Positions 1 through 64,000 of a stretch of DNA of 64,000 bases are shown piece after piece; within the stretch, counting starts at the first letter, position 1; every line of letters begins with the position of its first letter. The notes below the pieces were generated by a model. The model was not told the DNA's origin, did no database searches, and saw nothing but the letters and a program-made list of their open reading frames with translations. The translations under genes were made by a program, and so were the position numbers. The DNA is from Natronococcus sp. A-GB7 (GTDB taxonomy: Archaea; Halobacteriota; Halobacteria; Halobacteriales; Natrialbaceae): positions 1 through 64,000 of the forward strand of contig NZ_JARUKV010000018.1 in NCBI RefSeq assembly GCF_029688865.1. The letters are read 5' to 3'.

Positions 1-58
1 GCAAACATCGGACTGGCTAGTGAAAAGGACCAATTGGGAGCGTCCCCAAGCATCGACC

Positions 59-379
59 ATGGGACTTGGAAGCACCGCAAAGAAGATTCAGGGACTGTCC
101 GAGCGTGCGGAAGCGATGTACAAGCAGGTACAGGAGCTCCAGCAGCGAATCACGAACCTGGAAGAGGAGGTCGACGACACCCACGACACCGTCAACCGGA
201 TGGACCACCAGCTGACCGAGCAGCGCGAACTACTGCTCGCGATGGCCGAGGAGCAGGGGATCGACGGGGAGGAGATCCTCGCGGACGCCGCGATCGATCA
301 GGCCGAACTCGAGGCCGAGGACGACACGAGCGAGGGAGCCGGCGGAAAGCGCCGACGCGAGGAGACGACCGCCGAGTAA
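59..379 (+). CDS. Coiled-coil acidic protein, DUF5798-like
   Basis: A 106-residue cytoplasmic protein of unknown function. Residues about 5-70 form a continuous amphipathic helix with heptad spacing (AEAMYKQVQELQQRITNLEEEV), which predicts a coiled coil. The tail is acidic and ends in a short basic patch (GKRRRE). No signal peptide or membrane segment is present. I chose the ATG at 59 over one at 20 because residues from MGLGSTAKK onward look like the conserved family start, while the 13 before it do not. From memory it matches haloarchaeal DUF5798. It precedes the cysteine synthase homologue by about 100 bases with no sign of a joint operon. Confidence 0.8.
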   Translation: MGLGSTAKKIQGLSERAEAMYKQVQELQQRITNLEEEVDDTHDTVNRMDHQLTEQRELLLAMAEEQGIDGEEILADAAIDQAELEAEDDTSEGAGGKRRREETTAE

Positions 380-479
380 CGCCGACCGCTTTTCTGCCGG
401 AGGAAATCTCCGACACAGCGCCGCGACCGGGCCCTCGGGATAGCAAAACCTAACAACAGGGGCAACATTTGCCAGCACG

Positions 480-1460
480 ATGACGACCCACGAGCGACCG
501 GTGGACTCGGTGCTGGAGACGATCGGTCGGACGCCGCTCGTTCGCCTCCAGGAGTCGCCGGGCGACGTGCAGATCTACGCCAAGCTCGAATCGTTCAACC
601 CCGGCGCGAGCGTCAAGGACCGAATCGGCCGCTACATGCTCGAGCGAATGCTCGAGCGCGGAGACCTGCCGGCCGGCGGAACGGTGATCGAACCCACCGC
701 CGGCAACACGGGAATCGGCCTGGCAATCGCCGCCCAGCAGCTCGGCCTCGACGCGATGTTCGTCGTCCCCGAGCGCTTCAGCGTCGAGAAACAGCAGCTG
801 ATGGCCGCCCTCGGTGCGGAAGTGATCAACACGCCGACCGACGACGGGATGGGCGGGGCGATCGACCGCGCCCACGAACTCGCCGCCGAACTCGACGACG
901 CCGTCGTCCCCCAGCAGTTCTCGAACCCGCTGAACACCGAGGCTCACTACGAGACGACCGCCCCGGAGATCTACGAGGCCCTCGACGACGAGGTCGGTGC
1001 CGTCGTCGCGGGCTGTGGCACGGCCGGGACGCTGATGGGGCTGGCCCGCTACGCCCTCGAGCGCGACGAGTCGACTCACGTTGCCGCCGTCGAACCCGAG
1101 GGGTCGGTGTACGGCGAACTCCTCGAGGACGACCGCGAAGAAGGCGAGTACAAGACCGAGGGGATCGGTACCCACGACCCCTCGACCAACGAGCTGTTCG
1201 ATCCGGAGCTGGTCGACGCGGTCCACGCGATCCCCGATCGGGCATCCCACGAGGAGCTCGCCCGTCTCGCCCGCGAGGAAGGCCACCTGGTAGCCTCGAG
1301 CGCCGGCGCGGCCAGCGTCGCGGCGAAACGGGTCGCCCAGGCGATCGCCGACGGCGACCTCGAGACTCCACACGACACCGTCGTCACGGTGTTTCCGGAC
1401 TCGAGCGAGCGCTACCTCTCGAAGGGGATCTACCGCTCGTTCGAGGAGTGGACGTCGTGA
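480..1460 (+). CDS. cysK: PLP-dependent cysteine synthase family protein
   Basis: A 326-residue fold-type II PLP enzyme, expected to make cysteine from O-acetylserine (or O-phosphoserine) and sulfide in the cytoplasm. Lys46 in the SVKDRIG motif is the predicted Schiff-base lysine. The substrate loop reads TAGNTG (about 73-78) where most CysK proteins have TSGNTG. The glycine-rich PLP-phosphate loop is GCGTAGT near residue 180. Length fits CysK/CysM proteins, and no CBS-domain extension is present. The altered substrate loop means a cystathionine beta-synthase-like or other O-substituted-serine specificity is possible. Family call is firm; substrate is inferred. Confidence 0.88.
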   Translation: MTTHERPVDSVLETIGRTPLVRLQESPGDVQIYAKLESFNPGASVKDRIGRYMLERMLERGDLPAGGTVIEPTAGNTGIGLAIAAQQLGLDAMFVVPERFSVEKQQLMAALGAEVINTPTDDGMGGAIDRAHELAAELDDAVVPQQFSNPLNTEAHYETTAPEIYEALDDEVGAVVAGCGTAGTLMGLARYALERDESTHVAAVEPEGSVYGELLEDDREEGEYKTEGIGTHDPSTNELFDPELVDAVHAIPDRASHEELARLAREEGHLVASSAGAASVAAKRVAQAIADGDLETPHDTVVTVFPDSSERYLSKGIYRSFEEWTS

Positions 1461-1478
1461 CGACGCCGCCGCTAGCCG

Positions 1479-1658
1479 TTATTGGTAGAGTTTCTTCGCG
1501 TCGATGACGTCTAAGGTCTCGTCCTGTTCGGCTTCCCACACCCGAACGACGAGATGTGCTTTGCAGTGGTACTCCACCATCTCCATCCCCGTCCGCTCGT
1601 TCCTGAGCACGAGCTGGCAGGTCCCTTCGTTCGAACAGTCCCCGGACCGGTCACACAT
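1479..1658 (-). CDS. Small Cys/His-rich protein, probable zinc binder
   Basis: A 59-residue protein with Cys2, Cys8, Cys14, His31, Cys32 and His35, a pattern typical of the many haloarchaeal one-domain zinc-finger micro-proteins. The remainder predicts a beta-rich fold ending in an acidic helix. The reading frame is open further upstream, but that part is basic and of shadow composition. The start at 1658 begins MCDRSGDC and leaves a compact domain. It ends 18 bases from the convergent cysteine synthase gene. The function is unknown, and zinc binding is inferred from residue spacing only. Confidence 0.72.
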   Translation of the reverse strand: MCDRSGDCSNEGTCQLVLRNERTGMEMVEYHCKAHLVVRVWEAEQDETLDVIDAKKLYQ

Positions 1659-1759
1659 TGTGTTTCCGTATTCCTCTGGCCGGTAAGTCTTTGTCGGTGG
1701 TTGGGGGTTTCTGCGGGCGCTAATAGCGTCGCTCCCGAGACGACGGAACTGTGGCGAGA

Positions 1760-2170
1760 TCAGGCGAGGAGCCGCTGGTGTTGTACCTTCATACACTGAT
1801 CCTGGACGACGGCTCGACCGCTCCCCTCGACGCGTTCGGCCGCCTCGTCGTCGCGGATCCCTAGCTGGGTCCAGACCGTCTCGACGTCCTCGCGCTCGAG
1901 GACCTCGTCGACGATACCGGCGACCTCCTCGCTGGGCCGGAAGACACAGACGACCTCGATCTCCCGGTCGACGTCCGACAGCGTGTCGGCCGCAGACCGA
2001 TCGAAGATCTCCTCGGCGTTCGGGTTGACGGGAACCACGTCGTACCCCTGCTCGAGAAGGTATCGGGGAACGTCGTGGGCGGCCTTGCCGGGCGTGCTCG
2101 AGCAGCCGACGACGGCGACCGTCTCGCTTTCGAGGGCCTCGCGGATTCGGTCGGATTCGGATACTGGCAT
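1760..2170 (-). CDS. CoA-binding domain protein
   Basis: A 136-residue single-domain protein of the CoA_binding_2 (YccU-like) family, a Rossmann-type fold related to the CoA-binding part of succinyl-CoA synthetase. The N-terminal strand and loop VAVVGCSSTPGK (about residues 18-29), then YDVVPVNPNAEEI, are the family hallmarks. There is no catalytic domain, so the usual interpretation is a CoA- or acyl-CoA-binding regulatory or redox (CoA-disulfide) role. The start is set by the first ATG, and the protein length is typical. Its neighbours do not indicate a pathway. Confidence 0.85.
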   Translation of the reverse strand: MPVSESDRIREALESETVAVVGCSSTPGKAAHDVPRYLLEQGYDVVPVNPNAEEIFDRSAADTLSDVDREIEVVCVFRPSEEVAGIVDEVLEREDVETVWTQLGIRDDEAAERVEGSGRAVVQDQCMKVQHQRLLA

Positions 2171-2212
2171 ACCCGACGTAGAGTCGCCGGCCCTAAACGT
2201 TGCGTGGCGCGT

Positions 2213-2908
2213 TCAGGTTCCGAGCCCGGTCGTGCTGACCTCCGGCTCGCCGTCGTCCCCCTCGCGGACCCTGATGAGGCCGTCGAACAGCTGCTTGAGC
2301 GTGTTCATCGTCTGCTCGTCGTGGGCGGTCGAGTCGATGACGGTGATACCCAGGGCGCTGGCGCTCTGAATGCGACCGGTGAAGACGTGGAGAAACCGGA
2401 ACACGGTCTGGAGATCCGCGTACATCAGCAGCGTCGAGACCGAGGAGATGAGCACGCGGTTCCGCTCGAGCCCGCGCTCGTCGTAGAACTCCTGGAGGAA
2501 CTCGGAGAGTTTGATCCCGATCCCGGTCATGTCCACCGGGGAGGCGGTGTACTTGACGCGGAGATCGTCCTCGACGGCCCCGACGCCGCGCTGTTCGGTC
2601 ACGCAGTCGACGATTCCGACGTCGGCGTCTTCGGGGAAGTTCGGCAGGATCGTCTCGGCGCTATCCTTCGTCGTCACCACGATCGATCCCTCGCCGCGAG
2701 CCGCGCCGTTCTCGAGCAGGTCGATCGCGAGCCCGCGCTTCCCGGTTAGCGGCGGTCCCGACACGAGCACGTTCGTTCCGGGGCCGACTTCGACGTCCGG
2801 ACCGACGGCAGCGAGATCGTACATACCTGGTGTTTCCTCAACGAGCGTTGTACCCCGTTCTAACTCGGGATCGAAGCGTCTGCTAAAACGATGCACCAAC
2901 GCGTCCAT
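2213..2908 (-). CDS. RecA-superfamily ATPase, HTR-like/RAD55-type
   Basis: A 231-residue protein of the haloarchaeal KaiC/RAD55-like group. A P-loop-like segment GPPLTGKR (51-58) follows a beta strand, but Arg replaces the usual Ser/Thr after the lysine, so ATP hydrolysis may be weak or absent. Later segments (RVLISSVSTLLMY, ITVIDSTAH) fit the Walker B and sensor strands of RecA folds. I chose the ATG at 2908, which gives a short helical N-terminus. A second start at 2824 (MYDLAAV) would trim 28 residues and cannot be ruled out. Such proteins are often linked to signalling or transcription regulators, but no partner is adjacent here. Confidence 0.7.
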   Translation of the reverse strand: MDALVHRFSRRFDPELERGTTLVEETPGMYDLAAVGPDVEVGPGTNVLVSGPPLTGKRGLAIDLLENGAARGEGSIVVTTKDSAETILPNFPEDADVGIVDCVTEQRGVGAVEDDLRVKYTASPVDMTGIGIKLSEFLQEFYDERGLERNRVLISSVSTLLMYADLQTVFRFLHVFTGRIQSASALGITVIDSTAHDEQTMNTLKQLFDGLIRVREGDDGEPEVSTTGLGT

Positions 2909-2942
2909 AGGTCTTGTGATTGACGTGTTCGGTTCGGCCGCC

Positions 2943-3794
2943 TCAGGCGACCGCACCGCCCTCGAGCGCGCGGCCGACGATGAAGGCGACGGCCGCGAGG
3001 AACATCCCGTACTTGAGACGGGACTGGCCGGCCGTCGGATCGTCGAAGCTCTCGTAGGCCGCGTACAGCATGATCGCGTTCGCCGGCACCACGAGGGCCA
3101 GGTAGGCGACTCCGAACTCGCCGAGGGCGTACGGCAGTGGGCTCGCGAGCACGGCTGCAACCAGCAGCGCCGTCGCGACCGCCAGCGCGGGTCGCTCGCC
3201 GATCGCGATCGGCAGCGTGTTCAGCCCCTCCTCGCGGTCGCCCTCGAGGTCCTCGACGTCCTTGATGATCTCGCGGGTCAGCGTGGCGACGCCCGCGAGG
3301 ACGAACAGTACGGCGGCGGGGCCGACCTCGCCGACGGCCGCGGCTCCGAACAGGAACGTGCTCCCGACGAGGTAGGCGACCAGGGCGTTACCCAGCCCCG
3401 GCAACCCCTTGAACAGCTCCGTGTACGCCACCAGCGCGAGGAGGTTGATCGCGGCGATCGCGATCGCCAGCCGCGGAAGCACCAGCGCCAGCCCGATCGC
3501 GCCAACGAACAGCACGACGCTGAACGCGAGCGCTCCGCGAGGACTCACCGCACCCCGTGGGATCGCCCGCTCGGGCTGGTTGATCCGATCGATCTCCCGA
3601 TCGAAGTAGTCGTTGATCGCGTTCCCCGCACCGACCGCCAGCCCCGTCGCTGCAACGGCGGCCGCCACCTCGAACGAGTGGGTTGTCACTCCGCCGGCGA
3701 CGAACGCGCCGATGAACGTCAGCACGCTGGCGGCGATCACGTTCACCGGTCGCGTCAGCTCGAGCAACCCACGAACCGTCTCCCCCGCAGTCAT
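2943..3794 (-). CDS. ubiA: Digeranylgeranylglyceryl phosphate synthase (UbiA family)
   Basis: A 283-residue integral membrane prenyltransferase with about eight or nine hydrophobic helices. It adds the second geranylgeranyl chain to geranylgeranylglyceryl phosphate in archaeal ether-lipid synthesis. Both Asp-rich Mg-diphosphate sites are visible: NAINDYFDREID at about 58-69 and DVEDLEGDRE at 179-188. The length and the conserved LTRPVNVIAAS N-terminus fit DGGGP synthase better than menaquinone-type UbiA enzymes. It ends 34 bases from the start of the upstream-oriented ATPase gene, so co-transcription is possible. This is an essential lipid gene and supports an archaeal source. Confidence 0.88.
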   Translation of the reverse strand: MTAGETVRGLLELTRPVNVIAASVLTFIGAFVAGGVTTHSFEVAAAVAATGLAVGAGNAINDYFDREIDRINQPERAIPRGAVSPRGALAFSVVLFVGAIGLALVLPRLAIAIAAINLLALVAYTELFKGLPGLGNALVAYLVGSTFLFGAAAVGEVGPAAVLFVLAGVATLTREIIKDVEDLEGDREEGLNTLPIAIGERPALAVATALLVAAVLASPLPYALGEFGVAYLALVVPANAIMLYAAYESFDDPTAGQSRLKYGMFLAAVAFIVGRALEGGAVA

Positions 3795-3835
3795 GCCCGA
3801 CTCTGCTCAGGCGGCGAGGATAAACGGTCCGATCT

Positions 3836-4027
3836 CTACCGCCACTCCTCGAGATCACAGAGATCCGCGTCGGCGACCGAGAGCCAGGCCCCGGCCCGCT
3901 CGCCCTCGTCGGTGTCGAGCGGGACCGCCATCCAGACGTTCGCCTCGTCGTCGCCACACAGCTCGAGGGGACGCCCCTCGGACGATTCCTCGTCGGCACT
4001 GGATTCGGGCCGCTCGCGTACCGTCAT
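3836..4027 (-). CDS. Small conserved acidic protein
   Basis: A 63-residue protein of unknown function. The N-terminal third (TVRERPESSADEESSEG) looks disordered. The rest (LELCGDDEANVWMAVPLDTDEG... WLSVADADLCDLEEWR) predicts a small beta-rich domain. The start at 4027 removes an upstream stretch of basic, shadow-like composition. It is transcribed toward the DGGGP synthase with a 41-base gap, so the two may share a message. Two Cys are present but no zinc motif. I believe relatives exist in haloarchaea but cannot name a function. Confidence 0.6.
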   Translation of the reverse strand: MTVRERPESSADEESSEGRPLELCGDDEANVWMAVPLDTDEGERAGAWLSVADADLCDLEEWR

Positions 4028-4133
4028 ACGTGGGGTTTGGTCTCGAGGCATAAAGAGGGCTCGAGGCGATTGCCACGCGGTGAGAACGACCACAGGTGTG
4101 GCGGCCCGTCTCGAGGTTGGGTGAAATCGAGTG

Positions 4134-4141
4134 ACTTATAC
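4134..4141 (+). promoter_or_regulatory. TATA-like box of tRNA-Arg
   Basis: The AT-rich octamer ACTTATAC lies 26-33 bases before the tRNA 5' end in otherwise GC-rich DNA. This is the position expected of an archaeal TATA box. Confidence 0.6.
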
Positions 4142-4166
4142 GGAACCGACGGAAACGAAGGAGTGA

Positions 4167-4241
4167 GGGCGCTTAGCTCAGTCTGGACAGAGTACTTGGC
4201 TTCGGACCAAGCTGCCGCGGGTTCAAATCCTGCAGCGCCCA
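4167..4241 (+). tRNA. tRNA-Arg (anticodon TCG)
   Basis: A 75-base cloverleaf. The acceptor stem GGGCGCT pairs with AGCGCCC, followed by discriminator A. The anticodon stem CTTGG/CCAAG encloses the loop CTTCGGA with anticodon TCG, which reads CGA arginine codons. The T arm GCGGG-TTCAAAT-CCTGC is intact. No intron is present and no CCA is encoded. Just downstream (4319-4337) there is a perfect hairpin. Confidence 0.95.
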
Positions 4242-4671
4242 TCCTGCCGCGTAACGCCTAGGAGTCACACGACAGCGTCGACTTCCTTATAAACAAGCCG
4301 GCCGCAGCGCGCAAGAGTCCATCACGTCGCGTGATGGGGGTCGCCTCTGTCATGGGATTTGCTGGAGCAAACCACTCGGCGCAGCAATATAACGCTGGTG
4401 AAACGTTCAGTCGATACAGAAATCCCCTCGAGATTCGCTGTGATATCTCTCTAAGATTGATGTTTTCGTACTCGAGGCCAGCCATAAACATCGACGTAAT
4501 TCACTTTTATTTATATTCCTTTCCATCAGTGAAGACATCGAAGTGCGATCAGATACTGTCCGCTATAGAACAGAACTTATCCTCGTTGAAATTCTGGAGG
4601 CAATTAGGCACAGTATCACTCGGCGACCGTCTCTGGAAAAGAGTCCAAACCGTTCTGTCTCCGCGGCGGGA
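4242..4671. other. AT-richer intergenic stretch
   Basis: No convincing gene. The only long open frame (plus strand from about 4331) has a basic, serine-rich composition unlike real haloarchaeal proteins. The segment 4490-4620 is clearly AT-richer than its surroundings. It contains a perfect hairpin at 4319-4337 and sits between a tRNA gene and the C-terminal end of a minus-strand gene, so it may be a decayed insertion. Confidence 0.6.
4319..4337. repeat. Perfect 8-bp inverted repeat with 3-base loop
   Basis: CCATCACG-TCG-CGTGATGG, located 78 bases after the tRNA-Arg gene. It could be a transcript-ending hairpin, a protein-binding palindrome, or the remnant end of a mobile element. No T-run follows it. 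Confidence 0.6.
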
Positions 4672-5862
4672 CTAGTGTGAATTCAGATGTTCTTCCCAGT
4701 ACTCCTCGACCTCTTCGTCTAGGTCCGCCGAGGGGAGGTCTCGCCAGAACCAGTTCCGACCGACATCCCAGAGCCCGTCGGCGTAGTCCGGATCTCGCTC
4801 GGTTAGATCCCCGCTGGCGGCCTCTTCGTGAAGCCGCTCGTACATGTTCAGTGAGTGGCGGATGATGCGCCCGTTGGAGGCGTTGTTCAACTGTGGTGCC
4901 TGGCCGCGCTGTTCGACTAGGACGCTGCCCCGACCGGCTACCCCGTACGCATTGCGGCAGATGTTCGCCGTCGTGCCGCCGGGGAAAATGGAGGCGTTGC
5001 CGTTCGCGCGGCCCTGGACGCCATCCCAAAACGCGCCGGCGACCTGCTTCGAGAGGTCGACTGCGTCGTCGGGCGCGTGCGGGTTGAACGGCCAGGCCAG
5101 CGAGACGTTGACCATGTCGCAGTTCTGGTCGTGGTAGGTGAACTGCGTATGCCAGTCGACGATGAGGTCAGCGTCGACCTCTTCGACCTTGTCGATCATT
5201 GCCTGGGTCTCCGGCGAAGGGTTCTCGTCCGGGATGCCGATCTCGGGGTCGAAGGCGTCCGGGTCGACCTCGGCCAGGGTCTCCTCGTCGAACTGGAAGT
5301 AATGCTGGCGGTTCGGGTCGGCCGGCCCGCACTGGTTCCGTCCGAAGTAGGGGCCGTCGTGACAGACGTCGTCCGGTCGCTTGTTCTCACGTGTGGGGGT
5401 CTCATTGTCGTCGGCGGGCGCCCAGCCGTCCGGGTTGTGTCGAACGAGGAAGTGGATCGTTAACTCGTCCAGAATGTCGGAGCGACCCTGGCCGTTGCCG
5501 AGGTCTCGCAGCACTCGGAGCGCGGCCTCGGTGGCCGGCTGCTCGTCGCCGTGTTGCTGATTGGTATGAAAGACGTGGAAGTCGCCGCTACCCACCTTCG
5601 CGTACGGGATCGGTCGCCCCTGCCAGGTCTCGCCGAGTTCCTCGTACTCAACGTTCGTCCGGTTCTCGAGCCGGTGGAGCCGGTCGTAGAGCCTCTCGTT
5701 CGAAGTGAACGCCTCGTAGTTCTCCCTGGCAGTCTCTGGAGGGAAGGGACCGTTCGGCGTGACCACGTCACAGTCTGCCGCCGCCGTTCCGGTGATAGTC
5801 GTGCCGAGGACGCCTGCCGCAGCGATTCCACTAGCAGTCCTGAGTACGTGCCGTCGCTTCAT
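4672..5862 (-). CDS. Tat-exported M14 zinc carboxypeptidase
   Basis: A 396-residue secreted metallopeptidase. The N-terminus MKRRHVLRTASG followed by an Ala/Gly-rich hydrophobic stretch to TAAADC is a Tat-type signal. The M14 zinc motif is seen as H104-G-D-E107 (HGDEQPATEAALRVL), and DLIVDWHTQF near residue 235 supplies the third His ligand. VLVEQRG near residue 315 fits the catalytic glutamate region. The protein is acidic, as expected for a haloarchaeal exoenzyme. It should remove C-terminal residues from peptides outside the cell. A second, larger M14 gene follows 196 bases away in the same direction; sequence divergence argues against recent duplication. Confidence 0.85.
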   Translation of the reverse strand: MKRRHVLRTASGIAAAGVLGTTITGTAAADCDVVTPNGPFPPETARENYEAFTSNERLYDRLHRLENRTNVEYEELGETWQGRPIPYAKVGSGDFHVFHTNQQHGDEQPATEAALRVLRDLGNGQGRSDILDELTIHFLVRHNPDGWAPADDNETPTRENKRPDDVCHDGPYFGRNQCGPADPNRQHYFQFDEETLAEVDPDAFDPEIGIPDENPSPETQAMIDKVEEVDADLIVDWHTQFTYHDQNCDMVNVSLAWPFNPHAPDDAVDLSKQVAGAFWDGVQGRANGNASIFPGGTTANICRNAYGVAGRGSVLVEQRGQAPQLNNASNGRIIRHSLNMYERLHEEAASGDLTERDPDYADGLWDVGRNWFWRDLPSADLDEEVEEYWEEHLNSH

Positions 5863-6058
5863 GATACACTCGATAAATCATCAACTAGTGTCAAATAGTT
5901 TATGGGGCTTCTCAGAAATATCTATTACAGTTTCTACTACATACTAATGTCCAGTCGTACGCCAAAGAATCGGCGACGAGCTGTCTGAGGAGACCAACAC
6001 AATCCCTCGTGGGCGTCCCCCGATCGCCGCCGGTTGATAGATCCTCGAAACCGGGGTC

Positions 6059-8917
6059 CTACCGAACCTCCCCGTACGTCCCGACCAGTTCGCCATCGAC
6101 GTACCGGCGCTGTTGGAACCCGAGGGCGTTACAGAGCAACGTGTGACCCATGAACGAGACGGCATAGTCGGCCATGCCGAAGGGGTGGAGCTCGGTCTGC
6201 TGAGCCGGCGGGAGCACGCTTCCGATGACGGTGATCTCGGCGTCGCCGGCGGCGAGCCGGCCGGCGCCGACGCCCTCCCCGCCGATCGTTCCGGCGACCT
6301 CGCCGCTCGCCTCTCGGAAGGCGTCCTCGTCGACGACGGTCGCAGGCTGGTCAACGCCCGTCGTGTAGCCGAGCTGCGATCCCTTCCAGATCTCCTGTTG
6401 CCGGGGACGGATCCCCGCGAGGAGGTCGTGGTCGAACTCTCGATCCTCGAGGTTGGCGAAGTTGACCTCGATGTCGCTTACGTCATCGCCGTCGATATCG
6501 GCGGCGTCACCGACGTCGAGGGCCCCGAGCAGGTTGACGCCGCTGTCGGTCAACACGAGGTCGCCCCCGGCCTCGACGAACGCCTCGATGGCCGAGATGT
6601 AGCGGTCGTCGTCGGCCCCGTCGTCGTGGGAGACGACCAGCTTGTCGTAGTGGCGCTGGCCGGACTGGCCCCGGAGCAGGCGTCCGTTCCGGACGTCGTG
6701 GACGCGCAGCCCGTTCACGTCGCCGTCCTCGACGAACGGCCCGAGGTCCTCGAAGAACTGCATCGGGTTGACGACGTACTCGGTCTGTTCGTAGCCCAGG
6801 GTGTCTCTGGGATCGGGGGCCCCCTCCGACTCGATGAGGGTCGTCTGGACGTCGACGTCGGCGTCGGTATCGATCTCGACGTTCCAGTCGCCTGTCTCGG
6901 GACGGCGGACGAACCAGTCCTCGAAGTCGTGCCTGCGGACGTCCCGATCCGCGAGATCGATCTCCTTGACAACGTTCCCGCCGGGATTGACGAGCCGAAC
7001 CGTCCCCTGGGTGGCGTTCGAGAGTCCCTGGAAGTGTACGAACAGCGAATGTGTCGACTCGCCGGAGGACGTGTTGACGCTCGATCTGCCGTCGGGGCCG
7101 GGCTGGACGGTCTCGTGGCGCCGTCGCACCTCGGTTGCCCGGTCCTGCCCGGGACCCTGACCCTGGCCGGGGCTCTCGTCGGTGTGGGGGAGGTCCGCAG
7201 ACCGGCGCGTCAGCTCGTCCGAGCTAACGTAGGCAGTGTCCTGTCCGTCGGTCGCCACGGTTGCGTCGGTCTCCGCGGCAGTCATTCGGGCGTACTCGCG
7301 CATCGAGAGTCGGTAGGCGGTCTCGTAGTGACGGGTCCAGTAGGGCTTCCACTGTTTGATGGCCGACCCGAAGTGATTCGAGATGATGACCTCCGGGGCG
7401 ACGGTGACCGCACCGAGGCCGCCGAACTCCTCGGGCTGACCGGCCCACCCGAGGAACGCGCCCGTGACCTGGTAGGCGAGCGAGTCGTAGATCGTCCCCC
7501 AGTCGAGCAGGCCATCGTAGCTGTCGCCCTCGGGGAGGAATGGGGCTCCGTACTCGGTTTCACCGGCCGCCATGATGTCGGACGCGAGCGGTTCGGCGTC
7601 GACCGAGCCCCACTCGTCGGCCATCGCCTCGCCGATCTGGATGCTCACCTCGTCTAGATCATGAGTCTTGTCGTGGGTGAACGGAGCGTTCGTCTCGAGG
7701 TTGAACACCATGTGATCGGCGGTGTACATCCCGTGGTAGTCACAGAGGAACTCCACGTTGTCGTAGTCGCGGAAGTGCTCGACGATGGCCAGCGAGTCGG
7801 GAACCATCTCGTGGTAGCCCCGACCGTCGGGATCGTCGGGGCGAACGTCGGGCGTGTCCACGGGTTCCGCGGGCCAGAACGACGGATCCGTCCAACCCAT
7901 TGTCGGATACTGCCGATTCGTGTCGAGACCCGACCCGCTCCCCCGCTGGAAGTTCCAGTTGTGGTCGGCCACCCACGGGATCTCGGTTTCGGGCTTGCGC
8001 GAGACCCATCCGTCCGGGTTCGTAAACAGGAAGAGGAGGACGACGTCGTCTAGGAGTTCTTCGAACTCGGGAGCCTCGCCGTAGGCGATGTCCTCGATGA
8101 TGCGACAGCCGGCCTCGGTGCCGGCTCGCTCGTCGCCGTGGATGTTGAGCGAGTACACCACCTTCTCCTTCTCGGCGAACGAGGCCTCGTCGTCGACGTC
8201 GTTCGTGACCTCCGTGACGTAGACGTCGTTCGGGTCCGGGTCCTCGCCGGTGAACTGGTTGTTCCAGCCGGGAGACTCTCCGATCGAGTAGAAGTCGATC
8301 CGGTCGGGAGCGACCTCCGCTTCCAGGTACCTGATGCCCTGAACGGATTCCTCGAACGAGAGCCAGTCCCGAGACTCCTCGACCGGCGGGAAGACGCCGT
8401 CGGCGTAGGGGTCCTCTAGATGCCACCACGGATTGGCACCCATGGAGTAAGCGACCGCTTCGACGTAGTCATCGAACTCGTCGAGTACCGATCCGAGTTC
8501 GTCGGCGTCGAGGCGGGCGTGGGCCGCCGGCGTCGGCTCGCTTCGTGTCACCGCGGTCGGTGGGGCAGTCTGGTCGTCGACGTCCCAGTCCGGGTCAGTG
8601 TACTCCGCCTCGAAGTCCTCCGGGACGCCGGCTGCCGCATCGAACTCGATGACGACTGGCACCTCGTAGTCGTCCGGCGTGGCATTGACGACGAACGCGG
8701 CTCGATCGGTCAGCGCGGGGTGCTCGACCTCCGCAGCAACCGCGTTCGGTAGCGCGAGCGCCGCGCCGGTCGCGGCGGCGACCGAGAGGAACGTGCGCCG
8801 ATCTACAGCGCCGCCCTCGAATGCGCTCTCGCCGAGTTCGGCAGCCTCCTCATAGGTGTACCGCTCTCGATCGCTTTCCGATTCTACACTTCCAGAGTGA
8901 TGGTGGTCACTGCTCAT
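6059..8917 (-). CDS. Large Tat-exported M14 peptidase with C-terminal accessory domains
   Basis: A 952-residue secreted zinc carboxypeptidase-family protein. The twin-arginine signal (VDRRTFLSVAAATGAALAL) starts at about residue 38, after an acidic and His-rich leader. The M14 signature NIHGDERAGTEAG lies near residue 260, with a further FLCDYHGMY motif near 395. After about residue 620 the sequence changes to a beta-sandwich resembling P/proprotein-type domains (LFVHFQGLSNATQGTVRLVNPGG), then an alpha/beta domain (KLVVSHDDGADDDRYISAIEAF) resembling ThuA/GATase-like folds. These domain assignments are from pattern memory. No membrane anchor is visible, so it is probably secreted. Confidence 0.8.
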   Translation of the reverse strand: MSSDHHHSGSVESESDRERYTYEEAAELGESAFEGGAVDRRTFLSVAAATGAALALPNAVAAEVEHPALTDRAAFVVNATPDDYEVPVVIEFDAAAGVPEDFEAEYTDPDWDVDDQTAPPTAVTRSEPTPAAHARLDADELGSVLDEFDDYVEAVAYSMGANPWWHLEDPYADGVFPPVEESRDWLSFEESVQGIRYLEAEVAPDRIDFYSIGESPGWNNQFTGEDPDPNDVYVTEVTNDVDDEASFAEKEKVVYSLNIHGDERAGTEAGCRIIEDIAYGEAPEFEELLDDVVLLFLFTNPDGWVSRKPETEIPWVADHNWNFQRGSGSGLDTNRQYPTMGWTDPSFWPAEPVDTPDVRPDDPDGRGYHEMVPDSLAIVEHFRDYDNVEFLCDYHGMYTADHMVFNLETNAPFTHDKTHDLDEVSIQIGEAMADEWGSVDAEPLASDIMAAGETEYGAPFLPEGDSYDGLLDWGTIYDSLAYQVTGAFLGWAGQPEEFGGLGAVTVAPEVIISNHFGSAIKQWKPYWTRHYETAYRLSMREYARMTAAETDATVATDGQDTAYVSSDELTRRSADLPHTDESPGQGQGPGQDRATEVRRRHETVQPGPDGRSSVNTSSGESTHSLFVHFQGLSNATQGTVRLVNPGGNVVKEIDLADRDVRRHDFEDWFVRRPETGDWNVEIDTDADVDVQTTLIESEGAPDPRDTLGYEQTEYVVNPMQFFEDLGPFVEDGDVNGLRVHDVRNGRLLRGQSGQRHYDKLVVSHDDGADDDRYISAIEAFVEAGGDLVLTDSGVNLLGALDVGDAADIDGDDVSDIEVNFANLEDREFDHDLLAGIRPRQQEIWKGSQLGYTTGVDQPATVVDEDAFREASGEVAGTIGGEGVGAGRLAAGDAEITVIGSVLPPAQQTELHPFGMADYAVSFMGHTLLCNALGFQQRRYVDGELVGTYGEVR

Positions 8918-10018
8918 TGGTGATTCCTGTGGGTGCGGCCCACATATTCATCTTCTAAAGAGTGTAATAAAGTCATGATTGAGACTCTCAAATACTGCCA
9001 CTGAACAAAGTATTTATTATCAAAGAACCCAGTAGGTTGTTGATCAAATCCTTCAAAACCTACACAGCTGCTACGCGAAAGAAGACACTTATCGGAAACA
9101 GCCGACACCCTCGACGAATAGACTCCCGTTCGGGACCACGTCTGTTTCGTACAGGATCTGGTTGTAGCCAGTCAAAAGGAACGTTTGACGCAATTTCGTC
9201 ACCATCTCCGAGTTCGGTTAGCGGTCCCGCAGGAACGTCCGCCGCTGTTTCATCTTCGGCCACTCATCCGGTGAACTCGAAATTACCTACACCCGGGATA
9301 TCTGGCGTATCAGATCCCTGATCTCCGCCTATCGAGTCATCGGCCACACCGATGAGCTCACGGTAGAAGGACACCGAAGGCGCCGCGAAAAACGTCACAA
9401 CACGCGGTGATTACGTCAACCCAACTGAGCCCAGGAGAGCGTGAATCAACTTCGGTGCGGGCGCTTGTTCACCTGGAGCAGGTGGGGATGGGAAGGCGAA
9501 CGACGCGGGATTACTCTGATCGGGCCGTCACTCAACTCTGACCAATTCACCACGTTCGCTTAACCAATAGTTGAGTGACTTAGCGGGTGGTCATTGGTTA
9601 ACTGCGACCGTCGAACCGCTCTCGATTCGAACCGAGCCGAATTTTACTGCGATCAGTCGGACGGCGACAGGAACCGACCGGCTGGTGCCGTTCGGACGGG
9701 CTCGAGTGCGGCGTGCACGGGGTTGTCGTCGGCCGTCGCCTCGAGATACGCGTTGTCCGTTTCCAGAACTCGTAGGTTGGCAGTCAGGAGAGGATCGGTG
9801 TTAGTCTTGGTAGGCACTCTCATTACTCTGCTCTATTCAGATAGTAAGTCAGCTTTATTAATATATTTGAACTTGTTCTGATAGAACAGTCCAAAGAGAG
9901 TATCGGTTGGACGAGTCGGTACCCCGAACGCCGTTGTTCCGCAGGACGAGAACCAAACCCCCGCTCGGTACTGCCGCAACGACAACACGTATTGACTGTC
10001 CCGCGTCCAGTACGGACC
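8918..10018. other. 1.1 kb gene-poor region with degenerate coding traces
   Basis: No intact gene is convincing. On the minus strand two adjacent pieces in the same frame, about 9266-9404 (reading RVVTFFAAPSVSFYREL...FEFTG, then a stop) and 9060-9263 (GTG start, AEDETAADVPAGPLTELGDGDE), have haloarchaeal acidic composition and may be one decayed gene. The DNA near 8930-9070 and 9840-9900 is AT-rich. Inverted repeats occur at 9528-9600. This looks like an old insertion or deletion scar between the M14 genes and the oxidoreductase. Confidence 0.5.
9528..9578. repeat. 10-bp perfect inverted repeat
   Basis: TCACTCAACT at 9528-9537 is exactly matched in inverted orientation by AGTTGAGTGA at 9569-9578. 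A second interlocking pair is TAACCAAT at 9561-9568 and ATTGGTTA at 9593-9600. Two overlapping inverted repeats in 73 bases suggest a mobile-element end or a compound operator. Confidence 0.55.
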
Positions 10019-11077
10019 ATGACTACCGGAAGCGAGGAACAGATCGATACTCCCGACACGACCGAGCCGCTTCGAGTCGGCGTCGTCGGCGGCGGATTCA
10101 TCGGAACGACGGTCGGCGGGCAGTTCCGCGAGCACGACGGCGCTCGCGTCGCCGCGCTCGCCGACGTCGACGAGACCGTCCTCGAGGAGGCCGGCGCCGA
10201 GCTGGGTGTCGACACCGACGCCCGGTACACGGAGTACGAGACGATGCTCGAGGCCGAACCTCTCGACGCCGTACTGATCGGAACGCCGCATACGCTTCAC
10301 TACGAGCAGGTGCTCGCGGCGATCGACCGCGACCTTCACGTGCTCTGTGACAAACCGCTGACGACCGATCTCGAGCGGGCGCGGGAACTCGTCGAGCTCG
10401 ACCGCGAGCGCGAGGAGGTGTTGATGGTCGGCTACCAGCGCCACCTCTACGAGGCGTTTCGCAGGGCCCGCGAGCTGTGGGCGACGGAGGGACGCGAGCC
10501 GAGCTGGATCACGGCCGAGGTCGGGCAGGACTGGGTCGACCGCTTCGAGGGGACGTGGCGACGGGATCCGGATCTCTCCGGCGGCGGCTACCTGTACGAT
10601 ACCGGAAGCCACCTGCTCGACTGCGTCCTCTGGAGTACCGGGCTCACCCCCGAAGCGGTCTCGGCGAGCATGAACTTCGTCGACGACGAGCGACGCGTCG
10701 ACGGTCGCGCGACCGTCACGATCCGATTCACGAACGGTGCGACGGCGTCGTTCTCGATGTCCGGCGAGGTGCCGTGCATGCGCGAACACGTCCGAATGTG
10801 GGACCGAGAGGGTGCCGTCGCCCTCGACAGCCGGGACTGGGAGTCGAGCGAGTACGTCGAGGTCGACGCGGACAGCGGCGAGTACCGGCCTCGGCTGCGG
10901 ACCGAGGGCAGACAGACGAAAGCCGATGCGTTCGTCGAGGCGATCAGGACCGGGAGCGAACCGCCCGCGACCGCGCTCGACGGCCTGCGGGTGACGGCCG
11001 TCACCGAGGCGGCCTACGAGTCCGCCCGAGGCGACGGCTCGTTCGTCGCCGTCGCCCCCGACGACACCTCTCGGTAG
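10019..11077 (+). CDS. Gfo/Idh/MocA family oxidoreductase
   Basis: A 352-residue NAD(P)-dependent dehydrogenase. The Rossmann dinucleotide motif RVGVVGGGFIG is at 19-29, preceded by an 18-residue acidic extension. The family EKP motif appears as CDKPLT at about 109-114, keeping the lysine and proline. The C-terminal alpha/beta domain includes GGGYLYDTGSHLLDC near residue 190 and the conserved DTGSH histidine, fitting sugar or inositol dehydrogenases. The ATG at 10019 is taken because upstream in-frame codons lack coding character. It stands alone, so the substrate cannot be inferred. Confidence 0.85.
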   Translation: MTTGSEEQIDTPDTTEPLRVGVVGGGFIGTTVGGQFREHDGARVAALADVDETVLEEAGAELGVDTDARYTEYETMLEAEPLDAVLIGTPHTLHYEQVLAAIDRDLHVLCDKPLTTDLERARELVELDREREEVLMVGYQRHLYEAFRRARELWATEGREPSWITAEVGQDWVDRFEGTWRRDPDLSGGGYLYDTGSHLLDCVLWSTGLTPEAVSASMNFVDDERRVDGRATVTIRFTNGATASFSMSGEVPCMREHVRMWDREGAVALDSRDWESSEYVEVDADSGEYRPRLRTEGRQTKADAFVEAIRTGSEPPATALDGLRVTAVTEAAYESARGDGSFVAVAPDDTSR

Positions 11078-11186
11078 TGCCGCTCGCGGAGAAGCCGAGG
11101 CGCTCGAGCACCGACCCCTCGCCGAGTTGAAAGCGAGCGACGTGGGGTATCTCAATCCCTAAATACGGCGAGCCGCGGGTGGAGGT

Positions 11187-11822
11187 ATGGAACGGATCCC
11201 CGATCTCGAGCGACGCCGATTCCTTCAGACGGCGGCGGGCGCGCTCGTCGTCGGCGCGGCCGGCTGTGCGGACACAGAGGACGACGATTCCCACCCACAG
11301 CTCGAGGAACTCGATATGAACGCCCTCCGTGAGACGGTCGCCGAGCAGTCCGAAGCCCCCGACGACGCGGTGACGCTGGGGGTTGGGTTCGCCGACGAGA
11401 ACCTCCCGATGACGAGCGAGCTGTACGAGCCGAATCCGGACGCCGAGATCAGCGATACCGAGCAGTACGACACCCAGGAACTCGAGGACGTCGACCTCGT
11501 CGCCGATCCGGTCGAGGAGCTGCCGACCCTCGACACCGACGAGATCACGCTGTACGCCCTCGAGCTGGCGCCGGGGGAAACCCGGACGATGGCGCTGGTC
11601 GTCCGGGGCGACGAGGACGTGGCTTTCGACGCTCACCAACCCGAGGGGGAGCCCTACGATATCGACAGCGGGCTGGTGCTCAACTGCTACTGTATCGACG
11701 AGGTGTGGAACGCGCCCGCGGAAGGAACCTGGACTCGAGTGATCGAGGTCGGCCTCGAGGAGGATCTCGAGGATCCCGAGTCGGGCGCGATGGTGTACGG
11801 CGTCTTCGACGGCGAGGAGTAA
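11187..11822 (+). CDS. Tat lipoprotein of unknown function
   Basis: A 211-residue exported protein. The N-terminus ERRRFLQTAAGALVVGAAGC combines a twin-arginine motif with a lipobox at Cys27, so the mature protein should be lipid-anchored outside the cytoplasmic membrane. The mature part is acidic. Its second half (ITLYALELAPGETRTMALVV... LVLNCYCIDEVWNAPAEGTWTRVIEVGL) looks like a beta-sandwich, with an unusual CYC pair near residue 170 that might bind a metal or form a disulfide. Relatives are likely hypothetical haloarchaeal lipoproteins. No operon partner is evident. Confidence 0.7.
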   Translation: MERIPDLERRRFLQTAAGALVVGAAGCADTEDDDSHPQLEELDMNALRETVAEQSEAPDDAVTLGVGFADENLPMTSELYEPNPDAEISDTEQYDTQELEDVDLVADPVEELPTLDTDEITLYALELAPGETRTMALVVRGDEDVAFDAHQPEGEPYDIDSGLVLNCYCIDEVWNAPAEGTWTRVIEVGLEEDLEDPESGAMVYGVFDGEE

Positions 11823-11846
11823 GCAGCTCCCGGTCGCCGATCCACC

Positions 11847-12470
11847 TCACTCGGGCGCGTCCTCGATCAGGACGACGGCCTCGCCGTCGACCACGCGCTC
11901 GCCCTCGGAGTCGACGGTCGTCCGCAGTCGGTACCGGTCCCCACCGAGTTCCTCGATGATCTCGCAGTCGGCGATGATCGTCGAGCCGATCTCGACGGGA
12001 CCCTGGAACTCGAGGTCCTGGGAGAGATACACCGTCAGCCCCGGAAACCGCGCGAGGGCCGCGCTGATGGCGCCGGCGACGAGCGTGCCGTGGACGATCG
12101 AGCCGCCAAAGCGGGTGTCCTCGGCGAAATCGTTCTCGAGGTGGAGTCGGTTCGTGTCGCCCGAGACCTGGGCGAAGGCGGCGACGTCCGCGTCCTCGAC
12201 CGATTTGGTAAACCGGACGGCGTCGCCGACCGAGAGCTCCTCGAGGCTGTCCGTCGAGCGTTCGGTCGTCCAGTCGACGTCCCCGTAGGTGACCTCCGGA
12301 ACCGTCGGGTCGACCCTGGTCGCCTCGCTCGAGGACTGCAGCCCCATCGCGGCCAGCATCGCGCTGTTCGCCTCGGCGTAGCTGTTGAGCACGTGCTGTG
12401 AGATCGTCGCCCAGCGTTCGGGGCCCGGTACGATGTCGGCGGCGTCCGTTGGTATCGTGTTCGAACTCAT
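11847..12470 (-). CDS. MaoC-family (R)-enoyl-CoA hydratase
   Basis: A 207-residue hot-dog-fold hydratase with an N-terminal helical extension of about 75 residues (RWATISQHVLNSYAEANSAMLAAMGL). The MaoC active-site segment FAQVSGDTNRLHLENDFAEDTRFGG carries the catalytic Asp and His of the hydratase-2 motif, although the usual Pro before Leu-His is Arg. The expected reaction is hydration of trans-2-enoyl-CoA to (R)-3-hydroxyacyl-CoA, as in PhaJ proteins that feed polyhydroxyalkanoate synthesis. The start at 12470 opens with MSSNTIPTDAADIV, in keeping with acidic haloarchaeal N-termini. No PHA synthase lies in the window, so a PHA role is inferred only. Confidence 0.78.
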   Translation of the reverse strand: MSSNTIPTDAADIVPGPERWATISQHVLNSYAEANSAMLAAMGLQSSSEATRVDPTVPEVTYGDVDWTTERSTDSLEELSVGDAVRFTKSVEDADVAAFAQVSGDTNRLHLENDFAEDTRFGGSIVHGTLVAGAISAALARFPGLTVYLSQDLEFQGPVEIGSTIIADCEIIEELGGDRYRLRTTVDSEGERVVDGEAVVLIEDAPE

Positions 12471-12559
12471 AGGTAGTAGCTGGAACCGATCGTGATCGAC
12501 TATGAGTAGGAGTCGCATCCTCTTGATGACATCGCTACCTCCATCGATCCGTGACCGTC

Positions 12560-13387
12560 TTAGACGTGCACTCGTCGCTCGAGGAACTGGGTTACGGCCT
12601 CGTTGAACGCCGTCGGGCGGTCCTGGTTGACGAGGTGGCCGGAGTCGGCCAGCTCGAGCCACGCGCCGTCGTCGACCTCGCCGGCGATCGTCCGACCCTG
12701 TCGTTTCACGGGCGGCGCCTCCTGGTCACCGTGGACGACCAGCGTCGGCGTCTCGACGTGGCTCAGTTCGGGCGGGTCGAACCGGTAGAGCGCGTCGAAG
12801 ATCTTCCGGTACTCCTCGTCGTCGACCTCACCGACGGCGTCCATCGCCATCGATCGGACCTCGGGATCGACCGAGAGCCACCGCTGGCCCGTCGTCGCCT
12901 GGATCGAGGTCAGCATCGACCGAAACGTCGCCTCGGGCCCGGTCATCGACAGCGACGCGGACAGGGCAGGCATCGGCGACAGGAACGATTTCGCCCCCAT
13001 CGGTAGCTCGACGGGCGGCATCGATCTGACGGCCCCGCCGAGGATCGCCCCCGCCGCGCGGTCGGGGTGGCGACCGAGGTAGTTCTGGACGACCATCGAC
13101 CCCAGCGAGAGGCCACACAGCACCGGGTTCTCGAGTGCGAGGTGGTCGAGCAGCTCCTCGAGATCGTCGGTGAAGAGATCGATCGAGTACTCGTCGGCGT
13201 CGGTCGCGCCCGTGTTCCCGTGGCCGCGCACGTCGAGGGTGACGGGTTGGTGTGTCGATTCGAACCGGTCGACCTGGGGACCCCAGGCGCGACCGTTCTG
13301 CCAGCCGCCGTGGACGAAAACAAGCGGCGAGCCGTCGCCGCGCGCGTCGTACCAGAGCGAGCCATCGTCAAGCGAGAGTTCTGCCAT
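12560..13387 (-). CDS. Alpha/beta hydrolase
   Basis: A 275-residue soluble hydrolase. The oxyanion-hole segment FVHGGW is at 24-29, and the nucleophile elbow GLSLGS has Ser94. The acid is probably the Asp of VVHGDQEAP near 222, and the catalytic His lies in DSGHLVNQDRP near 247. The helical lid between about 130 and 200 is typical of esterases, haloperoxidase-like enzymes and enol-lactonases. The ATG at 13387 was chosen over one at 13441 because the fold begins right after it. It lies 89 bases upstream of the MaoC gene on the same strand. Its substrate is unknown. Confidence 0.82.
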   Translation of the reverse strand: MAELSLDDGSLWYDARGDGSPLVFVHGGWQNGRAWGPQVDRFESTHQPVTLDVRGHGNTGATDADEYSIDLFTDDLEELLDHLALENPVLCGLSLGSMVVQNYLGRHPDRAAGAILGGAVRSMPPVELPMGAKSFLSPMPALSASLSMTGPEATFRSMLTSIQATTGQRWLSVDPEVRSMAMDAVGEVDDEEYRKIFDALYRFDPPELSHVETPTLVVHGDQEAPPVKRQGRTIAGEVDDGAWLELADSGHLVNQDRPTAFNEAVTQFLERRVHV

Positions 13388-13521
13388 ACCTCCGTCTGGG
13401 ACCGCTCGGTAATAGATCCCCGGCTGGCGTTCGCGGCCCACCCGGGCGGTCTGTTGTCCCGATTACCCGGGGTGACCGCAGGACGGCTCGTGGTCTTCGG
13501 AACTAACGACGAGAGTCCGTC

Positions 13522-15105
13522 TCAGTCGCCGTCTCGGCTCGAGCCGATCCAGCGGTCCCAGGCGGAGTCGAACTCCGACTCGTCCTCGGTGAGTCGCTCC
13601 CATTGGGCCAGCCCGCGTTCCTCGCGGGTGCCGGGGATCGTGTTGTCGAGGACGAGCGCGGCTAGCCCGCCGACGGCCATCCCCGTCGAGCCGATGATGA
13701 ACACCGAGTCCGCAAGCGCCTGGGCGATCGCCTCGATCCAGACCGCAACCGCGGTGCCGGCGATCGGCTCGGCCTCGACCAGCGGTGCGATCGTCGCCGC
13801 CAGCTCGATCGCCTCTCGGAACGCGATCGGATCGGCGAAGTTGGCCATGTACTCCGGCACCGCCAGGCCGACGAACAGCGCGAAGCCGACGACGAACACG
13901 TTCCTCGAGGAATCGAGGTCGACGTGTTTCAGATTCGAGATCCCGACGGCGACGATCTGGGCGAACATCGCGACGAACAGGCCGCCGACGATCGGGTCGG
14001 GGATGGTCGCGATCAGCTGGCCGAAGTAGCCGATGAAGCCGGCGACCAGCATAACCGCGGCGCCGATCTGGACGACGTACCGCGAGGCGACGCCAGTGAG
14101 TCCGATCGCACCGATGTTCTCGGAGTAGGAGGTCGACCCGCCCGTCCCCATCACGCCCGAGAAGACGTTCATCAGCCCCTCCATCCCGATCCCGTGGTTG
14201 ATCCGTCGCTCGCTCGGCGCTGCCGAACCGGTCAGGTTCGCAACGGCATAGTAGTCGCCGATGCTCTCGACGATCGAGGCGAGGACGCCGGCGAACATCC
14301 CGACGACGAACGCGGTCGTGAACTCCGGAACGCCCCACTGCAGCGGGTGGATCGGCAACAGGGGTTCGACGTTGGTAACGTCTCCGAGCGGGACGTGACC
14401 CGGGTGACCCCCGCCGAAGACGCCCGCAACCGAGAGGACCGCGGCGGCGATCCAGGCGATCCCGATCGCCAGCAGGACCGGATACAGTCTGAACGCCCGG
14501 TGTCTGAGCTCGAGATACTGCGAGAACAGCAGGATCAGCCCCAGCGTGAGCCCGAGTAGCAGCCAGCTCTGGTCGGTACCGGTGATCTGGCCGGCGTCGA
14601 ACAGCGCCAGGCCGATCAGGGCGATCGTCGGCGCGATGACGACCGGTGAGAGGAATCGGCGGAGTTTGCCCACCAGTCCGAAGTACCCCATCGCGACCTG
14701 GACCGCCGCGGCGACGATGATCGCGCCCTGGAGCTGGACCAGTGCGGCCTGCCAGTCGGGCTGGCCCTGGACGCCGCCCGCCGTCACGACGGCGATGATC
14801 GCCAGTGCGGGTGCGAGCATCGAAAACGGTGCGCCCTGAACGATCGGATACCGGTTCCCGAAGGTCGTCTGGGCCAGCGTCGCGATCCCCGAGACGACGA
14901 AGAACGTGCCGATGAACTGGGCCGTGACGTCGCCGGGCATCCCCATCGCGTCGGCCAGAATCAGCGGCACCGCGATGTTGGCTCCGACCATCGTCAGGTA
15001 GTGCTGGATCCCGAGCACCGTCGACTCGCCCAGCGGCGGCCGGTCCTCGATCCCGTACTCGATCCCCTCGGCTTCCTCCCTGCCAGTCGTATCGTCCCCC
15101 GTCAT
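13522..15105 (-). CDS. NCS2-family uracil/xanthine permease
   Basis: A 527-residue integral membrane transporter with about 12-14 hydrophobic helices and an acidic N-terminus facing the cytoplasm. Family marks are GIQHYLTMVGANIAVPLIL near residues 32-50, QGAPFSML near 110, and the NCS2 signature ENIGAIGLTG after the GTGGSTSY motif near 315-335. It should import a nucleobase with protons or sodium. Xanthine/uric acid versus uracil specificity cannot be set by eye. No purine or pyrimidine salvage gene is adjacent. Confidence 0.88.
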   Translation of the reverse strand: MTGDDTTGREEAEGIEYGIEDRPPLGESTVLGIQHYLTMVGANIAVPLILADAMGMPGDVTAQFIGTFFVVSGIATLAQTTFGNRYPIVQGAPFSMLAPALAIIAVVTAGGVQGQPDWQAALVQLQGAIIVAAAVQVAMGYFGLVGKLRRFLSPVVIAPTIALIGLALFDAGQITGTDQSWLLLGLTLGLILLFSQYLELRHRAFRLYPVLLAIGIAWIAAAVLSVAGVFGGGHPGHVPLGDVTNVEPLLPIHPLQWGVPEFTTAFVVGMFAGVLASIVESIGDYYAVANLTGSAAPSERRINHGIGMEGLMNVFSGVMGTGGSTSYSENIGAIGLTGVASRYVVQIGAAVMLVAGFIGYFGQLIATIPDPIVGGLFVAMFAQIVAVGISNLKHVDLDSSRNVFVVGFALFVGLAVPEYMANFADPIAFREAIELAATIAPLVEAEPIAGTAVAVWIEAIAQALADSVFIIGSTGMAVGGLAALVLDNTIPGTREERGLAQWERLTEDESEFDSAWDRWIGSSRDGD

Positions 15106-15240
15106 CCCTCTCTGATAGCATAAGGAGAGAGCCCGCTCAAATGCGTACTGATCCGTCCCGGCCCGGAGTTCGCGACCCTCCTCGAGTGCGAGACGCCGTT
15201 CAGCGTGGCGACCGTGGCGTCGCTCGTCGGCTCCCCTCGC

Positions 15241-15471
15241 TTACTCCTCGGCGATCGGTTCGACCCGGAACACGTAGTCGTCGTACGCCCCGCCGAGGTT
15301 CGCCGGACTCTCCTCGTCGGTGTGATCCCGACAGAGGGCCGCCTCGGCCTCGACCGCGCCCTTCCCGGTCTCCTCCTGGTAGCGCTCGAGGACGACGAAC
15401 GCCGCGGGTTCCTCGCAGCCGCGTCGGTGACAGTTCGGCGTCGAACCGGTTGCTAGGCTTTCGTCACTCAT
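15241..15471 (-). CDS. Small Cys-rich haloarchaeal protein
   Basis: A 76-residue acidic protein. Cysteines in CHRRGC near the N-terminus and CRDH near residue 53 give a C-x4-C...C-x2-H arrangement that may bind zinc. The C-terminus (YDDYVFRVEPIAEE) is beta-like. The start at 15471 (MSDESLATG) is the better of two candidates; the upstream one adds nine non-acidic residues. It lies 84 bases after a 54-residue gene on the same strand and before the NCS2 permease. Function unknown. Confidence 0.62.
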   Translation of the reverse strand: MSDESLATGSTPNCHRRGCEEPAAFVVLERYQEETGKGAVEAEAALCRDHTDEESPANLGGAYDDYVFRVEPIAEE

Positions 15472-15555
15472 ACCGTAGCCCTGGAGAAGAATCCTCATAA
15501 CGCTGTGGTTGCCGTGCGGACGGCAGATCTCGGACCGAGTGGTCGGACGGCTCCG

Positions 15556-15720
15556 CTACTCGTCTCGCTCCTGCTCGCGAAGGACCGTCGAGACGGTGTC
15601 CGAGACGTCCTCGATGACGGTGGCGTTCGTCTTGCGAAGGTCGCCGTCCTGTGCCTCGCTGCGGTGTCGAATCGCCTCTCGAAGGTGGTGCTCGGTCGGT
15701 TGTTCGTTCTCTTCGGTCAT
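15556..15720 (-). CDS. 54-residue acidic helical protein
   Basis: A short open frame starting MTEENEQPTEHHLREAIRHR and ending REQERDE. The composition is strongly haloarchaeal (Glu/Asp-rich, GC-ending codons), and residues 10-52 predict two amphipathic helices, which supports a real gene despite its size. The TnpB element ends about 35 bases before its ATG, so the insertion has probably replaced or altered its native promoter, and element transcription could run into it. It is followed on the same strand by the Cys-rich small gene. Function unknown. Confidence 0.55.
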   Translation of the reverse strand: MTEENEQPTEHHLREAIRHRSEAQDGDLRKTNATVIEDVSDTVSTVLREQERDE

Positions 15721-15762
15721 GGGGACCAGCGGCGAACGTAGGGCCGTGTGCCTGGTGAACTA

Positions 15763-15812
15763 CCCCACCCTACTCGCTCACCGCTGACGCGGTTCGCTCC
15801 TTGAGGGTGGGG
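15763..15812 (-). ncRNA. Putative omega RNA (reRNA) scaffold hairpin at the 3' end of tnpB
   Basis: A 9-bp perfect stem (15763-15771 with 15804-15812) encloses a second perfect hairpin ACCGC-TGAC-GCGGT (15780-15793). It overlaps the last codons of tnpB, where guide RNAs of TnpB are known to be processed. The guide would lie just beyond, on the minus strand from about 15754 downward. RNA identity is inferred from position and structure. Confidence 0.55.
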
Positions 15813-16999
15813 CTTCCTGTCTCCACGACGCGCTTTGCAGATACAGGTGTATCCGAAGGGAGCGCAGTCTCCACAGGCGTTGATTCGGAGTGTCCCACTC
15901 CTACTTCTTCGAGACCGCGAGAAAGGATGTTCCACGACGCATTCGCGTCTCTGTTCGCTTCAAATCCACACGAGGGGCACGAGTGTTCGCGGACCCACAG
16001 CGGTTTGTCCGTCCCCGTTCCGCACGACGCACACTCTTTGGTCGTGCCTCGAGGGTCGACGGCGACGAAAAGTGTTCCTTCGCGTTCACACTTGTATTCG
16101 AGCATTCGGAGGAACGTTCCCCACGAGGCTCCGGCACGGTTTCGAGAGTTGCCCGGTAGTTCGACCAGCCCTTTCGCGTCCAAGTCCTCGACGGCCACCA
16201 AGTCGTACTCGCGGGCGTAGTAGTTCGACAACTTGTGGAGGAAATCTCGACGTTTACGTTTCAGGTCGGCGTGGCGTCGGGCGACCGTCTTGCGCTGTTG
16301 TTCCCAGTTGTTCGAGCCGTGTGCCTTCCGTGAGAGGTTGCGCTGTGCGCGTTCCAATCGTTCGCGCTCGTCGGAGAAGTCTGGCGACTCGACAGCGGTT
16401 CCGTCCATATCATGTGCGTACTTCAGGATACCAACGTCAATTCCGACGACTCGCACTGGATTCTCCGGCTTCTCGGGAGTGTCTTTATCGACGTCGATAC
16501 CGAAGGTAGCGAACCACTCGCCCGTGGGTTCCTGTTTGACCGTGACCTGTTTGATGCTCGCGTTCTCGGGGATGTCTCGATGGAGGTGAATCGGAATCTC
16601 ACCGATTTTGCTCAACCACAGCATAGGCCGACCACTCGTATTCTTGAGTTTGAAGCCGGACTGGTTGTAGGTGAGCGAGCGATACTCCCGAGGTGGTTTC
16701 CACTTGAGCATCCCTACGGCGCGTCCGTTCTCCTTCTGTGCTTTGAGCGTGGAGAGATTGTCGTAGACGCGCTTGACGACCATCTGCAACACTTTCGAGT
16801 GAACATCGTTCAGGTCACTCCACCACGATTTGAGGGCGGGGATCGTTCCCTGTACCTTGTAACGTGCTGGAATCTCGTCTGCTTCGTTGAGTTTGTAGAG
16901 GACGTGATTATAGAGTTGCCTACAAGTATCGACATGATGCAGAAGCGTCTCGGTGAGGGCTTCCGGTGGGTCGAGTCGATACTTGTAGTTGTAGTGCAT
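15770..16999 (-). CDS. tnpB: TnpB RNA-guided nuclease
   Basis: A complete 409-residue IS605-family TnpB. The N-terminal helical/WED part begins HYNYKYRLDP. The RuvC-like catalytic residues are all present: D188 (VVGIDVGI), E271 (LVAVEDLD) and D351 (EANRDANASWN). The zinc ribbon has C323-x2-C326 and C341-x2-C344. TnpB proteins cut DNA next to a short target-adjacent motif, guided by an RNA made from the element's right end. The start codon directly abuts the stop of the small ORF upstream (TAG then ATG), so translation is probably coupled. No frameshift or missing residue is seen, so it should be active. Confidence 0.93.
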   Translation of the reverse strand: MHYNYKYRLDPPEALTETLLHHVDTCRQLYNHVLYKLNEADEIPARYKVQGTIPALKSWWSDLNDVHSKVLQMVVKRVYDNLSTLKAQKENGRAVGMLKWKPPREYRSLTYNQSGFKLKNTSGRPMLWLSKIGEIPIHLHRDIPENASIKQVTVKQEPTGEWFATFGIDVDKDTPEKPENPVRVVGIDVGILKYAHDMDGTAVESPDFSDERERLERAQRNLSRKAHGSNNWEQQRKTVARRHADLKRKRRDFLHKLSNYYAREYDLVAVEDLDAKGLVELPGNSRNRAGASWGTFLRMLEYKCEREGTLFVAVDPRGTTKECASCGTGTDKPLWVREHSCPSCGFEANRDANASWNILSRGLEEVGVGHSESTPVETALPSDTPVSAKRVVETGSPTLKERTASAVSE

Positions 17000-17125
17000 C
17001 TATGACTCTCGTTCCTCGATAAGTTCGTCCAATTTCTCTTGAACGAACGAGGAAAGGTTCAGGTGATTGTCCTGAATCCACTCCTCTTGGTCATCGCGGA
17101 TGGAGATGTTTTTGCGAGTCGCCAC
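17000..17125 (-). CDS. 41-residue ribbon-helix-helix-like protein of the TnpB element
   Basis: A GTG-started frame reading ATRKNISIRDDQEEWIQDN, then HLNLSSFVQEKLDELIEERES. A basic strand, a turn and two amphipathic helices match the CopG/Arc ribbon-helix-helix pattern. The stop codon directly adjoins the tnpB start. A TATA-like box at 17148-17155 lies 23-30 bases before the GTG, as expected for a leaderless transcript, and this decides the start. Such a protein could repress the element promoter. Similar short ORFs beside haloarchaeal tnpB genes are easily missed by length filters. Confidence 0.7.
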   Translation of the reverse strand: MATRKNISIRDDQEEWIQDNHLNLSSFVQEKLDELIEERES

Positions 17126-17147
17126 AACACATCATACACAAACTACA

Positions 17148-17155
17148 CAAATAAG
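17148..17155 (-). promoter_or_regulatory. TATA-like box for the RHH-tnpB pair
   Basis: On the minus strand it reads CTTATTTG, 23-30 bases before the GTG of the small RHH-like gene. It is the only AT-rich octamer in the correct window. Confidence 0.55.
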
Positions 17156-17223
17156 AGTTGTGATTGCGTGGGCCTGTGGGCCGATCGTCGCGGAGTGTTT
17201 GGGGGACGATGACGGCGCTGTAT

Positions 17224-17282
17224 CCCCTCCCTACTGCGCTACTCGGTCGCTTCGCTCCCTGTGTTGCTCCTTGAGGAAGGGG
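17224..17282. repeat. Left-end hairpin of the TnpB element
   Basis: CCCCTCC (17224-17230) can pair with GGAAGGGG (17275-17282) with one bulge. The region repeats elements of the right end (CTACT, GCTCCTTGAGG, GGGG), as expected of subterminal hairpins in this transposon family. Confidence 0.55.
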
Positions 17283-17485
17283 ACTTAGCGCCTGAATACA
17301 GTTAACTTCGTCGGCGATGCTCGCTCGCTCGAGCGGGTTTCGGTCCCAATCGAGCGCGTCTTACCCTCGACCGGGCGCGACAGCCCCTCGAGTCCCCGAC
17401 GGGGCGACGACCGCTGTTCTCCGAACGGGACGCCGTCGTCGGCTGCACCGACGGATTCAAGTCCGATTGTGCTAACGCAACCACA

Positions 17486-17533
17486 ATGAACCGAAGCGTG
17501 CGGACGGCGCCCCGTGCGGGGGAGCCGCGATGA
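17486..17533 (+). CDS. Possible 15-residue leader ORF overlapping cbiA
   Basis: ATG at 17486 opens a frame reading MNRSVRTAPRAGEPR. Its TGA overlaps the cbiA ATG in the arrangement ATGA. Overlap of this kind is common for coupled haloarchaeal genes, so this may be a leader peptide or the remnant of a former upstream gene cut by the TnpB element. Its composition is basic, unlike normal haloarchaeal proteins, so chance is a real alternative. Confidence 0.3.
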   Translation: MNRSVRTAPRAGEPR

Positions 17534-18846
17534 GGGGGTTCGTCCTCGGCGGCGTCAGCTCCGGCGTCGGCAAGACCGTCGCGACGCTGTCGGTAATCCA
17601 GACACTCGAGGATGCCGGCTACGCCGTCCAGCCCGCGAAGGCGGGGCCGGACTTCATCGATCCGAGCCACCACGAGGCGATCGCGGGACGGCCCTCCCGC
17701 ACGCTCGACCTGTGGCTCTGTGGCGAGGACGGACTCCGTCGGAACTACTACCGCGGCGAGGGCGACGTCTGCGTCGTCGAGGGCGTCATGGGGCTGTACG
17801 ACGGCGACGGCTCGAGCACGGCGATGGTCGCCGAGGCGCTCGACCTCCCCGTCGTGCTCGTCGTCGACGCCAGTGCGGGGATGGAAAGCGTCGCCGCAAC
17901 GGCCCTCGGCTTTCGCGAGTACGCCGATCGAATCGGCCGCGACGTCGAGGTCGCCGGGATCGTCGCCCAGCGGGCCCACGGCGGTCGCCACGAGCAGGGC
18001 ATTCGAGACGCGCTGCCCGAGGAACTCGAGTACTTCGGACGGATCCCGCCGAACCCCGACCTCGAGATTCCCGACCGTCACCTGGGCCTCGAGATGGGCG
18101 CGGAGGCAGCGCTGCCCCGCGAGGCGCTGCGGGAGGCCGCCGAGCCCCTCGAGGCCGAGCGGCTGGCGGCGGTGGCGAGCGAACCCGTCGCGCTCGAGGG
18201 GGAGGCAGGGGCCGACGAGGGGGCGACTCCCGTCGACGCCCACGTCGCCGTCGCCAGCGACGCGGCCTTCTGCTTTCGGTACCCCGCGACGATCGAGCGG
18301 TTCCGCGAGCGCGCCGACCTCGTGACGTTCTCGCCGGTCGCGGGCGACCCGGTGCCCGACTGCGACGGCGTCTACCTTCCCGGGGGCTACCCCGAACTCC
18401 ACGTCGAGGAGCTCGAAGCGGGCGGCACCCTCGCCGAGCTCGGCGAGCGCGCGAGCGAGGGCCTCCCCGTCCTCGGCGAGTGCGGTGGGCTGATGGCCAT
18501 GTCACGGTCGCTGACGACCGCCGACGGTGAGCGCGGCGAGATGGCGGGGATCCTGCCCGCGGACGTGACGATGCACGACCGCTACCAGGCGCTCGACCAC
18601 GTCGAACTCGAGGCTGTCGACGGCACGCTCACCGCGACGGCGGGCGAGTCGATCCGTGGCCACGAGTTCCACTACTCGAGTGCCGACGTCGAGGGCGACG
18701 CCCGCTTCGCGTTCGAGACGGTCCGGGGCGACGGTATCGACGGCGACCGCGACGGCCTCCTCGAGTACGACTCGCTTGGCACCTACGCCCACGTTCATCC
18801 CGAGAGCGGGGCGTTCGATCGGTTCCTCGAGCGTCTCGACGGATGA
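17530..18846 (+). CDS. cbiA: Cobyrinate a,c-diamide synthase
   Basis: A 438-residue ATP- and glutamine-dependent amidotransferase of cobalamin synthesis. It amidates side chains a and c of cobyrinate in the cytoplasm. The N-terminal dethiobiotin-synthetase-like domain opens with the P-loop GGVSSGVGKT (7-16), followed by AGPDFIDPSHH and VVEGVMGLYDG, both typical of CbiA. The C-terminal class I glutamine amidotransferase domain has the nucleophile Cys318 in LGECGGLMAM and a conserved His in RGHEFHYS near 377. Other cobalamin genes are not in the window. The TnpB element ends about 190 bases upstream of the leader ORF and may have separated cbiA from a former operon. Confidence 0.92.
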   Translation: MRGFVLGGVSSGVGKTVATLSVIQTLEDAGYAVQPAKAGPDFIDPSHHEAIAGRPSRTLDLWLCGEDGLRRNYYRGEGDVCVVEGVMGLYDGDGSSTAMVAEALDLPVVLVVDASAGMESVAATALGFREYADRIGRDVEVAGIVAQRAHGGRHEQGIRDALPEELEYFGRIPPNPDLEIPDRHLGLEMGAEAALPREALREAAEPLEAERLAAVASEPVALEGEAGADEGATPVDAHVAVASDAAFCFRYPATIERFRERADLVTFSPVAGDPVPDCDGVYLPGGYPELHVEELEAGGTLAELGERASEGLPVLGECGGLMAMSRSLTTADGERGEMAGILPADVTMHDRYQALDHVELEAVDGTLTATAGESIRGHEFHYSSADVEGDARFAFETVRGDGIDGDRDGLLEYDSLGTYAHVHPESGAFDRFLERLDG

Positions 18847-18910
18847 GTGCCGAGCGAGCGGTCTCGGATCGATCCCGTCGTTTGATGACAATCGACGCGA
18901 ATGGCGAGCT

Positions 18911-19837
18911 ATGGAAGCGGCAACGCCGACGACCGTCGTCCTGCCGACGACGGGGTGGAACGACGCCTGCGAGCAGGTCGCCGCCCAGCTTCGACCGGGA
19001 GACGAACTCCTCGTCGTCTGCGACGATCCCTGCGAGTCGGTCGCCGAACGCGCCGAAGAGTACTCCGGCGTCAGACTGATCGTCGCCGGCGAGCCGAAGG
19101 GCTGTTCCGGAAAGGCCAACGCGATCGCGGCCGGAATGGAGGCCGCAGAAACGGAACGGATCGTCTGGACCGACGACGACTTCTACCACCCGCCCGACTG
19201 GCTCGAGGGGCTCCGTGCCGACTACGACCGGCAGGGGCCGACCGCCGAGGTGCCCGTGTTCGTCGGGCGGGATCCCCTCGCCGCCGTACTCGAGCCCACC
19301 CATGTGATCAGCGGAACGCTCGCCGTCTTCCTCGCGAACATCCCGTGGGCCGGCGCCCTCGTCTTCGAGCGCGGTGATCTCGAGGACGAGGCGGCCTTTC
19401 TCGCCGATCTTCGGCGAACGATCAGCGACGATGGGCTCCTGATGGAACACGTCGAGTTTACGACTGTCGCGCGAACCCGACGCGTCGAGATCGGCGGCTC
19501 GATCCGCGAGACGCTCGAGAACCAGGCGCGGTTCGTCCAGATCGTTCGTTACCACGATCCGGCGGGACTCGCCGCCCAGGGAGCGATCGGAGCCGCGTTA
19601 ACCGCGGCTTGCGTACTGTTCCCGCTTCCGGCCTTCCTCCTGACGACGGCCCTGATGGCCGGTGTCTACGCCGCCTTCGGGATCCGGCGCTGGACGTTTC
19701 TCGCAGCCTACCCCGTGGCGCTGGCGGCGCTTCCACTGCTGTGCTACGGCCTGGCTCGTCGGTCGTTCGTCTGGGGTGGGAGGCGCTATCGGTGGCGCAG
19801 CAAGTTCGACGTCGCGGTCGAGGCCGACCACGAGTGA
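18911..19837 (+). CDS. Family-2 glycosyltransferase with membrane helices
   Basis: A 308-residue GT-A fold protein. The start (MEAATPTTVVLPTTGWND) leads into LLVVCDDP and KGCSGKANAIAAGMEAA, and the metal/nucleotide motif WTDDDF lies near residue 85. The C-terminal 90 residues contain about three hydrophobic helices, so the enzyme is membrane-bound, as are ceramide-glucosyltransferase-like GT2 proteins. It starts 64 bases after cbiA on the same strand and may be co-transcribed. The acceptor could be a lipid or dolichol-linked sugar. The specific reaction is unknown. Confidence 0.8.
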   Translation: MEAATPTTVVLPTTGWNDACEQVAAQLRPGDELLVVCDDPCESVAERAEEYSGVRLIVAGEPKGCSGKANAIAAGMEAAETERIVWTDDDFYHPPDWLEGLRADYDRQGPTAEVPVFVGRDPLAAVLEPTHVISGTLAVFLANIPWAGALVFERGDLEDEAAFLADLRRTISDDGLLMEHVEFTTVARTRRVEIGGSIRETLENQARFVQIVRYHDPAGLAAQGAIGAALTAACVLFPLPAFLLTTALMAGVYAAFGIRRWTFLAAYPVALAALPLLCYGLARRSFVWGGRRYRWRSKFDVAVEADHE

Positions 19838-20218
19838 TCCGACGCCGATGCGTGAGGTTTTCGGGGCGACACTCACGGCGGTCCTCGGTCGACCGGTAGC
19901 CGTCGCTCGGCGTTCGGCCCGACCGTTCCGTACGACGACCACACTTCGCCAACTTCAGTTTCCATACATCAAACAGAATTGTTTTAGTGGCCTCGGCGGT
20001 CATCCCCGGGTGATGCTACCCAACGCGCAGTCACACGATCGGAGACCGGGGCCGTCGCCGTCGTCGGCTCTGCCCGTCGCTGGACGGACGTCCGTGCCCA
20101 CCTTCGAGGATCGCTTCGCCGAGTGCGCTCTCACGCGCGACCGACCGCTCGAGGGAGGAATCGTCGGTCGAGCGACCCACGACTCGCATCGTGGGGCGGT
20201 TTCCGTCGCGGAGTAAGT
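19838..20218. other. Intergenic region before the beta-propeller gene
   Basis: No supported gene. A plus-strand frame from an ATG at 20012 ends in TAA two bases before the next gene, but its composition is serine/arginine-rich and unlike its neighbours. A short AT-rich stretch at 19965-19990 could hold a promoter. Confidence 0.45.
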
Positions 20219-21529
20219 ATGACGAAGGCTGACGCAGAACGCGACGAAGGGGACGGCGACGGGCGAGGGTCGGCGTTCCGACGCCGTTCGCTCGGCGAGA
20301 TCGAGAGCGCCCGCAGTCGGCACATGTGGAGACGCTCGTCGGTTCACGCGACCGACGGAGTCGTCGTCGCCGGGCGGTGGGACGGTACCGTCACGGCCTT
20401 CGAGGCCGACTCGCTCGAGACCCGGTGGTCCGTCGAGCATCCCGACCACGCGGTCGGTATCGCGACGCTCGAGGGCGGCGATGGAGGAACGGGCGACGAC
20501 GGCGACCGTGCGGACGCGGTCGTCGCCGGACGCGGGGAGATGGGAACGATTGCGACCTACGACCTCGAGACGGGCGACTGCCGCTGGCGGTACGAGGCCG
20601 CCGACGACGTCGGCGAACCGGTTCGGGAGAGCGTCTTCGCCCAGCCGTACGTCGTCGCCCTCGAGACCGACGGCGACAGACTGTACGCGGCGACCCGTCG
20701 CTACGAGCGCGACGGCGAGACCCGGCGGTGGGAGAGTACGGTTCTCGCGTTCGATTCCGGGGGAACGGTCCGCTGGCGGTACGACACCGACGCCTCGCCG
20801 ATCGTGCTCGAATTGAACGAGTCGGGAGAGCGCCTGGCCGTCGGCTACAACCGCTGTCAGGGAGAGCACGACAACGGCCTGGTGGTTCTCGAAACCGATA
20901 CCGGTGACCTCGCCTGGACCTGGGACCCCGGCACCGAGGGCGACCGCCGCGTCGGTGACGTCTCCTTCGACGACGGGTGCCTCGCGGTCGCGAGCCACGG
21001 CGACAAGCGCGGCTACCTGCTCGAGTCGGGCGGCGCCGAGCGCTGGCGGGTCGATCTCGCGACCGAGACGGAGATCGACGGCGAACGGCTGTACGCCTAT
21101 CCGAACCACGCCTACGCGAACGGCGGGCGGGTGGCGTTTCTCACGGGGAACACCTACGCCGCGGAGAGCCGCGAGACGGCGGGCCGTCACCCGAACGAAC
21201 ACCGGATCGCCGTCTTCGGCGAGGACGGGCGGCCGCTGTGGGACGACTCCGTACGCGGGTTCGTCCACGGCCTCGCGACCGACGGTTCTCGAATCGTCGT
21301 CCCCTGCGCGCAGAACTTCCGGGATCGGGATCCCGACGCCCACGCCGTTCGTCGATTCGATCTCGAGTCCGGCCCGCTCGAGCACGAGCGACTCGAGGGG
21401 ATCGCTACCGCCGCAGCGATCGAGGACGGAACGGTTGCCGCGATCGAGGAACCGGTGACCTACCACGACGACGGACGGACACGCGGCGAGTACGCTCTCG
21501 CCGTCGGATCGGTCGCTCCTCGAGAGTGA
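20219..21529 (+). CDS. PQQ/WD40-type beta-propeller protein
   Basis: A 436-residue protein made of repeated beta-propeller blades. Blade-like units with a DG..V..G..DG/TG.. W pattern recur (VVVAGRWDGTVTAFEADSLETRWSV, TYDLETGDCRWRYE, VFGEDGRPLWDDS), at least six times between about residues 45 and 430. No signal peptide is visible, so it is likely cytoplasmic and used for protein or ligand binding rather than PQQ catalysis. The N-terminus is charged and disordered. It lies just upstream of the cluster of acidic proteins in the same direction, with a 117-base gap, so a functional link is possible but unproven. Confidence 0.75.
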   Translation: MTKADAERDEGDGDGRGSAFRRRSLGEIESARSRHMWRRSSVHATDGVVVAGRWDGTVTAFEADSLETRWSVEHPDHAVGIATLEGGDGGTGDDGDRADAVVAGRGEMGTIATYDLETGDCRWRYEAADDVGEPVRESVFAQPYVVALETDGDRLYAATRRYERDGETRRWESTVLAFDSGGTVRWRYDTDASPIVLELNESGERLAVGYNRCQGEHDNGLVVLETDTGDLAWTWDPGTEGDRRVGDVSFDDGCLAVASHGDKRGYLLESGGAERWRVDLATETEIDGERLYAYPNHAYANGGRVAFLTGNTYAAESRETAGRHPNEHRIAVFGEDGRPLWDDSVRGFVHGLATDGSRIVVPCAQNFRDRDPDAHAVRRFDLESGPLEHERLEGIATAAAIEDGTVAAIEEPVTYHDDGRTRGEYALAVGSVAPRE

Positions 21530-21646
21530 ATCCGCTGTAGGGACACGAGGACCGCCGCACACATTTCGTTTCACTGTAACTGAGACAGAAATCGCATACG
21601 CAAGGCAAACCCCCACAATGGACACTCTCGTCTGTGTTTCCAGATA

Positions 21647-22708
21647 ATGACAGAGACGAGAGAGCACGACGACTCGGAAGACCGTACGGACTCCGGACTC
21701 GAGGACGCCGGTCTCCGTTCGATGCTGGCCGACGACAAGGGTGAACCGCGACGAGTGATGACCGACGGTGGCGAGGACGAACTGCCAGACGAAGAGGAAG
21801 AGGAGGAAGAAGAGGCTGAAGAGGACGAAGACGAAGAAGAAGAGGAGGAAGACGCAGAAGACGAAGAGGACGAAGAGGAAGAAGAAGCCGAAGAGGACGA
21901 AGACGAGGAAGACGAAGAGGAAGAAGAAGCCGAAGAGGACGAAGACGAGGAAGACGAAGAGGAAGAAGAAGCCGAAGAGGACGAAGACGAGGAAGACGAA
22001 GAGGAAGAAGAAGCTGAAGAAGACGAAGAGGACGAAGAAGACGAAGAGGACGAAGACGAGGAAGAGGAAGAAGAAGCGGAAGAGGAGGAAGACGCGGAAG
22101 ACGAAGAACAGCCAGTCGGCCACGAACAGGGCGCCGAAGACTCCTACGAGGACGACGACGCGACGAACGTCCTCCACCTCGACCTCGACGGACTGTTCCT
22201 CGACCTGCTCGGACTCGAGGTCAACCTCGACCCCGTCGTGCTCAACCTTTCGGCCCGGCCGGGAGAGGGGAACCTGCTCGGCAACCTGCTGTCCGCCGTG
22301 GCCGGGCTGCTCGACGGCTCCCAGGAACTGCTTGGCGGCGTCCAGGATCTGCTCTCGCGCCCGGCGGAGGCACTCTCGTCGATCGTCGATCGCTCCCAGG
22401 AGGCGCTGATGTCGCTCGTGAGTAGACCGCGGGAGTTCGTCAGCGAACTGCTCGGCGGCGACGACGAGGGCGACGAGGAGGATGCCGGAGGTGACGAGGA
22501 CGACGAAGGCCAGGACGAGGACGCACAGGGTCGGATCTCCTCGGCCATCGAAACGATGACCGACAGCCTGCGCGGGCTGATTCCGGACCTGCCCGTCGAG
22601 GAGTTCATCGCCACTGTCGTCCGTGAGATCCTCCAGGCGCTGATCGACCAGCTCGAGGGCGACGAGGAATCGAACGAACAGGAAGGCGAGGCGGAGGCGA
22701 GCGCATAA
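21647..22708 (+). CDS. Acidic-block protein with LLGNLL-type hydrophobic domain (cluster protein 1)
   Basis: A 353-residue protein of unknown function. Residues 1-48 are polar. About 49-153 is almost pure Glu/Asp with Ala, built partly from a 42-bp tandem repeat. About 172-265 is an ordered module: LHLDLDGLFLDLLGLEVNLD, then the conserved-looking GNLLGNLLSAVAGLLDG and further amphipathic segments. A second acidic block (about 268-290) precedes a final amphipathic helix pair (VEEFIATVVREILQALIDQLEG). From memory the LLGLxVxLD...GNLLGNLL(C/S)AVAGLLDG pattern also occurs in unrelated bacterial hypothetical proteins. No signal peptide. The next gene starts two bases after its stop codon, and four genes form a unit. 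Confidence 0.8.
   Translation: MTETREHDDSEDRTDSGLEDAGLRSMLADDKGEPRRVMTDGGEDELPDEEEEEEEEAEEDEDEEEEEEDAEDEEDEEEEEAEEDEDEEDEEEEEAEEDEDEEDEEEEEAEEDEDEEDEEEEEAEEDEEDEEDEEDEDEEEEEEAEEEEDAEDEEQPVGHEQGAEDSYEDDDATNVLHLDLDGLFLDLLGLEVNLDPVVLNLSARPGEGNLLGNLLSAVAGLLDGSQELLGGVQDLLSRPAEALSSIVDRSQEALMSLVSRPREFVSELLGGDDEGDEEDAGGDEDDEGQDEDAQGRISSAIETMTDSLRGLIPDLPVEEFIATVVREILQALIDQLEGDEESNEQEGEAEASA
21887..22012 (+). repeat. Three perfect copies of a 42-bp tandem repeat
   Basis: Units start at 21887, 21929 and 21971; a diverged fourth begins at 22013 (GCT instead of GCC). Each encodes the 14-residue unit AEEDEDEEDEEEEE. Identity at the DNA level suggests recent slippage or recombination, so repeat number may vary between strains. 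Confidence 0.9.
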
Positions 22709-22710
22709 CA

Positions 22711-23121
22711 ATGAGTGAGGAATCCCAGTCGCTGACGGAACAGATCGACTACGACAAGATCACCGAGAACCTCGAGCTCGAGGAGCTCATCGAGGGAACC
22801 CAGTGGGAAGACGAGATCAGCGAGGACGAACCCATCGGCGAGACGCTGGGTGGGTTGATCGGCGCGATCATCGGTCGCAAGATCGGCGAGCAGGTCGGGC
22901 GCACGATCGGCGACCTCGTCGTCGAAGAGCTGCTCAGTGCTGGTGAGGACGACGAGGACGAAGACGAAGAGACGACCGAAGGCGGTGACGAGGGCGAAGA
23001 ATCCGAGGACGACGAAACGGAGGACGACGAGGAGGACGCCGCTGACGAGGACGAAGAATCGGCCGAAGACGGCGACGAAGACGAGGAGAGTGAAGACGAC
23101 TCAGAGGACGGAGGGGAGTAG
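22711..23121 (+). CDS. Glycine-zipper protein with acidic tail (cluster protein 2)
   Basis: A 136-residue protein of unknown function. A charged N-terminus (1-45) leads to a glycine zipper at about 46-75: GETLGGLIGAIIGRKIGEQV then GRTIGDLVVEELL, with Gly every fourth residue. The remaining 60 residues are nearly all Asp/Glu. Glycine zippers pack helices tightly in membranes or oligomers; here the segment is amphipathic and short of a full hydrophobic span, so an oligomerising helix is as likely as membrane insertion. Its zipper resembles that of the next gene, which implies common origin. It starts two bases after the stop of cluster gene 1. Confidence 0.8.
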   Translation: MSEESQSLTEQIDYDKITENLELEELIEGTQWEDEISEDEPIGETLGGLIGAIIGRKIGEQVGRTIGDLVVEELLSAGEDDEDEDEETTEGGDEGEESEDDETEDDEEDAADEDEESAEDGDEDEESEDDSEDGGE

Positions 23122-23166
23122 CCGTGACACCGAGTTCTCCGCTACGACCCACTCGAGGTGAGCGCG

Positions 23167-23916
23167 ATGAGTGAGGACTCCGGGCTGAAGCAGATGGTTA
23201 CCGACGAGGTTACCGAACAGGTCGACGTTTCCGATCTGCTCGGCGACGGCAACCTCGAGGACAACCTCGACGGCGGCGAGGTCGGTGCGGCCGTCGGCAG
23301 ACAGTTCGGCGAACAGCTCGGTCGCGAACTCGGCGCGACGATCGGTCGCGATATCCAGGAAACCCTCCGAGAGGGGATCGAGAACGGAAAGAGCCTCCGC
23401 GAGCTCGTCTCGGATCTGGTGGCCGCGATCCGGACGGCGATCCGCGATGCGATCACCTGCGTCGTCGGCCAGGACGCCCTCTCGTCGGCGACCGGTGCGC
23501 TCACCGGCGACGAGGCGGAGGACGAGGAGTCCGAAGCCGACGAAACTGAGGACGAGGAGACGACGGAGGCGGAGGACGAGGAGTCCGAAGCCGACGAAAC
23601 CGAGGACGAGAGCGACGAGGACGAGGAAGCCGAGGAAGCCGAAGAAGCCGACGAAGCCGAGGACGACGAAAGCGACAAGGACGCTGCCGACGAAGACGAC
23701 GGCGAGGACGAGGCCCCGGAGGAGCCGTCGGTCGAGGAACTCGAGAACCTGCGACGCGAGACCCTCGAGGACTTCCTCGGCGTGATGTCGTACCAGGATC
23801 TGCAGTCGGTCGCCAAGGACGTCGGCGTCAAGGCGAACCTCAGCCGCGAGGAGATGACCGGCGAGATCATCGAGGCGGTCGCCGACGAGGAATCCGACGG
23901 CGACGACTCGTCGTAG
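23167..23916 (+). CDS. Glycine-zipper protein with acidic linker and SAP-like C-terminus (cluster protein 3)
   Basis: A 249-residue protein. Residues about 35-65 form a glycine zipper (GGEVGAAVGRQFGEQLGREL then GATIGRD) related to that of cluster protein 2. About 70-115 is helical and includes one Cys (ITCVVGQD). About 116-195 is an acidic linker. The last 50 residues (LEDFLGVMSYQDLQSVAKDV, then GVKANLSREEMTGEIIEAV) have the two-helix, K/R-spaced pattern of SAP/Rho-N-like domains, which often bind nucleic acid. I took the ATG at 23167; a GTG nine bases earlier is possible. The previous gene ends 45 bases before. Confidence 0.78.
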   Translation: MSEDSGLKQMVTDEVTEQVDVSDLLGDGNLEDNLDGGEVGAAVGRQFGEQLGRELGATIGRDIQETLREGIENGKSLRELVSDLVAAIRTAIRDAITCVVGQDALSSATGALTGDEAEDEESEADETEDEETTEAEDEESEADETEDESDEDEEAEEAEEADEAEDDESDKDAADEDDGEDEAPEEPSVEELENLRRETLEDFLGVMSYQDLQSVAKDVGVKANLSREEMTGEIIEAVADEESDGDDSS

Positions 23917-23963
23917 TCCCACCGGTATCGACCGGGGCTTCCACCTAATCCCGATCCAGAACC

Positions 23964-24929
23964 ATGACCGACGAACTCTACGATCGTATTGCGGAGATTC
24001 TCGACGAGGCCAGCACCGAGAGCGGGGCACTCGCCGTTCCGGACGACGACGACGGCGCCGACAGCGAGCTGCTCGAGCTCTCCGAGGAGGCAGCCGATCT
24101 CCTCGAGTCGACCGACCCCCGCGAGCTGCTCGAGGCGGTCGGGCTGGGCACGCTCGAGGATGGAACCGAACCCGAGACCGTCCCCGAGGCGATCACCAAG
24201 GGCGAGCCCGAACGCGTCGAGGAGCTCCGGCGGCTGGTCCGGCTCGCGAAACTTGGCGACCGCGAGGAGGAGGGCGAGCTCGGGACCGCGATCGACGGGC
24301 TCCGCGAGGCAACCGAGGAGGGCGACAGCGATGGCGACGACGAAGCGGATGAGCAGGGCGATACCGAGGACGAGTCGGAGGACGAAGACGACGGGGCGGC
24401 TGAAGACGACGAGACAGCTGAAGACGAGTCAGAGGACGAGGAGGAAGCCGCGGACGACGAGGAAGCAACTGACGACGAAGACGGGGACGACGAGGGTGCG
24501 ACCGACGAACTCGAGGAGCGTCTCCGGGACGCCGTCGGTTCGTCGGTCGAGGAGTTCGGCGCGGACCTCGAGTCGGTTCGGGAGCAGCTGGCGGCGGCTG
24601 CCGACGACGGGTCGGACGAGGACGAGGAGGACGAAGAGGACGGTCTCCTCGAGTCCGCGGGCGATCTTCTGGATTCCGAGGACGACGACGGAGACGAGGA
24701 TGACGAGGATGAAGACGACGGACTCCTGGACTCCGACGACGACGAAGACGAGGACGATGACGATGACGATGACGATGACGACGATGACGACGGCCTGCTG
24801 GGCTCCGGCGACGACGGACTCGGCTCGAGCGAATCGTCTCGGCACTCGACGATGGCGCCACCACCAAACGAGCGGGCGGACATGAACGCGGTCAAGCGCC
24901 ACTCGACGATGCCGAAGCGAAACCGGTAG
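23964..24929 (+). CDS. Acidic protein with helical domain and basic RHSTM tail (cluster protein 4)
   Basis: A 321-residue protein of unknown function. The N-terminal 110 residues form a helical domain (LYDRIAEILDEAS... LLELSEEAADLLESTDPREL... ERVEELRRLVRLAKLGD). Acidic blocks fill about 115-180 and 205-285, the second containing an unbroken run of about a dozen Asp. Between them is a helix (ELEERLRDAVGSSVEEFGAD). The last 30 residues switch to a basic, Pro/Met-containing tail in which RHSTM occurs twice (SRHSTMAPP and KRHSTMPKR). The repeated tail motif looks like a docking or sorting peptide. It closes the four-gene group; a universal stress gene follows after 47 bases. Confidence 0.78.
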   Translation: MTDELYDRIAEILDEASTESGALAVPDDDDGADSELLELSEEAADLLESTDPRELLEAVGLGTLEDGTEPETVPEAITKGEPERVEELRRLVRLAKLGDREEEGELGTAIDGLREATEEGDSDGDDEADEQGDTEDESEDEDDGAAEDDETAEDESEDEEEAADDEEATDDEDGDDEGATDELEERLRDAVGSSVEEFGADLESVREQLAAAADDGSDEDEEDEEDGLLESAGDLLDSEDDDGDEDDEDEDDGLLDSDDDEDEDDDDDDDDDDDDDGLLGSGDDGLGSSESSRHSTMAPPPNERADMNAVKRHSTMPKRNR

Positions 24930-24976
24930 CCGTTCACGGTCCGTAGCTCTTTGTCGCTGGTTCGCGTAGATCCGGT

Positions 24977-25405
24977 ATGTACGACTCGATCCTCGTCGCG
25001 ACCGACGGCAGCGAGACGGCGTCGGTAGCCGTCGAACACGCGATCGATCTCGCGGACCGACTCGAGGCGACGCTGTACGGCGTCGCCGTCCTCGAGACCC
25101 GAACCGAGTACGACAACGCCATCGTCGATCCGGACGAGGTCGAACGCCACCTCCGGGAGCGGTCCGAGACGTCGCTCGCAACCCTCGAGGAGCGGGCCGA
25201 AGCGGCCGACGTTCCGGTCGAGACGGCCGTTCGGGTCGGGGTCCCACACGAGGAGATCGTCACCTACGCCGACGACTGCGGTGTCGACGCGATCGTCGTC
25301 GGCAGCCGCGGACGATCGGATTTCAGGGGAGCCCTGCTCGGGAGCACCGTCGACGCCGTCGTCAGGCTCGCGACGCGACCGGTACTCGTCGTCGGCGACG
25401 GGTGA
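24977..25405 (+). CDS. Universal stress protein (UspA family)
   Basis: A 142-residue single-domain USP. It opens with the classical MYDSILVATDGSE strand-loop and ends with the nucleotide-binding motif GSRGRSDFRGALLGSTVDAVVR (G-x2-G-x9-G-S), so ATP binding is expected. It is cytoplasmic and probably dimeric. Its position directly after the four acidic-protein genes, in the same direction, suggests a stress link for that cluster, although the 47-base gap allows a separate promoter. Confidence 0.9.
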   Translation: MYDSILVATDGSETASVAVEHAIDLADRLEATLYGVAVLETRTEYDNAIVDPDEVERHLRERSETSLATLEERAEAADVPVETAVRVGVPHEEIVTYADDCGVDAIVVGSRGRSDFRGALLGSTVDAVVRLATRPVLVVGDG

Positions 25406-25440
25406 GGAGTTTTATTCCTCCTCCGAGTACCTTTTTGCAG

Positions 25441-26511
25441 ATGCACGACTGGATCGACGGCTACGACGAGCGGGACTGGCAGACGACGGACGAGGGCACC
25501 GTCCGGTACGCGCTGATCGGACTCGGCTGGTGGACGGTCGACGTCGCGATTCCGGCGATCGAGAACTCGGATCTCGGCGAGGTCTCGGTACTTGTGAGCA
25601 GTTCAACCGAGAAGGCCGAGCGGCTCGCCGAGGAGAACGACGTCGAACGCGGCATCAGCTACGACCAGTACCACGACGGCGTGGCGAGCGACGCCTACGA
25701 CGGCGTGTACATCGGCACGCCGAACGCCTTCCACCTCGAGTACGCCGAGACGGCAGCCGACCTCGGGAAGGCGGTTCTCTGCGAGAAGCCGATGGAGGCG
25801 ACCGTCGAGCGGGCCGAACGGCTGGTCGAGGCCTGCGAGGACGGTGACGTCCCCCTGATGATCGCCTACCGCATGCAGACCGAACCCGCGGTGCGTCGGG
25901 CGAGGGAGCTCGTCGACTCGGGTTTCATCGGCGAGCCCGTCTCGGTCTACGGTGCGAACGGTCAGCCCCTGCTCGAAATGAACCCGGACCACGACCAGTG
26001 GCGCCTCGATTCGGATCTCTCTGGGTACGGAACCTCCGTGATGGATCTGGGCATCTACTCGATCAACACGACACGATACCTGCTCCGACGAGAGCCCGTC
26101 CGGGTTTCCTCGCAGATGACCTCCCACCACGAGGCGTTCGACGACGTGCCCGACGAACGCGCCTCCTCCGCGCTGTTGCTCGAGGACGACGTCCACGTGA
26201 TCACGACCTCGAGCCAGCGCGCCCACGAGGATACTCATCTAAAACTCACCGGAACCGAGGGGACGATCGAGCTCGATCCGGCGTTTCACGGCGAGGCGAC
26301 CCTGAAATGCTCCCGCGGCGACGTCTCCGTCGAGATCGAACACGGGGCGTTCGACGCCCAGCGGGAGGTTCGGGAGGTGTTCGACTACTTCGCGGACCGC
26401 GTGCTGACCGACGGCGAGATCTACCCCGACGGTCGTCACGGTCTCGCGGATATGCGTATCATCGAGGCGATACACCGGGCCGCCGACGAAGGGCAGCCGG
26501 TGGAGCTCTGA
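25441..26511 (+). CDS. gfo6: Gfo6-type D-xylose 1-dehydrogenase-like oxidoreductase
   Basis: A 356-residue Gfo/Idh/MocA enzyme. The N-terminus RDWQTTDEGTVRYALIGLGW then WTVDVAIPAIENSDL closely recalls haloarchaeal D-xylose 1-dehydrogenase/Gfo6 proteins. The Rossmann motif is ALIGLGWW, and the catalytic EKP motif is intact (CEKPMEAT near 113). LDSDLSGYGTSVMDLGIYSIN near 195 fits the substrate-domain signature. The expected reaction is NADP-dependent oxidation of a pentose or other aldose to its lactone. The other enzymes of oxidative pentose degradation are not nearby, so the exact sugar is uncertain. Confidence 0.72.
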   Translation: MHDWIDGYDERDWQTTDEGTVRYALIGLGWWTVDVAIPAIENSDLGEVSVLVSSSTEKAERLAEENDVERGISYDQYHDGVASDAYDGVYIGTPNAFHLEYAETAADLGKAVLCEKPMEATVERAERLVEACEDGDVPLMIAYRMQTEPAVRRARELVDSGFIGEPVSVYGANGQPLLEMNPDHDQWRLDSDLSGYGTSVMDLGIYSINTTRYLLRREPVRVSSQMTSHHEAFDDVPDERASSALLLEDDVHVITTSSQRAHEDTHLKLTGTEGTIELDPAFHGEATLKCSRGDVSVEIEHGAFDAQREVREVFDYFADRVLTDGEIYPDGRHGLADMRIIEAIHRAADEGQPVEL

Positions 26512-27091
26512 ACGCGTCGACTGTCGATCGCTCGAGTCGGCTGCTACCGTGGATAATATTGTGATATTAATAAAATACTGCTGATCTACTTTCGACCGAC
26601 CGTCGACAGCGTTTGGATCGGTACGAGCGTATTATTAGAACCATGATTACTTATCCGGGGTAACCAGAGAACCACCGAATCGGAACGAAAGGTACGAAGA
26701 TGCGCCAAACGTGGATGTATGGATCGTGTGTAGAACGTGGTGATCCGTCGATCGACTCGTACCTCTCGGAAAGAATAACTATACGTCTCCGTCGTCTGTG
26801 GATGGAGAGCAGGCAATACCGCTCGTAAGGTGTTGTATAATAGTGGGACAAATACAGATTATTATGCGAACTCTACCAGCCGACGAGCCGAGCAGTACGT
26901 CGACCTCCGAGATGCCGATACGGCTCTCGTTCGAACTATCGGAACAGTGAGGAGCGGCCGCTTCGCGGTCGGATGCGCACCGTCCTGTAAAAACGGATAT
27001 TACAGAAGTATGTTCGTAATTACTTTCGCTGATCGTCGGGATGATGGATCGCTCGAGCGCACGCCGTTCGAGCAGTTCGAACATCTCCGAG
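26512..27091. other. 580-base AT-rich gap between convergent genes
   Basis: No supported gene. Two convergent genes normally end close together, so this gap is unusually long. It is AT-rich (for example 26550-26590 and 26640-26660), with only short frames of non-haloarchaeal composition on either strand. It may be a remnant of foreign DNA or hold an untranslated RNA. Confidence 0.5.
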
Positions 27092-27859
27092 TCAGGAGTG
27101 AGCGAGGTTGACCTCGATCTCGTTGGTCGCACCGAGCAGGAGCCCCGGTAGCTCCTCGGTCAACACCTCGCCGCGGAGCCGGTTGGCGGGACCGGCGACG
27201 CTGATCGCCGCGACGGCGTCGCCGGAGTCGGATCGGATCGGCGCACCGACGGCGTAGACCCCGCGAACCGACTCCTCGCGGTTGATCGCGTACCCCCGCT
27301 CGCGGACCGTCTCGAGGCGGTCCCGGAGCGTCGATCGGTCGGTGATCGTCTTGTCGGTCGCCGCCTCGAGCCCGTGTTCCTCGAGGATCGTCTCGATCCG
27401 CTCCTCGGGCAGGTGCGCGAGGATCGCCTTTCCCGCGGCGAACTGGTGTAGCGGGGTTCGCCTGCCGACTCGAGCGTGAGTCCGAACCGAGTGGCGCCCC
27501 TCGGCGCCGTAGATGTGGACGCCGACGCCGTGCTCCTCGATCACGCACCAGACCTTCTCGTCGGTCTCCGCGGCGAGTTCGTCGACCTTCGGCTTCGCCG
27601 CCTCGAAGACGGGTCGCCGATTCCGAACGTAGGTCCCGTAGTCGAGAAACCACGTTCCGAGCCGGTAGGCCCCGTCCTCCCGGACGACGACGCCCCGGTC
27701 CTCGAGCGTTCGGGCGTGGCGGGACGCGGTGCTCTTCGCGATTCCGAGTTCGTCCGCGATCGCTGTCACGCCGGCTCGATCCCGGCGTTTGAGCAGGGCG
27801 ACGATCTCGAGGGCCGTCTCGACGGTCTCGACCGGTCTGTACCCCGGTTCGGTTTCCAT
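27092..27859 (-). CDS. IclR-family transcription regulator
   Basis: A 255-residue DNA-binding regulator. Residues about 10-70 form the winged helix-turn-helix (ALEIVALLKRRDRAGVTAIA and LGIAKSTASRHARTLEDRGV). About 85-250 is the IclR effector domain, with the signature regions HSVRTHARVGRRTPLHQFAAGKAILA and the final SVRGVYAVGAPI...AAISVAGPANRL. The start at 27859 (METEPGYRP) is set by the domain boundary. It heads a minus-strand region and probably controls the adjacent catabolic genes (HD, EthD, VOC, EthD-ThDP). The palindrome TACTAGTA overlaps its start codon and could be an autoregulatory site. Confidence 0.88.
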   Translation of the reverse strand: METEPGYRPVETVETALEIVALLKRRDRAGVTAIADELGIAKSTASRHARTLEDRGVVVREDGAYRLGTWFLDYGTYVRNRRPVFEAAKPKVDELAAETDEKVWCVIEEHGVGVHIYGAEGRHSVRTHARVGRRTPLHQFAAGKAILAHLPEERIETILEEHGLEAATDKTITDRSTLRDRLETVRERGYAINREESVRGVYAVGAPIRSDSGDAVAAISVAGPANRLRGEVLTEELPGLLLGATNEIEVNLAHS

Positions 27860-27920
27860 ACTAGTACTGGTGAGCGTGCCGACAAAAGGTTTGTTCCCGC
27901 TATTCGAACGGTCCGCTCGC

Positions 27921-28514
27921 TCACGTGGTCTGGGAGTACTCCTCGACCCACTCCTGGAGCGTGATTCCCATCGTCGCCTGCGTGATCGCGTTCGAGGACG
28001 CCGAGTTCGCGCTCTTGACGAGTTCCGCTTCGAGCGTCCGTTTCGGGACTTCGCCGAGGAAGTGGGGGATCGCTCGCTGGACGGCGAGCGGACAGCCGAC
28101 CTCGTGGGCCAGCGCGTACCCCGAGATGGAGTGGGGAATCTCCTCGCTGACGTACCGCGGATCGGGCTCCTCGAGCAGGGCGTCGTCGACGTGGTCGGGA
28201 TACTCGTAGCACTTCCCGACGTCGTGGAGGAGACACGCGGCGGCGACCGTGTCGACGTCCGGGTCGGCGCCGTGGAACTCCCGCTGCTCGCGGGCGCTCT
28301 CGAGCGCGATGCGCGTGACTCCCCGGACGTGTTCGACGTTCGTGACCTCCTGGATGTTCCAGGCGTAGGGGACGTCCTCGACGTCGCGCCAGCCACCGCG
28401 CTCCAGGCCGAGTACCCACGCCTCGACGACGCGCTCGCGGAGGTCGGCGTCCTCGATCTCCTCGAGTTCGGGATACGCCTCGCGGACCTGCCGATCGAAG
28501 TCGGAATCGGTCAT
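27921..28514 (-). CDS. HD-domain metal-dependent phosphohydrolase
   Basis: A 197-residue HD-fold protein. The metal ligands are visible as a His in NVEHVRGVTRIALE near 62, the HD pair in CLLHDVGKCYEYPDH near 96-97, and later His residues in EIPHSISGYALAHE and AIPHFLGE. The protein is soluble and single-domain, longer than typical YedJ proteins. HD enzymes hydrolyse phosphoesters or act on small amide or nitrile compounds. The neighbouring EthD and VOC genes suggest a catabolic role. It begins five bases after the stop of the tandem EthD gene, so the two form an operon. Confidence 0.82.
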   Translation of the reverse strand: MTDSDFDRQVREAYPELEEIEDADLRERVVEAWVLGLERGGWRDVEDVPYAWNIQEVTNVEHVRGVTRIALESAREQREFHGADPDVDTVAAACLLHDVGKCYEYPDHVDDALLEEPDPRYVSEEIPHSISGYALAHEVGCPLAVQRAIPHFLGEVPKRTLEAELVKSANSASSNAITQATMGITLQEWVEEYSQTT

Positions 28515-28519
28515 CGCGA

Positions 28520-29242
28520 TCAGCGCTCGCCCTCGCGTTTGACGAGTCGCTCCCGACCGATGAACCGCGGACGCTCGTCGATCGCGAGGAAGTTGTCGAC
28601 GTCCTCGCGGGCCTCCTTTGCCTTCCCCTTCTCGGGGTCGTAGTCGCGCGATCCCTCGCTGCCGAGCGCGTCGTACAGTTTCTCGAGATCCTCGAAGTAG
28701 AGCTCGGCGACGCCGTCGAACTCGGCGTTGTCGGGGTCGGTCGGAAGGACGGTGTTGTACTTGACGACGCCGTCGATCTCGCGGGCGATCGGCGTGTGGT
28801 TCGTCTGCCAGTAGTCGACGAACTCCTCGTGGCTCATTCCCTCCTGACGGACGAGGAACGCGGAGTGCTTGTAGAGCCCGTCCGTATCGCCGTCGACCTC
28901 GTCCTTCTGGACGATCTCTTCGCCGATGAACCGAGGACGTTCGTCGATCGCGAGGAAGTTGTCGACGTCCTCGCGGGCTTCCTTTGCTTTTCCGCGGTCG
29001 GGGTCGTAGTCCCGCGACCCCTCACTGCCGAGCGCGTCGTGTAGTTTCTCGAGGTCCTCGAAGTAGAGCTCGGCGATCCCGTCGAACTCGGCGTGATCGG
29101 GCTCCGTGGGGAGGACCTGCTGGTAGCGCACGACGCCGTCGATCTCGCGGGCGATCGGGGTGTGCTCGGTCTGCCAGTAGTCGACGAACTCCTCGTGGCT
29201 CATCCCCTCCTGGCGGACGAGGAGGGCGACGTGCTTGTACAT
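28520..29242 (-). CDS. Tandem EthD-domain protein
   Basis: A 240-residue protein of two nearly identical EthD domains (about 1-110 and 122-232) joined by an acidic linker (QKDEVDGDTDG). Each has KH..LLVRQEGMSHEEFVDYWQ, a TPIAREIDGVV core and a shared NFLAIDERPRFIG end. EthD proteins are dimeric alpha/beta barrels often needed for degradation of ethers, aromatic or other xenobiotic compounds. Here the dimer is probably built within one chain. The copies are also very similar in DNA, which argues for recent duplication. A TATA-like box (minus-strand TTTATTATCC near 29268) lies about 26 bases upstream. Confidence 0.85.
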   Translation of the reverse strand: MYKHVALLVRQEGMSHEEFVDYWQTEHTPIAREIDGVVRYQQVLPTEPDHAEFDGIAELYFEDLEKLHDALGSEGSRDYDPDRGKAKEAREDVDNFLAIDERPRFIGEEIVQKDEVDGDTDGLYKHSAFLVRQEGMSHEEFVDYWQTNHTPIAREIDGVVKYNTVLPTDPDNAEFDGVAELYFEDLEKLYDALGSEGSRDYDPEKGKAKEAREDVDNFLAIDERPRFIGRERLVKREGER

Positions 29243-29305
29243 CGAACGGTGGTTTTCGGTATAGGATAATAAACCATGAGGCCCATGACCGCTTCCCGGA
29301 CCTTC

Positions 29306-29773
29306 TCAGAGCCGACCGCCGCCCACGAACAGCCGCTCGCCCGCCGCCCGCGTCTCGGCGTAGCCGTCGTGGTACTCCATCAACTGAAACAGGGCGCCGG
29401 TCGGGTTACTCGGCGGGAGAAACGCCTCCGTCCAGTGTTCGAACTCGGCGCGGTCGACGACGGTGACGCCCCGCTTCTCGAGCGCGGCGACGGCCCGATC
29501 GAGATCCGCGGCCTCGAGCGTGACGTGGTGAAGGCCGGGACCGTTTCGCTCGAGAAACTCGGTCAGAAACGACTCCGATCCCTCCTGCGGGGCGATGAGC
29601 TCGAGTCGTGAAGCACCCCCTAACACGTACGTCGCCCAGGTGAACGACCCGTACTCGCTTCGCTCCTCGTGGATCTTCTCGCAGCCGAGCGCGAACAGCA
29701 GCTCCTCGGCCTCCTCGATCGACTCGACGGCGATCCCGACGTGGTCGACGCGTACCGCTGGCATCTCGGACAT
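29306..29773 (-). CDS. VOC-family (glyoxalase/epimerase-like) protein
   Basis: A 155-residue protein with two paired beta-alpha-beta-beta-beta modules. Candidate metal ligands in the expected places are His11 (VDHVGIAVES), Glu in SRLELIAPQ near 58, His in PGLHHVTLEA near 81, and Glu in FQLMEYHDG near 133. This layout matches methylmalonyl-CoA epimerase and other VOC isomerases. A start at MPAVRV, three codons in, is also possible. It lies beside EthD, HD and ThDP-enzyme genes and away from methylmalonyl-CoA mutase genes, so a role in the local catabolic pathway is preferred over propionate metabolism. Confidence 0.78.
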   Translation of the reverse strand: MSEMPAVRVDHVGIAVESIEEAEELLFALGCEKIHEERSEYGSFTWATYVLGGASRLELIAPQEGSESFLTEFLERNGPGLHHVTLEAADLDRAVAALEKRGVTVVDRAEFEHWTEAFLPPSNPTGALFQLMEYHDGYAETRAAGERLFVGGGRL

Positions 29774-29864
29774 AGTTCCGAGAGTCCGCGGATCTCACAT
29801 AGCTGTTTGGGAGATGCAGGCAGGTATCGCGCCCGAGGGCAACACGTCACACCGATAGAACAAA

Positions 29865-29880
29865 GTCGGGAGCACCCGAC
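29865..29880. promoter_or_regulatory. Candidate operator hairpin before the EthD-ThDP genes
   Basis: GTCGGG-AGCA-CCCGAC is a perfect 6-bp inverted repeat ending 12 bases before the ATG at 29892, in the gap between divergent transcripts. It could bind a dimeric repressor such as the nearby IclR protein, or fold in the leader. Confidence 0.45.
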
Positions 29881-29891
29881 AGCGTAGGTAG

Positions 29892-30212
29892 ATGCTCAAA
29901 CAGGTCGAGTTTCTGGTCCGGAAGGACGAGTACAGCCACGAGGAGTTCGTCGAGTGGTGGCAGGGCGACCATGCCGACCTCGCGCGCGACCTGCCCGGGC
30001 TGAAGCGCTACACCACGTCCGTTCCGACGAACCCCGACGCCGTCGAGTACGACGGCGTGCTCGAGCTCGCCTTCGAGGACATGGCTGCGCTCGAGCACGC
30101 CTTCGACTCCGAAACGGGCCAAGCGGTCATAGCCGACGCCGCCGACTACGTCGACTTCGACGCCGGCGAGCGCATGATCGTCGAGGAGACGGTCCACGTC
30201 GACGAGGGATGA
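29892..30212 (+). CDS. Single EthD-domain protein
   Basis: A 106-residue EthD-family protein (MLKQVEFLVRKDEYSHEEFV then EWWQGDHADLARDLPGLKRY). It is related to the tandem EthD protein 700 bases away but clearly diverged, with a shorter C-terminus. Its TGA overlaps the ATG of the ThDP enzyme gene (ATGA), so the two are translated together and probably work on the same substrate, EthD as a small dimeric partner enzyme or binding protein. The metabolite is unknown. Confidence 0.85.
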   Translation: MLKQVEFLVRKDEYSHEEFVEWWQGDHADLARDLPGLKRYTTSVPTNPDAVEYDGVLELAFEDMAALEHAFDSETGQAVIADAADYVDFDAGERMIVEETVHVDEG

Positions 30213-31906
30213 CGACCACCGCCGCCGCACTCGTCGACACCCTCGAGGAACTGGGCGTCGAGTACGTCTTCGGTTACCCCGGTGGGCGCGCGATCGAACT
30301 GCTCGAGCACCTGCCGGAGTCGGAGATCGACCTCGTCCGACCCCGTGACGAGCGCGAGGCCAGCGTCATGGCCGAGGCGTACGGCCGACTCACCGGGAAC
30401 CCGGGAGTGCTCACGGGGCAGGGGCCGTGGATCGGGAGCCTGGGGCTGATGGGACAGCTGGAGGCACGGCTCGGCTCCTCGCCGATGGTCGTGCTCACCG
30501 AGGCCTCCGAACGAGGCGAGTACTCGACGTTGGCGCCCTACCAGCAGGCCCGGGGCGATTACGGCGGGTTCAGCCTCCCGAAGATCCTCGACGGCGTCGC
30601 AAAGGAGTGGTGGTTCCCCCGGACGCCGATCGAGACGCTCCGGAGCACGCAACTGGCGTTCAAACACGCCGTCGCCGGCCGGCCCGGTCCCACCGCGGTC
30701 GTCCTAGACGGAGGGGCGATCACCGACGTAGTACCCGACGACCCGACCCCGCCCGCGTGGGAGGCGACCGGACAGGTCCGGACCTGGGACGCCGCACCGA
30801 CCCCCGAAGACGTCGCGAGGGCAGTCGAGGCGCTCGAGGACGCGGCCAGGCCCGTGATCGTCGCGGGCAACGGGATCCACGCAGCGAGAGCGTACGACGA
30901 GCTCGCCGCGGTCGCCGACGCCTACGACTGTGCCGTCGTCACCTCCTACCTGGGGAAGTCGACGTACCCGGAGACCGACGACCGCGCCGCAGGCGTCATG
31001 GGATCGTTCGGCCACGAGGGCGCCAACCGGGTCGTCAGCGAGGCCGACACGTTGCTCGTGGTCGGCTGTCGGCTGAACCCGATGGACACCAACTGGCAGG
31101 CGCCCGATTTTATCCGTCCGGAGGAGCAGACGATCGTCCACGCCGACGTCGACGCTCGCAACGCCGGCTGGGTCTACCCCGCCGACGTCGGCCTGATCGG
31201 CGACGCGAAGGCGACTCTGGAGGCGCTCGCCGACGCCGGGAGCGGGGAGAACGGGTGGGCGCTCGAGCGGGCGGCCGAGGCCCGGGAGTGGTTCACCGCG
31301 CCCGAGTGCGAGGACGACGCGGCCCCGATCAAACCCCAGCGCGCGGCCAAGGAGATTCAACGCGTCGTCGACGAGGAGACGATCGTTACTGCCGACTCCG
31401 GGAACAACCGGTTCTGGCTGCTGTACTACCTCCAGACGCCAGCCGTCCGCACCTACTTCGGCAGCGGCGGCGTCGGTGGAATGGGGTGGGCGAACCCGGC
31501 CGCGGTGTCAGCGGCGCTCACCACCGGGAAAGACGTGATCGCCGTTGCGGGCGACGGCGGGTTCTCGATGACGATGAACAGCGTCGAGACGGCCGTCGAG
31601 TACGGCGTCGCGCCGACGTTCGTCGTGCTGAACGACACCAGCCTCGGGATGGTCCGCCAGATGCAACACGACGAGGGCGACATCGCGGGCGTCGAGTTCC
31701 ACGACACCGACTTCGTGAAAGTCGCCGAGGCGTTCGGCGCGGTCGGGTGCCGGGTGACCGAACCCGACGAATTCGCCACCGCGCTCGCGGAGGCGAAGGA
31801 CGCGGACACCCCGCACGTCATCGACGTCCGGATCGATCGTGAGGAGGAGATGGCCGAGGAACTTTCCTCCTCGTTCTACGAGTCGGTCGGCGGACTCCAC
31901 GAGTAG
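30209..31906 (+). CDS. Thiamine diphosphate-dependent enzyme, acetolactate synthase-like
   Basis: A 565-residue ThDP enzyme with the usual PYR, central and PP domains. The cofactor-activating Glu is in RPRDEREASVMAEAYGRLTG near 50. The PP-domain metal motif is GDGGFSMTMNSVE...VVLND near 450-475. The central domain (ARPVIVAGNGIHAA... ADTLLVVGCRLNPMDTNW) is intact. The family includes acetolactate synthase, benzoylformate and oxalyl-CoA decarboxylases. No regulatory subunit gene is present, so a catabolic 2-oxo acid decarboxylase or lyase is more likely than branched-chain amino-acid synthesis. It overlaps the EthD gene by four bases and is followed after 55 bases by an SDR epimerase gene. Confidence 0.82.
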   Translation: MTTTAAALVDTLEELGVEYVFGYPGGRAIELLEHLPESEIDLVRPRDEREASVMAEAYGRLTGNPGVLTGQGPWIGSLGLMGQLEARLGSSPMVVLTEASERGEYSTLAPYQQARGDYGGFSLPKILDGVAKEWWFPRTPIETLRSTQLAFKHAVAGRPGPTAVVLDGGAITDVVPDDPTPPAWEATGQVRTWDAAPTPEDVARAVEALEDAARPVIVAGNGIHAARAYDELAAVADAYDCAVVTSYLGKSTYPETDDRAAGVMGSFGHEGANRVVSEADTLLVVGCRLNPMDTNWQAPDFIRPEEQTIVHADVDARNAGWVYPADVGLIGDAKATLEALADAGSGENGWALERAAEAREWFTAPECEDDAAPIKPQRAAKEIQRVVDEETIVTADSGNNRFWLLYYLQTPAVRTYFGSGGVGGMGWANPAAVSAALTTGKDVIAVAGDGGFSMTMNSVETAVEYGVAPTFVVLNDTSLGMVRQMQHDEGDIAGVEFHDTDFVKVAEAFGAVGCRVTEPDEFATALAEAKDADTPHVIDVRIDREEEMAEELSSSFYESVGGLHE

Positions 31907-31961
31907 CACCGGCCCGGACGACCACCAACCTATACGTGAACTATCGACATACCTCGAACAC

Positions 31962-32930
31962 ATGACCGACGACAACGCGACCGTGCTGGTAACTGGCGGA
32001 ACCGGCTTCATCGGTTCCTACGTGGTACAGGATCTGCTCGAGCACGGCCACGACGTCGTGGCCTACGACCTTTCGACCGACACGGAGATCCTCGAGAAAC
32101 TCGGCGTCGCTGACGACGCCGCGGTGCGACGCGGCGACGTCTCCGAGCCGACGGACGTGATCCGCGCGGTCAGGGAGACAGGGGCGACCCACGTCGTCCA
32201 CCTCGCCGCACTGCTGACGACGACCGCCCGGGAGAACCCCCGGAGCGCGGCCGACGTGAACATCGTGGGGACGAACAACGTCCTCGAGGCCGCCCGCATC
32301 CTCGACGATCAGGTCGAGCGCGTCGCGTGGGCGTCCTCGGCGGCGGCGTACGCTCCGCCGCACAACTACGACGCCGAGTGGGTCGACGAGGACGAACTCC
32401 TGTATCCGGATACGCTCTACGGCGCGACCAAGGAGTACAACGAACACCAGGCGCGGGTCTACCACGAGGACTACGACCTCGACCACGTCGCGCTCCGTCC
32501 GACGGTCGCCTACGGCCCCTACCGCGAGACCGGCGGATCGGCGTTCCTCGCGAACATCATCGAGAAACCTGCACTCGGCGAGTCCTACAGCGTCGAGTAC
32601 GGCGACCAGGCGATCGACTGGCAACACGTCGAGGACATCGCCCAGGCGTTCCGGAAGGCGGCCTTCACTCCGGAGTCGGAGCTGACCCAGCGCATCTACA
32701 ACGTCCGCGGCGTGCTGGCGACGGTTCGGGAGGCGGCCGAAACCGTCGAATCGATCGTTCCCGACGCCGATCTCGAGGTCTCCGATGACGGCGAACTCCC
32801 GTGGACGCAGAACCTCGATATGACCAAGGCTCAGGAAGATCTGGGCTACGAACCCGCCTACGACCTCGAGTCGGGCTTCCGGAAGTACATCAACGTCCTC
32901 CGGGAGGAGGCGGGACTCGAGCCCGTGTAG
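31962..32930 (+). CDS. NAD-dependent epimerase/dehydratase (extended SDR)
   Basis: A 322-residue extended short-chain dehydrogenase. The NAD motif VTGGTGFIGSYV begins at residue 9, HLAALLT follows near 80, SSAAAY near 120, and the catalytic YGATK near 152. The length and the C-terminal DLGYEPAYDLESGFRKYIN match nucleotide-sugar epimerase-like and dihydroflavonol-reductase-like SDRs. A TATA-like sequence (CTATACG, about 31929) lies 27-33 bases before the ATG, so it has its own promoter. Its position in a catabolic block makes oxidation or reduction of a small alcohol or ketone plausible. Substrate unknown. Confidence 0.8.
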   Translation: MTDDNATVLVTGGTGFIGSYVVQDLLEHGHDVVAYDLSTDTEILEKLGVADDAAVRRGDVSEPTDVIRAVRETGATHVVHLAALLTTTARENPRSAADVNIVGTNNVLEAARILDDQVERVAWASSAAAYAPPHNYDAEWVDEDELLYPDTLYGATKEYNEHQARVYHEDYDLDHVALRPTVAYGPYRETGGSAFLANIIEKPALGESYSVEYGDQAIDWQHVEDIAQAFRKAAFTPESELTQRIYNVRGVLATVREAAETVESIVPDADLEVSDDGELPWTQNLDMTKAQEDLGYEPAYDLESGFRKYINVLREEAGLEPV

Positions 32931-33036
32931 TCGCTCGGCCGGCTGCTCCCGACGTCTTCGAACCGGGGTCCACGGCTGCCCGTGACGACCGCCCCGATCC
33001 CGCACGGTAATCGAGGACTGGCAGTCGCCTGCAACC

Positions 33037-33044
33037 TATTTATT
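33037..33044 (+). promoter_or_regulatory. TATA-like box of the amine oxidase gene
   Basis: TATTTATT lies 22-29 bases before the ATG at 33066, consistent with a leaderless transcript. Confidence 0.55.
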
Positions 33045-33065
33045 GGTAGTCGTCGTGCCAGGACC

Positions 33066-35093
33066 ATGGCACTCGAACACACGCCAGCGGCGGATCACCC
33101 GCTCGACCCGCTCTCACCGGACGAGATCGAGTCGGCTTACGGGATTCTGACGAACGAACTGGAGCTCGGCGACTCGAGTCTCTGTATCAAGATCGAACTG
33201 GCGGAGCCGACGAAGGACGCGCTCGCGGCGTACGACGACGGCGGCGACGCTCCGGACCGCCGAGCGCGGATCGTCATCAGGGACGGTGCCGAGCGGAGGA
33301 CGATCGAAGCGGTCGTCTCGCTGGACGAGGACGCCGTCGTCTCCTGGGAGCACGTCGAGGGTGCCCAGCCCTCGATCGCGATCGAGGAGTTCATCGCCTG
33401 CGAGGAGACGGTCAAGGGGAACGCGGAGTGGCAGGCGGCCCTCGAGCGCCGCGCGATCGAGAACACCGATCGGGCGATGGTCGACCCGTGGTCGGTCGGC
33501 CACGAGTTCGTCCCCGAGGACGTCGATCGCTCGAAACGGTTAGCACACGGACTCACCTTCCTCCGGCCGAGCGAGGACGACGGCGACGAGGGGTACGCCA
33601 GGCCGGTGACCGGCGTCCACACCTTCGTCGACCTCGACCGAATGGAAGTCGTGAAAGTCGTCGACTACGGTTCACCGGACGAGGACGACCCGCTCCCGCC
33701 CGAGGGGATGGCCTACCGCGAGGACGATGTCGACCTGCGCGAGGACCTGACCGCGTACAACGTCGACCAGCCGGACGGGCCGAGCTGGAGCGTCGAGGGC
33801 CAGAAGCTCGAGTGGCAGGGGTGGCACATGCGCGTCGGCTGGACCCAGCGCGAGGGGCTCGTCCTGTACGACGTCGGCTACGAGGACGACGGCGAGGTGC
33901 GCTCGATCATCGACCGCGCGTCGTGTGCCGAGATGTCCGTGCCGTACGGGACGACGGACATCAACGACCGGTTCAAGAACGCGATGGACGTCGGCGAGTA
34001 CAACATCGGTCGCCTCACGAAGTCGCTGACCAACGGCTGTGACTGCCTCGGCCACATGCACTACTGGGACGCCGTCATGAACACCGCCGGGGGCGAGGCG
34101 AACGTCCTCGAGAACGCGATCTGTCTCCACGAGGAGGACAACGGCACGCTCTGGGAGCGAAGCGACTGGCGAACCGGAAGCGACGAGGTCCGCAGGCGCC
34201 GGCGGCTGGTCGTCTCCTTCGTCGCCGCCGTGGGCAACTACGACTACATCTTCAACTGGTACTTCTACCAGGACGCCTCGATGGAGGTCGAGGTCCGGCT
34301 GACTGGAATCGACAGCGTCTCCGCCGTCGGTCCGGACGAGGACCCGTCGGGGTACGGCGAACTCGTCGCCCCGCAGCTCAACGGCCCGATCCACCAGCAC
34401 TTCTTCAACTTCCGGCTGGACGTGAACGTCGACGACGGCCCGAACTCGCTGTACCGTGTCGAGAACCAGCAGGTTCCCGCTGGCCCGGGTGGTCTCGATC
34501 CGATGGGCGAGGCCGACGACCGCACCCACAACCCCGGCGGGAACGCCTTCTACGCGAGCCGCGAGAAACTGGCGAGCGAGGAGGTGGCGAAGGAGCTGAT
34601 CGACCCGCTGAAGGGACGCTACTGGCAGGTCGTCAACCCCGAGGAGACGAACCGGCTCGACAAACCGACCGGCTACCGACTGATGCCCGGCGGCAACGTC
34701 GAGGCGGCGGTCCAGCCCGACTCGAGCGTGATGAAACGCTCCGGGTTCATTAAGTACCACCTGTGGGCAACGCCCTTCCGCGAGGACGAACGGTATCCGT
34801 CGGGTCGGTACCCGAACCAGCATCCCGGCGGCGCGGGGCTCCCGGCGTGGACCGCGGCGGACCGTGACCTCGAGGCGGAGGACCTCGTCCTGTGGTATAC
34901 GCTCGGGGTGAACCACGTCACGCGGCCCGAGGACTGGCCGATCCTCCCGGTGCAGGTCTACAGCTTCAAGCTGCAACCGGTCAACTTCTTCGAGGAGAGC
35001 CCGGCGATCGACGTCCCGCCTCAGCACGCGATCGAGGGCCAGGACGTCCCGGGCCACGGCGAGGGTTGCTCGGCCGACGCGGACGACGACTGA
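33066..35093 (+). CDS. Copper/topaquinone primary amine oxidase
   Basis: A 675-residue copper amine oxidase. It oxidises a primary amine to aldehyde, ammonia and hydrogen peroxide. The topaquinone precursor is Tyr392 in VGNYDYIFNW (N-Y-D-Y). Copper ligands are His443 and His445 (IHQHFFNFRLD), and a third His lies in LGVNHVTRPEDWPILP near 622, a segment very like Arthrobacter phenylethylamine oxidase. D2/D3 domains precede the catalytic domain. No signal peptide is seen, so it is intracellular. The nearby phenylacetate genes make phenylethylamine or tyramine a good substrate guess. A TATA-like box supports the ATG at 33066. Confidence 0.92.
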   Translation: MALEHTPAADHPLDPLSPDEIESAYGILTNELELGDSSLCIKIELAEPTKDALAAYDDGGDAPDRRARIVIRDGAERRTIEAVVSLDEDAVVSWEHVEGAQPSIAIEEFIACEETVKGNAEWQAALERRAIENTDRAMVDPWSVGHEFVPEDVDRSKRLAHGLTFLRPSEDDGDEGYARPVTGVHTFVDLDRMEVVKVVDYGSPDEDDPLPPEGMAYREDDVDLREDLTAYNVDQPDGPSWSVEGQKLEWQGWHMRVGWTQREGLVLYDVGYEDDGEVRSIIDRASCAEMSVPYGTTDINDRFKNAMDVGEYNIGRLTKSLTNGCDCLGHMHYWDAVMNTAGGEANVLENAICLHEEDNGTLWERSDWRTGSDEVRRRRRLVVSFVAAVGNYDYIFNWYFYQDASMEVEVRLTGIDSVSAVGPDEDPSGYGELVAPQLNGPIHQHFFNFRLDVNVDDGPNSLYRVENQQVPAGPGGLDPMGEADDRTHNPGGNAFYASREKLASEEVAKELIDPLKGRYWQVVNPEETNRLDKPTGYRLMPGGNVEAAVQPDSSVMKRSGFIKYHLWATPFREDERYPSGRYPNQHPGGAGLPAWTAADRDLEAEDLVLWYTLGVNHVTRPEDWPILPVQVYSFKLQPVNFFEESPAIDVPPQHAIEGQDVPGHGEGCSADADDD

Positions 35094-35104
35094 CTCATCG
35101 TGAC

Positions 35105-35308
35105 TCAGTCGGGGGCGTCGATCGACCCCTCCTTCCGATCCAGGATACGACGGACCTCGTCACCCTCAAGCAGGTCGACCAGGTCCTCGCCGCCGTTTCG
35201 GTACGCCTCGAGCTGTTCCTCGTCCAGATAGTCTTCGATCTCGTCGTCCTCGAGGAGCGACTCGAGGGCGTCGTCGATGTCTTCCGGGTCGTATCCGGGA
35301 ACTGGCAT
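35105..35308 (-). CDS. Small acidic helical protein
   Basis: A 67-residue protein (MPVPGYDPEDIDDALESLLE, then DDEIEDYLDEEQLEAYRNGG) with several short amphipathic helices and no Cys. The start is decided by a TATA-like box (minus-strand TATAAG at 35333-35338) that lies 25-30 bases before the ATG at 35308. An upstream ATG at 35347 would place that box inside the gene. It converges on the amine oxidase gene with an 11-base gap. Function unknown; composition is typical of real haloarchaeal proteins. Confidence 0.65.
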   Translation of the reverse strand: MPVPGYDPEDIDDALESLLEDDEIEDYLDEEQLEAYRNGGEDLVDLLEGDEVRRILDRKEGSIDAPD

Positions 35309-35332
35309 GTGGTGCCGTACCACGTCAGGGCC

Positions 35333-35338
35333 CTTATA
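35333..35338 (-). promoter_or_regulatory. TATA-like box that fixes the 35308 start
   Basis: It reads TATAAG on the minus strand, 25-30 bases before the chosen ATG, and would be inside the reading frame if the earlier ATG were used. Confidence 0.55.
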
Positions 35339-35405
35339 CCGTGGCATCGCTTCCCAGCCACCCGACAGCGGTACGATTTAGTAGATTCCCCTGATACGTC
35401 ACCCC

Positions 35406-36680
35406 ATGACGTTCCACGACCGCGACTACATGGAGGGAACGCTGGGCACCCAGGCCGTCGACTGGGAGGAACGGATCGACACCCAGCGGCTGCGCGAGGA
35501 GCGCAAGGAGCGGGCGCTCTCCCGGCTGCAGGAGACCGACCTCGGCGCAATGTTGCTCCTCTCGGATCCGAACATCCGGTACGTGACCGGGCTGGCGATG
35601 ACCGGCGGCAGTGGCGCCGACCACTACACCCTGCTCACCGAGGACGGCGACGTCGTCCACTGGGACACTGCCGACCACGCGAGCAACCAGCAGGCGAACT
35701 GCCCCTGGCTCCACGACATCCGGTACGCCTGTCCCGGACTCGGCAACGTGCCTCGCGCCTCCGGCAGCGCGTCGGCGCGACGGTTCCTGCTGTCGACGAT
35801 GGCCGAGACGGTCCACGAGGCCATGGAGGAGTACGGCGTCGCCGACGAGAAACTCGGCGTCGATGTCGGCAACCGGGGACTGCTCGAGGCTCTCGAGGAC
35901 CGCGGCCTCGAGACCGACCCCGAAACTGCGCAGTCGGTGATGGAAGACGCCCGGAAGATCAAGACCACCGAGGAGATCGAGTGCCTGCGCCAGGTCGCGG
36001 CGATCTGCGAGGCCGGCTTCCAGCGGATCAAAGAGTCCGCGAGGCCCGGAAAGCGCGAGAACGAGGTCTGGGGCGAAGCCGTGCAAGAACTCTGGCGCCA
36101 CGGCGCCTTCGTCGGCGGAGGATACCTCACCTCCGGGCCGAACACCTGGCCGAAACACCAGGCCAACACGACCGACCGGGCGATCCGGCCCGGCGACCTC
36201 GTCTACGCCGACTTCTACAACATCGGCTATCTGGGCTATCGATCCTGCTACTACCGCACCTTCTCGATGGGCGAGCCGACCGAGGAGCAGAAACGGGCCT
36301 ACGAGACAGCCCGGGACAACCTCTACGACGTCCTCGAGCGGATCGAACCCGGTGCGACGACCGACGAGATCGCACAGGGCTTCCCCGATATGGAGGGCGA
36401 GCACGCCGACTACTACGACGCCGAGGAACACTGGCAGCTGACGACCAACCACTGGGCCCACGGGCTCGGCCTGCAGCTGTACGAGGTCCCGCTGATCTGG
36501 CGGGGGCTCTCGCCGGACCACCCCATCGAGATCGAGGAGGGGATGACGATGGCCGTCGAGACCCAGGAGCCCGCGGGCCGGCAGGGCGTCCGCGTCGAGG
36601 AGATGGTCGTCGTTCGATCGGACGGCGTCGAGATCCTGAGCCAGTGGCCCGTCGAGGAGATCACCGTTATCGACTACTGA
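35406..36680 (+). CDS. M24-family metallopeptidase-fold protein (Xaa-Pro peptidase-like)
   Basis: A 424-residue pita-bread-fold protein. The N-terminal creatinase-like domain (about 45-165) has LLLSDPNIRYVTGLAMTG. The catalytic domain carries the metal ligand Asp in LVYADFYNIGY near 265, His in HWAHGLGLQLYE near 355, and Glu residues in AVETQEPAG and VRVEEMVVV near 382 and 400. This matches Xaa-Pro aminopeptidase, prolidase or creatinase relatives; DMSP lyase (DddP) and ectoine hydrolase share the fold and cannot be excluded. It has its own upstream region with an AT-rich box about 33 bases before the ATG, and it lies among catabolic genes, so a small-molecule substrate is quite possible. Confidence 0.8.
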   Translation: MTFHDRDYMEGTLGTQAVDWEERIDTQRLREERKERALSRLQETDLGAMLLLSDPNIRYVTGLAMTGGSGADHYTLLTEDGDVVHWDTADHASNQQANCPWLHDIRYACPGLGNVPRASGSASARRFLLSTMAETVHEAMEEYGVADEKLGVDVGNRGLLEALEDRGLETDPETAQSVMEDARKIKTTEEIECLRQVAAICEAGFQRIKESARPGKRENEVWGEAVQELWRHGAFVGGGYLTSGPNTWPKHQANTTDRAIRPGDLVYADFYNIGYLGYRSCYYRTFSMGEPTEEQKRAYETARDNLYDVLERIEPGATTDEIAQGFPDMEGEHADYYDAEEHWQLTTNHWAHGLGLQLYEVPLIWRGLSPDHPIEIEEGMTMAVETQEPAGRQGVRVEEMVVVRSDGVEILSQWPVEEITVIDY

Positions 36681-36807
36681 ACGCGCTGTAACGTCTGCCT
36701 GCCTCTGTACTCGGGGTAGTATGCGTCGCTCGTTTCGACAACTCGCTCAACGGCGGAGAGTGACTCACATCGAACTGGAATACCATCACTAGCTGGTTCG
36801 CTAACAA

Positions 36808-36812
36808 TTATA
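36808..36812 (+). promoter_or_regulatory. TATA-like box of the luciferase-like oxidoreductase gene
   Basis: TTATA at 36808-36812 is 25-29 bases before the ATG at 36837, which favours that start over the GTG at 36831. Confidence 0.5.
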
Positions 36813-36836
36813 CCGAGTCCCGGTGATACGGTGAGT

Positions 36837-37844
36837 ATGAAACTCGGGACTGGCCTCTTTACCGCCCAGCGGCGGCCCGGCGACGACCGCGAGCCCAGCG
36901 CACTGTACGACGAGGTTCTGCGGCTGACTCGCGAGATCGAGGACGCGGGCCTGGACAGCGCGTGGGTGTCCGAACACCACTTCGAGGAAGACGGCTACCT
37001 TTCAGGGACGATGCCGACGCTGGGGGCGATGGCCGCCGAGAGCGACGACCTCGAGATCGGCAGCTGCGTCGCGCTCGGGCCGCTGTACGACCCGATCCGG
37101 CTCGCCGAAGATTCGGCAACCGTCGACCTGCTCTCGAGCGGACGGCTCACGCTCGGGCTCGCCATCGGTTCGAACCCGCGGGAGTTCGACGTCTTCGACG
37201 TTCCGCGCGAGGAACGCGCCGAACGGCTCGCGGATCTCGTTCCGTTTCTGCGAGGCGCCTGGAGCGAGGGTGACCTCGAGTACGACGCCGACTTCCACGA
37301 CGTGCCGACGGACGTCTCGATCACGCCGAAGCCCGTCGGTGGGGACGTGCCGGTTATGCTCGGGGGCGCGGCCAAACCCGCCGTCAGGCGCGCGGCCAGA
37401 GTCGGTGACGGCTGGTGTGCCCCGTCCGCACTCTCGCTCGAGGGCGTCGAGAAACGCGTCGCGGACATCCGGACCGTTCGCGAGGCGGAGGGACTCGAGG
37501 AAGAGTTCACGATCTACGTCCTCCAGCACGGCTGGGTCGGCGACTCCCGCGAGGCGGCCTGGGAGGCGATGCGCGACGGCTACTTCTACCTCCAGCGCCG
37601 CTACGCGGAGATCTTCTCGGGCGAGTCGGTCGACGAACTCGACGAGGAGCGCAAGGGGGAACTGAAGGAGCAGGCCATCTTCGGCACGCCCGAGCAGGTC
37701 GCCGACGAACTCGAGACCTACCGCGAGGCGCTGGGCGACGACGTCCACTTCATCCTTCGGACGTATTACCCCGGCGTCGACACCGAGGAGACGGTCGACT
37801 GTGTCCATCGGCTCGGCGACGAGGTCGCACCCGAACTCCGGTAA
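36837..37844 (+). CDS. LLM-class flavin-dependent oxidoreductase
   Basis: A 335-residue bacterial-luciferase-like monooxygenase or F420-dependent dehydrogenase with a TIM-barrel fold. Typical features are LGTGLFTAQ at the start, AWVSEHHFEEDGY near 40, and LLSSGRLTLGLAIGSNPREFDVF near 100-125. The substrate/cofactor strand VPVMLGGAAKPAVRRAARVGDGW follows near 170. Cofactor choice (FMN with NADH or F420) cannot be read safely. It sits between the M24 gene and the convergent paaI, at the edge of the amine and phenylacetate region, so oxygenation of an aromatic or small acyl compound is plausible. The substrate is unknown. Confidence 0.85.
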   Translation: MKLGTGLFTAQRRPGDDREPSALYDEVLRLTREIEDAGLDSAWVSEHHFEEDGYLSGTMPTLGAMAAESDDLEIGSCVALGPLYDPIRLAEDSATVDLLSSGRLTLGLAIGSNPREFDVFDVPREERAERLADLVPFLRGAWSEGDLEYDADFHDVPTDVSITPKPVGGDVPVMLGGAAKPAVRRAARVGDGWCAPSALSLEGVEKRVADIRTVREAEGLEEEFTIYVLQHGWVGDSREAAWEAMRDGYFYLQRRYAEIFSGESVDELDEERKGELKEQAIFGTPEQVADELETYREALGDDVHFILRTYYPGVDTEETVDCVHRLGDEVAPELR

Positions 37845-37871
37845 CTCGAGTCGAATCGCGGTCGAACAGAA

Positions 37872-38258
37872 CTAACCGGTTTTGTAGACGCCTCGAGCGT
37901 CGGCGATCAGTGTATCCTCCTCTGCCGTGTAGACCTCGACGTCGACGGTCCCGACGTCGCTGCCACAGCGCACCACGTCGGCCTCGGCGTAGAGATCGCC
38001 CGTCCCCGCGCTGAGGTAGTCGATACGCATGTCGATCGTCGGGACGGGCTGGTCGACCAGCGAGACTAGCGCCGCGCCGCCGACGGTGTCGGCTAGCGTG
38101 AACGTGACGCCGCCGTGGGCCATCAGTTCGTCCTCGTTCCAGGAGAGCTCCTCGCGCATCTCGAGACGTCCCTCGGCGTAGCCGTCGGCACACTCCGTGA
38201 TCTCGATTCCCAGCAGGGACGCAAAGGGCATCCCCTCGAAGAACGCTTCGATATCCAT
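37872..38258 (-). CDS. paaI: PaaI-type hot-dog acyl-CoA thioesterase
   Basis: A 128-residue hot-dog thioesterase. The segment MAHGGVTFTLADTVGGAAL near 47-65 is the HGG-x-LAD motif of PaaI proteins, which hydrolyse ring-hydroxylated phenylacetyl-CoA and release CoA when the pathway stalls. The surrounding strands (YAEGRLEM, TIDMRIDYLSAG, LIADARGVYKTG) complete the fold. It is the last gene of the minus-strand phenylacetate group, 66 bases after paaK, in keeping with a protective role. Confidence 0.85.
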   Translation of the reverse strand: MDIEAFFEGMPFASLLGIEITECADGYAEGRLEMREELSWNEDELMAHGGVTFTLADTVGGAALVSLVDQPVPTIDMRIDYLSAGTGDLYAEADVVRCGSDVGTVDVEVYTAEEDTLIADARGVYKTG

Positions 38259-38324
38259 GCAACACGGTGCCGTACGAATCCTAATAAAAGTAGCAGACCG
38301 CTCGCGATCCCCGGATCGAGCGCG

Positions 38325-39608
38325 TCAGCGGTGATCGTAGACGCGCTTGACCTTCCCTACCTCCGTCCGCTCGATCGTTCCGTACTCGACCAGTTCGAGG
38401 ACGTCGGGTCGGATGGAGAGGACGTTCCGCAGCCGCTCGAGGACCGCCTCCCGGAGCGCCTCGCGGTCGCCGTCGAACCCCTCCGTCAGCTCGACGGTCA
38501 GCGCCAGCCGATCCAGTTCGTCCTCGCGGGAGAGGTCGATCCGGTAGTACGGCGCCACCGCGTCGAACTCGAGGACGACGTCCTCGATCTGGCTCGGGTA
38601 CAGGTTGGCCCCACGGACGATGAGTCGGTCGTCAGCCCGGCCCGTGACGCTGCCCATCCGGACAGTCGTCCGACCGCACGCACACTCGTCGAACGTGAGC
38701 GACGTGAGATCACCGGTCCGATACCGGAGGACGGGCAGGGCTTCCTTCGACAGTGAGGTCAACACCAGCTCGCCCTCCTCGCCCTCGGGGAGGGTCTCGC
38801 CCGTCTTCGGATCGACGACCTCGGGGTAGAAGTGATCCTCCCAGACGTGCATCCCGTTCTGGGCCTCGCGACACTCGACGGCGACGCCCGGACCGATCAG
38901 CTCCGAGAGCCCGTAGTTCTCGATCCCGATCGCACCGAGGTGCTCCTCGATCGCCTCGCGCATCGGCTCCGTACAGGGTTCGGCGCCGTAGAGCACCGTC
39001 GAGAGCGGCAGCTCGCGGGGATCGACACCCATCTCGCGGGCGGTCTCGGCGAAGTACAGCGCGTACGAGGGGGTACAGGCGATGGCGTCGCTCTCGAGGT
39101 CGCGGGCGAGTTCGACCTGTCGCTGGGTGTTCCCGCTTCCCGACGGGATCACCGTCGCGCCGAGGGCCTCGGCACCGCCGTGGAACCCCAGGCCGCCGGT
39201 GAAGAGGCCGTAGCCGTAGGCGTTCTGGACGGTGTCTCCCGATTCGATCCCCGCGGCTTCCAGCGACCGAGCCATCACCTCGTCCCACAGCTCGAGGTCG
39301 CGCTCGGTGTAGCCGACGATCTTGGGTTTGCCAGTCGTGCCCGACGAGGCGTGGATACGCAGGAGTTCGTCGCCGTCGACGGCGAAGAGGCCGTCCGGAT
39401 ACTCGTCGCGGAAATCCTCCTTCGTCGTGAACGGCAGCCGCTCGAGGTCGTCGACCGACTGGACGTCCTCGGGCGAGACTCCGGCCTCGTCGAGCCGCTC
39501 ACAGTAGAACGGGACGTTCTCGTAGGCGTGAGCGACGGTGTCGCGGAGCCGCTCGGACTGCAGCTCCCGGCGCTCCTCGCGAGCGGCTCGCTCGGTGGTA
39601 CCTGCCAT
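38325..39608 (-). CDS. paaK: Phenylacetate-CoA ligase
   Basis: A 427-residue adenylate-forming ligase that turns phenylacetate, ATP and CoA into phenylacetyl-CoA, the first step of the pathway. The ATP-phosphate loop SSGTTGKPKIVGYT starts near residue 88. YGLSELIGPGVAVEC near 240 is the characteristic PaaK adenine-side motif, and RYRTGDLTSL near 310 fits the hinge. The C-terminal domain ends TIERTEVGKVKRVYDHR with the catalytic Lys. The start at 39608 (MAGTTERAAREERR) is preferred over one 11 codons earlier. A CxC pair (DECACGR) is present as in many PaaK proteins. It lies 106 bases after the zinc-ribbon gene. Confidence 0.93.
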   Translation of the reverse strand: MAGTTERAAREERRELQSERLRDTVAHAYENVPFYCERLDEAGVSPEDVQSVDDLERLPFTTKEDFRDEYPDGLFAVDGDELLRIHASSGTTGKPKIVGYTERDLELWDEVMARSLEAAGIESGDTVQNAYGYGLFTGGLGFHGGAEALGATVIPSGSGNTQRQVELARDLESDAIACTPSYALYFAETAREMGVDPRELPLSTVLYGAEPCTEPMREAIEEHLGAIGIENYGLSELIGPGVAVECREAQNGMHVWEDHFYPEVVDPKTGETLPEGEEGELVLTSLSKEALPVLRYRTGDLTSLTFDECACGRTTVRMGSVTGRADDRLIVRGANLYPSQIEDVVLEFDAVAPYYRIDLSREDELDRLALTVELTEGFDGDREALREAVLERLRNVLSIRPDVLELVEYGTIERTEVGKVKRVYDHR

Positions 39609-39714
39609 GGCTCGTCCCGAACCCACGACACCGAGTACCAAAGTTTTGATCCCCGGTCGCCGACGGGCGCGTTCGCTCGCGGTCGACGGCTGGAAAAAAC
39701 GAACGTCGGCTCGA

Positions 39715-39885
39715 CTACTCGAACTTCTCGAACGGCTGCTCGCAGGCGTTGCAGTAGTGCATCGACCGACAGAGCGACGGCCCCTTCGGGTGTTCGCGGA
39801 CGGTGTCGGTCGACTCGCAGTACGGACACTCCGCGCCCGCGTCCTCGCCGCTGGTCGTGACGCTCGGGTCTCGGCTCCGTCTCAT
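39715..39885 (-). CDS. Zinc-ribbon protein equal to the C-terminal part of PaaD
   Basis: A 56-residue protein with C20-x2-C23 and C45-x2-C48 (ECPYCES... HYCNACEQPFEKFE). It corresponds to the C-terminal zinc-ribbon of bacterial PaaD, which here is encoded separately from the N-terminal MIP18/DUF59 part. The ATG overlaps the paaD stop (ATGA), so the two should be made in step and act together. In bacteria PaaD is thought to help mature or support the epoxidase. The split is seen directly in the sequence; the partnership is inferred from overlap and homology. Confidence 0.85.
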   Translation of the reverse strand: MRRSRDPSVTTSGEDAGAECPYCESTDTVREHPKGPSLCRSMHYCNACEQPFEKFE

Positions 39886-40301
39886 ATGCTCAGTCCGAAC
39901 TCCCGGAGGTCCGTTTTCCCCTGCTCGGTCACCATCTCGATCGTCCACTCGGGGCTCCAGACGAGGCGCACCTCGGCGTCCTCGACGCCCCCGACGTCGG
40001 CTGCCGTCTCCTGAACCTGTTCGGTGAGCATGTCCCTGGCCGGACAGCCCGAGTAGGTCAGCGTCATGTCGACGACCGCGCGTCCGTCCTCGACGGTCAC
40101 GCCGTAGATCAGCCCGAGGTCGACGATGCTGATCGGCATCTCGGGGTCCTCGATCCCGTAGAGGGCCTCCCAGACGTCGGCCTCGACGCCCGTGGCGTCC
40201 TCGCCGGTCGCCGGCAGTTCCTCTGCGCCCTCGCCCTCTCGGTACTCCGTGTACGCACACGGCGTCGCGTCCGCGTCCGGATCCGGTATCTCGCTGCTCA
40301 T
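39882..40301 (-). CDS. paaD: PaaD MIP18/DUF59 domain protein of the phenylacetyl-CoA epoxidase operon
   Basis: A 139-residue protein. An acidic N-terminus of about 45 residues precedes the MIP18-type domain: VWEALYGIEDPEMPISIVDL near 47-66, then VDMTLTYSGCPARDMLTEQV with the conserved Cys. MIP18/DUF59 proteins act in iron-sulfur or metal-centre assembly. PaaD is needed for epoxidase function although not part of its core. It overlaps paaC by four bases upstream and the zinc-ribbon gene by four bases downstream. It lacks the C-terminal ribbon of bacterial PaaD, which is supplied by the next gene. Confidence 0.9.
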   Translation of the reverse strand: MSSEIPDPDADATPCAYTEYREGEGAEELPATGEDATGVEADVWEALYGIEDPEMPISIVDLGLIYGVTVEDGRAVVDMTLTYSGCPARDMLTEQVQETAADVGGVEDAEVRLVWSPEWTIEMVTEQGKTDLREFGLSI

Positions 40302-41152
40302 TCCGGTTTCTCCATGATTTTGGTAGTCTCGCTGCGCCCGAGGTCGCGGTACGTGTGGGTCAGCTCGTCGTGAAGGTCGAACCACGCGTCGGTGTGACTC
40401 CCGTCCCGGCCGCGCTCCTCGGGGAGCATCTCTTCGGTGATCTCGAAGGTGTCGTCGTCGACCTGCGCGCTGACCGGCAGTTCGAGCTCGAGGGACTCGA
40501 GGTAGGGGACGACGATCGAGAGCCACTCTTCGCCCAGCTCCTCGAGGGTTGCGTCGCGAAGCCCCAGGTCGACGATATCGCGTTCGACCTCCCGATCGAC
40601 CGGTTCGAAGAGGGTGAGGGCGTGTGGGAACAGCCGATCGAGGGCGTCCTGCAGGCGCTCGTGGCCCTCCTCACCCTCGGCGAGCCGTTCGACCCAGTTC
40701 TGGGCGTGCTCTAAGTGGTAGGCCTCCTCGCTCTGGATCTTGCCAACGCGGTCGGCGATCTTCGGGTACGCCGAGTCCTCGAGGGCTTCGAGCCGGAGCT
40801 CCTCGGCGGCGTCGTAGAGGTACGATCGCAGCACGGCGTCGGCCCAGTCGCCCTCCTCGAAGGAACGTTCGACGAGCGTGGTGTGGCGGAAATCGGCGGG
40901 ATCGCGCTCGTAGATCAGCTCCTGCTCCTCGAAGCCGAGGTCCTCGAGGACGTCGTACCACAGCCGCGCGTGGCCGAGCTCGTCCTGGGCGTTGTTCGCC
41001 AGCGCGAGGTCCGACTCGAGGCTGGGTGCCTGAACCTGCCACTCGGTGTAGCGCTCGGCCAGCACGAACTCGTCGTCCGCGAGGCGCTTCAGCAGCGTCT
41101 CGAGGGCGTCGCGCTCGCGGGCGTCAAGCTCGGTTGGGCTCTCGAGGCTCAT
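40298..41152 (-). CDS. paaC: 1,2-phenylacetyl-CoA epoxidase, subunit PaaC
   Basis: A 284-residue ferritin-like helical protein, the structural partner of PaaA in the epoxidase complex. The sequence LLKRLADDEFVLAERYTEWQ, LANNAQDELGHARLWYDVLED, and SEEAYHLEHAQNWVERL shows the remnants of the diiron helices; PaaC is known to lack a working metal centre in bacteria. It overlaps paaD by four bases and paaB by one base, so the operon is tightly coupled. Length is a little above bacterial PaaC (about 250). Confidence 0.92.
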   Translation of the reverse strand: MSLESPTELDARERDALETLLKRLADDEFVLAERYTEWQVQAPSLESDLALANNAQDELGHARLWYDVLEDLGFEEQELIYERDPADFRHTTLVERSFEEGDWADAVLRSYLYDAAEELRLEALEDSAYPKIADRVGKIQSEEAYHLEHAQNWVERLAEGEEGHERLQDALDRLFPHALTLFEPVDREVERDIVDLGLRDATLEELGEEWLSIVVPYLESLELELPVSAQVDDDTFEITEEMLPEERGRDGSHTDAWFDLHDELTHTYRDLGRSETTKIMEKPE

Positions 41153-41469
41153 CAGTCGTCACCCCGCTGGCGCTCGGCGGTCGCCTGTTCGTCCTCGCTC
41201 TCGACGACCTCGACGGCGTCCTCGCCGGTCGTGTTGTAGGCCGTCGCCCACCGGTAGCTCTTGTCGGTCGTCCCGCCGAAGGCGACGTCCTCGGTGTCGA
41301 TCTCGCCGATCTCCTCGCGGGGAACGACCCAGAGGCTGTTCGTCGGCTTCCGGCGGCCGTGCTGGATCGCGGCGAACTGCTTTGCCATCTCGCGGTCGGG
41401 CGCGTGAACGTTGCCGCAGTGGGCGTGGTACCCTCCCGTCTTCTCCTGGCGGAACACTTCCCAGATCAT
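41152..41469 (-). CDS. paaB: 1,2-phenylacetyl-CoA epoxidase, subunit PaaB
   Basis: A 105-residue small subunit. The start MIWEVFRQEKTGGYHAHCGN matches PaaB proteins, which bridge PaaAC dimers in the epoxidase. VHAPDREMAKQFAAIQHGRR and LWVVPREEI are conserved-looking segments. The C-terminus is acidic (haloadapted). It starts two bases after the paaA stop and overlaps paaC by one base. Confidence 0.92.
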   Translation of the reverse strand: MIWEVFRQEKTGGYHAHCGNVHAPDREMAKQFAAIQHGRRKPTNSLWVVPREEIGEIDTEDVAFGGTTDKSYRWATAYNTTGEDAVEVVESEDEQATAERQRGDD

Positions 41470-41471
41470 GG

Positions 41472-42413
41472 TCAGTCGGCCGCCTGCGGCGCGTGGCCGC
41501 CGGCGGTGGTTGCGTCGCCTTCGATCGTGTCGCGGACCCACTGGACCGCGTCCTGTGCCTGCTTGCGGCCGTTGATCTGGCCGAGACCGGGCTCGTAGTC
41601 GTTCTTCGCGATCGTGAAGAACTCGTCCCAGTCCAGATCACCCTCCTCGACGGCGTAGGTGCCGTCGTCGCGCTCGCGAATGCGCGGTTCGTCGGGAATC
41701 TCGAGGCCGTGTTTGCGAGCTTTGGGAATGTACTGGTCGAGGAAGGCGTCCCGGAGTTCGTCGTTGGACTGCTGTTTGAGTCCGACAGAAGCAGCGAAGT
41801 CGTGGTGGGTGCTCTTGTCGTCGGTGGGCCCGAAGAACTGGATGATGCGGGGCCACCACTCCTCGAAGGCTTCCTGGGTCATTTCCTGTTCCTTACGCGA
41901 GCCGGTCATGAGCTCCTTGAGGATGTCCTCGCCATGTTTGACGTGAAAACCCTCCTCGAAGCAGACCTTGTCCATCGCGTGGGCGTATGGCTCCCAGCTG
42001 GTCCGGCGAAGCGTCGCCTGCCGGCGCATCGCGGCGCCGTCGACGAAAAACGAGATCATCGGAATCTCGACCCAGCTCTTCAGCGGGTAGTGAAAGCAGT
42101 TGAGGAACTTGCCGTCCCCGTTCGCGAGGTCCTCGAGCATCTCCTCGCGAGTCTTGACGCCCAGCGACTCGGCGGCACGGTACAGCAGTTGCCCGTGGCC
42201 GATCTCGTCCTGGACCTTCGCCGAGAACGCCAGCTTCCGGTCGATGCTCGGCGCCTGGCGAATAAACGGCCGCTCTAAGTACGCGCCCATGATCTCGCTG
42301 TTGGCGTGGAACTCGATCATCCGCGTCGCAGCCTCCCGGTACTCCTGCGGAAGGTCGTCTGCGGGGCTGAACTCCCGCGGCCCCGCACGTGTTTTGACTG
42401 TGTCCAGATCCAT
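41472..42413 (-). CDS. paaA: 1,2-phenylacetyl-CoA epoxidase, catalytic subunit PaaA
   Basis: A 313-residue ferritin-like diiron oxygenase subunit that converts phenylacetyl-CoA to its 1,2-epoxide using oxygen. Diiron-helix segments are visible: RMIEFHANSEIMGAYLE near 31-47, AKVQDEIGHGQLLYRAAESL near 65-84, FEEGFHVKHGEDIL near 150-165 and later Glu/His residues. The substrate-contact segment HYPLKSWVEIP is present. It is the first gene of the minus-strand operon paaA-B-C-D-ribbon-K-I. No paaE reductase gene is seen in the window, so electrons must come from another ferredoxin or reductase. A divergent HTH_10 regulator starts about 93 bases away. Confidence 0.93.
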   Translation of the reverse strand: MDLDTVKTRAGPREFSPADDLPQEYREAATRMIEFHANSEIMGAYLERPFIRQAPSIDRKLAFSAKVQDEIGHGQLLYRAAESLGVKTREEMLEDLANGDGKFLNCFHYPLKSWVEIPMISFFVDGAAMRRQATLRRTSWEPYAHAMDKVCFEEGFHVKHGEDILKELMTGSRKEQEMTQEAFEEWWPRIIQFFGPTDDKSTHHDFAASVGLKQQSNDELRDAFLDQYIPKARKHGLEIPDEPRIRERDDGTYAVEEGDLDWDEFFTIAKNDYEPGLGQINGRKQAQDAVQWVRDTIEGDATTAGGHAPQAAD

Positions 42414-42506
42414 GGTTATAAACCACGATAGATACGTTCTTAGCAGTTGACCGCCACATACGGGGGTTTTAAATCATACGACATCTACGATCCGAACAGG
42501 TTCGCC

Positions 42507-43145
42507 GTGATCGAAGAGTGCCTGACCGTCGAGTTCCGAGTTCGCAACGACGACTGTCCGCTCGCGGAGGCGACCGAGTCGACCGGCGTTCAGATCGACG
42601 CACGACCTCCACAGCGACGCAGCGACGGCTACGACCTTCTGCAGTTCAGCGCGCCGACGAGCGACCGACTGACCCGACTGCTCGACGACGACGATCGAAT
42701 TTCGCACCTGCACGTCTCGAGAACCGACGGTCGATCCCGGTATCGGTGCCTCTCGAAGCACCCGTGCGTGATCCGGCGACTGATCGACGGCGGCCTCATC
42801 GTCGAAACGCTGCAGTACCGCGACGGTGCGGCGACGATCTTCGGTGCGGTTGTCGGCCGCGACGTCCTCAAGGGCGTTATGGAGGCCGCCGGCGAGACCG
42901 TCGGCGTCAGACTCGAGCGCGTTTCCCCGCTCGAGGCCGAGACCACCGAGTCGCCGGCCCGGCGGTGGGAGCTGACGCCGGCCCAGGAGGAGTGTCTTCG
43001 GGCGGCCCTCGAGGCGGGCTACTTCCGGATTCCGCGGGAAGCCAGCTCCGAGGACGTCGCGGCGGCGCTCGGGATTAGCAAGTCGGCGTTTCTCGAGCGA
43101 CTTCGCCGTGCCGAGGCGACGCTGTTCGAGCAAATGTTCTCCTAA
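42507..43145 (+). CDS. HTH_10 (Bat-type) transcription regulator, divergent to paaA
   Basis: A 212-residue haloarchaeal regulator. The N-terminal 150 residues form the usual sensor-like domain of such proteins (ECLTVEFRVRNDDCPLAEATE; YRCLSKHPCVIRRLID). The C-terminal HTH_10 domain is clear: LTPAQEECLRAALEAGYFRI, then ASSEDVAAALGISKSAFLERLRRAE. I chose the GTG at 42507 because the family begins with a short strand just before DDCPLAEA; an upstream TTG adds unlike residues. An AT-rich box (TTTTAAAT, about 42466) lies about 34-41 bases upstream. Divergence from paaA makes it the likely controller of the phenylacetate operon. Confidence 0.85.
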   Translation: MIEECLTVEFRVRNDDCPLAEATESTGVQIDARPPQRRSDGYDLLQFSAPTSDRLTRLLDDDDRISHLHVSRTDGRSRYRCLSKHPCVIRRLIDGGLIVETLQYRDGAATIFGAVVGRDVLKGVMEAAGETVGVRLERVSPLEAETTESPARRWELTPAQEECLRAALEAGYFRIPREASSEDVAAALGISKSAFLERLRRAEATLFEQMFS

Positions 43146-43253
43146 CGAACTCGAGAGCCCGGCGTCGACAGCTTCGACTCGCCCGGAAACGTCCGGTTCC
43201 GTCGGGCGGATCTCGAAGTAAACTATTTATGCTGTGGTTTTGATGCGTGTCAC

Positions 43254-43715
43254 ATGGCGTACAGCTACGAGCCACATCACTTCGAGGACTTCGAGGAAGG
43301 ACAGACGTTCCAAAGCGTCGGACGCACGGTAACGGAGGCCGACTTCGTCATGCACTCGGCGCTGGCCGGCGACTGGACGGAACTACACACGAACAAGGAG
43401 TATGCCGAGGACAGCGCGTTCGGCGAGCGGATCGCCCACGGTCCGATGACGTTCGTCCAGGCGACCGGGTTCGTCTACCGAACCGGTATCGTCGAGCGGA
43501 CCGCGTTCGCGTTCCTCGGAATGAACTATATGGATCTCCCGAACCCGGTCCACATCGGCGACACGCTTTCGCTCGAGATCGAAGTCACCGAAACCAAAGA
43601 CGCCGGGAGCCGCGACGACGCCGGACTGGTCGTCCTCGACACCGAGATGACCAATCAGGACGGAACTGTGGTTTTCCAGGGCGATATGAAGTTCCTGATC
43701 AAAACCAGGGGGTGA
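43254..43715 (+). CDS. MaoC-family enoyl-CoA hydratase, phenylacetate-linked
   Basis: A 153-residue single hot-dog hydratase. The active-site stretch SALAGDWTELHTNKEYAEDS holds the catalytic Asp and His of MaoC proteins, followed by FGERIAHGPMTF. In bacteria the C-terminal half of PaaZ is a MaoC domain that handles the ring-opening substrate; a free-standing MaoC protein next to paa genes could do that job here. A TATA-like box (TATTTATG near 43225) lies about 28 bases before the ATG. It follows the regulator gene by 108 bases. Confidence 0.82.
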   Translation: MAYSYEPHHFEDFEEGQTFQSVGRTVTEADFVMHSALAGDWTELHTNKEYAEDSAFGERIAHGPMTFVQATGFVYRTGIVERTAFAFLGMNYMDLPNPVHIGDTLSLEIEVTETKDAGSRDDAGLVVLDTEMTNQDGTVVFQGDMKFLIKTRG

Positions 43716-44255
43716 GGCGTTTCGTCCGAGACGGTTCGCTGTACCGACGTACCGGCGTGACCGCAGCACAGTCGCGGTTACGCCGGAACGGTGTCTCGGC
43801 AATCGGTCCGAACGATACTGTCACTAAAGATCCGTCCTATGACAACACTACCGAAAGAATGGTAGTATATTGATCTGAGATTACCTAGTAAATATAAAAA
43901 AACTGATTGAAATCGTTCCAAAATCGTGAGTGTCCTACTCAGGCTCCTCAGACGGTTTATATGCCATCTACCGATAATCGTGACGTCGGACTATAGCCGT
44001 GCGACGTTCTTTTTGCATTTTCAGTTCCTGTTTCGGATCTGAGCGCTGTCTCCCGTCGATCTGGCCGAGAAGACCGTCGGAGAGAAGCTCTGTATCCGAC
44101 AATTGAACTTATACATATATTTTTCTGATATGTTGGGAATTTGCTCGATGGTGCGGTAGCTTTCGCTCGGTGTCGTCTGACGAGTACGTTCGCCGATGTA
44201 GCCCGGACTGTTCGAGTCCGAACATTTACCTCCGCCCTCAGTGTGGATAGGCGTA
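43716..44255. other. 540-base AT-rich intergenic region
   Basis: No supported gene. The stretch 43850-43935 is very AT-rich, and the frames on both strands are basic or serine-rich. The final 40 bases carry the promoter of the following usp gene (ACATTTAC about 33 bases before the ATG). Nothing else is recognised. Confidence 0.5.
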
Positions 44256-44744
44256 ATGTCACTGCTCGTTCCGTTCGACGGATCGGTGCTCGCGAGGAAG
44301 GCACTCGAGCGCGCTTCGACGTTCGGCGATCTCCTCGAGGAAGATGTGGTCGCCCTGACGGTCGTTCCCGACGACGAGGAGTACGCTCGAGATCGGGGCT
44401 GGATCGGAGAGGGTGAACCGTTCGACCCCGAGACGATCGCCTCGGGGATGCAACGGCGCGTCGCAGACGTCGATCCGGAAGCGACGTTTCGCGTCGAGCG
44501 CGTCACCTCCGACGAACCGACCGCGACGGCGACGACGAACGTCGTCCGCGAGATCAAGCGGATCGCCGGCGAGATCGGTGCCAGCGTCGTCTTCATCGGC
44601 TCGGAGAACGCGGGCTCGGTGATCTCTCCGCAGTCGAGCGTCGGCAGTCCCGTCGCGAACGACCACCGGTACGACGTCTACGTCGTCCGTCACTCCGACT
44701 CCGAGGTCGGCGACATCGAGGACGTCGACTCCGTACGCTCGTAG
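44256..44744 (+). CDS. Universal stress protein (UspA family)
   Basis: A 162-residue USP starting MSLLVPFDGSVLARKALERA. The usual C-terminal ATP-binding loop (G-x2-G-x9-G-S/T) is replaced by GSENAGSVISPQSSVGSPVAND, which is only partly matched, so nucleotide binding may differ. The C-terminus (DIEDVDSVRS) is acidic. Start 44256 is preferred over an upstream ATG because the fold begins there. It lies 97 bases upstream of acs in the same direction; usp genes flank the acetate module on both sides. Confidence 0.82.
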   Translation: MSLLVPFDGSVLARKALERASTFGDLLEEDVVALTVVPDDEEYARDRGWIGEGEPFDPETIASGMQRRVADVDPEATFRVERVTSDEPTATATTNVVREIKRIAGEIGASVVFIGSENAGSVISPQSSVGSPVANDHRYDVYVVRHSDSEVGDIEDVDSVRS

Positions 44745-44841
44745 CGTTCGCGTCGACCGTCCCGAGGGCGAGTGGGATCGGCTCGAGGGCGGCGACCGGA
44801 GGAACGTTTATTCGACTGAACGACCTCGGGTCAACTAAGAC

Positions 44842-46818
<1,977 letters not shown>

Positions 46819-46946
46819 TACGCTTCGCGAACCCGACGTCTACGAAACGTTTTCAGCCCGCATCTGTTCGTCTATCGAACAGGTAACGAGCGCCTACTCG
46901 GGTGGTGCCGATACAGTTATTTTCGCGGAATCAAAATACCCGAAGT

Positions 46947-49205
46947 GTGAGTCTCGAGGAGCCAGAGCCCGCCGCCGTCTCCCGCGAGCAGTACGAGACG
47001 CTTCTCGACGCCGCCGAAACCTACCGGGAGGCGCTGGTCGTCCGCTGTTGCGGGGAGGTCGGTCTCCGTCCGACCGAACTGACGCGGGTGACGACCGACG
47101 CCATCGACCAGGTGCGGACCGATCCGCCCCGGTATCTCCTCCGCCTCTCCGAGTCGCGAGTCGCGTACCTGCCGACCGGGATCGAGCGAGAACTGCGGCG
47201 ATACGCCCGGAGCAACGGACTCTCGAGCGACGAGCCGGTGTTTTCGGTCTCGACGCGGCGGCTGCAGATGCTCGTCGCCGAGGTCGCCGAGCGGGCAGGC
47301 GAGCGATTCGACGAGCCGGCACTCGAGGGAGTTTCGACGGACGACCTCCGGCGGTACTTCCTCGAGACCGCGCTGGCCGACCACGGAATCAACCCGCTGG
47401 TCGTCAAACGGGTCGGCGGCTGGGGAAGCTTCGAGGCCCTCGAGTCCTACCTGCCGAGCCCGACAGACGCGGAGATCGTCGACGAGTTCGCCGCGGTCGA
47501 AGCGGGCTCGACCGACCGATCCAGGAACAGAGCCTCGGTAAGCGACGGCAGCGTCGTTCGATCGCTGCTCGCGGCGAGCGATCGTTGCGCGCTGGTTCGC
47601 CTCGACGCCGACGGCTACGTCGATCGCTGGAACCGGAGCGCCGAGTCGGTGTTTGGCTACCGTGCGGGCGAGATCGTCGGCACCCACGTCTCGACGCTGT
47701 ACGCCGCGGAGGCAGTCGAGCGGGGTCGGCCCGATCAGACGCTGACTCGTGCCCTCGAGGAGTCGGGCTACGAGGCCGAGGGCTGGCGCGTCCGCAGGGA
47801 CGGGAGCCGGTTTCGCGCGGCCGAGATCGTCACGCCGCTGCGTGACGATCGCCACCGGCTGCAGGGGTTCGCGCTGCTGGTCTACGACGTCTCGGAGTAC
47901 CACGAACGCCTCGAGGAGGTTCGCTCGGACCGCGAGACCCTCGAGCAGGTGTACGACGTCGCCACCCGCCACCGGGCGCTGACGGACGCGTTGCTCGAGG
48001 CGACGAGCCACGAGGAGGTCGAAAGCGTCACCTGTCAGGCCCTCGCCGAGGGGCGCACCTACGACGTCGCCTGGATCGATCGGACGACCCACTCGGATCG
48101 ACACGGAAACTGGCGAACGGCCAGCGGCCTCGAGGCCGATCGCGTCGATCGGCTCGTTCCCGATGACTGGAGCGAGCCGCGTCCCTCGGCTCCGGATCGG
48201 GATCCCCACTCCCGTGGTGACGGAGCGGACTCCGCGGCCACGCTCTCGGGGGGCGACGAGTCGCCCGTCGGTATCGCGGAGACGGCCGACGCCCGGTCGG
48301 TTTCGGTCGTGACGAACGTCGAGGCGACGCTCGAGACCGACGCCGGGAAGTTCCAGGGCTGCGTCGCGGCCGTTCCGCTGTGGTACGGCGACACGGTGTA
48401 CGGGCGGCTGTCGGTCGCGACCGAACGACCGGAAGCGTTCGGCGAGGCCGAACGAGCGTGGCTCGAGACGGTCGGGCGCCAGATCGGGTACGCGATCGCA
48501 GCGATCCGCCGGCGGAACCTCCTGCTGTCGGATCGCGTGGTCGAACTCGAGTTCGTCTGTCGGGACGAGGGGTCCTTTTTCGTCGAGACGACGCGACGGC
48601 TCGACTGTCAGTTCCAGCTCGACTCGCTGGTCCCGCTGTCGGACTCGACGCAGCTGTACTACGTCCGCCTCGAGGGCGCGTCGCCGGCGGAGGTCTTCGA
48701 GCGCGCCGAGGCGGATCCGGGAATCAGCGACTGTCGGCTGATCGAGACCTACAAGGACGCCTATCGGCTCGAGTTCGTCGTCGAGGGCTCCTCGCCGACG
48801 CTGACGCTGACCGAGTACGGCGTCACCGTCTGCGAAGCGCGCTTCGAGGAGGGTGTCGCGACGATCACGGCCGAGTGTGCGGCCGACGCCGACCTTCGGA
48901 CGATCGTCGCCGGGCTGCGATCGGCGTTTCCCGACTCCGAACTGGCCGGAAAACGCGAGACCGAACGTCCGGTTCAGACCGGACGGGAGTTCCGAGAGGG
49001 ACTCGAGGAGCGACTGACCGACCGTCAGGAGGCCGCGCTTCGGGCCGCCTACTCCGGGGGGTACTACGACTGGCCCCGCGAGAGCACGGCCGAGGAGATC
49101 GCCGACGCGATGGGCGTCTCCTCCCCGACGCTGCACAGTCACCTCCGGAAGGGCCAACACGAGCTGTTGCGGACGTTCTTCGACGACCCGTCGGGCGAGG
49201 AGTAG
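46947..49205 (+). CDS. Bat-type regulator with integrase-like N-terminus, PAS, GAF and HTH_10 domains
   Basis: A 752-residue sensor regulator. Residues about 1-170 resemble a tyrosine recombinase catalytic core (GEVGLRPTELTRVTTDAI; VKRVGGWGSFEALESYLPSP) but lack the HxLRH histidine (VSTDDLRRYF), so it is probably only a DNA-binding relic. A PAS domain follows (about 190-310: DRCALVRLDADGYVDRWNRS), then a GAF domain (about 340-510), a Bat-associated domain, and the C-terminal HTH_10 (LTDRQEAALRAAYSGGYYDW, MGVSSPTLHSHLRKGQ). The GTG at 46947 is chosen: TTATTTT at 46916-46922 lies 25-31 bases before it. It lies between two acs genes and probably controls them. Confidence 0.85.
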   Translation: MSLEEPEPAAVSREQYETLLDAAETYREALVVRCCGEVGLRPTELTRVTTDAIDQVRTDPPRYLLRLSESRVAYLPTGIERELRRYARSNGLSSDEPVFSVSTRRLQMLVAEVAERAGERFDEPALEGVSTDDLRRYFLETALADHGINPLVVKRVGGWGSFEALESYLPSPTDAEIVDEFAAVEAGSTDRSRNRASVSDGSVVRSLLAASDRCALVRLDADGYVDRWNRSAESVFGYRAGEIVGTHVSTLYAAEAVERGRPDQTLTRALEESGYEAEGWRVRRDGSRFRAAEIVTPLRDDRHRLQGFALLVYDVSEYHERLEEVRSDRETLEQVYDVATRHRALTDALLEATSHEEVESVTCQALAEGRTYDVAWIDRTTHSDRHGNWRTASGLEADRVDRLVPDDWSEPRPSAPDRDPHSRGDGADSAATLSGGDESPVGIAETADARSVSVVTNVEATLETDAGKFQGCVAAVPLWYGDTVYGRLSVATERPEAFGEAERAWLETVGRQIGYAIAAIRRRNLLLSDRVVELEFVCRDEGSFFVETTRRLDCQFQLDSLVPLSDSTQLYYVRLEGASPAEVFERAEADPGISDCRLIETYKDAYRLEFVVEGSSPTLTLTEYGVTVCEARFEEGVATITAECAADADLRTIVAGLRSAFPDSELAGKRETERPVQTGREFREGLEERLTDRQEAALRAAYSGGYYDWPRESTAEEIADAMGVSSPTLHSHLRKGQHELLRTFFDDPSGEE

Positions 49206-49465
49206 TCGAGTCGACGATCGACGAACGGGCTCACGGCAGGAACCTAGGCCTTTAGCGTCGGCCGTCGCCCGCTACCGACCCGTCGACGGTGTGGCTCGCG
49301 GTCGCCGTCGCGCGACCGATCGCGGGGCGGTAACGTTCGCGATTTCCGGTCGATATCGGCCCGACCGGTTAGCCGACTGTCACTAATATCCCCGGAATTC
49401 GGGGCTCGTTTTGTACAACTAGAGGCGGGCTTTACTATGGCTGTTGTATACTGAGTGGTTGTACC

Positions 49466-51436
<1,971 letters not shown>

Positions 51437-51491
51437 GCGTCCTGGCTTCCTTTCGAAACCACTCACCAACTACGACACGTGATGCGTTAAT

Positions 51492-51899
51492 ATGACAGAG
51501 AATACCACTCAAGATACGGACGACCCCGTCGAAACCGACGGTGGGGTCAAGACCGAGACGTACCTCGACAAGGAGATAAACATCTTCAAACCGGCGACGC
51601 CGTTCATGCGGGACCATCTGAAGGTGATCTGGCTGTCGTTTCTCGCCTGGATCCTCGTCGTCTTCGGCCCGACGACCGCAACCTTCCTGGCGCCGGAGCT
51701 GATGACCGAGACGACGATCCTCAACGGCTTCCCGCTGCACTTCTTCCTGGCGGCGATCTTCACGCCGCTGGGGGCGCTGTTGCTGTCGGTCGGCTACGCG
51801 ATGCAGCGTGACCGACTCGACACGAAGTACGGCATCTCCCACGAGACCGAAGAGGAGACCGACTCCGGCACCGTCGCCGCCGACGGAGGTAACGAATGA
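51492..51899 (+). CDS. DUF4212 small subunit of a solute:sodium symporter
   Basis: A 135-residue membrane protein with two hydrophobic helices (VIWLSFLAWILVVFGPTTATFL and PLHFFLAAIFTPLGALLLSVGY) and charged ends. DUF4212 proteins are regularly encoded just before SSS-type symporters and are thought to be their small subunit. Its TGA overlaps the symporter ATG (ATGA), which supports a two-protein transporter. The acidic N-terminal 30 residues are cytoplasmic. Confidence 0.9.
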   Translation: MTENTTQDTDDPVETDGGVKTETYLDKEINIFKPATPFMRDHLKVIWLSFLAWILVVFGPTTATFLAPELMTETTILNGFPLHFFLAAIFTPLGALLLSVGYAMQRDRLDTKYGISHETEEETDSGTVAADGGNE

Positions 51900-53560
51900 T
51901 CGAAGCGATCGACCCCATCGTCATGCAGGAGACGGCGCTGGACGTCGGTGATTTCAAGCTGATCCCGGCGCTTACCGTCGCCGCGATGCTGGTGTTGTTC
52001 CTCGGCGTCGGTTACTTCTTCCGCGTCGCCGCGGTCGACGAGTTGTGGGTTGCCGGCCGTTCGATCGGCTCGATCGAGAACGGGATGGCGATCGGCGCCA
52101 ACTGGATGAGCGCCGCCTCCTACCTCGGCGTCGCGTCGCTGGTCGCCCTCTCGGGCTACTTCGGGCTGGCGTACGTCGTCGGCTGGACGACGGGCTATTT
52201 CATCCTGCTGATCTTCCTGGCCGCGCAGTTCCGCCGGTTCGGGAAGTACACCGCGCCCGACTTCGTCGGCGACCGGTTCTACTCCGACTGGGCGCGCGGA
52301 ATCGCGGCCTTCACCACCCTCGCGATCGCGTTCACCTACGCGATCGGTCAGGCGAGCGGAATGGGGCTGATGGCCCAGTACATCTTCGGCATCTCCTACG
52401 AAGCCGGCGTCATCGGGCTGATGGCCGTCACCATCGCCTACGTCGCCCTCTCGGGAATGCTCGGCACGACGAAGAACATGGCGATCCAGTACACCATCCT
52501 CATTATCGCGTTCACGCTCGGCCTGTACGCCGTCGGCTGGACCGAGGGATGGTCGACCGCTCTGCCCTACCTCGAGGCCGGACCCCAGGTCGCCGAGGCC
52601 GCGAGCATCGAGGCCCAGTTCGTCGAGCCGTTCGCCGCGGCCGGCTACTACGGCTGGATCGCGCTCGCGTTCAGCCTGATCGTCGGCACCTGTGGGCTCC
52701 CCCACGTCCTGGTGCGGTTCTACACGGTTGACAACGAGCGGACGGCCCGCTGGTCGACCGTCTGGGGGCTGTTCTTCATCTGCATACTGTACTGGGGGAC
52801 GGCCACCTACGCGGCCTTCGGCGGTCTGCTCTACGACCGCGAGGTCAGCGGCGGCGACGGGTTCGCCCAGATGCTCGGCGTCGAGGCCGACGCGCTCGTC
52901 GTCCTGACGGCCCAGCTCGCCGACCTGCCGACGTGGCTGGTCGGGCTGGTCGCCGCAGGTGCGGTCGCAGCCGCACTGGCGACGACCGCGGGACTGTTCA
53001 TTACGGCCTCCTCGGCGGCCGCACACGACATCTACACGAACCTCTACAAGGATGACGCGACCCAGCGCGAACAGCTGATCGTCGGCCGATCGACGATTAT
53101 CGGGATCGGGATCCTCGTGGCGCTGATCGGGCTGAACCCGCCGGCGCTGATCGGCGAACTCGTCGCGATGTCGTTCGCGATCGCCGGCACCGTCTTCTTC
53201 CCCGTGTTCTTCCTCGGACTCTGGTGGGAGAACACGACCCGTGAGGGCGCACTGGCCGGGATGCTTACCGGTATCGCGCTCTCGTTCGGCGCGATCGTCA
53301 ACGACACCGTCGTCCCGATGTACACCGGCGTCGATGAGGCGGCGATTCCCGCAGTCGCGACGTGGCTACCGGGAACCTCCTCGGCGCTCGTCGGCGTACC
53401 GGTCGTGTTCACCGTGATCATCGTCGTCTCGCTGGTCACCGACGAACCGCCACAGCACGTCAAGCGACTCGTGCGACAGTGTCACAGTCCCGAACCGATG
53501 AGCCAGATGGAATCGGCCGAAGACGCCGCCGCTGACGGCGGCACCCCCGCAGACGACTAA
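51896..53560 (+). CDS. Sodium:solute symporter (SSS family), probable acetate or short organic acid uptake
   Basis: A 554-residue permease with about 13 hydrophobic helices. SSS-type features are WVAGRSIGSIENGMAIGANW near 45 and SAASYLGVASLVALSGYFGL near 67-90. The segment GLPHVLVRFYTVDN near 265 is typical of the ActP-like acetate/pyruvate group. The acidic C-terminus is cytoplasmic. It overlaps the DUF4212 gene by four bases, follows acs and precedes usp by two bases, forming acs-DUF4212-SSS-usp. Acetate as substrate is inferred from this context. Confidence 0.88.
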   Translation: MIEAIDPIVMQETALDVGDFKLIPALTVAAMLVLFLGVGYFFRVAAVDELWVAGRSIGSIENGMAIGANWMSAASYLGVASLVALSGYFGLAYVVGWTTGYFILLIFLAAQFRRFGKYTAPDFVGDRFYSDWARGIAAFTTLAIAFTYAIGQASGMGLMAQYIFGISYEAGVIGLMAVTIAYVALSGMLGTTKNMAIQYTILIIAFTLGLYAVGWTEGWSTALPYLEAGPQVAEAASIEAQFVEPFAAAGYYGWIALAFSLIVGTCGLPHVLVRFYTVDNERTARWSTVWGLFFICILYWGTATYAAFGGLLYDREVSGGDGFAQMLGVEADALVVLTAQLADLPTWLVGLVAAGAVAAALATTAGLFITASSAAAHDIYTNLYKDDATQREQLIVGRSTIIGIGILVALIGLNPPALIGELVAMSFAIAGTVFFPVFFLGLWWENTTREGALAGMLTGIALSFGAIVNDTVVPMYTGVDEAAIPAVATWLPGTSSALVGVPVVFTVIIVVSLVTDEPPQHVKRLVRQCHSPEPMSQMESAEDAAADGGTPADD

Positions 53561-53562
53561 CC

Positions 53563-54018
53563 ATGTACGATACGATACTCGTTCCGACCGACGGCAGCGA
53601 CACCGCCGAGTACGCGGTTGAACACGCGATCGATCTCGCCGAGAAGTACGACGCCGACGTCCACGCGCTGTACGTCGTCGACACCAGCGCGATCGACGTC
53701 AGTCTCGGCACCGAGCAGGTCGACCGCATCCGGCAGGGGAAGTTCGGCGACATGCCCGAACTCGAGCAGCGAGCCAACGAGGCGACGGGCGTCGTCGCGG
53801 CGAAAGCCGAGGCCCACGACATTTCCGTCACCGAGGCGGTCGTCGCCGGACAGCCCCACAAACAGATCAGTAGCTACGCGGCGGACAACGACGTCGACCT
53901 GATCGTCATGGGGTCGGCCGGCCGTAGCGGCGTCAGGCGTGCCCTGCTCGGCAGCGTCGCCGAACGGACGCTGCGCTCGACGAAGATTCCGGTGTTGGTC
54001 GTCGACAGGGAGGACTGA
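53563..54018 (+). CDS. Universal stress protein (UspA family)
   Basis: A 151-residue USP beginning MYDTILVPTDGSDTAEYAVE with the full ATP-binding motif GSAGRSGVRRALLGSVAERTLRS near the C-terminus. It starts two bases after the symporter stop, so it is the last gene of the acetate-uptake operon. USPs downstream of transporters are common and may tune transport with energy state. Confidence 0.9.
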   Translation: MYDTILVPTDGSDTAEYAVEHAIDLAEKYDADVHALYVVDTSAIDVSLGTEQVDRIRQGKFGDMPELEQRANEATGVVAAKAEAHDISVTEAVVAGQPHKQISSYAADNDVDLIVMGSAGRSGVRRALLGSVAERTLRSTKIPVLVVDRED

Positions 54019-54056
54019 CTCGCCAGCGGTTCCGCCACGCTTCGTTTTCGCCGCTC

Positions 54057-54272
54057 TTACCGTTCGTTTGAGGCCATCTCGAGGCTCGTGACGAACCCGA
54101 AGTACGCGACGATCCCCGCGAGCATGAACATGTAGTACGCCCAGGTCGGTCCCTCGAGGACCCGGAAGATGATCTCGACCATCGTCACCCAGCTGATGGC
54201 AAAGACCAGGTCGACGAAGATCCCCCACCGCTGTTCGCGCGCGTTCTCGAGCCACTCGCCGAAGTTCGTCAT
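54057..54272 (-). CDS. Small two-helix membrane protein
   Basis: A 71-residue protein with two predicted membrane helices (WGIFVDLVFAISWVTMVEII and WAYYMFMLAGIVAYFGFVTS) and an amphipathic N-terminus (MTNFGEWLENAREQRW). It converges on the usp gene 38 bases away. No motif suggests a function; it resembles the many conserved haloarchaeal small membrane proteins. Confidence 0.7.
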   Translation of the reverse strand: MTNFGEWLENAREQRWGIFVDLVFAISWVTMVEIIFRVLEGPTWAYYMFMLAGIVAYFGFVTSLEMASNER

Positions 54273-54375
54273 CGGGTGGACGGTTCCGTCGGCGCGTCGA
54301 AAAGCCTGCCGCTGTCCCCTCGACTCTCGCTGGCGAAGCGAAACCCCCTAACCCCGGCCGGGACTGAACTGCGAT

Positions 54376-54924
54376 ATGAACGAGACACCCGAGGTCGCCG
54401 TCCTCCGACTCGGCCACCGCCCCGGCCGGGACGAGCGGATGACGACCCACGTCGGGCTGACCGCGCGCGCGCTCGGAGCCGACCGCGTCTGGATCCCCGA
54501 CAACGCCGGCCAGTCTCTCGAGACCGTCGACGACATCACCGACCGCTTCGGCGGCCCTTTCGAGGCCGAACTGACCGATTCGCCCCAGGCACTGATCCGC
54601 GACTGGGAGGGACGGGTCGTCCACCTCACGATGTACGGCGAGCGGATCCAGGACGTCGAAGACGAGATCCGTTCGTCCCGGGAGGACGACCGGAAGCCGC
54701 TGCTCGTCGTCGTCGGCTCCGAGAAGGTCCCGTTCGACGTCTACGAGGCCGCCGACTGGAACGTCGGCGTCACCAATCAGCCCCACTCCGAGGTAGCAGG
54801 TCTCGCCGTGTTTCTCGATCGGCTGTTCGAGGGCCGCGAACTCGAGCGCGAGTGGGAGGACGCCGACCGCGAGGTGATCCCGATGGAGACGGGTAAGCGC
54901 GTCCAGTCGCTCGAGGACGGCTAA
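54376..54924 (+). CDS. trm56: tRNA (cytidine(56)-2'-O)-methyltransferase
   Basis: A 182-residue SPOUT methyltransferase that 2'-O-methylates C56 in the T loop of archaeal tRNAs using SAM. The start VAVLRLGHRPGRDERMTTHV is the aTrm56 hallmark. The trefoil-knot SAM loop is in LLVVVGSEKVPFDVYEAADW and NVGVTNQPHSEVAGLAVFLD near 110-155. The size fits the single-domain archaeal enzyme. It converges with a 29-residue membrane gene; their ends overlap by four bases. Confidence 0.92.
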   Translation: MNETPEVAVLRLGHRPGRDERMTTHVGLTARALGADRVWIPDNAGQSLETVDDITDRFGGPFEAELTDSPQALIRDWEGRVVHLTMYGERIQDVEDEIRSSREDDRKPLLVVVGSEKVPFDVYEAADWNVGVTNQPHSEVAGLAVFLDRLFEGRELEREWEDADREVIPMETGKRVQSLEDG

Positions 54925-55010
54925 ACGATCCCACTCCCCCAGAGGATCGTTAGTACGGAGCCGAGAATTCCGAGCAGTCCCGCGATGAGTCCCTTCCGAG
55001 CGTCGTCCAT
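54921..55010 (-). CDS. 29-residue membrane micro-protein
   Basis: A short frame reading MDDARKGLIAGLLGILGSVL then TILWGSGIV: an acidic/basic start and one hydrophobic helix. The start at 55010 is supported by an AT-rich box (minus-strand CATATACC, about 55033-55040) 23-30 bases upstream. The frame also extends upstream to 55178, but that part is basic and lies across the promoter-like box. Its stop overlaps the convergent trm56 stop by four bases. Candidate single-span micro-protein of unknown role. Confidence 0.5.
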   Translation of the reverse strand: MDDARKGLIAGLLGILGSVLTILWGSGIV

Positions 55011-55199
55011 GCGGTCGCTGTCTCTACCGGAACGGTATATGTTTTCTCCGAGACGTAGCGTAATATAATCCACTACGCTCGCGGCACGGCCGCGGAACGA
55101 CATCGTTGCTCGAGGAGGTCGTCTGGACTTGCAGGCCAGCGAATACGGCGATTCTACAGCGAAAACGCGCAATACCACGCCTCCGGGCCGTGGATGATA

Positions 55200-55868
55200 T
55201 TAACGGGGAACGGCCGGACGGAGCAGTCGGAGGGGCCGAAGGAGACGGCTACCGACCATCCGTACTATCGCCGCCGTTCCGGTCTCGGACTCGTCGAGGG
55301 CGTACCCCGTCCCGACCCGCTCGATCGGCCCCGAGTCGCCGACTGTCTCGAGAACGCGCTCGAAGTCCTCGTCGGGCAGCCCCGTTCGGTCCTGCAGTTC
55401 GGCGCGCGACAGCGGCCCGTCGGCTTCCCGAAGCTCCCGGAGGACCGCCCAGCCGTGGGCCGAGACGAGGTAGTACTCGTCTTCCGAAATATCGTCGTCG
55501 GGCTCGCTCGAGCGGTCGACCCCGAGCCGGAGGTCGTACAGCGAGTCGAGACAGAGCCACGCGGCGACGACGGCGAGGACGCCGAGGACAGCCGAGCCGT
55601 CGCCGATCGCGAGGGCGGCGAACACGAGTCCGCCGACTGCACCGAGGACGGCTCCGGCGGCGGCGTCCGGATAGTCGCGTGCGGTACAGACGGCCCTGAG
55701 CACGGCGAGTGCGACGATCCCGGCCGGAATCGCGATCACCGATCCGGCCGAGAGATCCGCCAGAACGTAGAGGACGGCGAGGACAGCCGTGATTCCGGCG
55801 ATCGCTTTCGGATCGACCTCGTCGCCCATCGCCGCTCGAAACGACGTCATCGTTCGGTCGTACGTCAT
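55200..55868 (-). CDS. Membrane protein with C-terminal winged-helix domain
   Basis: A 222-residue protein. The first 110 residues hold about four hydrophobic helices (ITAVLAVLYVLADL; AIPAGIVALAVLRAV; AAAGAVLGAVGGLVFAALAI; AVLGVLAVVAAWLCL). After a charged linker, residues about 128-195 predict a winged helix (YYLVSAHGWAVLRELREADG then LSRAELQDRTGLPDEDFERV). Such one-component membrane-bound regulators could sense a membrane signal and bind DNA directly. It is divergent from tfe with a 106-base gap. Confidence 0.72.
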   Translation of the reverse strand: MTYDRTMTSFRAAMGDEVDPKAIAGITAVLAVLYVLADLSAGSVIAIPAGIVALAVLRAVCTARDYPDAAAGAVLGAVGGLVFAALAIGDGSAVLGVLAVVAAWLCLDSLYDLRLGVDRSSEPDDDISEDEYYLVSAHGWAVLRELREADGPLSRAELQDRTGLPDEDFERVLETVGDSGPIERVGTGYALDESETGTAAIVRMVGSRLLRPLRLLRPAVPR

Positions 55869-55974
55869 ATCAATCCATATATCTTTGTGGATCGCGGGTA
55901 CCCGAATCGGAGCCGTCGACTCGATACGGCGTCGCTCAAAAGACTTAATGGGCCGATCGCGCTACGTGTAGGCA

Positions 55975-56499
55975 ATGGCTTTTGAGGACCTGCTCGAGGA
56001 TCCGGTCATCCAGAAGTACTTGCACGAGCTGGTCGGTCCCACGGGGATGCCCGTCGCGGCGGCGCCGCCGGACGGGGAAGTGACCGACGAGGAGCTCGCC
56101 GAGGAGCTGGATCTCGAGTTGAACGACGTCCGGCGCGCGCTGTTTATTCTCTACGAGAACGACCTCGCCAGCTACCGCCGGCTGCGCGACGAGGACTCGG
56201 GCTGGCTGACCTACCTCTGGACGTTCGAGTACGACAACATCCCCGAGAACCTAGAGGAGGAAATGTACCGGCTCCACGACGCCCTCGAGGACCGCCGGGA
56301 GTACGAGCGCAACCACGAGTTCTACCTCTGTGAGATCTGTTCGATCCGCTTTGAGTTCGGCGAGGCGATGGACTTCGGCTTCGAGTGTCCCGAGTGTGGC
56401 TCGCCGGTCGAATCGATGGACAACAACCGCCTGGTCGACGCGATGGACGACCGCCTCGACGACCTCGAGGATGAACTGAACATCGACGCGGACGCCTGA
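55975..56499 (+). CDS. tfe: Transcription initiation factor TFE (TFIIE-alpha)
   Basis: A 174-residue archaeal TFE. The N-terminal winged helix (about 1-90: DEELAEELDLELNDVRRALFIL, LASYRRLRDEDSGWLTYLW) helps open promoters with RNA polymerase. The C-terminal zinc ribbon has CEIC and CPEC pairs near 117-144. An acidic C-terminus follows. An AT-rich box (GACTTAATGGG, about 55942) lies about 30 bases before the ATG. The stop and the next gene's ATG share one base (TGATG), so TFE and DUF2110 are co-translated. Confidence 0.93.
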   Translation: MAFEDLLEDPVIQKYLHELVGPTGMPVAAAPPDGEVTDEELAEELDLELNDVRRALFILYENDLASYRRLRDEDSGWLTYLWTFEYDNIPENLEEEMYRLHDALEDRREYERNHEFYLCEICSIRFEFGEAMDFGFECPECGSPVESMDNNRLVDAMDDRLDDLEDELNIDADA

Positions 56500-57173
56500 T
56501 GGTCGTACTCGCAACCAAACTCTACGTCGACGGTGACGCCCGCGAACGCTCGTTGGACTCGCTGCGGTCGCTGATCGGCAACGAGATCGGCGAACTCGAC
56601 GTCGCGTTCGACCTCTCGATCCGGGACGACGACTTCCCCGAGGTCGCCGTCGAGGGCGAGGACGCCGTCGTCGCCGAGAACGTCCTCCGCGAGGAGTTCG
56701 GCGAGATCGTCCCCGAGCTCGAGCCCGGCGAGACCTACGTCGGCACCCTCGAGTCCTGGAACGACGAGGGGTTCGTCCTCGACGCCGGCCAACCGGTCGA
56801 GATTCCGGTCGACGAACTCGGGCTCGGCCCCGGCTCGCCGACTCAGATCCGCGAGCGCTACGGGCTCGTCCAGCACCTGCCGATGCGGTTCGTGTACGGA
56901 AGCGACGACGAACCGTCTCGGCTCGCGGCGGACGAACAGGATCGACTCTACGACTGGACTCGCGGCGACGGCCGGCTCAACGTCAACAGCGCCACCCGCG
57001 CCGAGGTCCGGGCCACGCTCAACCGTGCGGGCCACGCCCAGGACTACGTCACCGTCGAGCGTCTCGGCCTGCTCGAGCAGAGCGTGATCTGTACCGAGGG
57101 CACCGATCCGCCGGGCCTGCTCGCGAGCGTCGGCGAGTACCTCCCCGCGGAGCTGCGATGTGTCGTTCCCTAG
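56499..57173 (+). CDS. DUF2110 family protein
   Basis: A 224-residue soluble protein conserved in archaea next to tfe. It begins MVVLATKLYVDGDARERSLD and contains a beta-rich S1/KOW-like middle (ELEPGETYVGTLESWNDEGF), then a C-terminal helical domain (NVNSATRAEVRATLNRAGHA). The link to tfe suggests a role in transcription or RNA, but no function is established. It starts at the TFE stop (one-base overlap) and ends just before the lipoprotein gene. Confidence 0.85.
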   Translation: MVVLATKLYVDGDARERSLDSLRSLIGNEIGELDVAFDLSIRDDDFPEVAVEGEDAVVAENVLREEFGEIVPELEPGETYVGTLESWNDEGFVLDAGQPVEIPVDELGLGPGSPTQIRERYGLVQHLPMRFVYGSDDEPSRLAADEQDRLYDWTRGDGRLNVNSATRAEVRATLNRAGHAQDYVTVERLGLLEQSVICTEGTDPPGLLASVGEYLPAELRCVVP

Positions 57174-57174
57174 T

Positions 57175-57948
57175 ATGAATCGCCGGCTCGCTCTCGCGGT
57201 GATCGCGGTCGCGTTGCTCGCGACGACGGCGGGCTGTTCGGCGATCTTCGGCGGGATCTCCGACGAAGAGCTCGACCGCGAGCAGGAGTACGACGACCTC
57301 CGGGACAGCGACGCCGACGTCGCCGTCGACATCGAGGGCGGCACGATCCTCACCAGCGGCGAGTTCCGTGCGGTGTACGACCTCAACGAGACCGAGGAAC
57401 TCTCGCTGTACCGTTCGAGTTTCTACACCGAGGACGCACTCGACATCCACAGCGTCCGCTACTGGTATCCCAACGGGACCGAGGTGACGGGTTCGGACCT
57501 CGAGATCGATCAGGGACGCTCGAGCACCGAGGTCGAGGTGCCGGACGGGAACGGCACTCTCGCCTTCTCGGGTAGCGCCGGTAGCCGAACCTTCCAGCTC
57601 CCGGCCTACGTCCACGGCTCCTACGAGGTGACCCTCTCGGAGGGGTACCGGACCTCGAACTTCCTGTTCGGCGACGTGAACCCCGGCGGGTACGAACGCG
57701 AGGTCGCCGACGACCGTGAGCGACTGGTCTGGGACGAGGTCGACAGCACGATCTCGCTGCGGTACTACCTCACGAGGGACATCCCGCTGTTCGCCGGGCT
57801 CGTCGGAACGGTCGTGCTGCTCGGCGGCGCCGCGATGGCCTACTACTACCGGAAGGTCCAGAAGCTGAAAGAACAGCGCGAGGAGATGGGACTCGACGTC
57901 GAGATCGAGGACGACTCCGACGACGGGCCGCCACCGGGGATGAAGTGA
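57175..57948 (+). CDS. DUF5803-like lipoprotein with C-terminal membrane helix
   Basis: A 257-residue protein. A lipobox follows the hydrophobic start (NRRLALAVIAVALLATTAGC, Cys20), so it should be a Sec-type lipoprotein. A beta-rich ectodomain spans about 40-205. A second hydrophobic span (IPLFAGLVGTVVLLGGAAMAYYY near 205-227) and a charged cytoplasmic tail follow. It begins one base after the DUF2110 stop, making tfe-DUF2110-DUF5803 a likely operon. The combination of a lipid anchor and a C-terminal span is notable. The DUF assignment is from memory. Confidence 0.8.
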   Translation: MNRRLALAVIAVALLATTAGCSAIFGGISDEELDREQEYDDLRDSDADVAVDIEGGTILTSGEFRAVYDLNETEELSLYRSSFYTEDALDIHSVRYWYPNGTEVTGSDLEIDQGRSSTEVEVPDGNGTLAFSGSAGSRTFQLPAYVHGSYEVTLSEGYRTSNFLFGDVNPGGYEREVADDRERLVWDEVDSTISLRYYLTRDIPLFAGLVGTVVLLGGAAMAYYYRKVQKLKEQREEMGLDVEIEDDSDDGPPPGMK

Positions 57949-57989
57949 TCCACCCTACCTCACGCCGAGCCCGCTTCTTTCGACCGAAC

Positions 57990-58706
57990 TCAGCTCTCGA
58001 GCGAGACCGTCGTGACGGTTAGTCGAACCCGATCCGGATCGCAGTCCGCCCACTCGTTCTCCAGTCGTTCCCAGGCTCGCTCGTGATCGGTCTCGACGGC
58101 CGCTATCGTAGCGGCGTTCTCGACGTCGATCGTCCGACTCGAGCGCTCGACGACGCGTGCGGTTACTGCAACCTGCCCGCCGGTGTGAACCGACCGCCCG
58201 TCAGCTTCGATCCGGGCGAACGAGACGAGCGCCGTCCCCTCCCGACAGCTTACCGCCGGCTGGTGGCGGAGCTGACTCCCCGACTCGTCGCTCCGAACCA
58301 CGGCGCCGCCGTCGTACGCGACCGCCTCGGAACCCGACCGGTAGGCGAGCGTTCCGAGTTCGATCGTTCCCCCATCAGCGACGGGGTCGCCGTCGACGGC
58401 GACCTCGAGTTCGGTGCCGCCGTCGTCGACGACCAGCGTCCCCTCTCCGAGCGGGACGACGGCCGTTCGGCGCTCGAGCCCGTCGTACCGGCCGAGATCT
58501 TCGATCGCGGTCGCGAGGTCGGTCATTCCCTGCTCGGCCGTCCGAAGCTCCTCGGCCTCCCGTTGCTCGTCGAGCAACCCGAATCCCGCGACCGAGAGGA
58601 CCGCGACCGATCCCAGCACGATCCCGAGGACGAGTACGAACGAGAGCACCGCCGAGACCCCCCGTTCGCCCGGCGGGCCGTCCAGCGCCGTTCGATCCCG
58701 GTTCAT
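57990..58706 (-). CDS. Type IV pilin-like protein 5
   Basis: A 238-residue protein, last gene of the pilus operon. Residues about 14-45 (RGVSAVLSFVLVLGIVLGSV then AVLSVAGFGLL) are a class III-type pilin hydrophobic helix after a short basic, Gly-containing prepilin leader. The remaining ectodomain is beta-rich and contains two Cys (SCREG and DCDP). Its ATG overlaps the stop of the preceding gene (ATGA). The cleavage site at the Gly-Val junction is inferred. Confidence 0.75.
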   Translation of the reverse strand: MNRDRTALDGPPGERGVSAVLSFVLVLGIVLGSVAVLSVAGFGLLDEQREAEELRTAEQGMTDLATAIEDLGRYDGLERRTAVVPLGEGTLVVDDGGTELEVAVDGDPVADGGTIELGTLAYRSGSEAVAYDGGAVVRSDESGSQLRHQPAVSCREGTALVSFARIEADGRSVHTGGQVAVTARVVERSSRTIDVENAATIAAVETDHERAWERLENEWADCDPDRVRLTVTTVSLES

Positions 58707-59173
58707 CGGTCGCCTCCCTCGAGCGTTACTCGCCCCTCCTCGACGACGATCTCGATCGACCCGCCCGGCACGGTACTCGACTCGAGATCGCCCGCGGTCG
58801 AAACCTGGACGTGGACGGTCGCGTCGACGGCGTGTGCGGACAGCCGGAGACAGTCCGCGTCGCCCGCAGCTCCGTTACAGTCGTCTCGCGCCTCGACGGC
58901 GTACCCGGTTCTCGCGACCGTTCGCGGCGCGTCGATGCGGGTGACCGTTTCGTCACCCTCGCCGGCGGCGAGCCGATCCGCGGCTTCGATCTCGCCGGCC
59001 AGCTCCTGTCCCACCGTCTCGAGCGAGCGCTCGGTGGCCCGTTCGGTTTCGGCCTCGAGGACGGCTCCAGAGCCAGCCAGCAGGACCGCGAGCAGCGCAG
59101 CCGAGATCCCGAGCGCGAGGACGTGCGTGACGGCCATCGTGACGCCTCGGTCCGCGGTACCGTCGTCGATCAC
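58703..59173 (-). CDS. Type IV pilin-like protein 4
   Basis: A 156-residue protein with a charged leader (MIDDGTADRGVTMAVTHVLA) followed by one hydrophobic helix, then an acidic ectodomain with two Cys (DDCNGAAGDADC) likely to be disulfide-linked. Start and stop codons overlap both neighbours by four bases. In its operon it is probably a minor pilin. Confidence 0.75.
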   Translation of the reverse strand: MIDDGTADRGVTMAVTHVLALGISAALLAVLLAGSGAVLEAETERATERSLETVGQELAGEIEAADRLAAGEGDETVTRIDAPRTVARTGYAVEARDDCNGAAGDADCLRLSAHAVDATVHVQVSTAGDLESSTVPGGSIEIVVEEGRVTLEGGDR

Positions 59174-59649
59174 GGCTCGCCCTCCGGACAGCCCGCCTCG
59201 ATCGTCAGCATCCGCTTGGTGCGGCGGTCCGCGGAGTCGGCAGTCACGCGGACGGTCGCGTTCTCGAGTTCGTCCTCGCCGCCAACGCGCTCGAGACCGA
59301 CGTCCTCGAGTTCGACGTCGACCAGTGTCCCGGTCGAGTGAGCGCGAGCGTCCCGGTACCGATCGGTGAACGCCTCGAGGTCGTCGGCGGCGGCGGCTTC
59401 GAGTCTTTCCTCGTCCGTCCGTTCGTTCGCGTTCTCGAGCAGGCAGCCGATCCCGTACTCGAGTTCCGCCTCGACGACGGCTTGCTCGCCGGTGTCGGCA
59501 CCCGGCGCGGTCGACGAGCCGACCTCGGATCCGCCGACCATGACGACGATTCCGAACACGACGACCGCCAGCGCGATCGCACCGAGCACCACTATTTGGC
59601 CTCGCTCTCGCGGGACTGGCTCGCTCGGACGGCCGGATCCGTCTACCAT
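59170..59649 (-). CDS. Type IV pilin-like protein 3
   Basis: A 159-residue protein. The leader VPRERGQIVVLGAIALAVVV runs into a hydrophobic helix at about 18-40, then an ectodomain with Cys residues at IGCLLEN and EAGCPEGE. The RGQ-type junction is the likely prepilin cleavage region. It overlaps the preceding gene by seven bases and the next by four. Confidence 0.75.
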   Translation of the reverse strand: MVDGSGRPSEPVPRERGQIVVLGAIALAVVVFGIVVMVGGSEVGSSTAPGADTGEQAVVEAELEYGIGCLLENANERTDEERLEAAAADDLEAFTDRYRDARAHSTGTLVDVELEDVGLERVGGEDELENATVRVTADSADRRTKRMLTIEAGCPEGEP

Positions 59650-60290
59650 ACGGTCACGCGCACCTCCGCGAGAGCGTGGACCGACTCGGCGCCGTCGGTC
59701 GGCGCGATCGGATACCCCTGTTCTTCGTGGGCCCGCTCGAGTTCGATCCGGTTTCCGTCCGCGGTGAGACGGTCGTCCTCGTGGAGGGTCACGACGTAAC
59801 TCGCGGTGACGGCTTCGGCCGACGGCGATCCCTGATCGACCAGCGTCGCCCCGTCGTTCCCGCCCTCGGTAACGATCTCGACGTTGTAGTTGCGGTCCTC
59901 GTCACCGAACCGCGCCTCGAGGATCGCGCCGAGCGTCGACCGTTCGGCGAAGGTATCGGCGCCGTACGTTCGCTCGTTGTTCCCGTCGACGGGCGGCCGA
60001 TCCGCCCCGTAGAACGCGCTCTCGCCGGGTTCGGCGTCGTCGGCCCACGCTGACGCGTCGTCGTGCCAGCGCCGAACCGTCGCGGAGAGGTCGCCCTCGC
60101 CGGCGGCGACGACGAGCGCGTCCCGGGTTTCCTGCTGAAGCTGGGCCTGCGCCGCTCGATCCGGCTCCTCCGTGGCCGGCGCGACGAGCGCCGACTGCGC
60201 CGCGACGAGGAACGCGACCAGCAGAATCGTCGCCGCGATCGTTCCCTCGAGCGCGTACGCCTGCCCTCTGGGACCGTCGGTCCCGATCAT
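59643..60290 (-). CDS. Type IV pilin-like protein 2
   Basis: A 215-residue protein with a short leader (MIGTDGPRGQAYALEGTIAA) and a hydrophobic helix from about 13-40, followed by an acidic ectodomain rich in beta strands. The ATG at 60290 overlaps the previous stop (ATGA), which decides it against a GTG two codons earlier. The ectodomain contains no Cys. Probable minor pilin or assembly factor. Confidence 0.75.
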   Translation of the reverse strand: MIGTDGPRGQAYALEGTIAATILLVAFLVAAQSALVAPATEEPDRAAQAQLQQETRDALVVAAGEGDLSATVRRWHDDASAWADDAEPGESAFYGADRPPVDGNNERTYGADTFAERSTLGAILEARFGDEDRNYNVEIVTEGGNDGATLVDQGSPSAEAVTASYVVTLHEDDRLTADGNRIELERAHEEQGYPIAPTDGAESVHALAEVRVTVW

Positions 60291-60778
60291 CTCCACACCC
60301 TCACGACGAGTCGGAAGGCGGGTTCGTCCGCTCCCGACTCGAGTTCGAACGACCCCTCGAGCGTGACGATCCGGGCCGAACTCGCCACGGGCTGGTCCTC
60401 GTACGGCGCCGTTTCCGCCTCGAGGACGGGCGATCCGTCCGCGCGCTCGAGGGTCGTTCCGTCGAGTCGCTCGAGGCGAACGCCGACCTCGTCGGCCGGA
60501 CCGCTCTCGAGTTCGAGCCGGTGGTCGATCCCGTCGCCTCCGAGTTCGGCGACGAGCCGGCCCCCGTCGAGTTCGTTGTGGGTGGCGAACTCCGCGACGA
60601 GTCGATCCGCGATTCGGTCGGCCTGTTCGCGTTCGGTGTCCCCGACGGGGTCAGCCGGCGTCACGACGGACGGGATCGCGGCGAAGACGACCGCAACCGC
60701 CAGCAGAAAGATGCCGATCCCGACGACGAAGTCCTGGGTCGTCTGCCCGCGTGCGCTCGTTCGAGGCGTGTGGTCCAC
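60287..60778 (-). CDS. Type IV pilin-like protein 1
   Basis: A 163-residue protein. The leader ARGQTTQDFVVGIGIFLLAV matches archaeal prepilin-type signals, with a Gly-Gln junction and a following hydrophobic helix to about residue 36. The beta-rich ectodomain lacks Cys. It starts one base after the stop of the membrane assembly gene, so it is the first pilin gene of the operon. Confidence 0.78.
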   Translation of the reverse strand: MDHTPRTSARGQTTQDFVVGIGIFLLAVAVVFAAIPSVVTPADPVGDTEREQADRIADRLVAEFATHNELDGGRLVAELGGDGIDHRLELESGPADEVGVRLERLDGTTLERADGSPVLEAETAPYEDQPVASSARIVTLEGSFELESGADEPAFRLVVRVWR

Positions 60779-60779
60779 G

Positions 60780-62798
60780 CTATATCACCACCGCCCAGCC
60801 GACGAGCGCGATCGTCGCCAGCGCGAGGGCGTACTTCAGCCCGCTCAGGAGGTCGGCGTTCCGGATGTACCCACAGAGGGTGCCGGAGACGACCGCCTGC
60901 AGGACCACCGCGTGAAACAGCAGGACGCTCAGCGCGTCGGGCGGGACCGCGCCGCCAGACGCCGAGTCGGCGGGCGCTCCCGGCGTCGCGACCGCGCCGC
61001 CGGCCATCGCGTCGAGGAACTGCGTCTCGAGGATCGCGATCACGGCGAACACCGTCAGGAACGTCATGACGATGATGACGACCTGCATCCGGGTCCGGGA
61101 TCGCCGCTCGCGCTCGAGTTCGTCGTGGGTCTCGCTCGTTCGAGCGGCGGTCCGGAGGACGGCCGAGATCCGGTTCGACGCCGCCTGGCTCTCGGCGATC
61201 AGTCGCACCGTCCGGGCCAGACGCGGGATCCGGTAGGCGTTCGCGAACTCGACGAGCGCGCGCCGTAGGCTCGTCCCGTAGCCGACCTTCGCCCGAATCC
61301 GTTCGAGCTCCCGGCTCAGCTTCCCGGTACCCGTCTCGGCGACTGATTCCATCGACTCGAGCGGCGTCAGCCCGGTCTCGTTCGCGCTCGAGAGCTTCCA
61401 CAGCTCCTCCGAGAGCGTCTCGACGACGGCCGCGCGGCGGCGTCGGTTCCACTCGGCGGCGATGGCGAGGGGACCGCCGACGACGTACAGCGGCAGGTAC
61501 GCGTAGACGACCGTCCCCAACAGAGGGCGCTCGAGCAGACCAGCCCAGGTGACCGGAATCGACCCGCTCGCAACTGCGACCGCGACGATGGCAAGCGACG
61601 CCGGAACGGTGACCGCGAGCGTGTACGACGGGTTGTTCCGGAAGAAGTGGTGGGGGCGTCGCAGTATCCTCATCGCTCGGTGAGTCGCCTCTCGAGACTC
61701 GATCCGGTCGAAGACGGCGTACGTTCCGGCGGGCTCGTCAACCGGTCCACCGTCAGAGGGGTGGCGTTTCTCGCCGTTCCGAAGACGGTTACCGTTGGCT
61801 GCCAACGAGAGCGTTCCGTCGCCGGGATCGTCGTGTTTGACGGTCGAGATCAGGACGAGAAAGGCGATCCCGATCAGGGGAACCAACGCGTACACGGTCA
61901 GGTACAGCATCTCGGGCGGAACGGTCGCGTTCGGCAGGAGCTGCACGACGACGGTGACGATAAGCAACAACAGCGGAAACAACGAGAGCGTCATGTACAG
62001 CTCGCCGAACAGCTCGAGCGTCTCGAGGGTGCGTTCCTGCTCCTGTCTCGCCGTTCGGGCGTGTTTTCGTCGCTTCTCCTCGAGGAACCGCTCCGTGTCG
62101 CCCCCGCTGTCGACGACCGAGAGCAGGTCCGTCAGGAACTGGCTCAGCTCGTCGCTAGGCGTCTCTCGGGCCCGGCGTCGGATCGCCGTCCGGTAGTCGA
62201 TGTCGAGGGACGTCGCCTCGGTATGGACGGTTCGAAACTCCCGGGCGACCTCCCCGTAGGCGTCGTCCGCCCCGGCCATCGCCTCGACGATCTCGAGGCG
62301 GTCGAGCCCGCCGATCGACAGCGCGTACATGAACGAGACGGCGTCCGGAAGCAGGATATCGATCTCGCGTCTCCGCGCCGAGGCACGCGCGTGAGGGATC
62401 GCGACGAGCGACCCGAACCCGCCCAGAAACCCCAGCGTGCCGAACGCGAGACCGGTAGCCGCGACGAGCATCGGAACCCTGAGGGCCTCGAGCAGTGCGA
62501 GGATCGTCGGGTTGGGAACGTGGACACCGAGCGGGCCGCCGACGTCGACGATCCCGGTCCCGAACAGGCCGTACCCGACGATCGCACCCAGGATCGTGAG
62601 GCAGACGCCGGCGACGGCGCCCGCTCCGATCGCCCGCGAGAGGTAGAGCTCGACGGTGTCGTCGATCCGGGCCTGAGCGAGCTTCCGCTCGAGACGTGCG
62701 ACGAACCGGTCGTCCTCGTCGAACACCCGCAGGTACACTGGGTAGAAGCGGTCGCCGAGCGCGGTCGTCTCGGGGAGGCGTTCAGGCCCGAAACTCAT
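60780..62798 (-). CDS. pilC: Type IV pilus assembly membrane protein, PilC/TadC-type
   Basis: A 672-residue integral membrane protein that anchors the assembly ATPase and organises pilin extrusion. Two T2SSF-type domains are visible (about 165-300 with LLPDAVSFMYALSIGGLDRLEI, and about 495-620 with ESMESVAETGTGKLSRELER). Each is flanked by hydrophobic helices (for example VAGVCLTILGAIVGYGLFG and LALATIALVGWAVVI). A doubled T2SSF architecture is usual for haloarchaeal PilC. Its ATG overlaps the ATPase stop by four bases. Confidence 0.88.
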   Translation of the reverse strand: MSFGPERLPETTALGDRFYPVYLRVFDEDDRFVARLERKLAQARIDDTVELYLSRAIGAGAVAGVCLTILGAIVGYGLFGTGIVDVGGPLGVHVPNPTILALLEALRVPMLVAATGLAFGTLGFLGGFGSLVAIPHARASARRREIDILLPDAVSFMYALSIGGLDRLEIVEAMAGADDAYGEVAREFRTVHTEATSLDIDYRTAIRRRARETPSDELSQFLTDLLSVVDSGGDTERFLEEKRRKHARTARQEQERTLETLELFGELYMTLSLFPLLLLIVTVVVQLLPNATVPPEMLYLTVYALVPLIGIAFLVLISTVKHDDPGDGTLSLAANGNRLRNGEKRHPSDGGPVDEPAGTYAVFDRIESREATHRAMRILRRPHHFFRNNPSYTLAVTVPASLAIVAVAVASGSIPVTWAGLLERPLLGTVVYAYLPLYVVGGPLAIAAEWNRRRRAAVVETLSEELWKLSSANETGLTPLESMESVAETGTGKLSRELERIRAKVGYGTSLRRALVEFANAYRIPRLARTVRLIAESQAASNRISAVLRTAARTSETHDELERERRSRTRMQVVIIVMTFLTVFAVIAILETQFLDAMAGGAVATPGAPADSASGGAVPPDALSVLLFHAVVLQAVVSGTLCGYIRNADLLSGLKYALALATIALVGWAVVI

Positions 62799-64000
62799 TC
62801 TGGCGCTCCGGACCGATACCGTTCGAACAGCGACTCCTCGGCTCGCTCGAGCACATCCGCTGCCGCCCGCTCCGTCCGAGCCGACGGCTCCGGCCGGGCG
62901 GCGCGTGCCTCGGTCTCCGGATCGACGTCGATCGAGACGCTCTCGAGCTTTCGGAGGGCCGGGAGGCGAGCCGCCAGCTCGCCGTCGGCGACGAGCGAGA
63001 GGACCGTCGACGGATCGTTCGCAAACGCCTGCACCGTCGCGGCGACGTCGGCGTAGCCGTCGATCCCGTTTGCGACGAGGTACGCGAGCACGACCTGCCG
63101 TTCGAACAGCTCCCGCTCGAGACGTTCCTCGCTCCAGCCCCGATCGAACGCGATCTCCTCGAGGACGCTCGAGGCGCCGACCCGGCGGAACTCGTCGGTT
63201 TCGGCCCGCCACCGGTAGACGTCGCTGACGTTGATCTCGTCGCGCTCGGCGTCGTAGCGGTTGATCTCGGTCAGCGTTCGGTTCCGGCGGACCGTCCGCC
63301 CGTCGACGCTGGTCTGGGCCTGGACCGCGACCAGATCCAGTGCTGTGAACATCGTCTTCGAGACGTCGATCGGCGCCGTCGTGAACCGCCTGAGAACCTC
63401 GTCGACGGAGTCGGCGTGAAACGTCGTGTGCGTGGTGTGGCCCGTCGACATCATCTGAAACAGCGTCCGCCCCTCCTCGCCGCGAACCTCCCCCATCAGG
63501 ATGTGGTCGGGTCGTTGCCGGAGCGTCGCCTCGAGCAGATCGAACTCGTCGACGGCCTTCCCGCCGTCGGCGAAGGAGGGGCGGGTGACACTCGCGATCC
63601 AGTTGCGCTGTGGCAACTCGAGTTCGCGGGTGTCCTCGATCGAGACGACCTTCGTGCTCGAGGGGATAAACAGCGAGACGGCGTTGAGAGCCGTCGTCTT
63701 CCCCGAGGCCGTCCCGCCCGCAAACAGCAGGCTCTTGCGGTTCTCGATGGCGAGCCAGAGCAGCGCCATCTGCTCGAGCGAGAAGGTGTGCCAGTTGACG
63801 AGGTCGATCGGCGTGAACGGAACGTCCGTGAACTGCCTGATCGTGTAGTTGGTGCCGCGGTCGGCGACCTCGCGACCGAGGGTAAGCTGGGCCCGCGAGC
63901 CGTCGGGCAGGGTCGCGTCGACCTGCGGGCGTCGCTTACTGATCCCCGCACCGGAGCGCTGGGCGAGCGTGGCGACGAACTCGTCGAGTTCGTCCGTCCC
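62795..64000 (-). CDS. pilB: Type IV pilus/secretion ATPase (PilB/VirB11 type), cut by the window end
   Basis: The C-terminal 401 residues of a hexameric secretion ATPase; the start lies beyond the window. Visible motifs are the Walker A loop GGTASGKTTALNA, the Walker B and His-box segment ILMGEVRGEEGRTLFQMMST, then GHTTHTTFHADSV. Upstream, in frame, RSGAGISKRRPQVDATLPDG belongs to the N-terminal substrate-binding part, and FTDVPFTPIDLVNW precedes the P-loop. Residues after about 300 form a helical C-terminal domain typical of haloarchaeal PilB3-like proteins. It energises assembly by the overlapping PilC gene product. Confidence 0.92.
   Translation of the reverse strand, partial: GTDELDEFVATLAQRSGAGISKRRPQVDATLPDGSRAQLTLGREVADRGTNYTIRQFTDVPFTPIDLVNWHTFSLEQMALLWLAIENRKSLLFAGGTASGKTTALNAVSLFIPSSTKVVSIEDTRELELPQRNWIASVTRPSFADGGKAVDEFDLLEATLRQRPDHILMGEVRGEEGRTLFQMMSTGHTTHTTFHADSVDEVLRRFTTAPIDVSKTMFTALDLVAVQAQTSVDGRTVRRNRTLTEINRYDAERDEINVSDVYRWRAETDEFRRVGASSVLEEIAFDRGWSEERLERELFERQVVLAYLVANGIDGYADVAATVQAFANDPSTVLSLVADGELAARLPALRKLESVSIDVDPETEARAARPEPSARTERAAADVLERAEESLFERYRSGAPE

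What the first reader, a model, noticed from the sequence alone, without database searches (positions are those of the whole stretch)
15755..17296. Apparently intact TnpB system with a predicted guide RNA and a hidden RHH-like partner
TnpB has all catalytic residues and the zinc ribbon; the right end forms nested hairpins overlapping the tnpB 3' end. A 41-residue RHH-like ORF with its own TATA-like box directly abuts tnpB. The proposed guide (minus strand from about 15754) and motif TTCAG are testable predictions. The RHH-like partner as a regulator of a TnpB nuclease is little described, as far as I know.
Basis: partly seen in the sequence, partly recalled or inferred. Interest (0 to 1): 0.6.

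Follow-up and report, generated by a model that had tools for sequence, protein, structure and literature searches.

The report
TnpB transposon with swappable repressor cassette
This is a 1.5-kb jumping element of a salt-loving archaeon that carries an apparently intact RNA-guided DNA cutter (TnpB), its guide RNA and, where relatives keep their transposase, a tiny conserved DNA-binding protein that most likely switches its own promoter off; well over a hundred haloarchaeal genomes carry the same small protein, which databases list as unknown or miss.

Summary
The element is 15755-17301, minus strand (1547 bp): a sister species has the exact empty site. TnpB is intact (D188, E271, D351; four zinc Cys). 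The right end folds into a guide-RNA-like structure supported by compensatory changes.

The 41-residue RHH-like ORF is real (pN/pS 0.07-0.18). In 139 of 155 non-redundant loci it directly precedes tnpB. In this TnpB subfamily the same slot holds the RHH, a Y1 transposase (TnpA) or a DUF2080-like small protein, never two. Between a TATA box and the apparently leaderless RHH start lie 9-bp-periodic repeats whose sequence follows the RHH strand residues predicted to touch DNA. On the TnpB tree, RHH type switched about 30 times and the target base 3-8 times, so RHH plus operator behaves as an exchangeable cassette while left-end guide, target motif and TnpB stay together.

Best explanation: a TnpA-less IS200/IS605 element, moved in trans, whose RHH autorepresses the RHH-tnpB-guide transcript. 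Repression is inferred, not shown. The RHH partner and the three-way module swap were not found in the papers searched.

The parts
15755..17301 (-). whole element (1547 bp), left end at 17301, right end at 15755, no target duplication
   Evidence: exact empty site in G004 (L041), 43/44 identical over the junction; right end ...TTCAC in 123/123 parsed copies
17302..17305 (-). target/TAM motif TTAA next to the left end
   Evidence: empty site GAAGTTAA^CAGGCACACGG; TTAN in 119 parsed left ends
17283..17286 (-). left-end guide AAGT (IS608-type GL) just before the left hairpin; last base T complements last base A of TTAA
   Evidence: complementary in 107 of 119 elements, all four bases seen
17224..17282 (-). 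left-end subterminal hairpin CCCCTTCC...GGGAGGGG
   Evidence: sequence; conserved in relatives
17126..17151 (-). candidate RHH operator: TTTGTGTAG-TTTGTGTAT-GATGTGTT, 9-bp-spaced repeats up to the start codon
   Evidence: absent elsewhere in 33 elements of this class
17149..17154 (-). TATA-like box TTATTT, 24-29 nt before the start codon (leaderless promoter inferred)
   Evidence: sequence, class consensus
17000..17125 (-). RHH-like protein, 41 aa, GTG start, stop abuts tnpB ATG
   Evidence: pN/pS 0.07-0.18
15770..16999 (-). tnpB, 409 aa, RuvC D188/E271/D351, zinc ribbon C323/C326/C341/C344
15755..15881 (-). guide-RNA (omegaRNA) scaffold overlapping the tnpB 3' end
   Evidence: fold z -3.26; compensatory changes; no Rfam match for the family
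15763..15812 (-). right-end hairpin CCCCACCC...GGGTGGGG
   Evidence: covarying pairs in helix 5
15813..15816 (-). right-end guide GAAG (GR) before the right hairpin; cleavage site TCAC at 15755-15758
   Evidence: GR AAG in 117/123 copies, TTCAC end 123/123
15735..15754 (-). predicted guide segment CAGGCACACGGCCCTACGTT (flanking DNA used as guide)
   Evidence: identical 20-mer behind TTAA in the empty site of G004; no second target in the own genome

Best explanation
A TnpA-less IS200/IS605-family (IS1341-type) element. Shown by sequence: exact ends, TTAA target, left- and right-end guide/cleavage signals of the IS608 type, intact TnpB, structured right-end RNA, and an RHH-like gene under purifying selection directly abutting tnpB. 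Inferred: the element is moved in trans by a Y1 transposase of an autonomous relative with the same ends; TnpB with a guide read from the right flank cuts the empty TTAA site and so keeps or restores the element; the RHH dimer binds the 9-bp repeats between TATA box and start codon and represses a single RHH-tnpB-guide transcript, holding the nuclease low. RHH plus operator is exchanged between elements as a cassette.
For: Ends. RHH with tnpB directly downstream in 139/155 loci. Slot census: RHH 33, DUF2080-like 25, TnpA 7, unrecognised 2, never two (RHH share inflated by how loci were collected). TnpA-bearing relatives obey the same left-end rule 5/5. Guide/target complementarity 107/119. Operator predicts the RHH contact triplet: 0.96 with identical RHHs left out, 0.75 for the adjacent 18 bp; N6 against T6 within one clade 0.97 against 0.58. 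TGTGTA-type repeats in 39/39 N6 loci and 2/23 T6 loci. Period 9 is the best offset in all four classes and beats all 500 column shuffles in three of four. Switches on the TnpB tree: RHH triplet 32, target base 8. Pair L227/L196: left region 0.91, operator 0.23, RHH 0.77, tnpB 0.91 identical. Recent mobility: 99.5% identical RHH elements at unrelated sites. pN/pS 0.07-0.18.
Against: No binding, RNA or expression data. The operator touches the RHH gene, so recombination alone would keep the two together; what speaks beyond that is the excess divergence of the operator between classes with conservation within them. Period 9 is not significant in the TSR class (58/500). RHH fold not confirmed: Pfam cut-off not reached, AlphaFold monomer a single helix, no PDB match. 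No cognate TnpA was found in the assembly (two Y1 proteins, other ends), so present mobility here is unproven. 34 of 153 left ends could not be parsed.
Confidence: 0.75

Rival explanations
1. The RHH is a type II antitoxin-like protein that binds and neutralises TnpB directly.
For: Small RHH gene just upstream in a coupled operon, as in ccdAB-like pairs; best weak Pfam hit is CcdA.
Against: The protein ends with the second helix: no C-terminal tail that could bind a partner. RHH types pair freely with different TnpBs (about 30 switches), unlike co-evolving toxin-antitoxin pairs. No TnpB residue tracks the RHH type closely (maximum MI 0.62 against 1.54 for the target base).
Confidence: 0.07
2. 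The RHH is a transposition accessory protein that binds the element ends and helps or guides a TnpA in trans.
For: It occupies the place of TnpA and the elements are mobile.
Against: Its candidate sites occur only at the promoter: 0 further sites in 33 elements. The left-end guide follows the target base and TnpB, not the RHH type.
Confidence: 0.08
3. A domesticated TnpB locus with a host function (RNA-guided regulator, as TldR).
For: No TnpA in the element; single copy at this site.
Against: All three catalytic acidic residues present; the insertion is absent from relatives at the same site and near-identical RHH elements elsewhere in the family sit at unrelated sites, so this is a mobile element.
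Confidence: 0.05
4. Degenerate remnant: the RHH ORF and right-end structure are passengers without function.
For: No cognate TnpA in the assembly.
Against: Purifying selection on RHH across the family, intact TnpB, covarying right-end structure, intact guide/target signals.
Confidence: 0.05

Closest known systems
IS200/IS605 family, IS1341-type (TnpB-only) elements of haloarchaea (Dyall-Smith et al. 2011, PMC3119063)
   Same: TnpB without TnpA, subterminal palindromes, short target motif, no target duplication; TnpA-bearing relatives
   Different: A dedicated RHH-like gene with its own promoter in the place of TnpA; the passages of that paper on these elements do not describe it
IS608 / ISDra2 guide-cleavage-site system
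   Same: four-base guide before each hairpin pairs with the cleavage site (IS608 TTAC/AAAG and TCAA/GAAT, from memory; here TTAA/AAGT and TCAC/GAAG)
   Different: last target base varies over all four bases with matching change of the guide within one TnpB subfamily
ISDra2 TnpB-omegaRNA (PDB 8bf8, 8h1j; PMC10097598)
   Same: fold, catalytic residues, right-end RNA overlapping tnpB; invariant Q72 aligns with Q80 that reads the -2 A of the TAM
   Different: target TTAN instead of TTGAT; RHH partner
sotRNAs of Halobacterium (RF02656, RF02657; PMC8303175)
   Same: sense RNA from the tnpB 3' end, processed from a longer transcript
   Different: this right end is not matched by those Rfam families
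RHH autorepressors (MetJ/Arc/CopG, CcdA N-terminal domain)
   Same: short strand with alternating exposed residues, two helices, repeated sites overlapping the own promoter
   Different: below Pfam cut-offs; paired with an RNA-guided nuclease

Membership tests
IS200/IS605 family element | subterminal hairpins at both ends with short guide sequences at their 5' foot | tested here: met
IS200/IS605 family element | insertion 3' of a short target motif without duplication | tested here: met
   empty site
IS200/IS605 family element | Y1 transposase TnpA in the element (autonomous members) | tested here: not met
   no TnpA ORF in 15755-17301; hence filed only as a non-autonomous IS1341-type member; TnpA present in relatives with the same ends
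TnpB RNA-guided nuclease | RuvC acidic triad and zinc ribbon | tested here: met
   D188, E271, D351; C323/326/341/344; NF040570 296 bits
TnpB RNA-guided nuclease | structured RNA at the right end with guide from the flank | tested here: met
   structure by fold and covariation; transcription itself not testable here
TnpB RNA-guided nuclease | guide- and TAM-dependent DNA cleavage | not testable with these tools
   needs assay
RHH (MetJ/Arc/CopG) superfamily | significant match to an RHH profile | tested here: inconclusive
   CcdA hits in 22/42 members, best E 0.0047, below cut-off
RHH (MetJ/Arc/CopG) superfamily | strand-helix-helix fold as a dimer | tested here: inconclusive
   monomer model: residues 11-40 one helix, pTM 0.45; dimer not modelled
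RHH (MetJ/Arc/CopG) superfamily | repeated operator at the own promoter whose sequence follows the contact residues | tested here: met
   (site inferred from sequence, binding not tested)
Type II toxin-antitoxin module | antitoxin with a separate toxin-binding region | tested here: not met
   41 aa, nothing beyond the RHH-like core
TldR (nuclease-dead TnpB regulator) | loss of RuvC catalytic residues | tested here: not met
   triad intact

The most novel reading that the evidence does not exclude
RHH-operator classes act as immunity groups among co-resident TnpB elements: an incoming element with the same class is silenced by the resident RHH, so selection favours cassette exchange to a new class, as with phage repressor immunity regions. 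This would explain the roughly 30 class switches against the 3-8 changes of the target base.
Probability: 0.25. Interest if true: 0.82.

Novelty: new variant of a known kind. Interest (0 to 1): 0.62.

Why it matters
TnpB-only elements are abundant in haloarchaea, and how they are moved without a linked TnpA has been an open puzzle (stated in PMC3119063). This work gives exact ends, a rule linking target motif and left-end guide, and a conserved but unannotated candidate regulator. It makes control of an RNA-guided nuclease testable in genetic models such as Haloferax and Halobacterium. Four natural target classes in one TnpB subfamily, with residues 50 and 88 tracking the last target base, also offer a natural experiment on TAM recognition.

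Tried and rejected
TTCAG as target motif: rejected by the empty site. Rfam search for the right-end RNA: nothing relevant. PDB search with the RHH profile: none. HHalign of the RHH alignment with CopG: no significant match. AlphaFold of the RHH: inconclusive, so no fold search was made. Second guide target in the own genome: none. Cognate TnpA in the own genome: none recognised; the two Y1 proteins have other ends. That TnpB residue 88 alone sets the TAM: strong association (94/94 and 24/24) but only a few clades, so kept as a lead. RHH in phage records: none; three IMG/VR contigs carry a relative. Pfam call on a TnpA range failed for a stop codon. DUF2080-like protein reaches Pfam DUF2080 at E 0.0004, just below the cut-off, so 'DUF2080-like'.

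Full report
What is there. The window belongs to a haloarchaeal genome of 4.88 Mb with 25 matches to the TnpB zinc-ribbon (TNB) domain model. On the minus strand lie a 41-codon ORF (17000-17125, GTG start) and tnpB (15770-16999, 409 codons); the stop TAG of the first touches the ATG of the second. TnpB matches NF040570 (RNA-guided TnpB) at 296 bits and solved ISDra2 TnpB at E 8e-34. The RuvC residues D188, E271, D351 and zinc cysteines 323, 326, 341, 344 are present.

Ends. A same-genus genome (G004, L041) has the uninterrupted site: AGCATCGCCAACGAAGTTAA^CAGGCACACGGCCCTACGTT, 43 of 44 bases identical to the joined flanks; G005 (L045) is also uninterrupted (33/44). The element is thus 15755-17301, 1547 bp, preceded by TTAA. 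The guide read from the flank is CAGGCACACGGCCCTACGTT; the same 20-mer stands behind TTAA in the empty site, and no second target was found in the own genome.

Guide and cleavage signals. Across 119 parsed left ends the target is TTAN and the base before the left hairpin (AAGN') is the complement of N in 107; all four bases occur. The parser required TTA, so only N and N' are free. This is the cleavage-site/guide relation known from IS608 (recalled: TTAC/AAAG), and the right end TCAC with GAAG fits the same scheme (IS608 TCAA/GAAT, recalled); TTCAC ends 123 of 123 right ends. TnpA-bearing relatives obey the rule 5 of 5 and DUF2080-like ones 14 of 17. In ISDra2, Q80 reads the -2 A and Y52/S56 touch the -1 base (PMC10097598). 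By the alignment Q80 corresponds to residue Q72, invariant in 130/130, and S56 to residue 50, which is R with G, Q with C or A, I with T. Residue 88 tracks N in 94/94 RHH elements and 24/24 others. These associations rest on few clades (3-6 changes on trees) and are leads.

Guide RNA. The last 136 nt fold at -58.7 kcal/mol, z -3.26. On 26 diverse copies 98.1% of cells pair, 41 cells show changes on both sides against 12.8 in shuffles, and sliding the partners destroys pairing. No Rfam family matches, including the sotRNA families. In Halobacterium such RNAs are processed from a longer precursor (PMC8303175), so one promoter could supply nuclease and guide; this is inference for the present element.

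The small partner. Relatives were found in 30 of 100 and 152 of 392 genomes. Of 155 non-redundant loci, 139 have tnpB directly downstream; several of the others are cut by contig ends. A second, more distant family (MERKQITIREDQ..., five loci) is not next to this TnpB. Within four classes pN/pS is 0.07-0.18, so it is a real protein. In two public records looked at it is 'hypothetical protein' or not annotated. The RHH assignment rests on the pattern (invariant I7, R10; exposed positions 6, 8, 10; turn HLNLSSFV) and weak CcdA hits; the structure model was inconclusive.

Three modules, one slot. Among 67 loci of this TnpB subfamily (57% identity or more) the position before tnpB holds the RHH (33), a DUF2080-like 47-50 aa protein (25), Y1 TnpA (7) or nothing recognised (2), never two. 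The RHH count is inflated because part of the loci came from the RHH search. Ends are shared by all three groups, so the RHH elements are TnpA-less members of a family with autonomous relatives. RHH elements 99.5% identical at unrelated sites (L223, L226) show recent movement without an own TnpA.

Operator. Between TATA-like box and start codon lie repeats of period 9: TTTGTGTAG-TTTGTGTAT-GATGTGTT in the window. The period is the best of offsets 4-15 in all four classes and beats 500 column shuffles in NSR, NTR and TTR, not in TSR. The repeats change with the exposed strand residues 6, 8, 10: NSR with TGTGTA/TACACA, TSR with TGCATA/TACGTA, TTR with GTGCATA, NTR with GCGCATA. Nearest-neighbour prediction of the class from -30..-1 is 0.96 with identical RHHs left out, 0.75 for -48..-31, and 0.46 for -78..-49 (identical RHHs not left out). 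Within the ISIRDD group, where residue 6 (N or T) defines the two classes, it is 0.97 against 0.58. The TGTGTA motif occurs nowhere else in 33 elements. On the TnpB tree the RHH class changes 32 times and the target base 8. In pair L227/L196 the DNA is 0.91 identical left of the operator, 0.23 in it, 0.77 in RHH and 0.91 in the first 400 bp of tnpB. So RHH and operator travel together as a cassette. Physical adjacency explains part of this; the operator's excess divergence between classes and conservation within them is what argues for function.

Conclusion. The best-supported reading is an autoregulated, TnpA-less TnpB element. Shown: ends, target motif, guide/target rule, intact nuclease, structured right end, conserved RHH gene, module exchange. 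Inferred: RHH binding and repression, guide production, cleavage of empty TTAA sites, movement in trans. Literature searches gave no description of an RHH or DUF2080-like partner of TnpB; subscription journals and preprints were not covered.

Noticed in passing
L053, L055, L106, L112 and others, upstream of tnpB: A DUF2080-like (AbrB-like pattern GNGAHVLVPKRW) small ORF takes the same slot in about 25 loci; several have their own palindrome before the start, e.g. GTATCTACTTCGTAGATAC in L112 and L124.
   Followed up: partly
L009, L012, L025, L106; 41 of 104 RHH elements: Paired short hairpins (e.g. AGAAATC..GATTTCT with GAACGAGACGC..GCGTCTCGT) are inserted near the left end or in frame in the tnpB 3' end/guide RNA; the window copy has none.
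   Followed up: partly
L033, L035-L038: A second RHH family (MERKQITIREDQVEWIDENHINLSSLVRG), found mainly in the same genus, is not linked to this TnpB.
   Followed up: partly
L306 (own genome contig 22, 6451-6571): A right end 80% identical to the window's without a nearby intact tnpB of this family: relic or short non-autonomous copy.
   Followed up: partly
window TnpB residues 50 and 88: These residues track the last base of the TTAN target in every relative with a consistent left end; possible TAM-specificity code.
   Followed up: partly
L388, L389, L390: Three viral contigs (IMG/VR) encode an RHH relative (70% identity), so the element may also ride on haloviruses.
   Followed up: no
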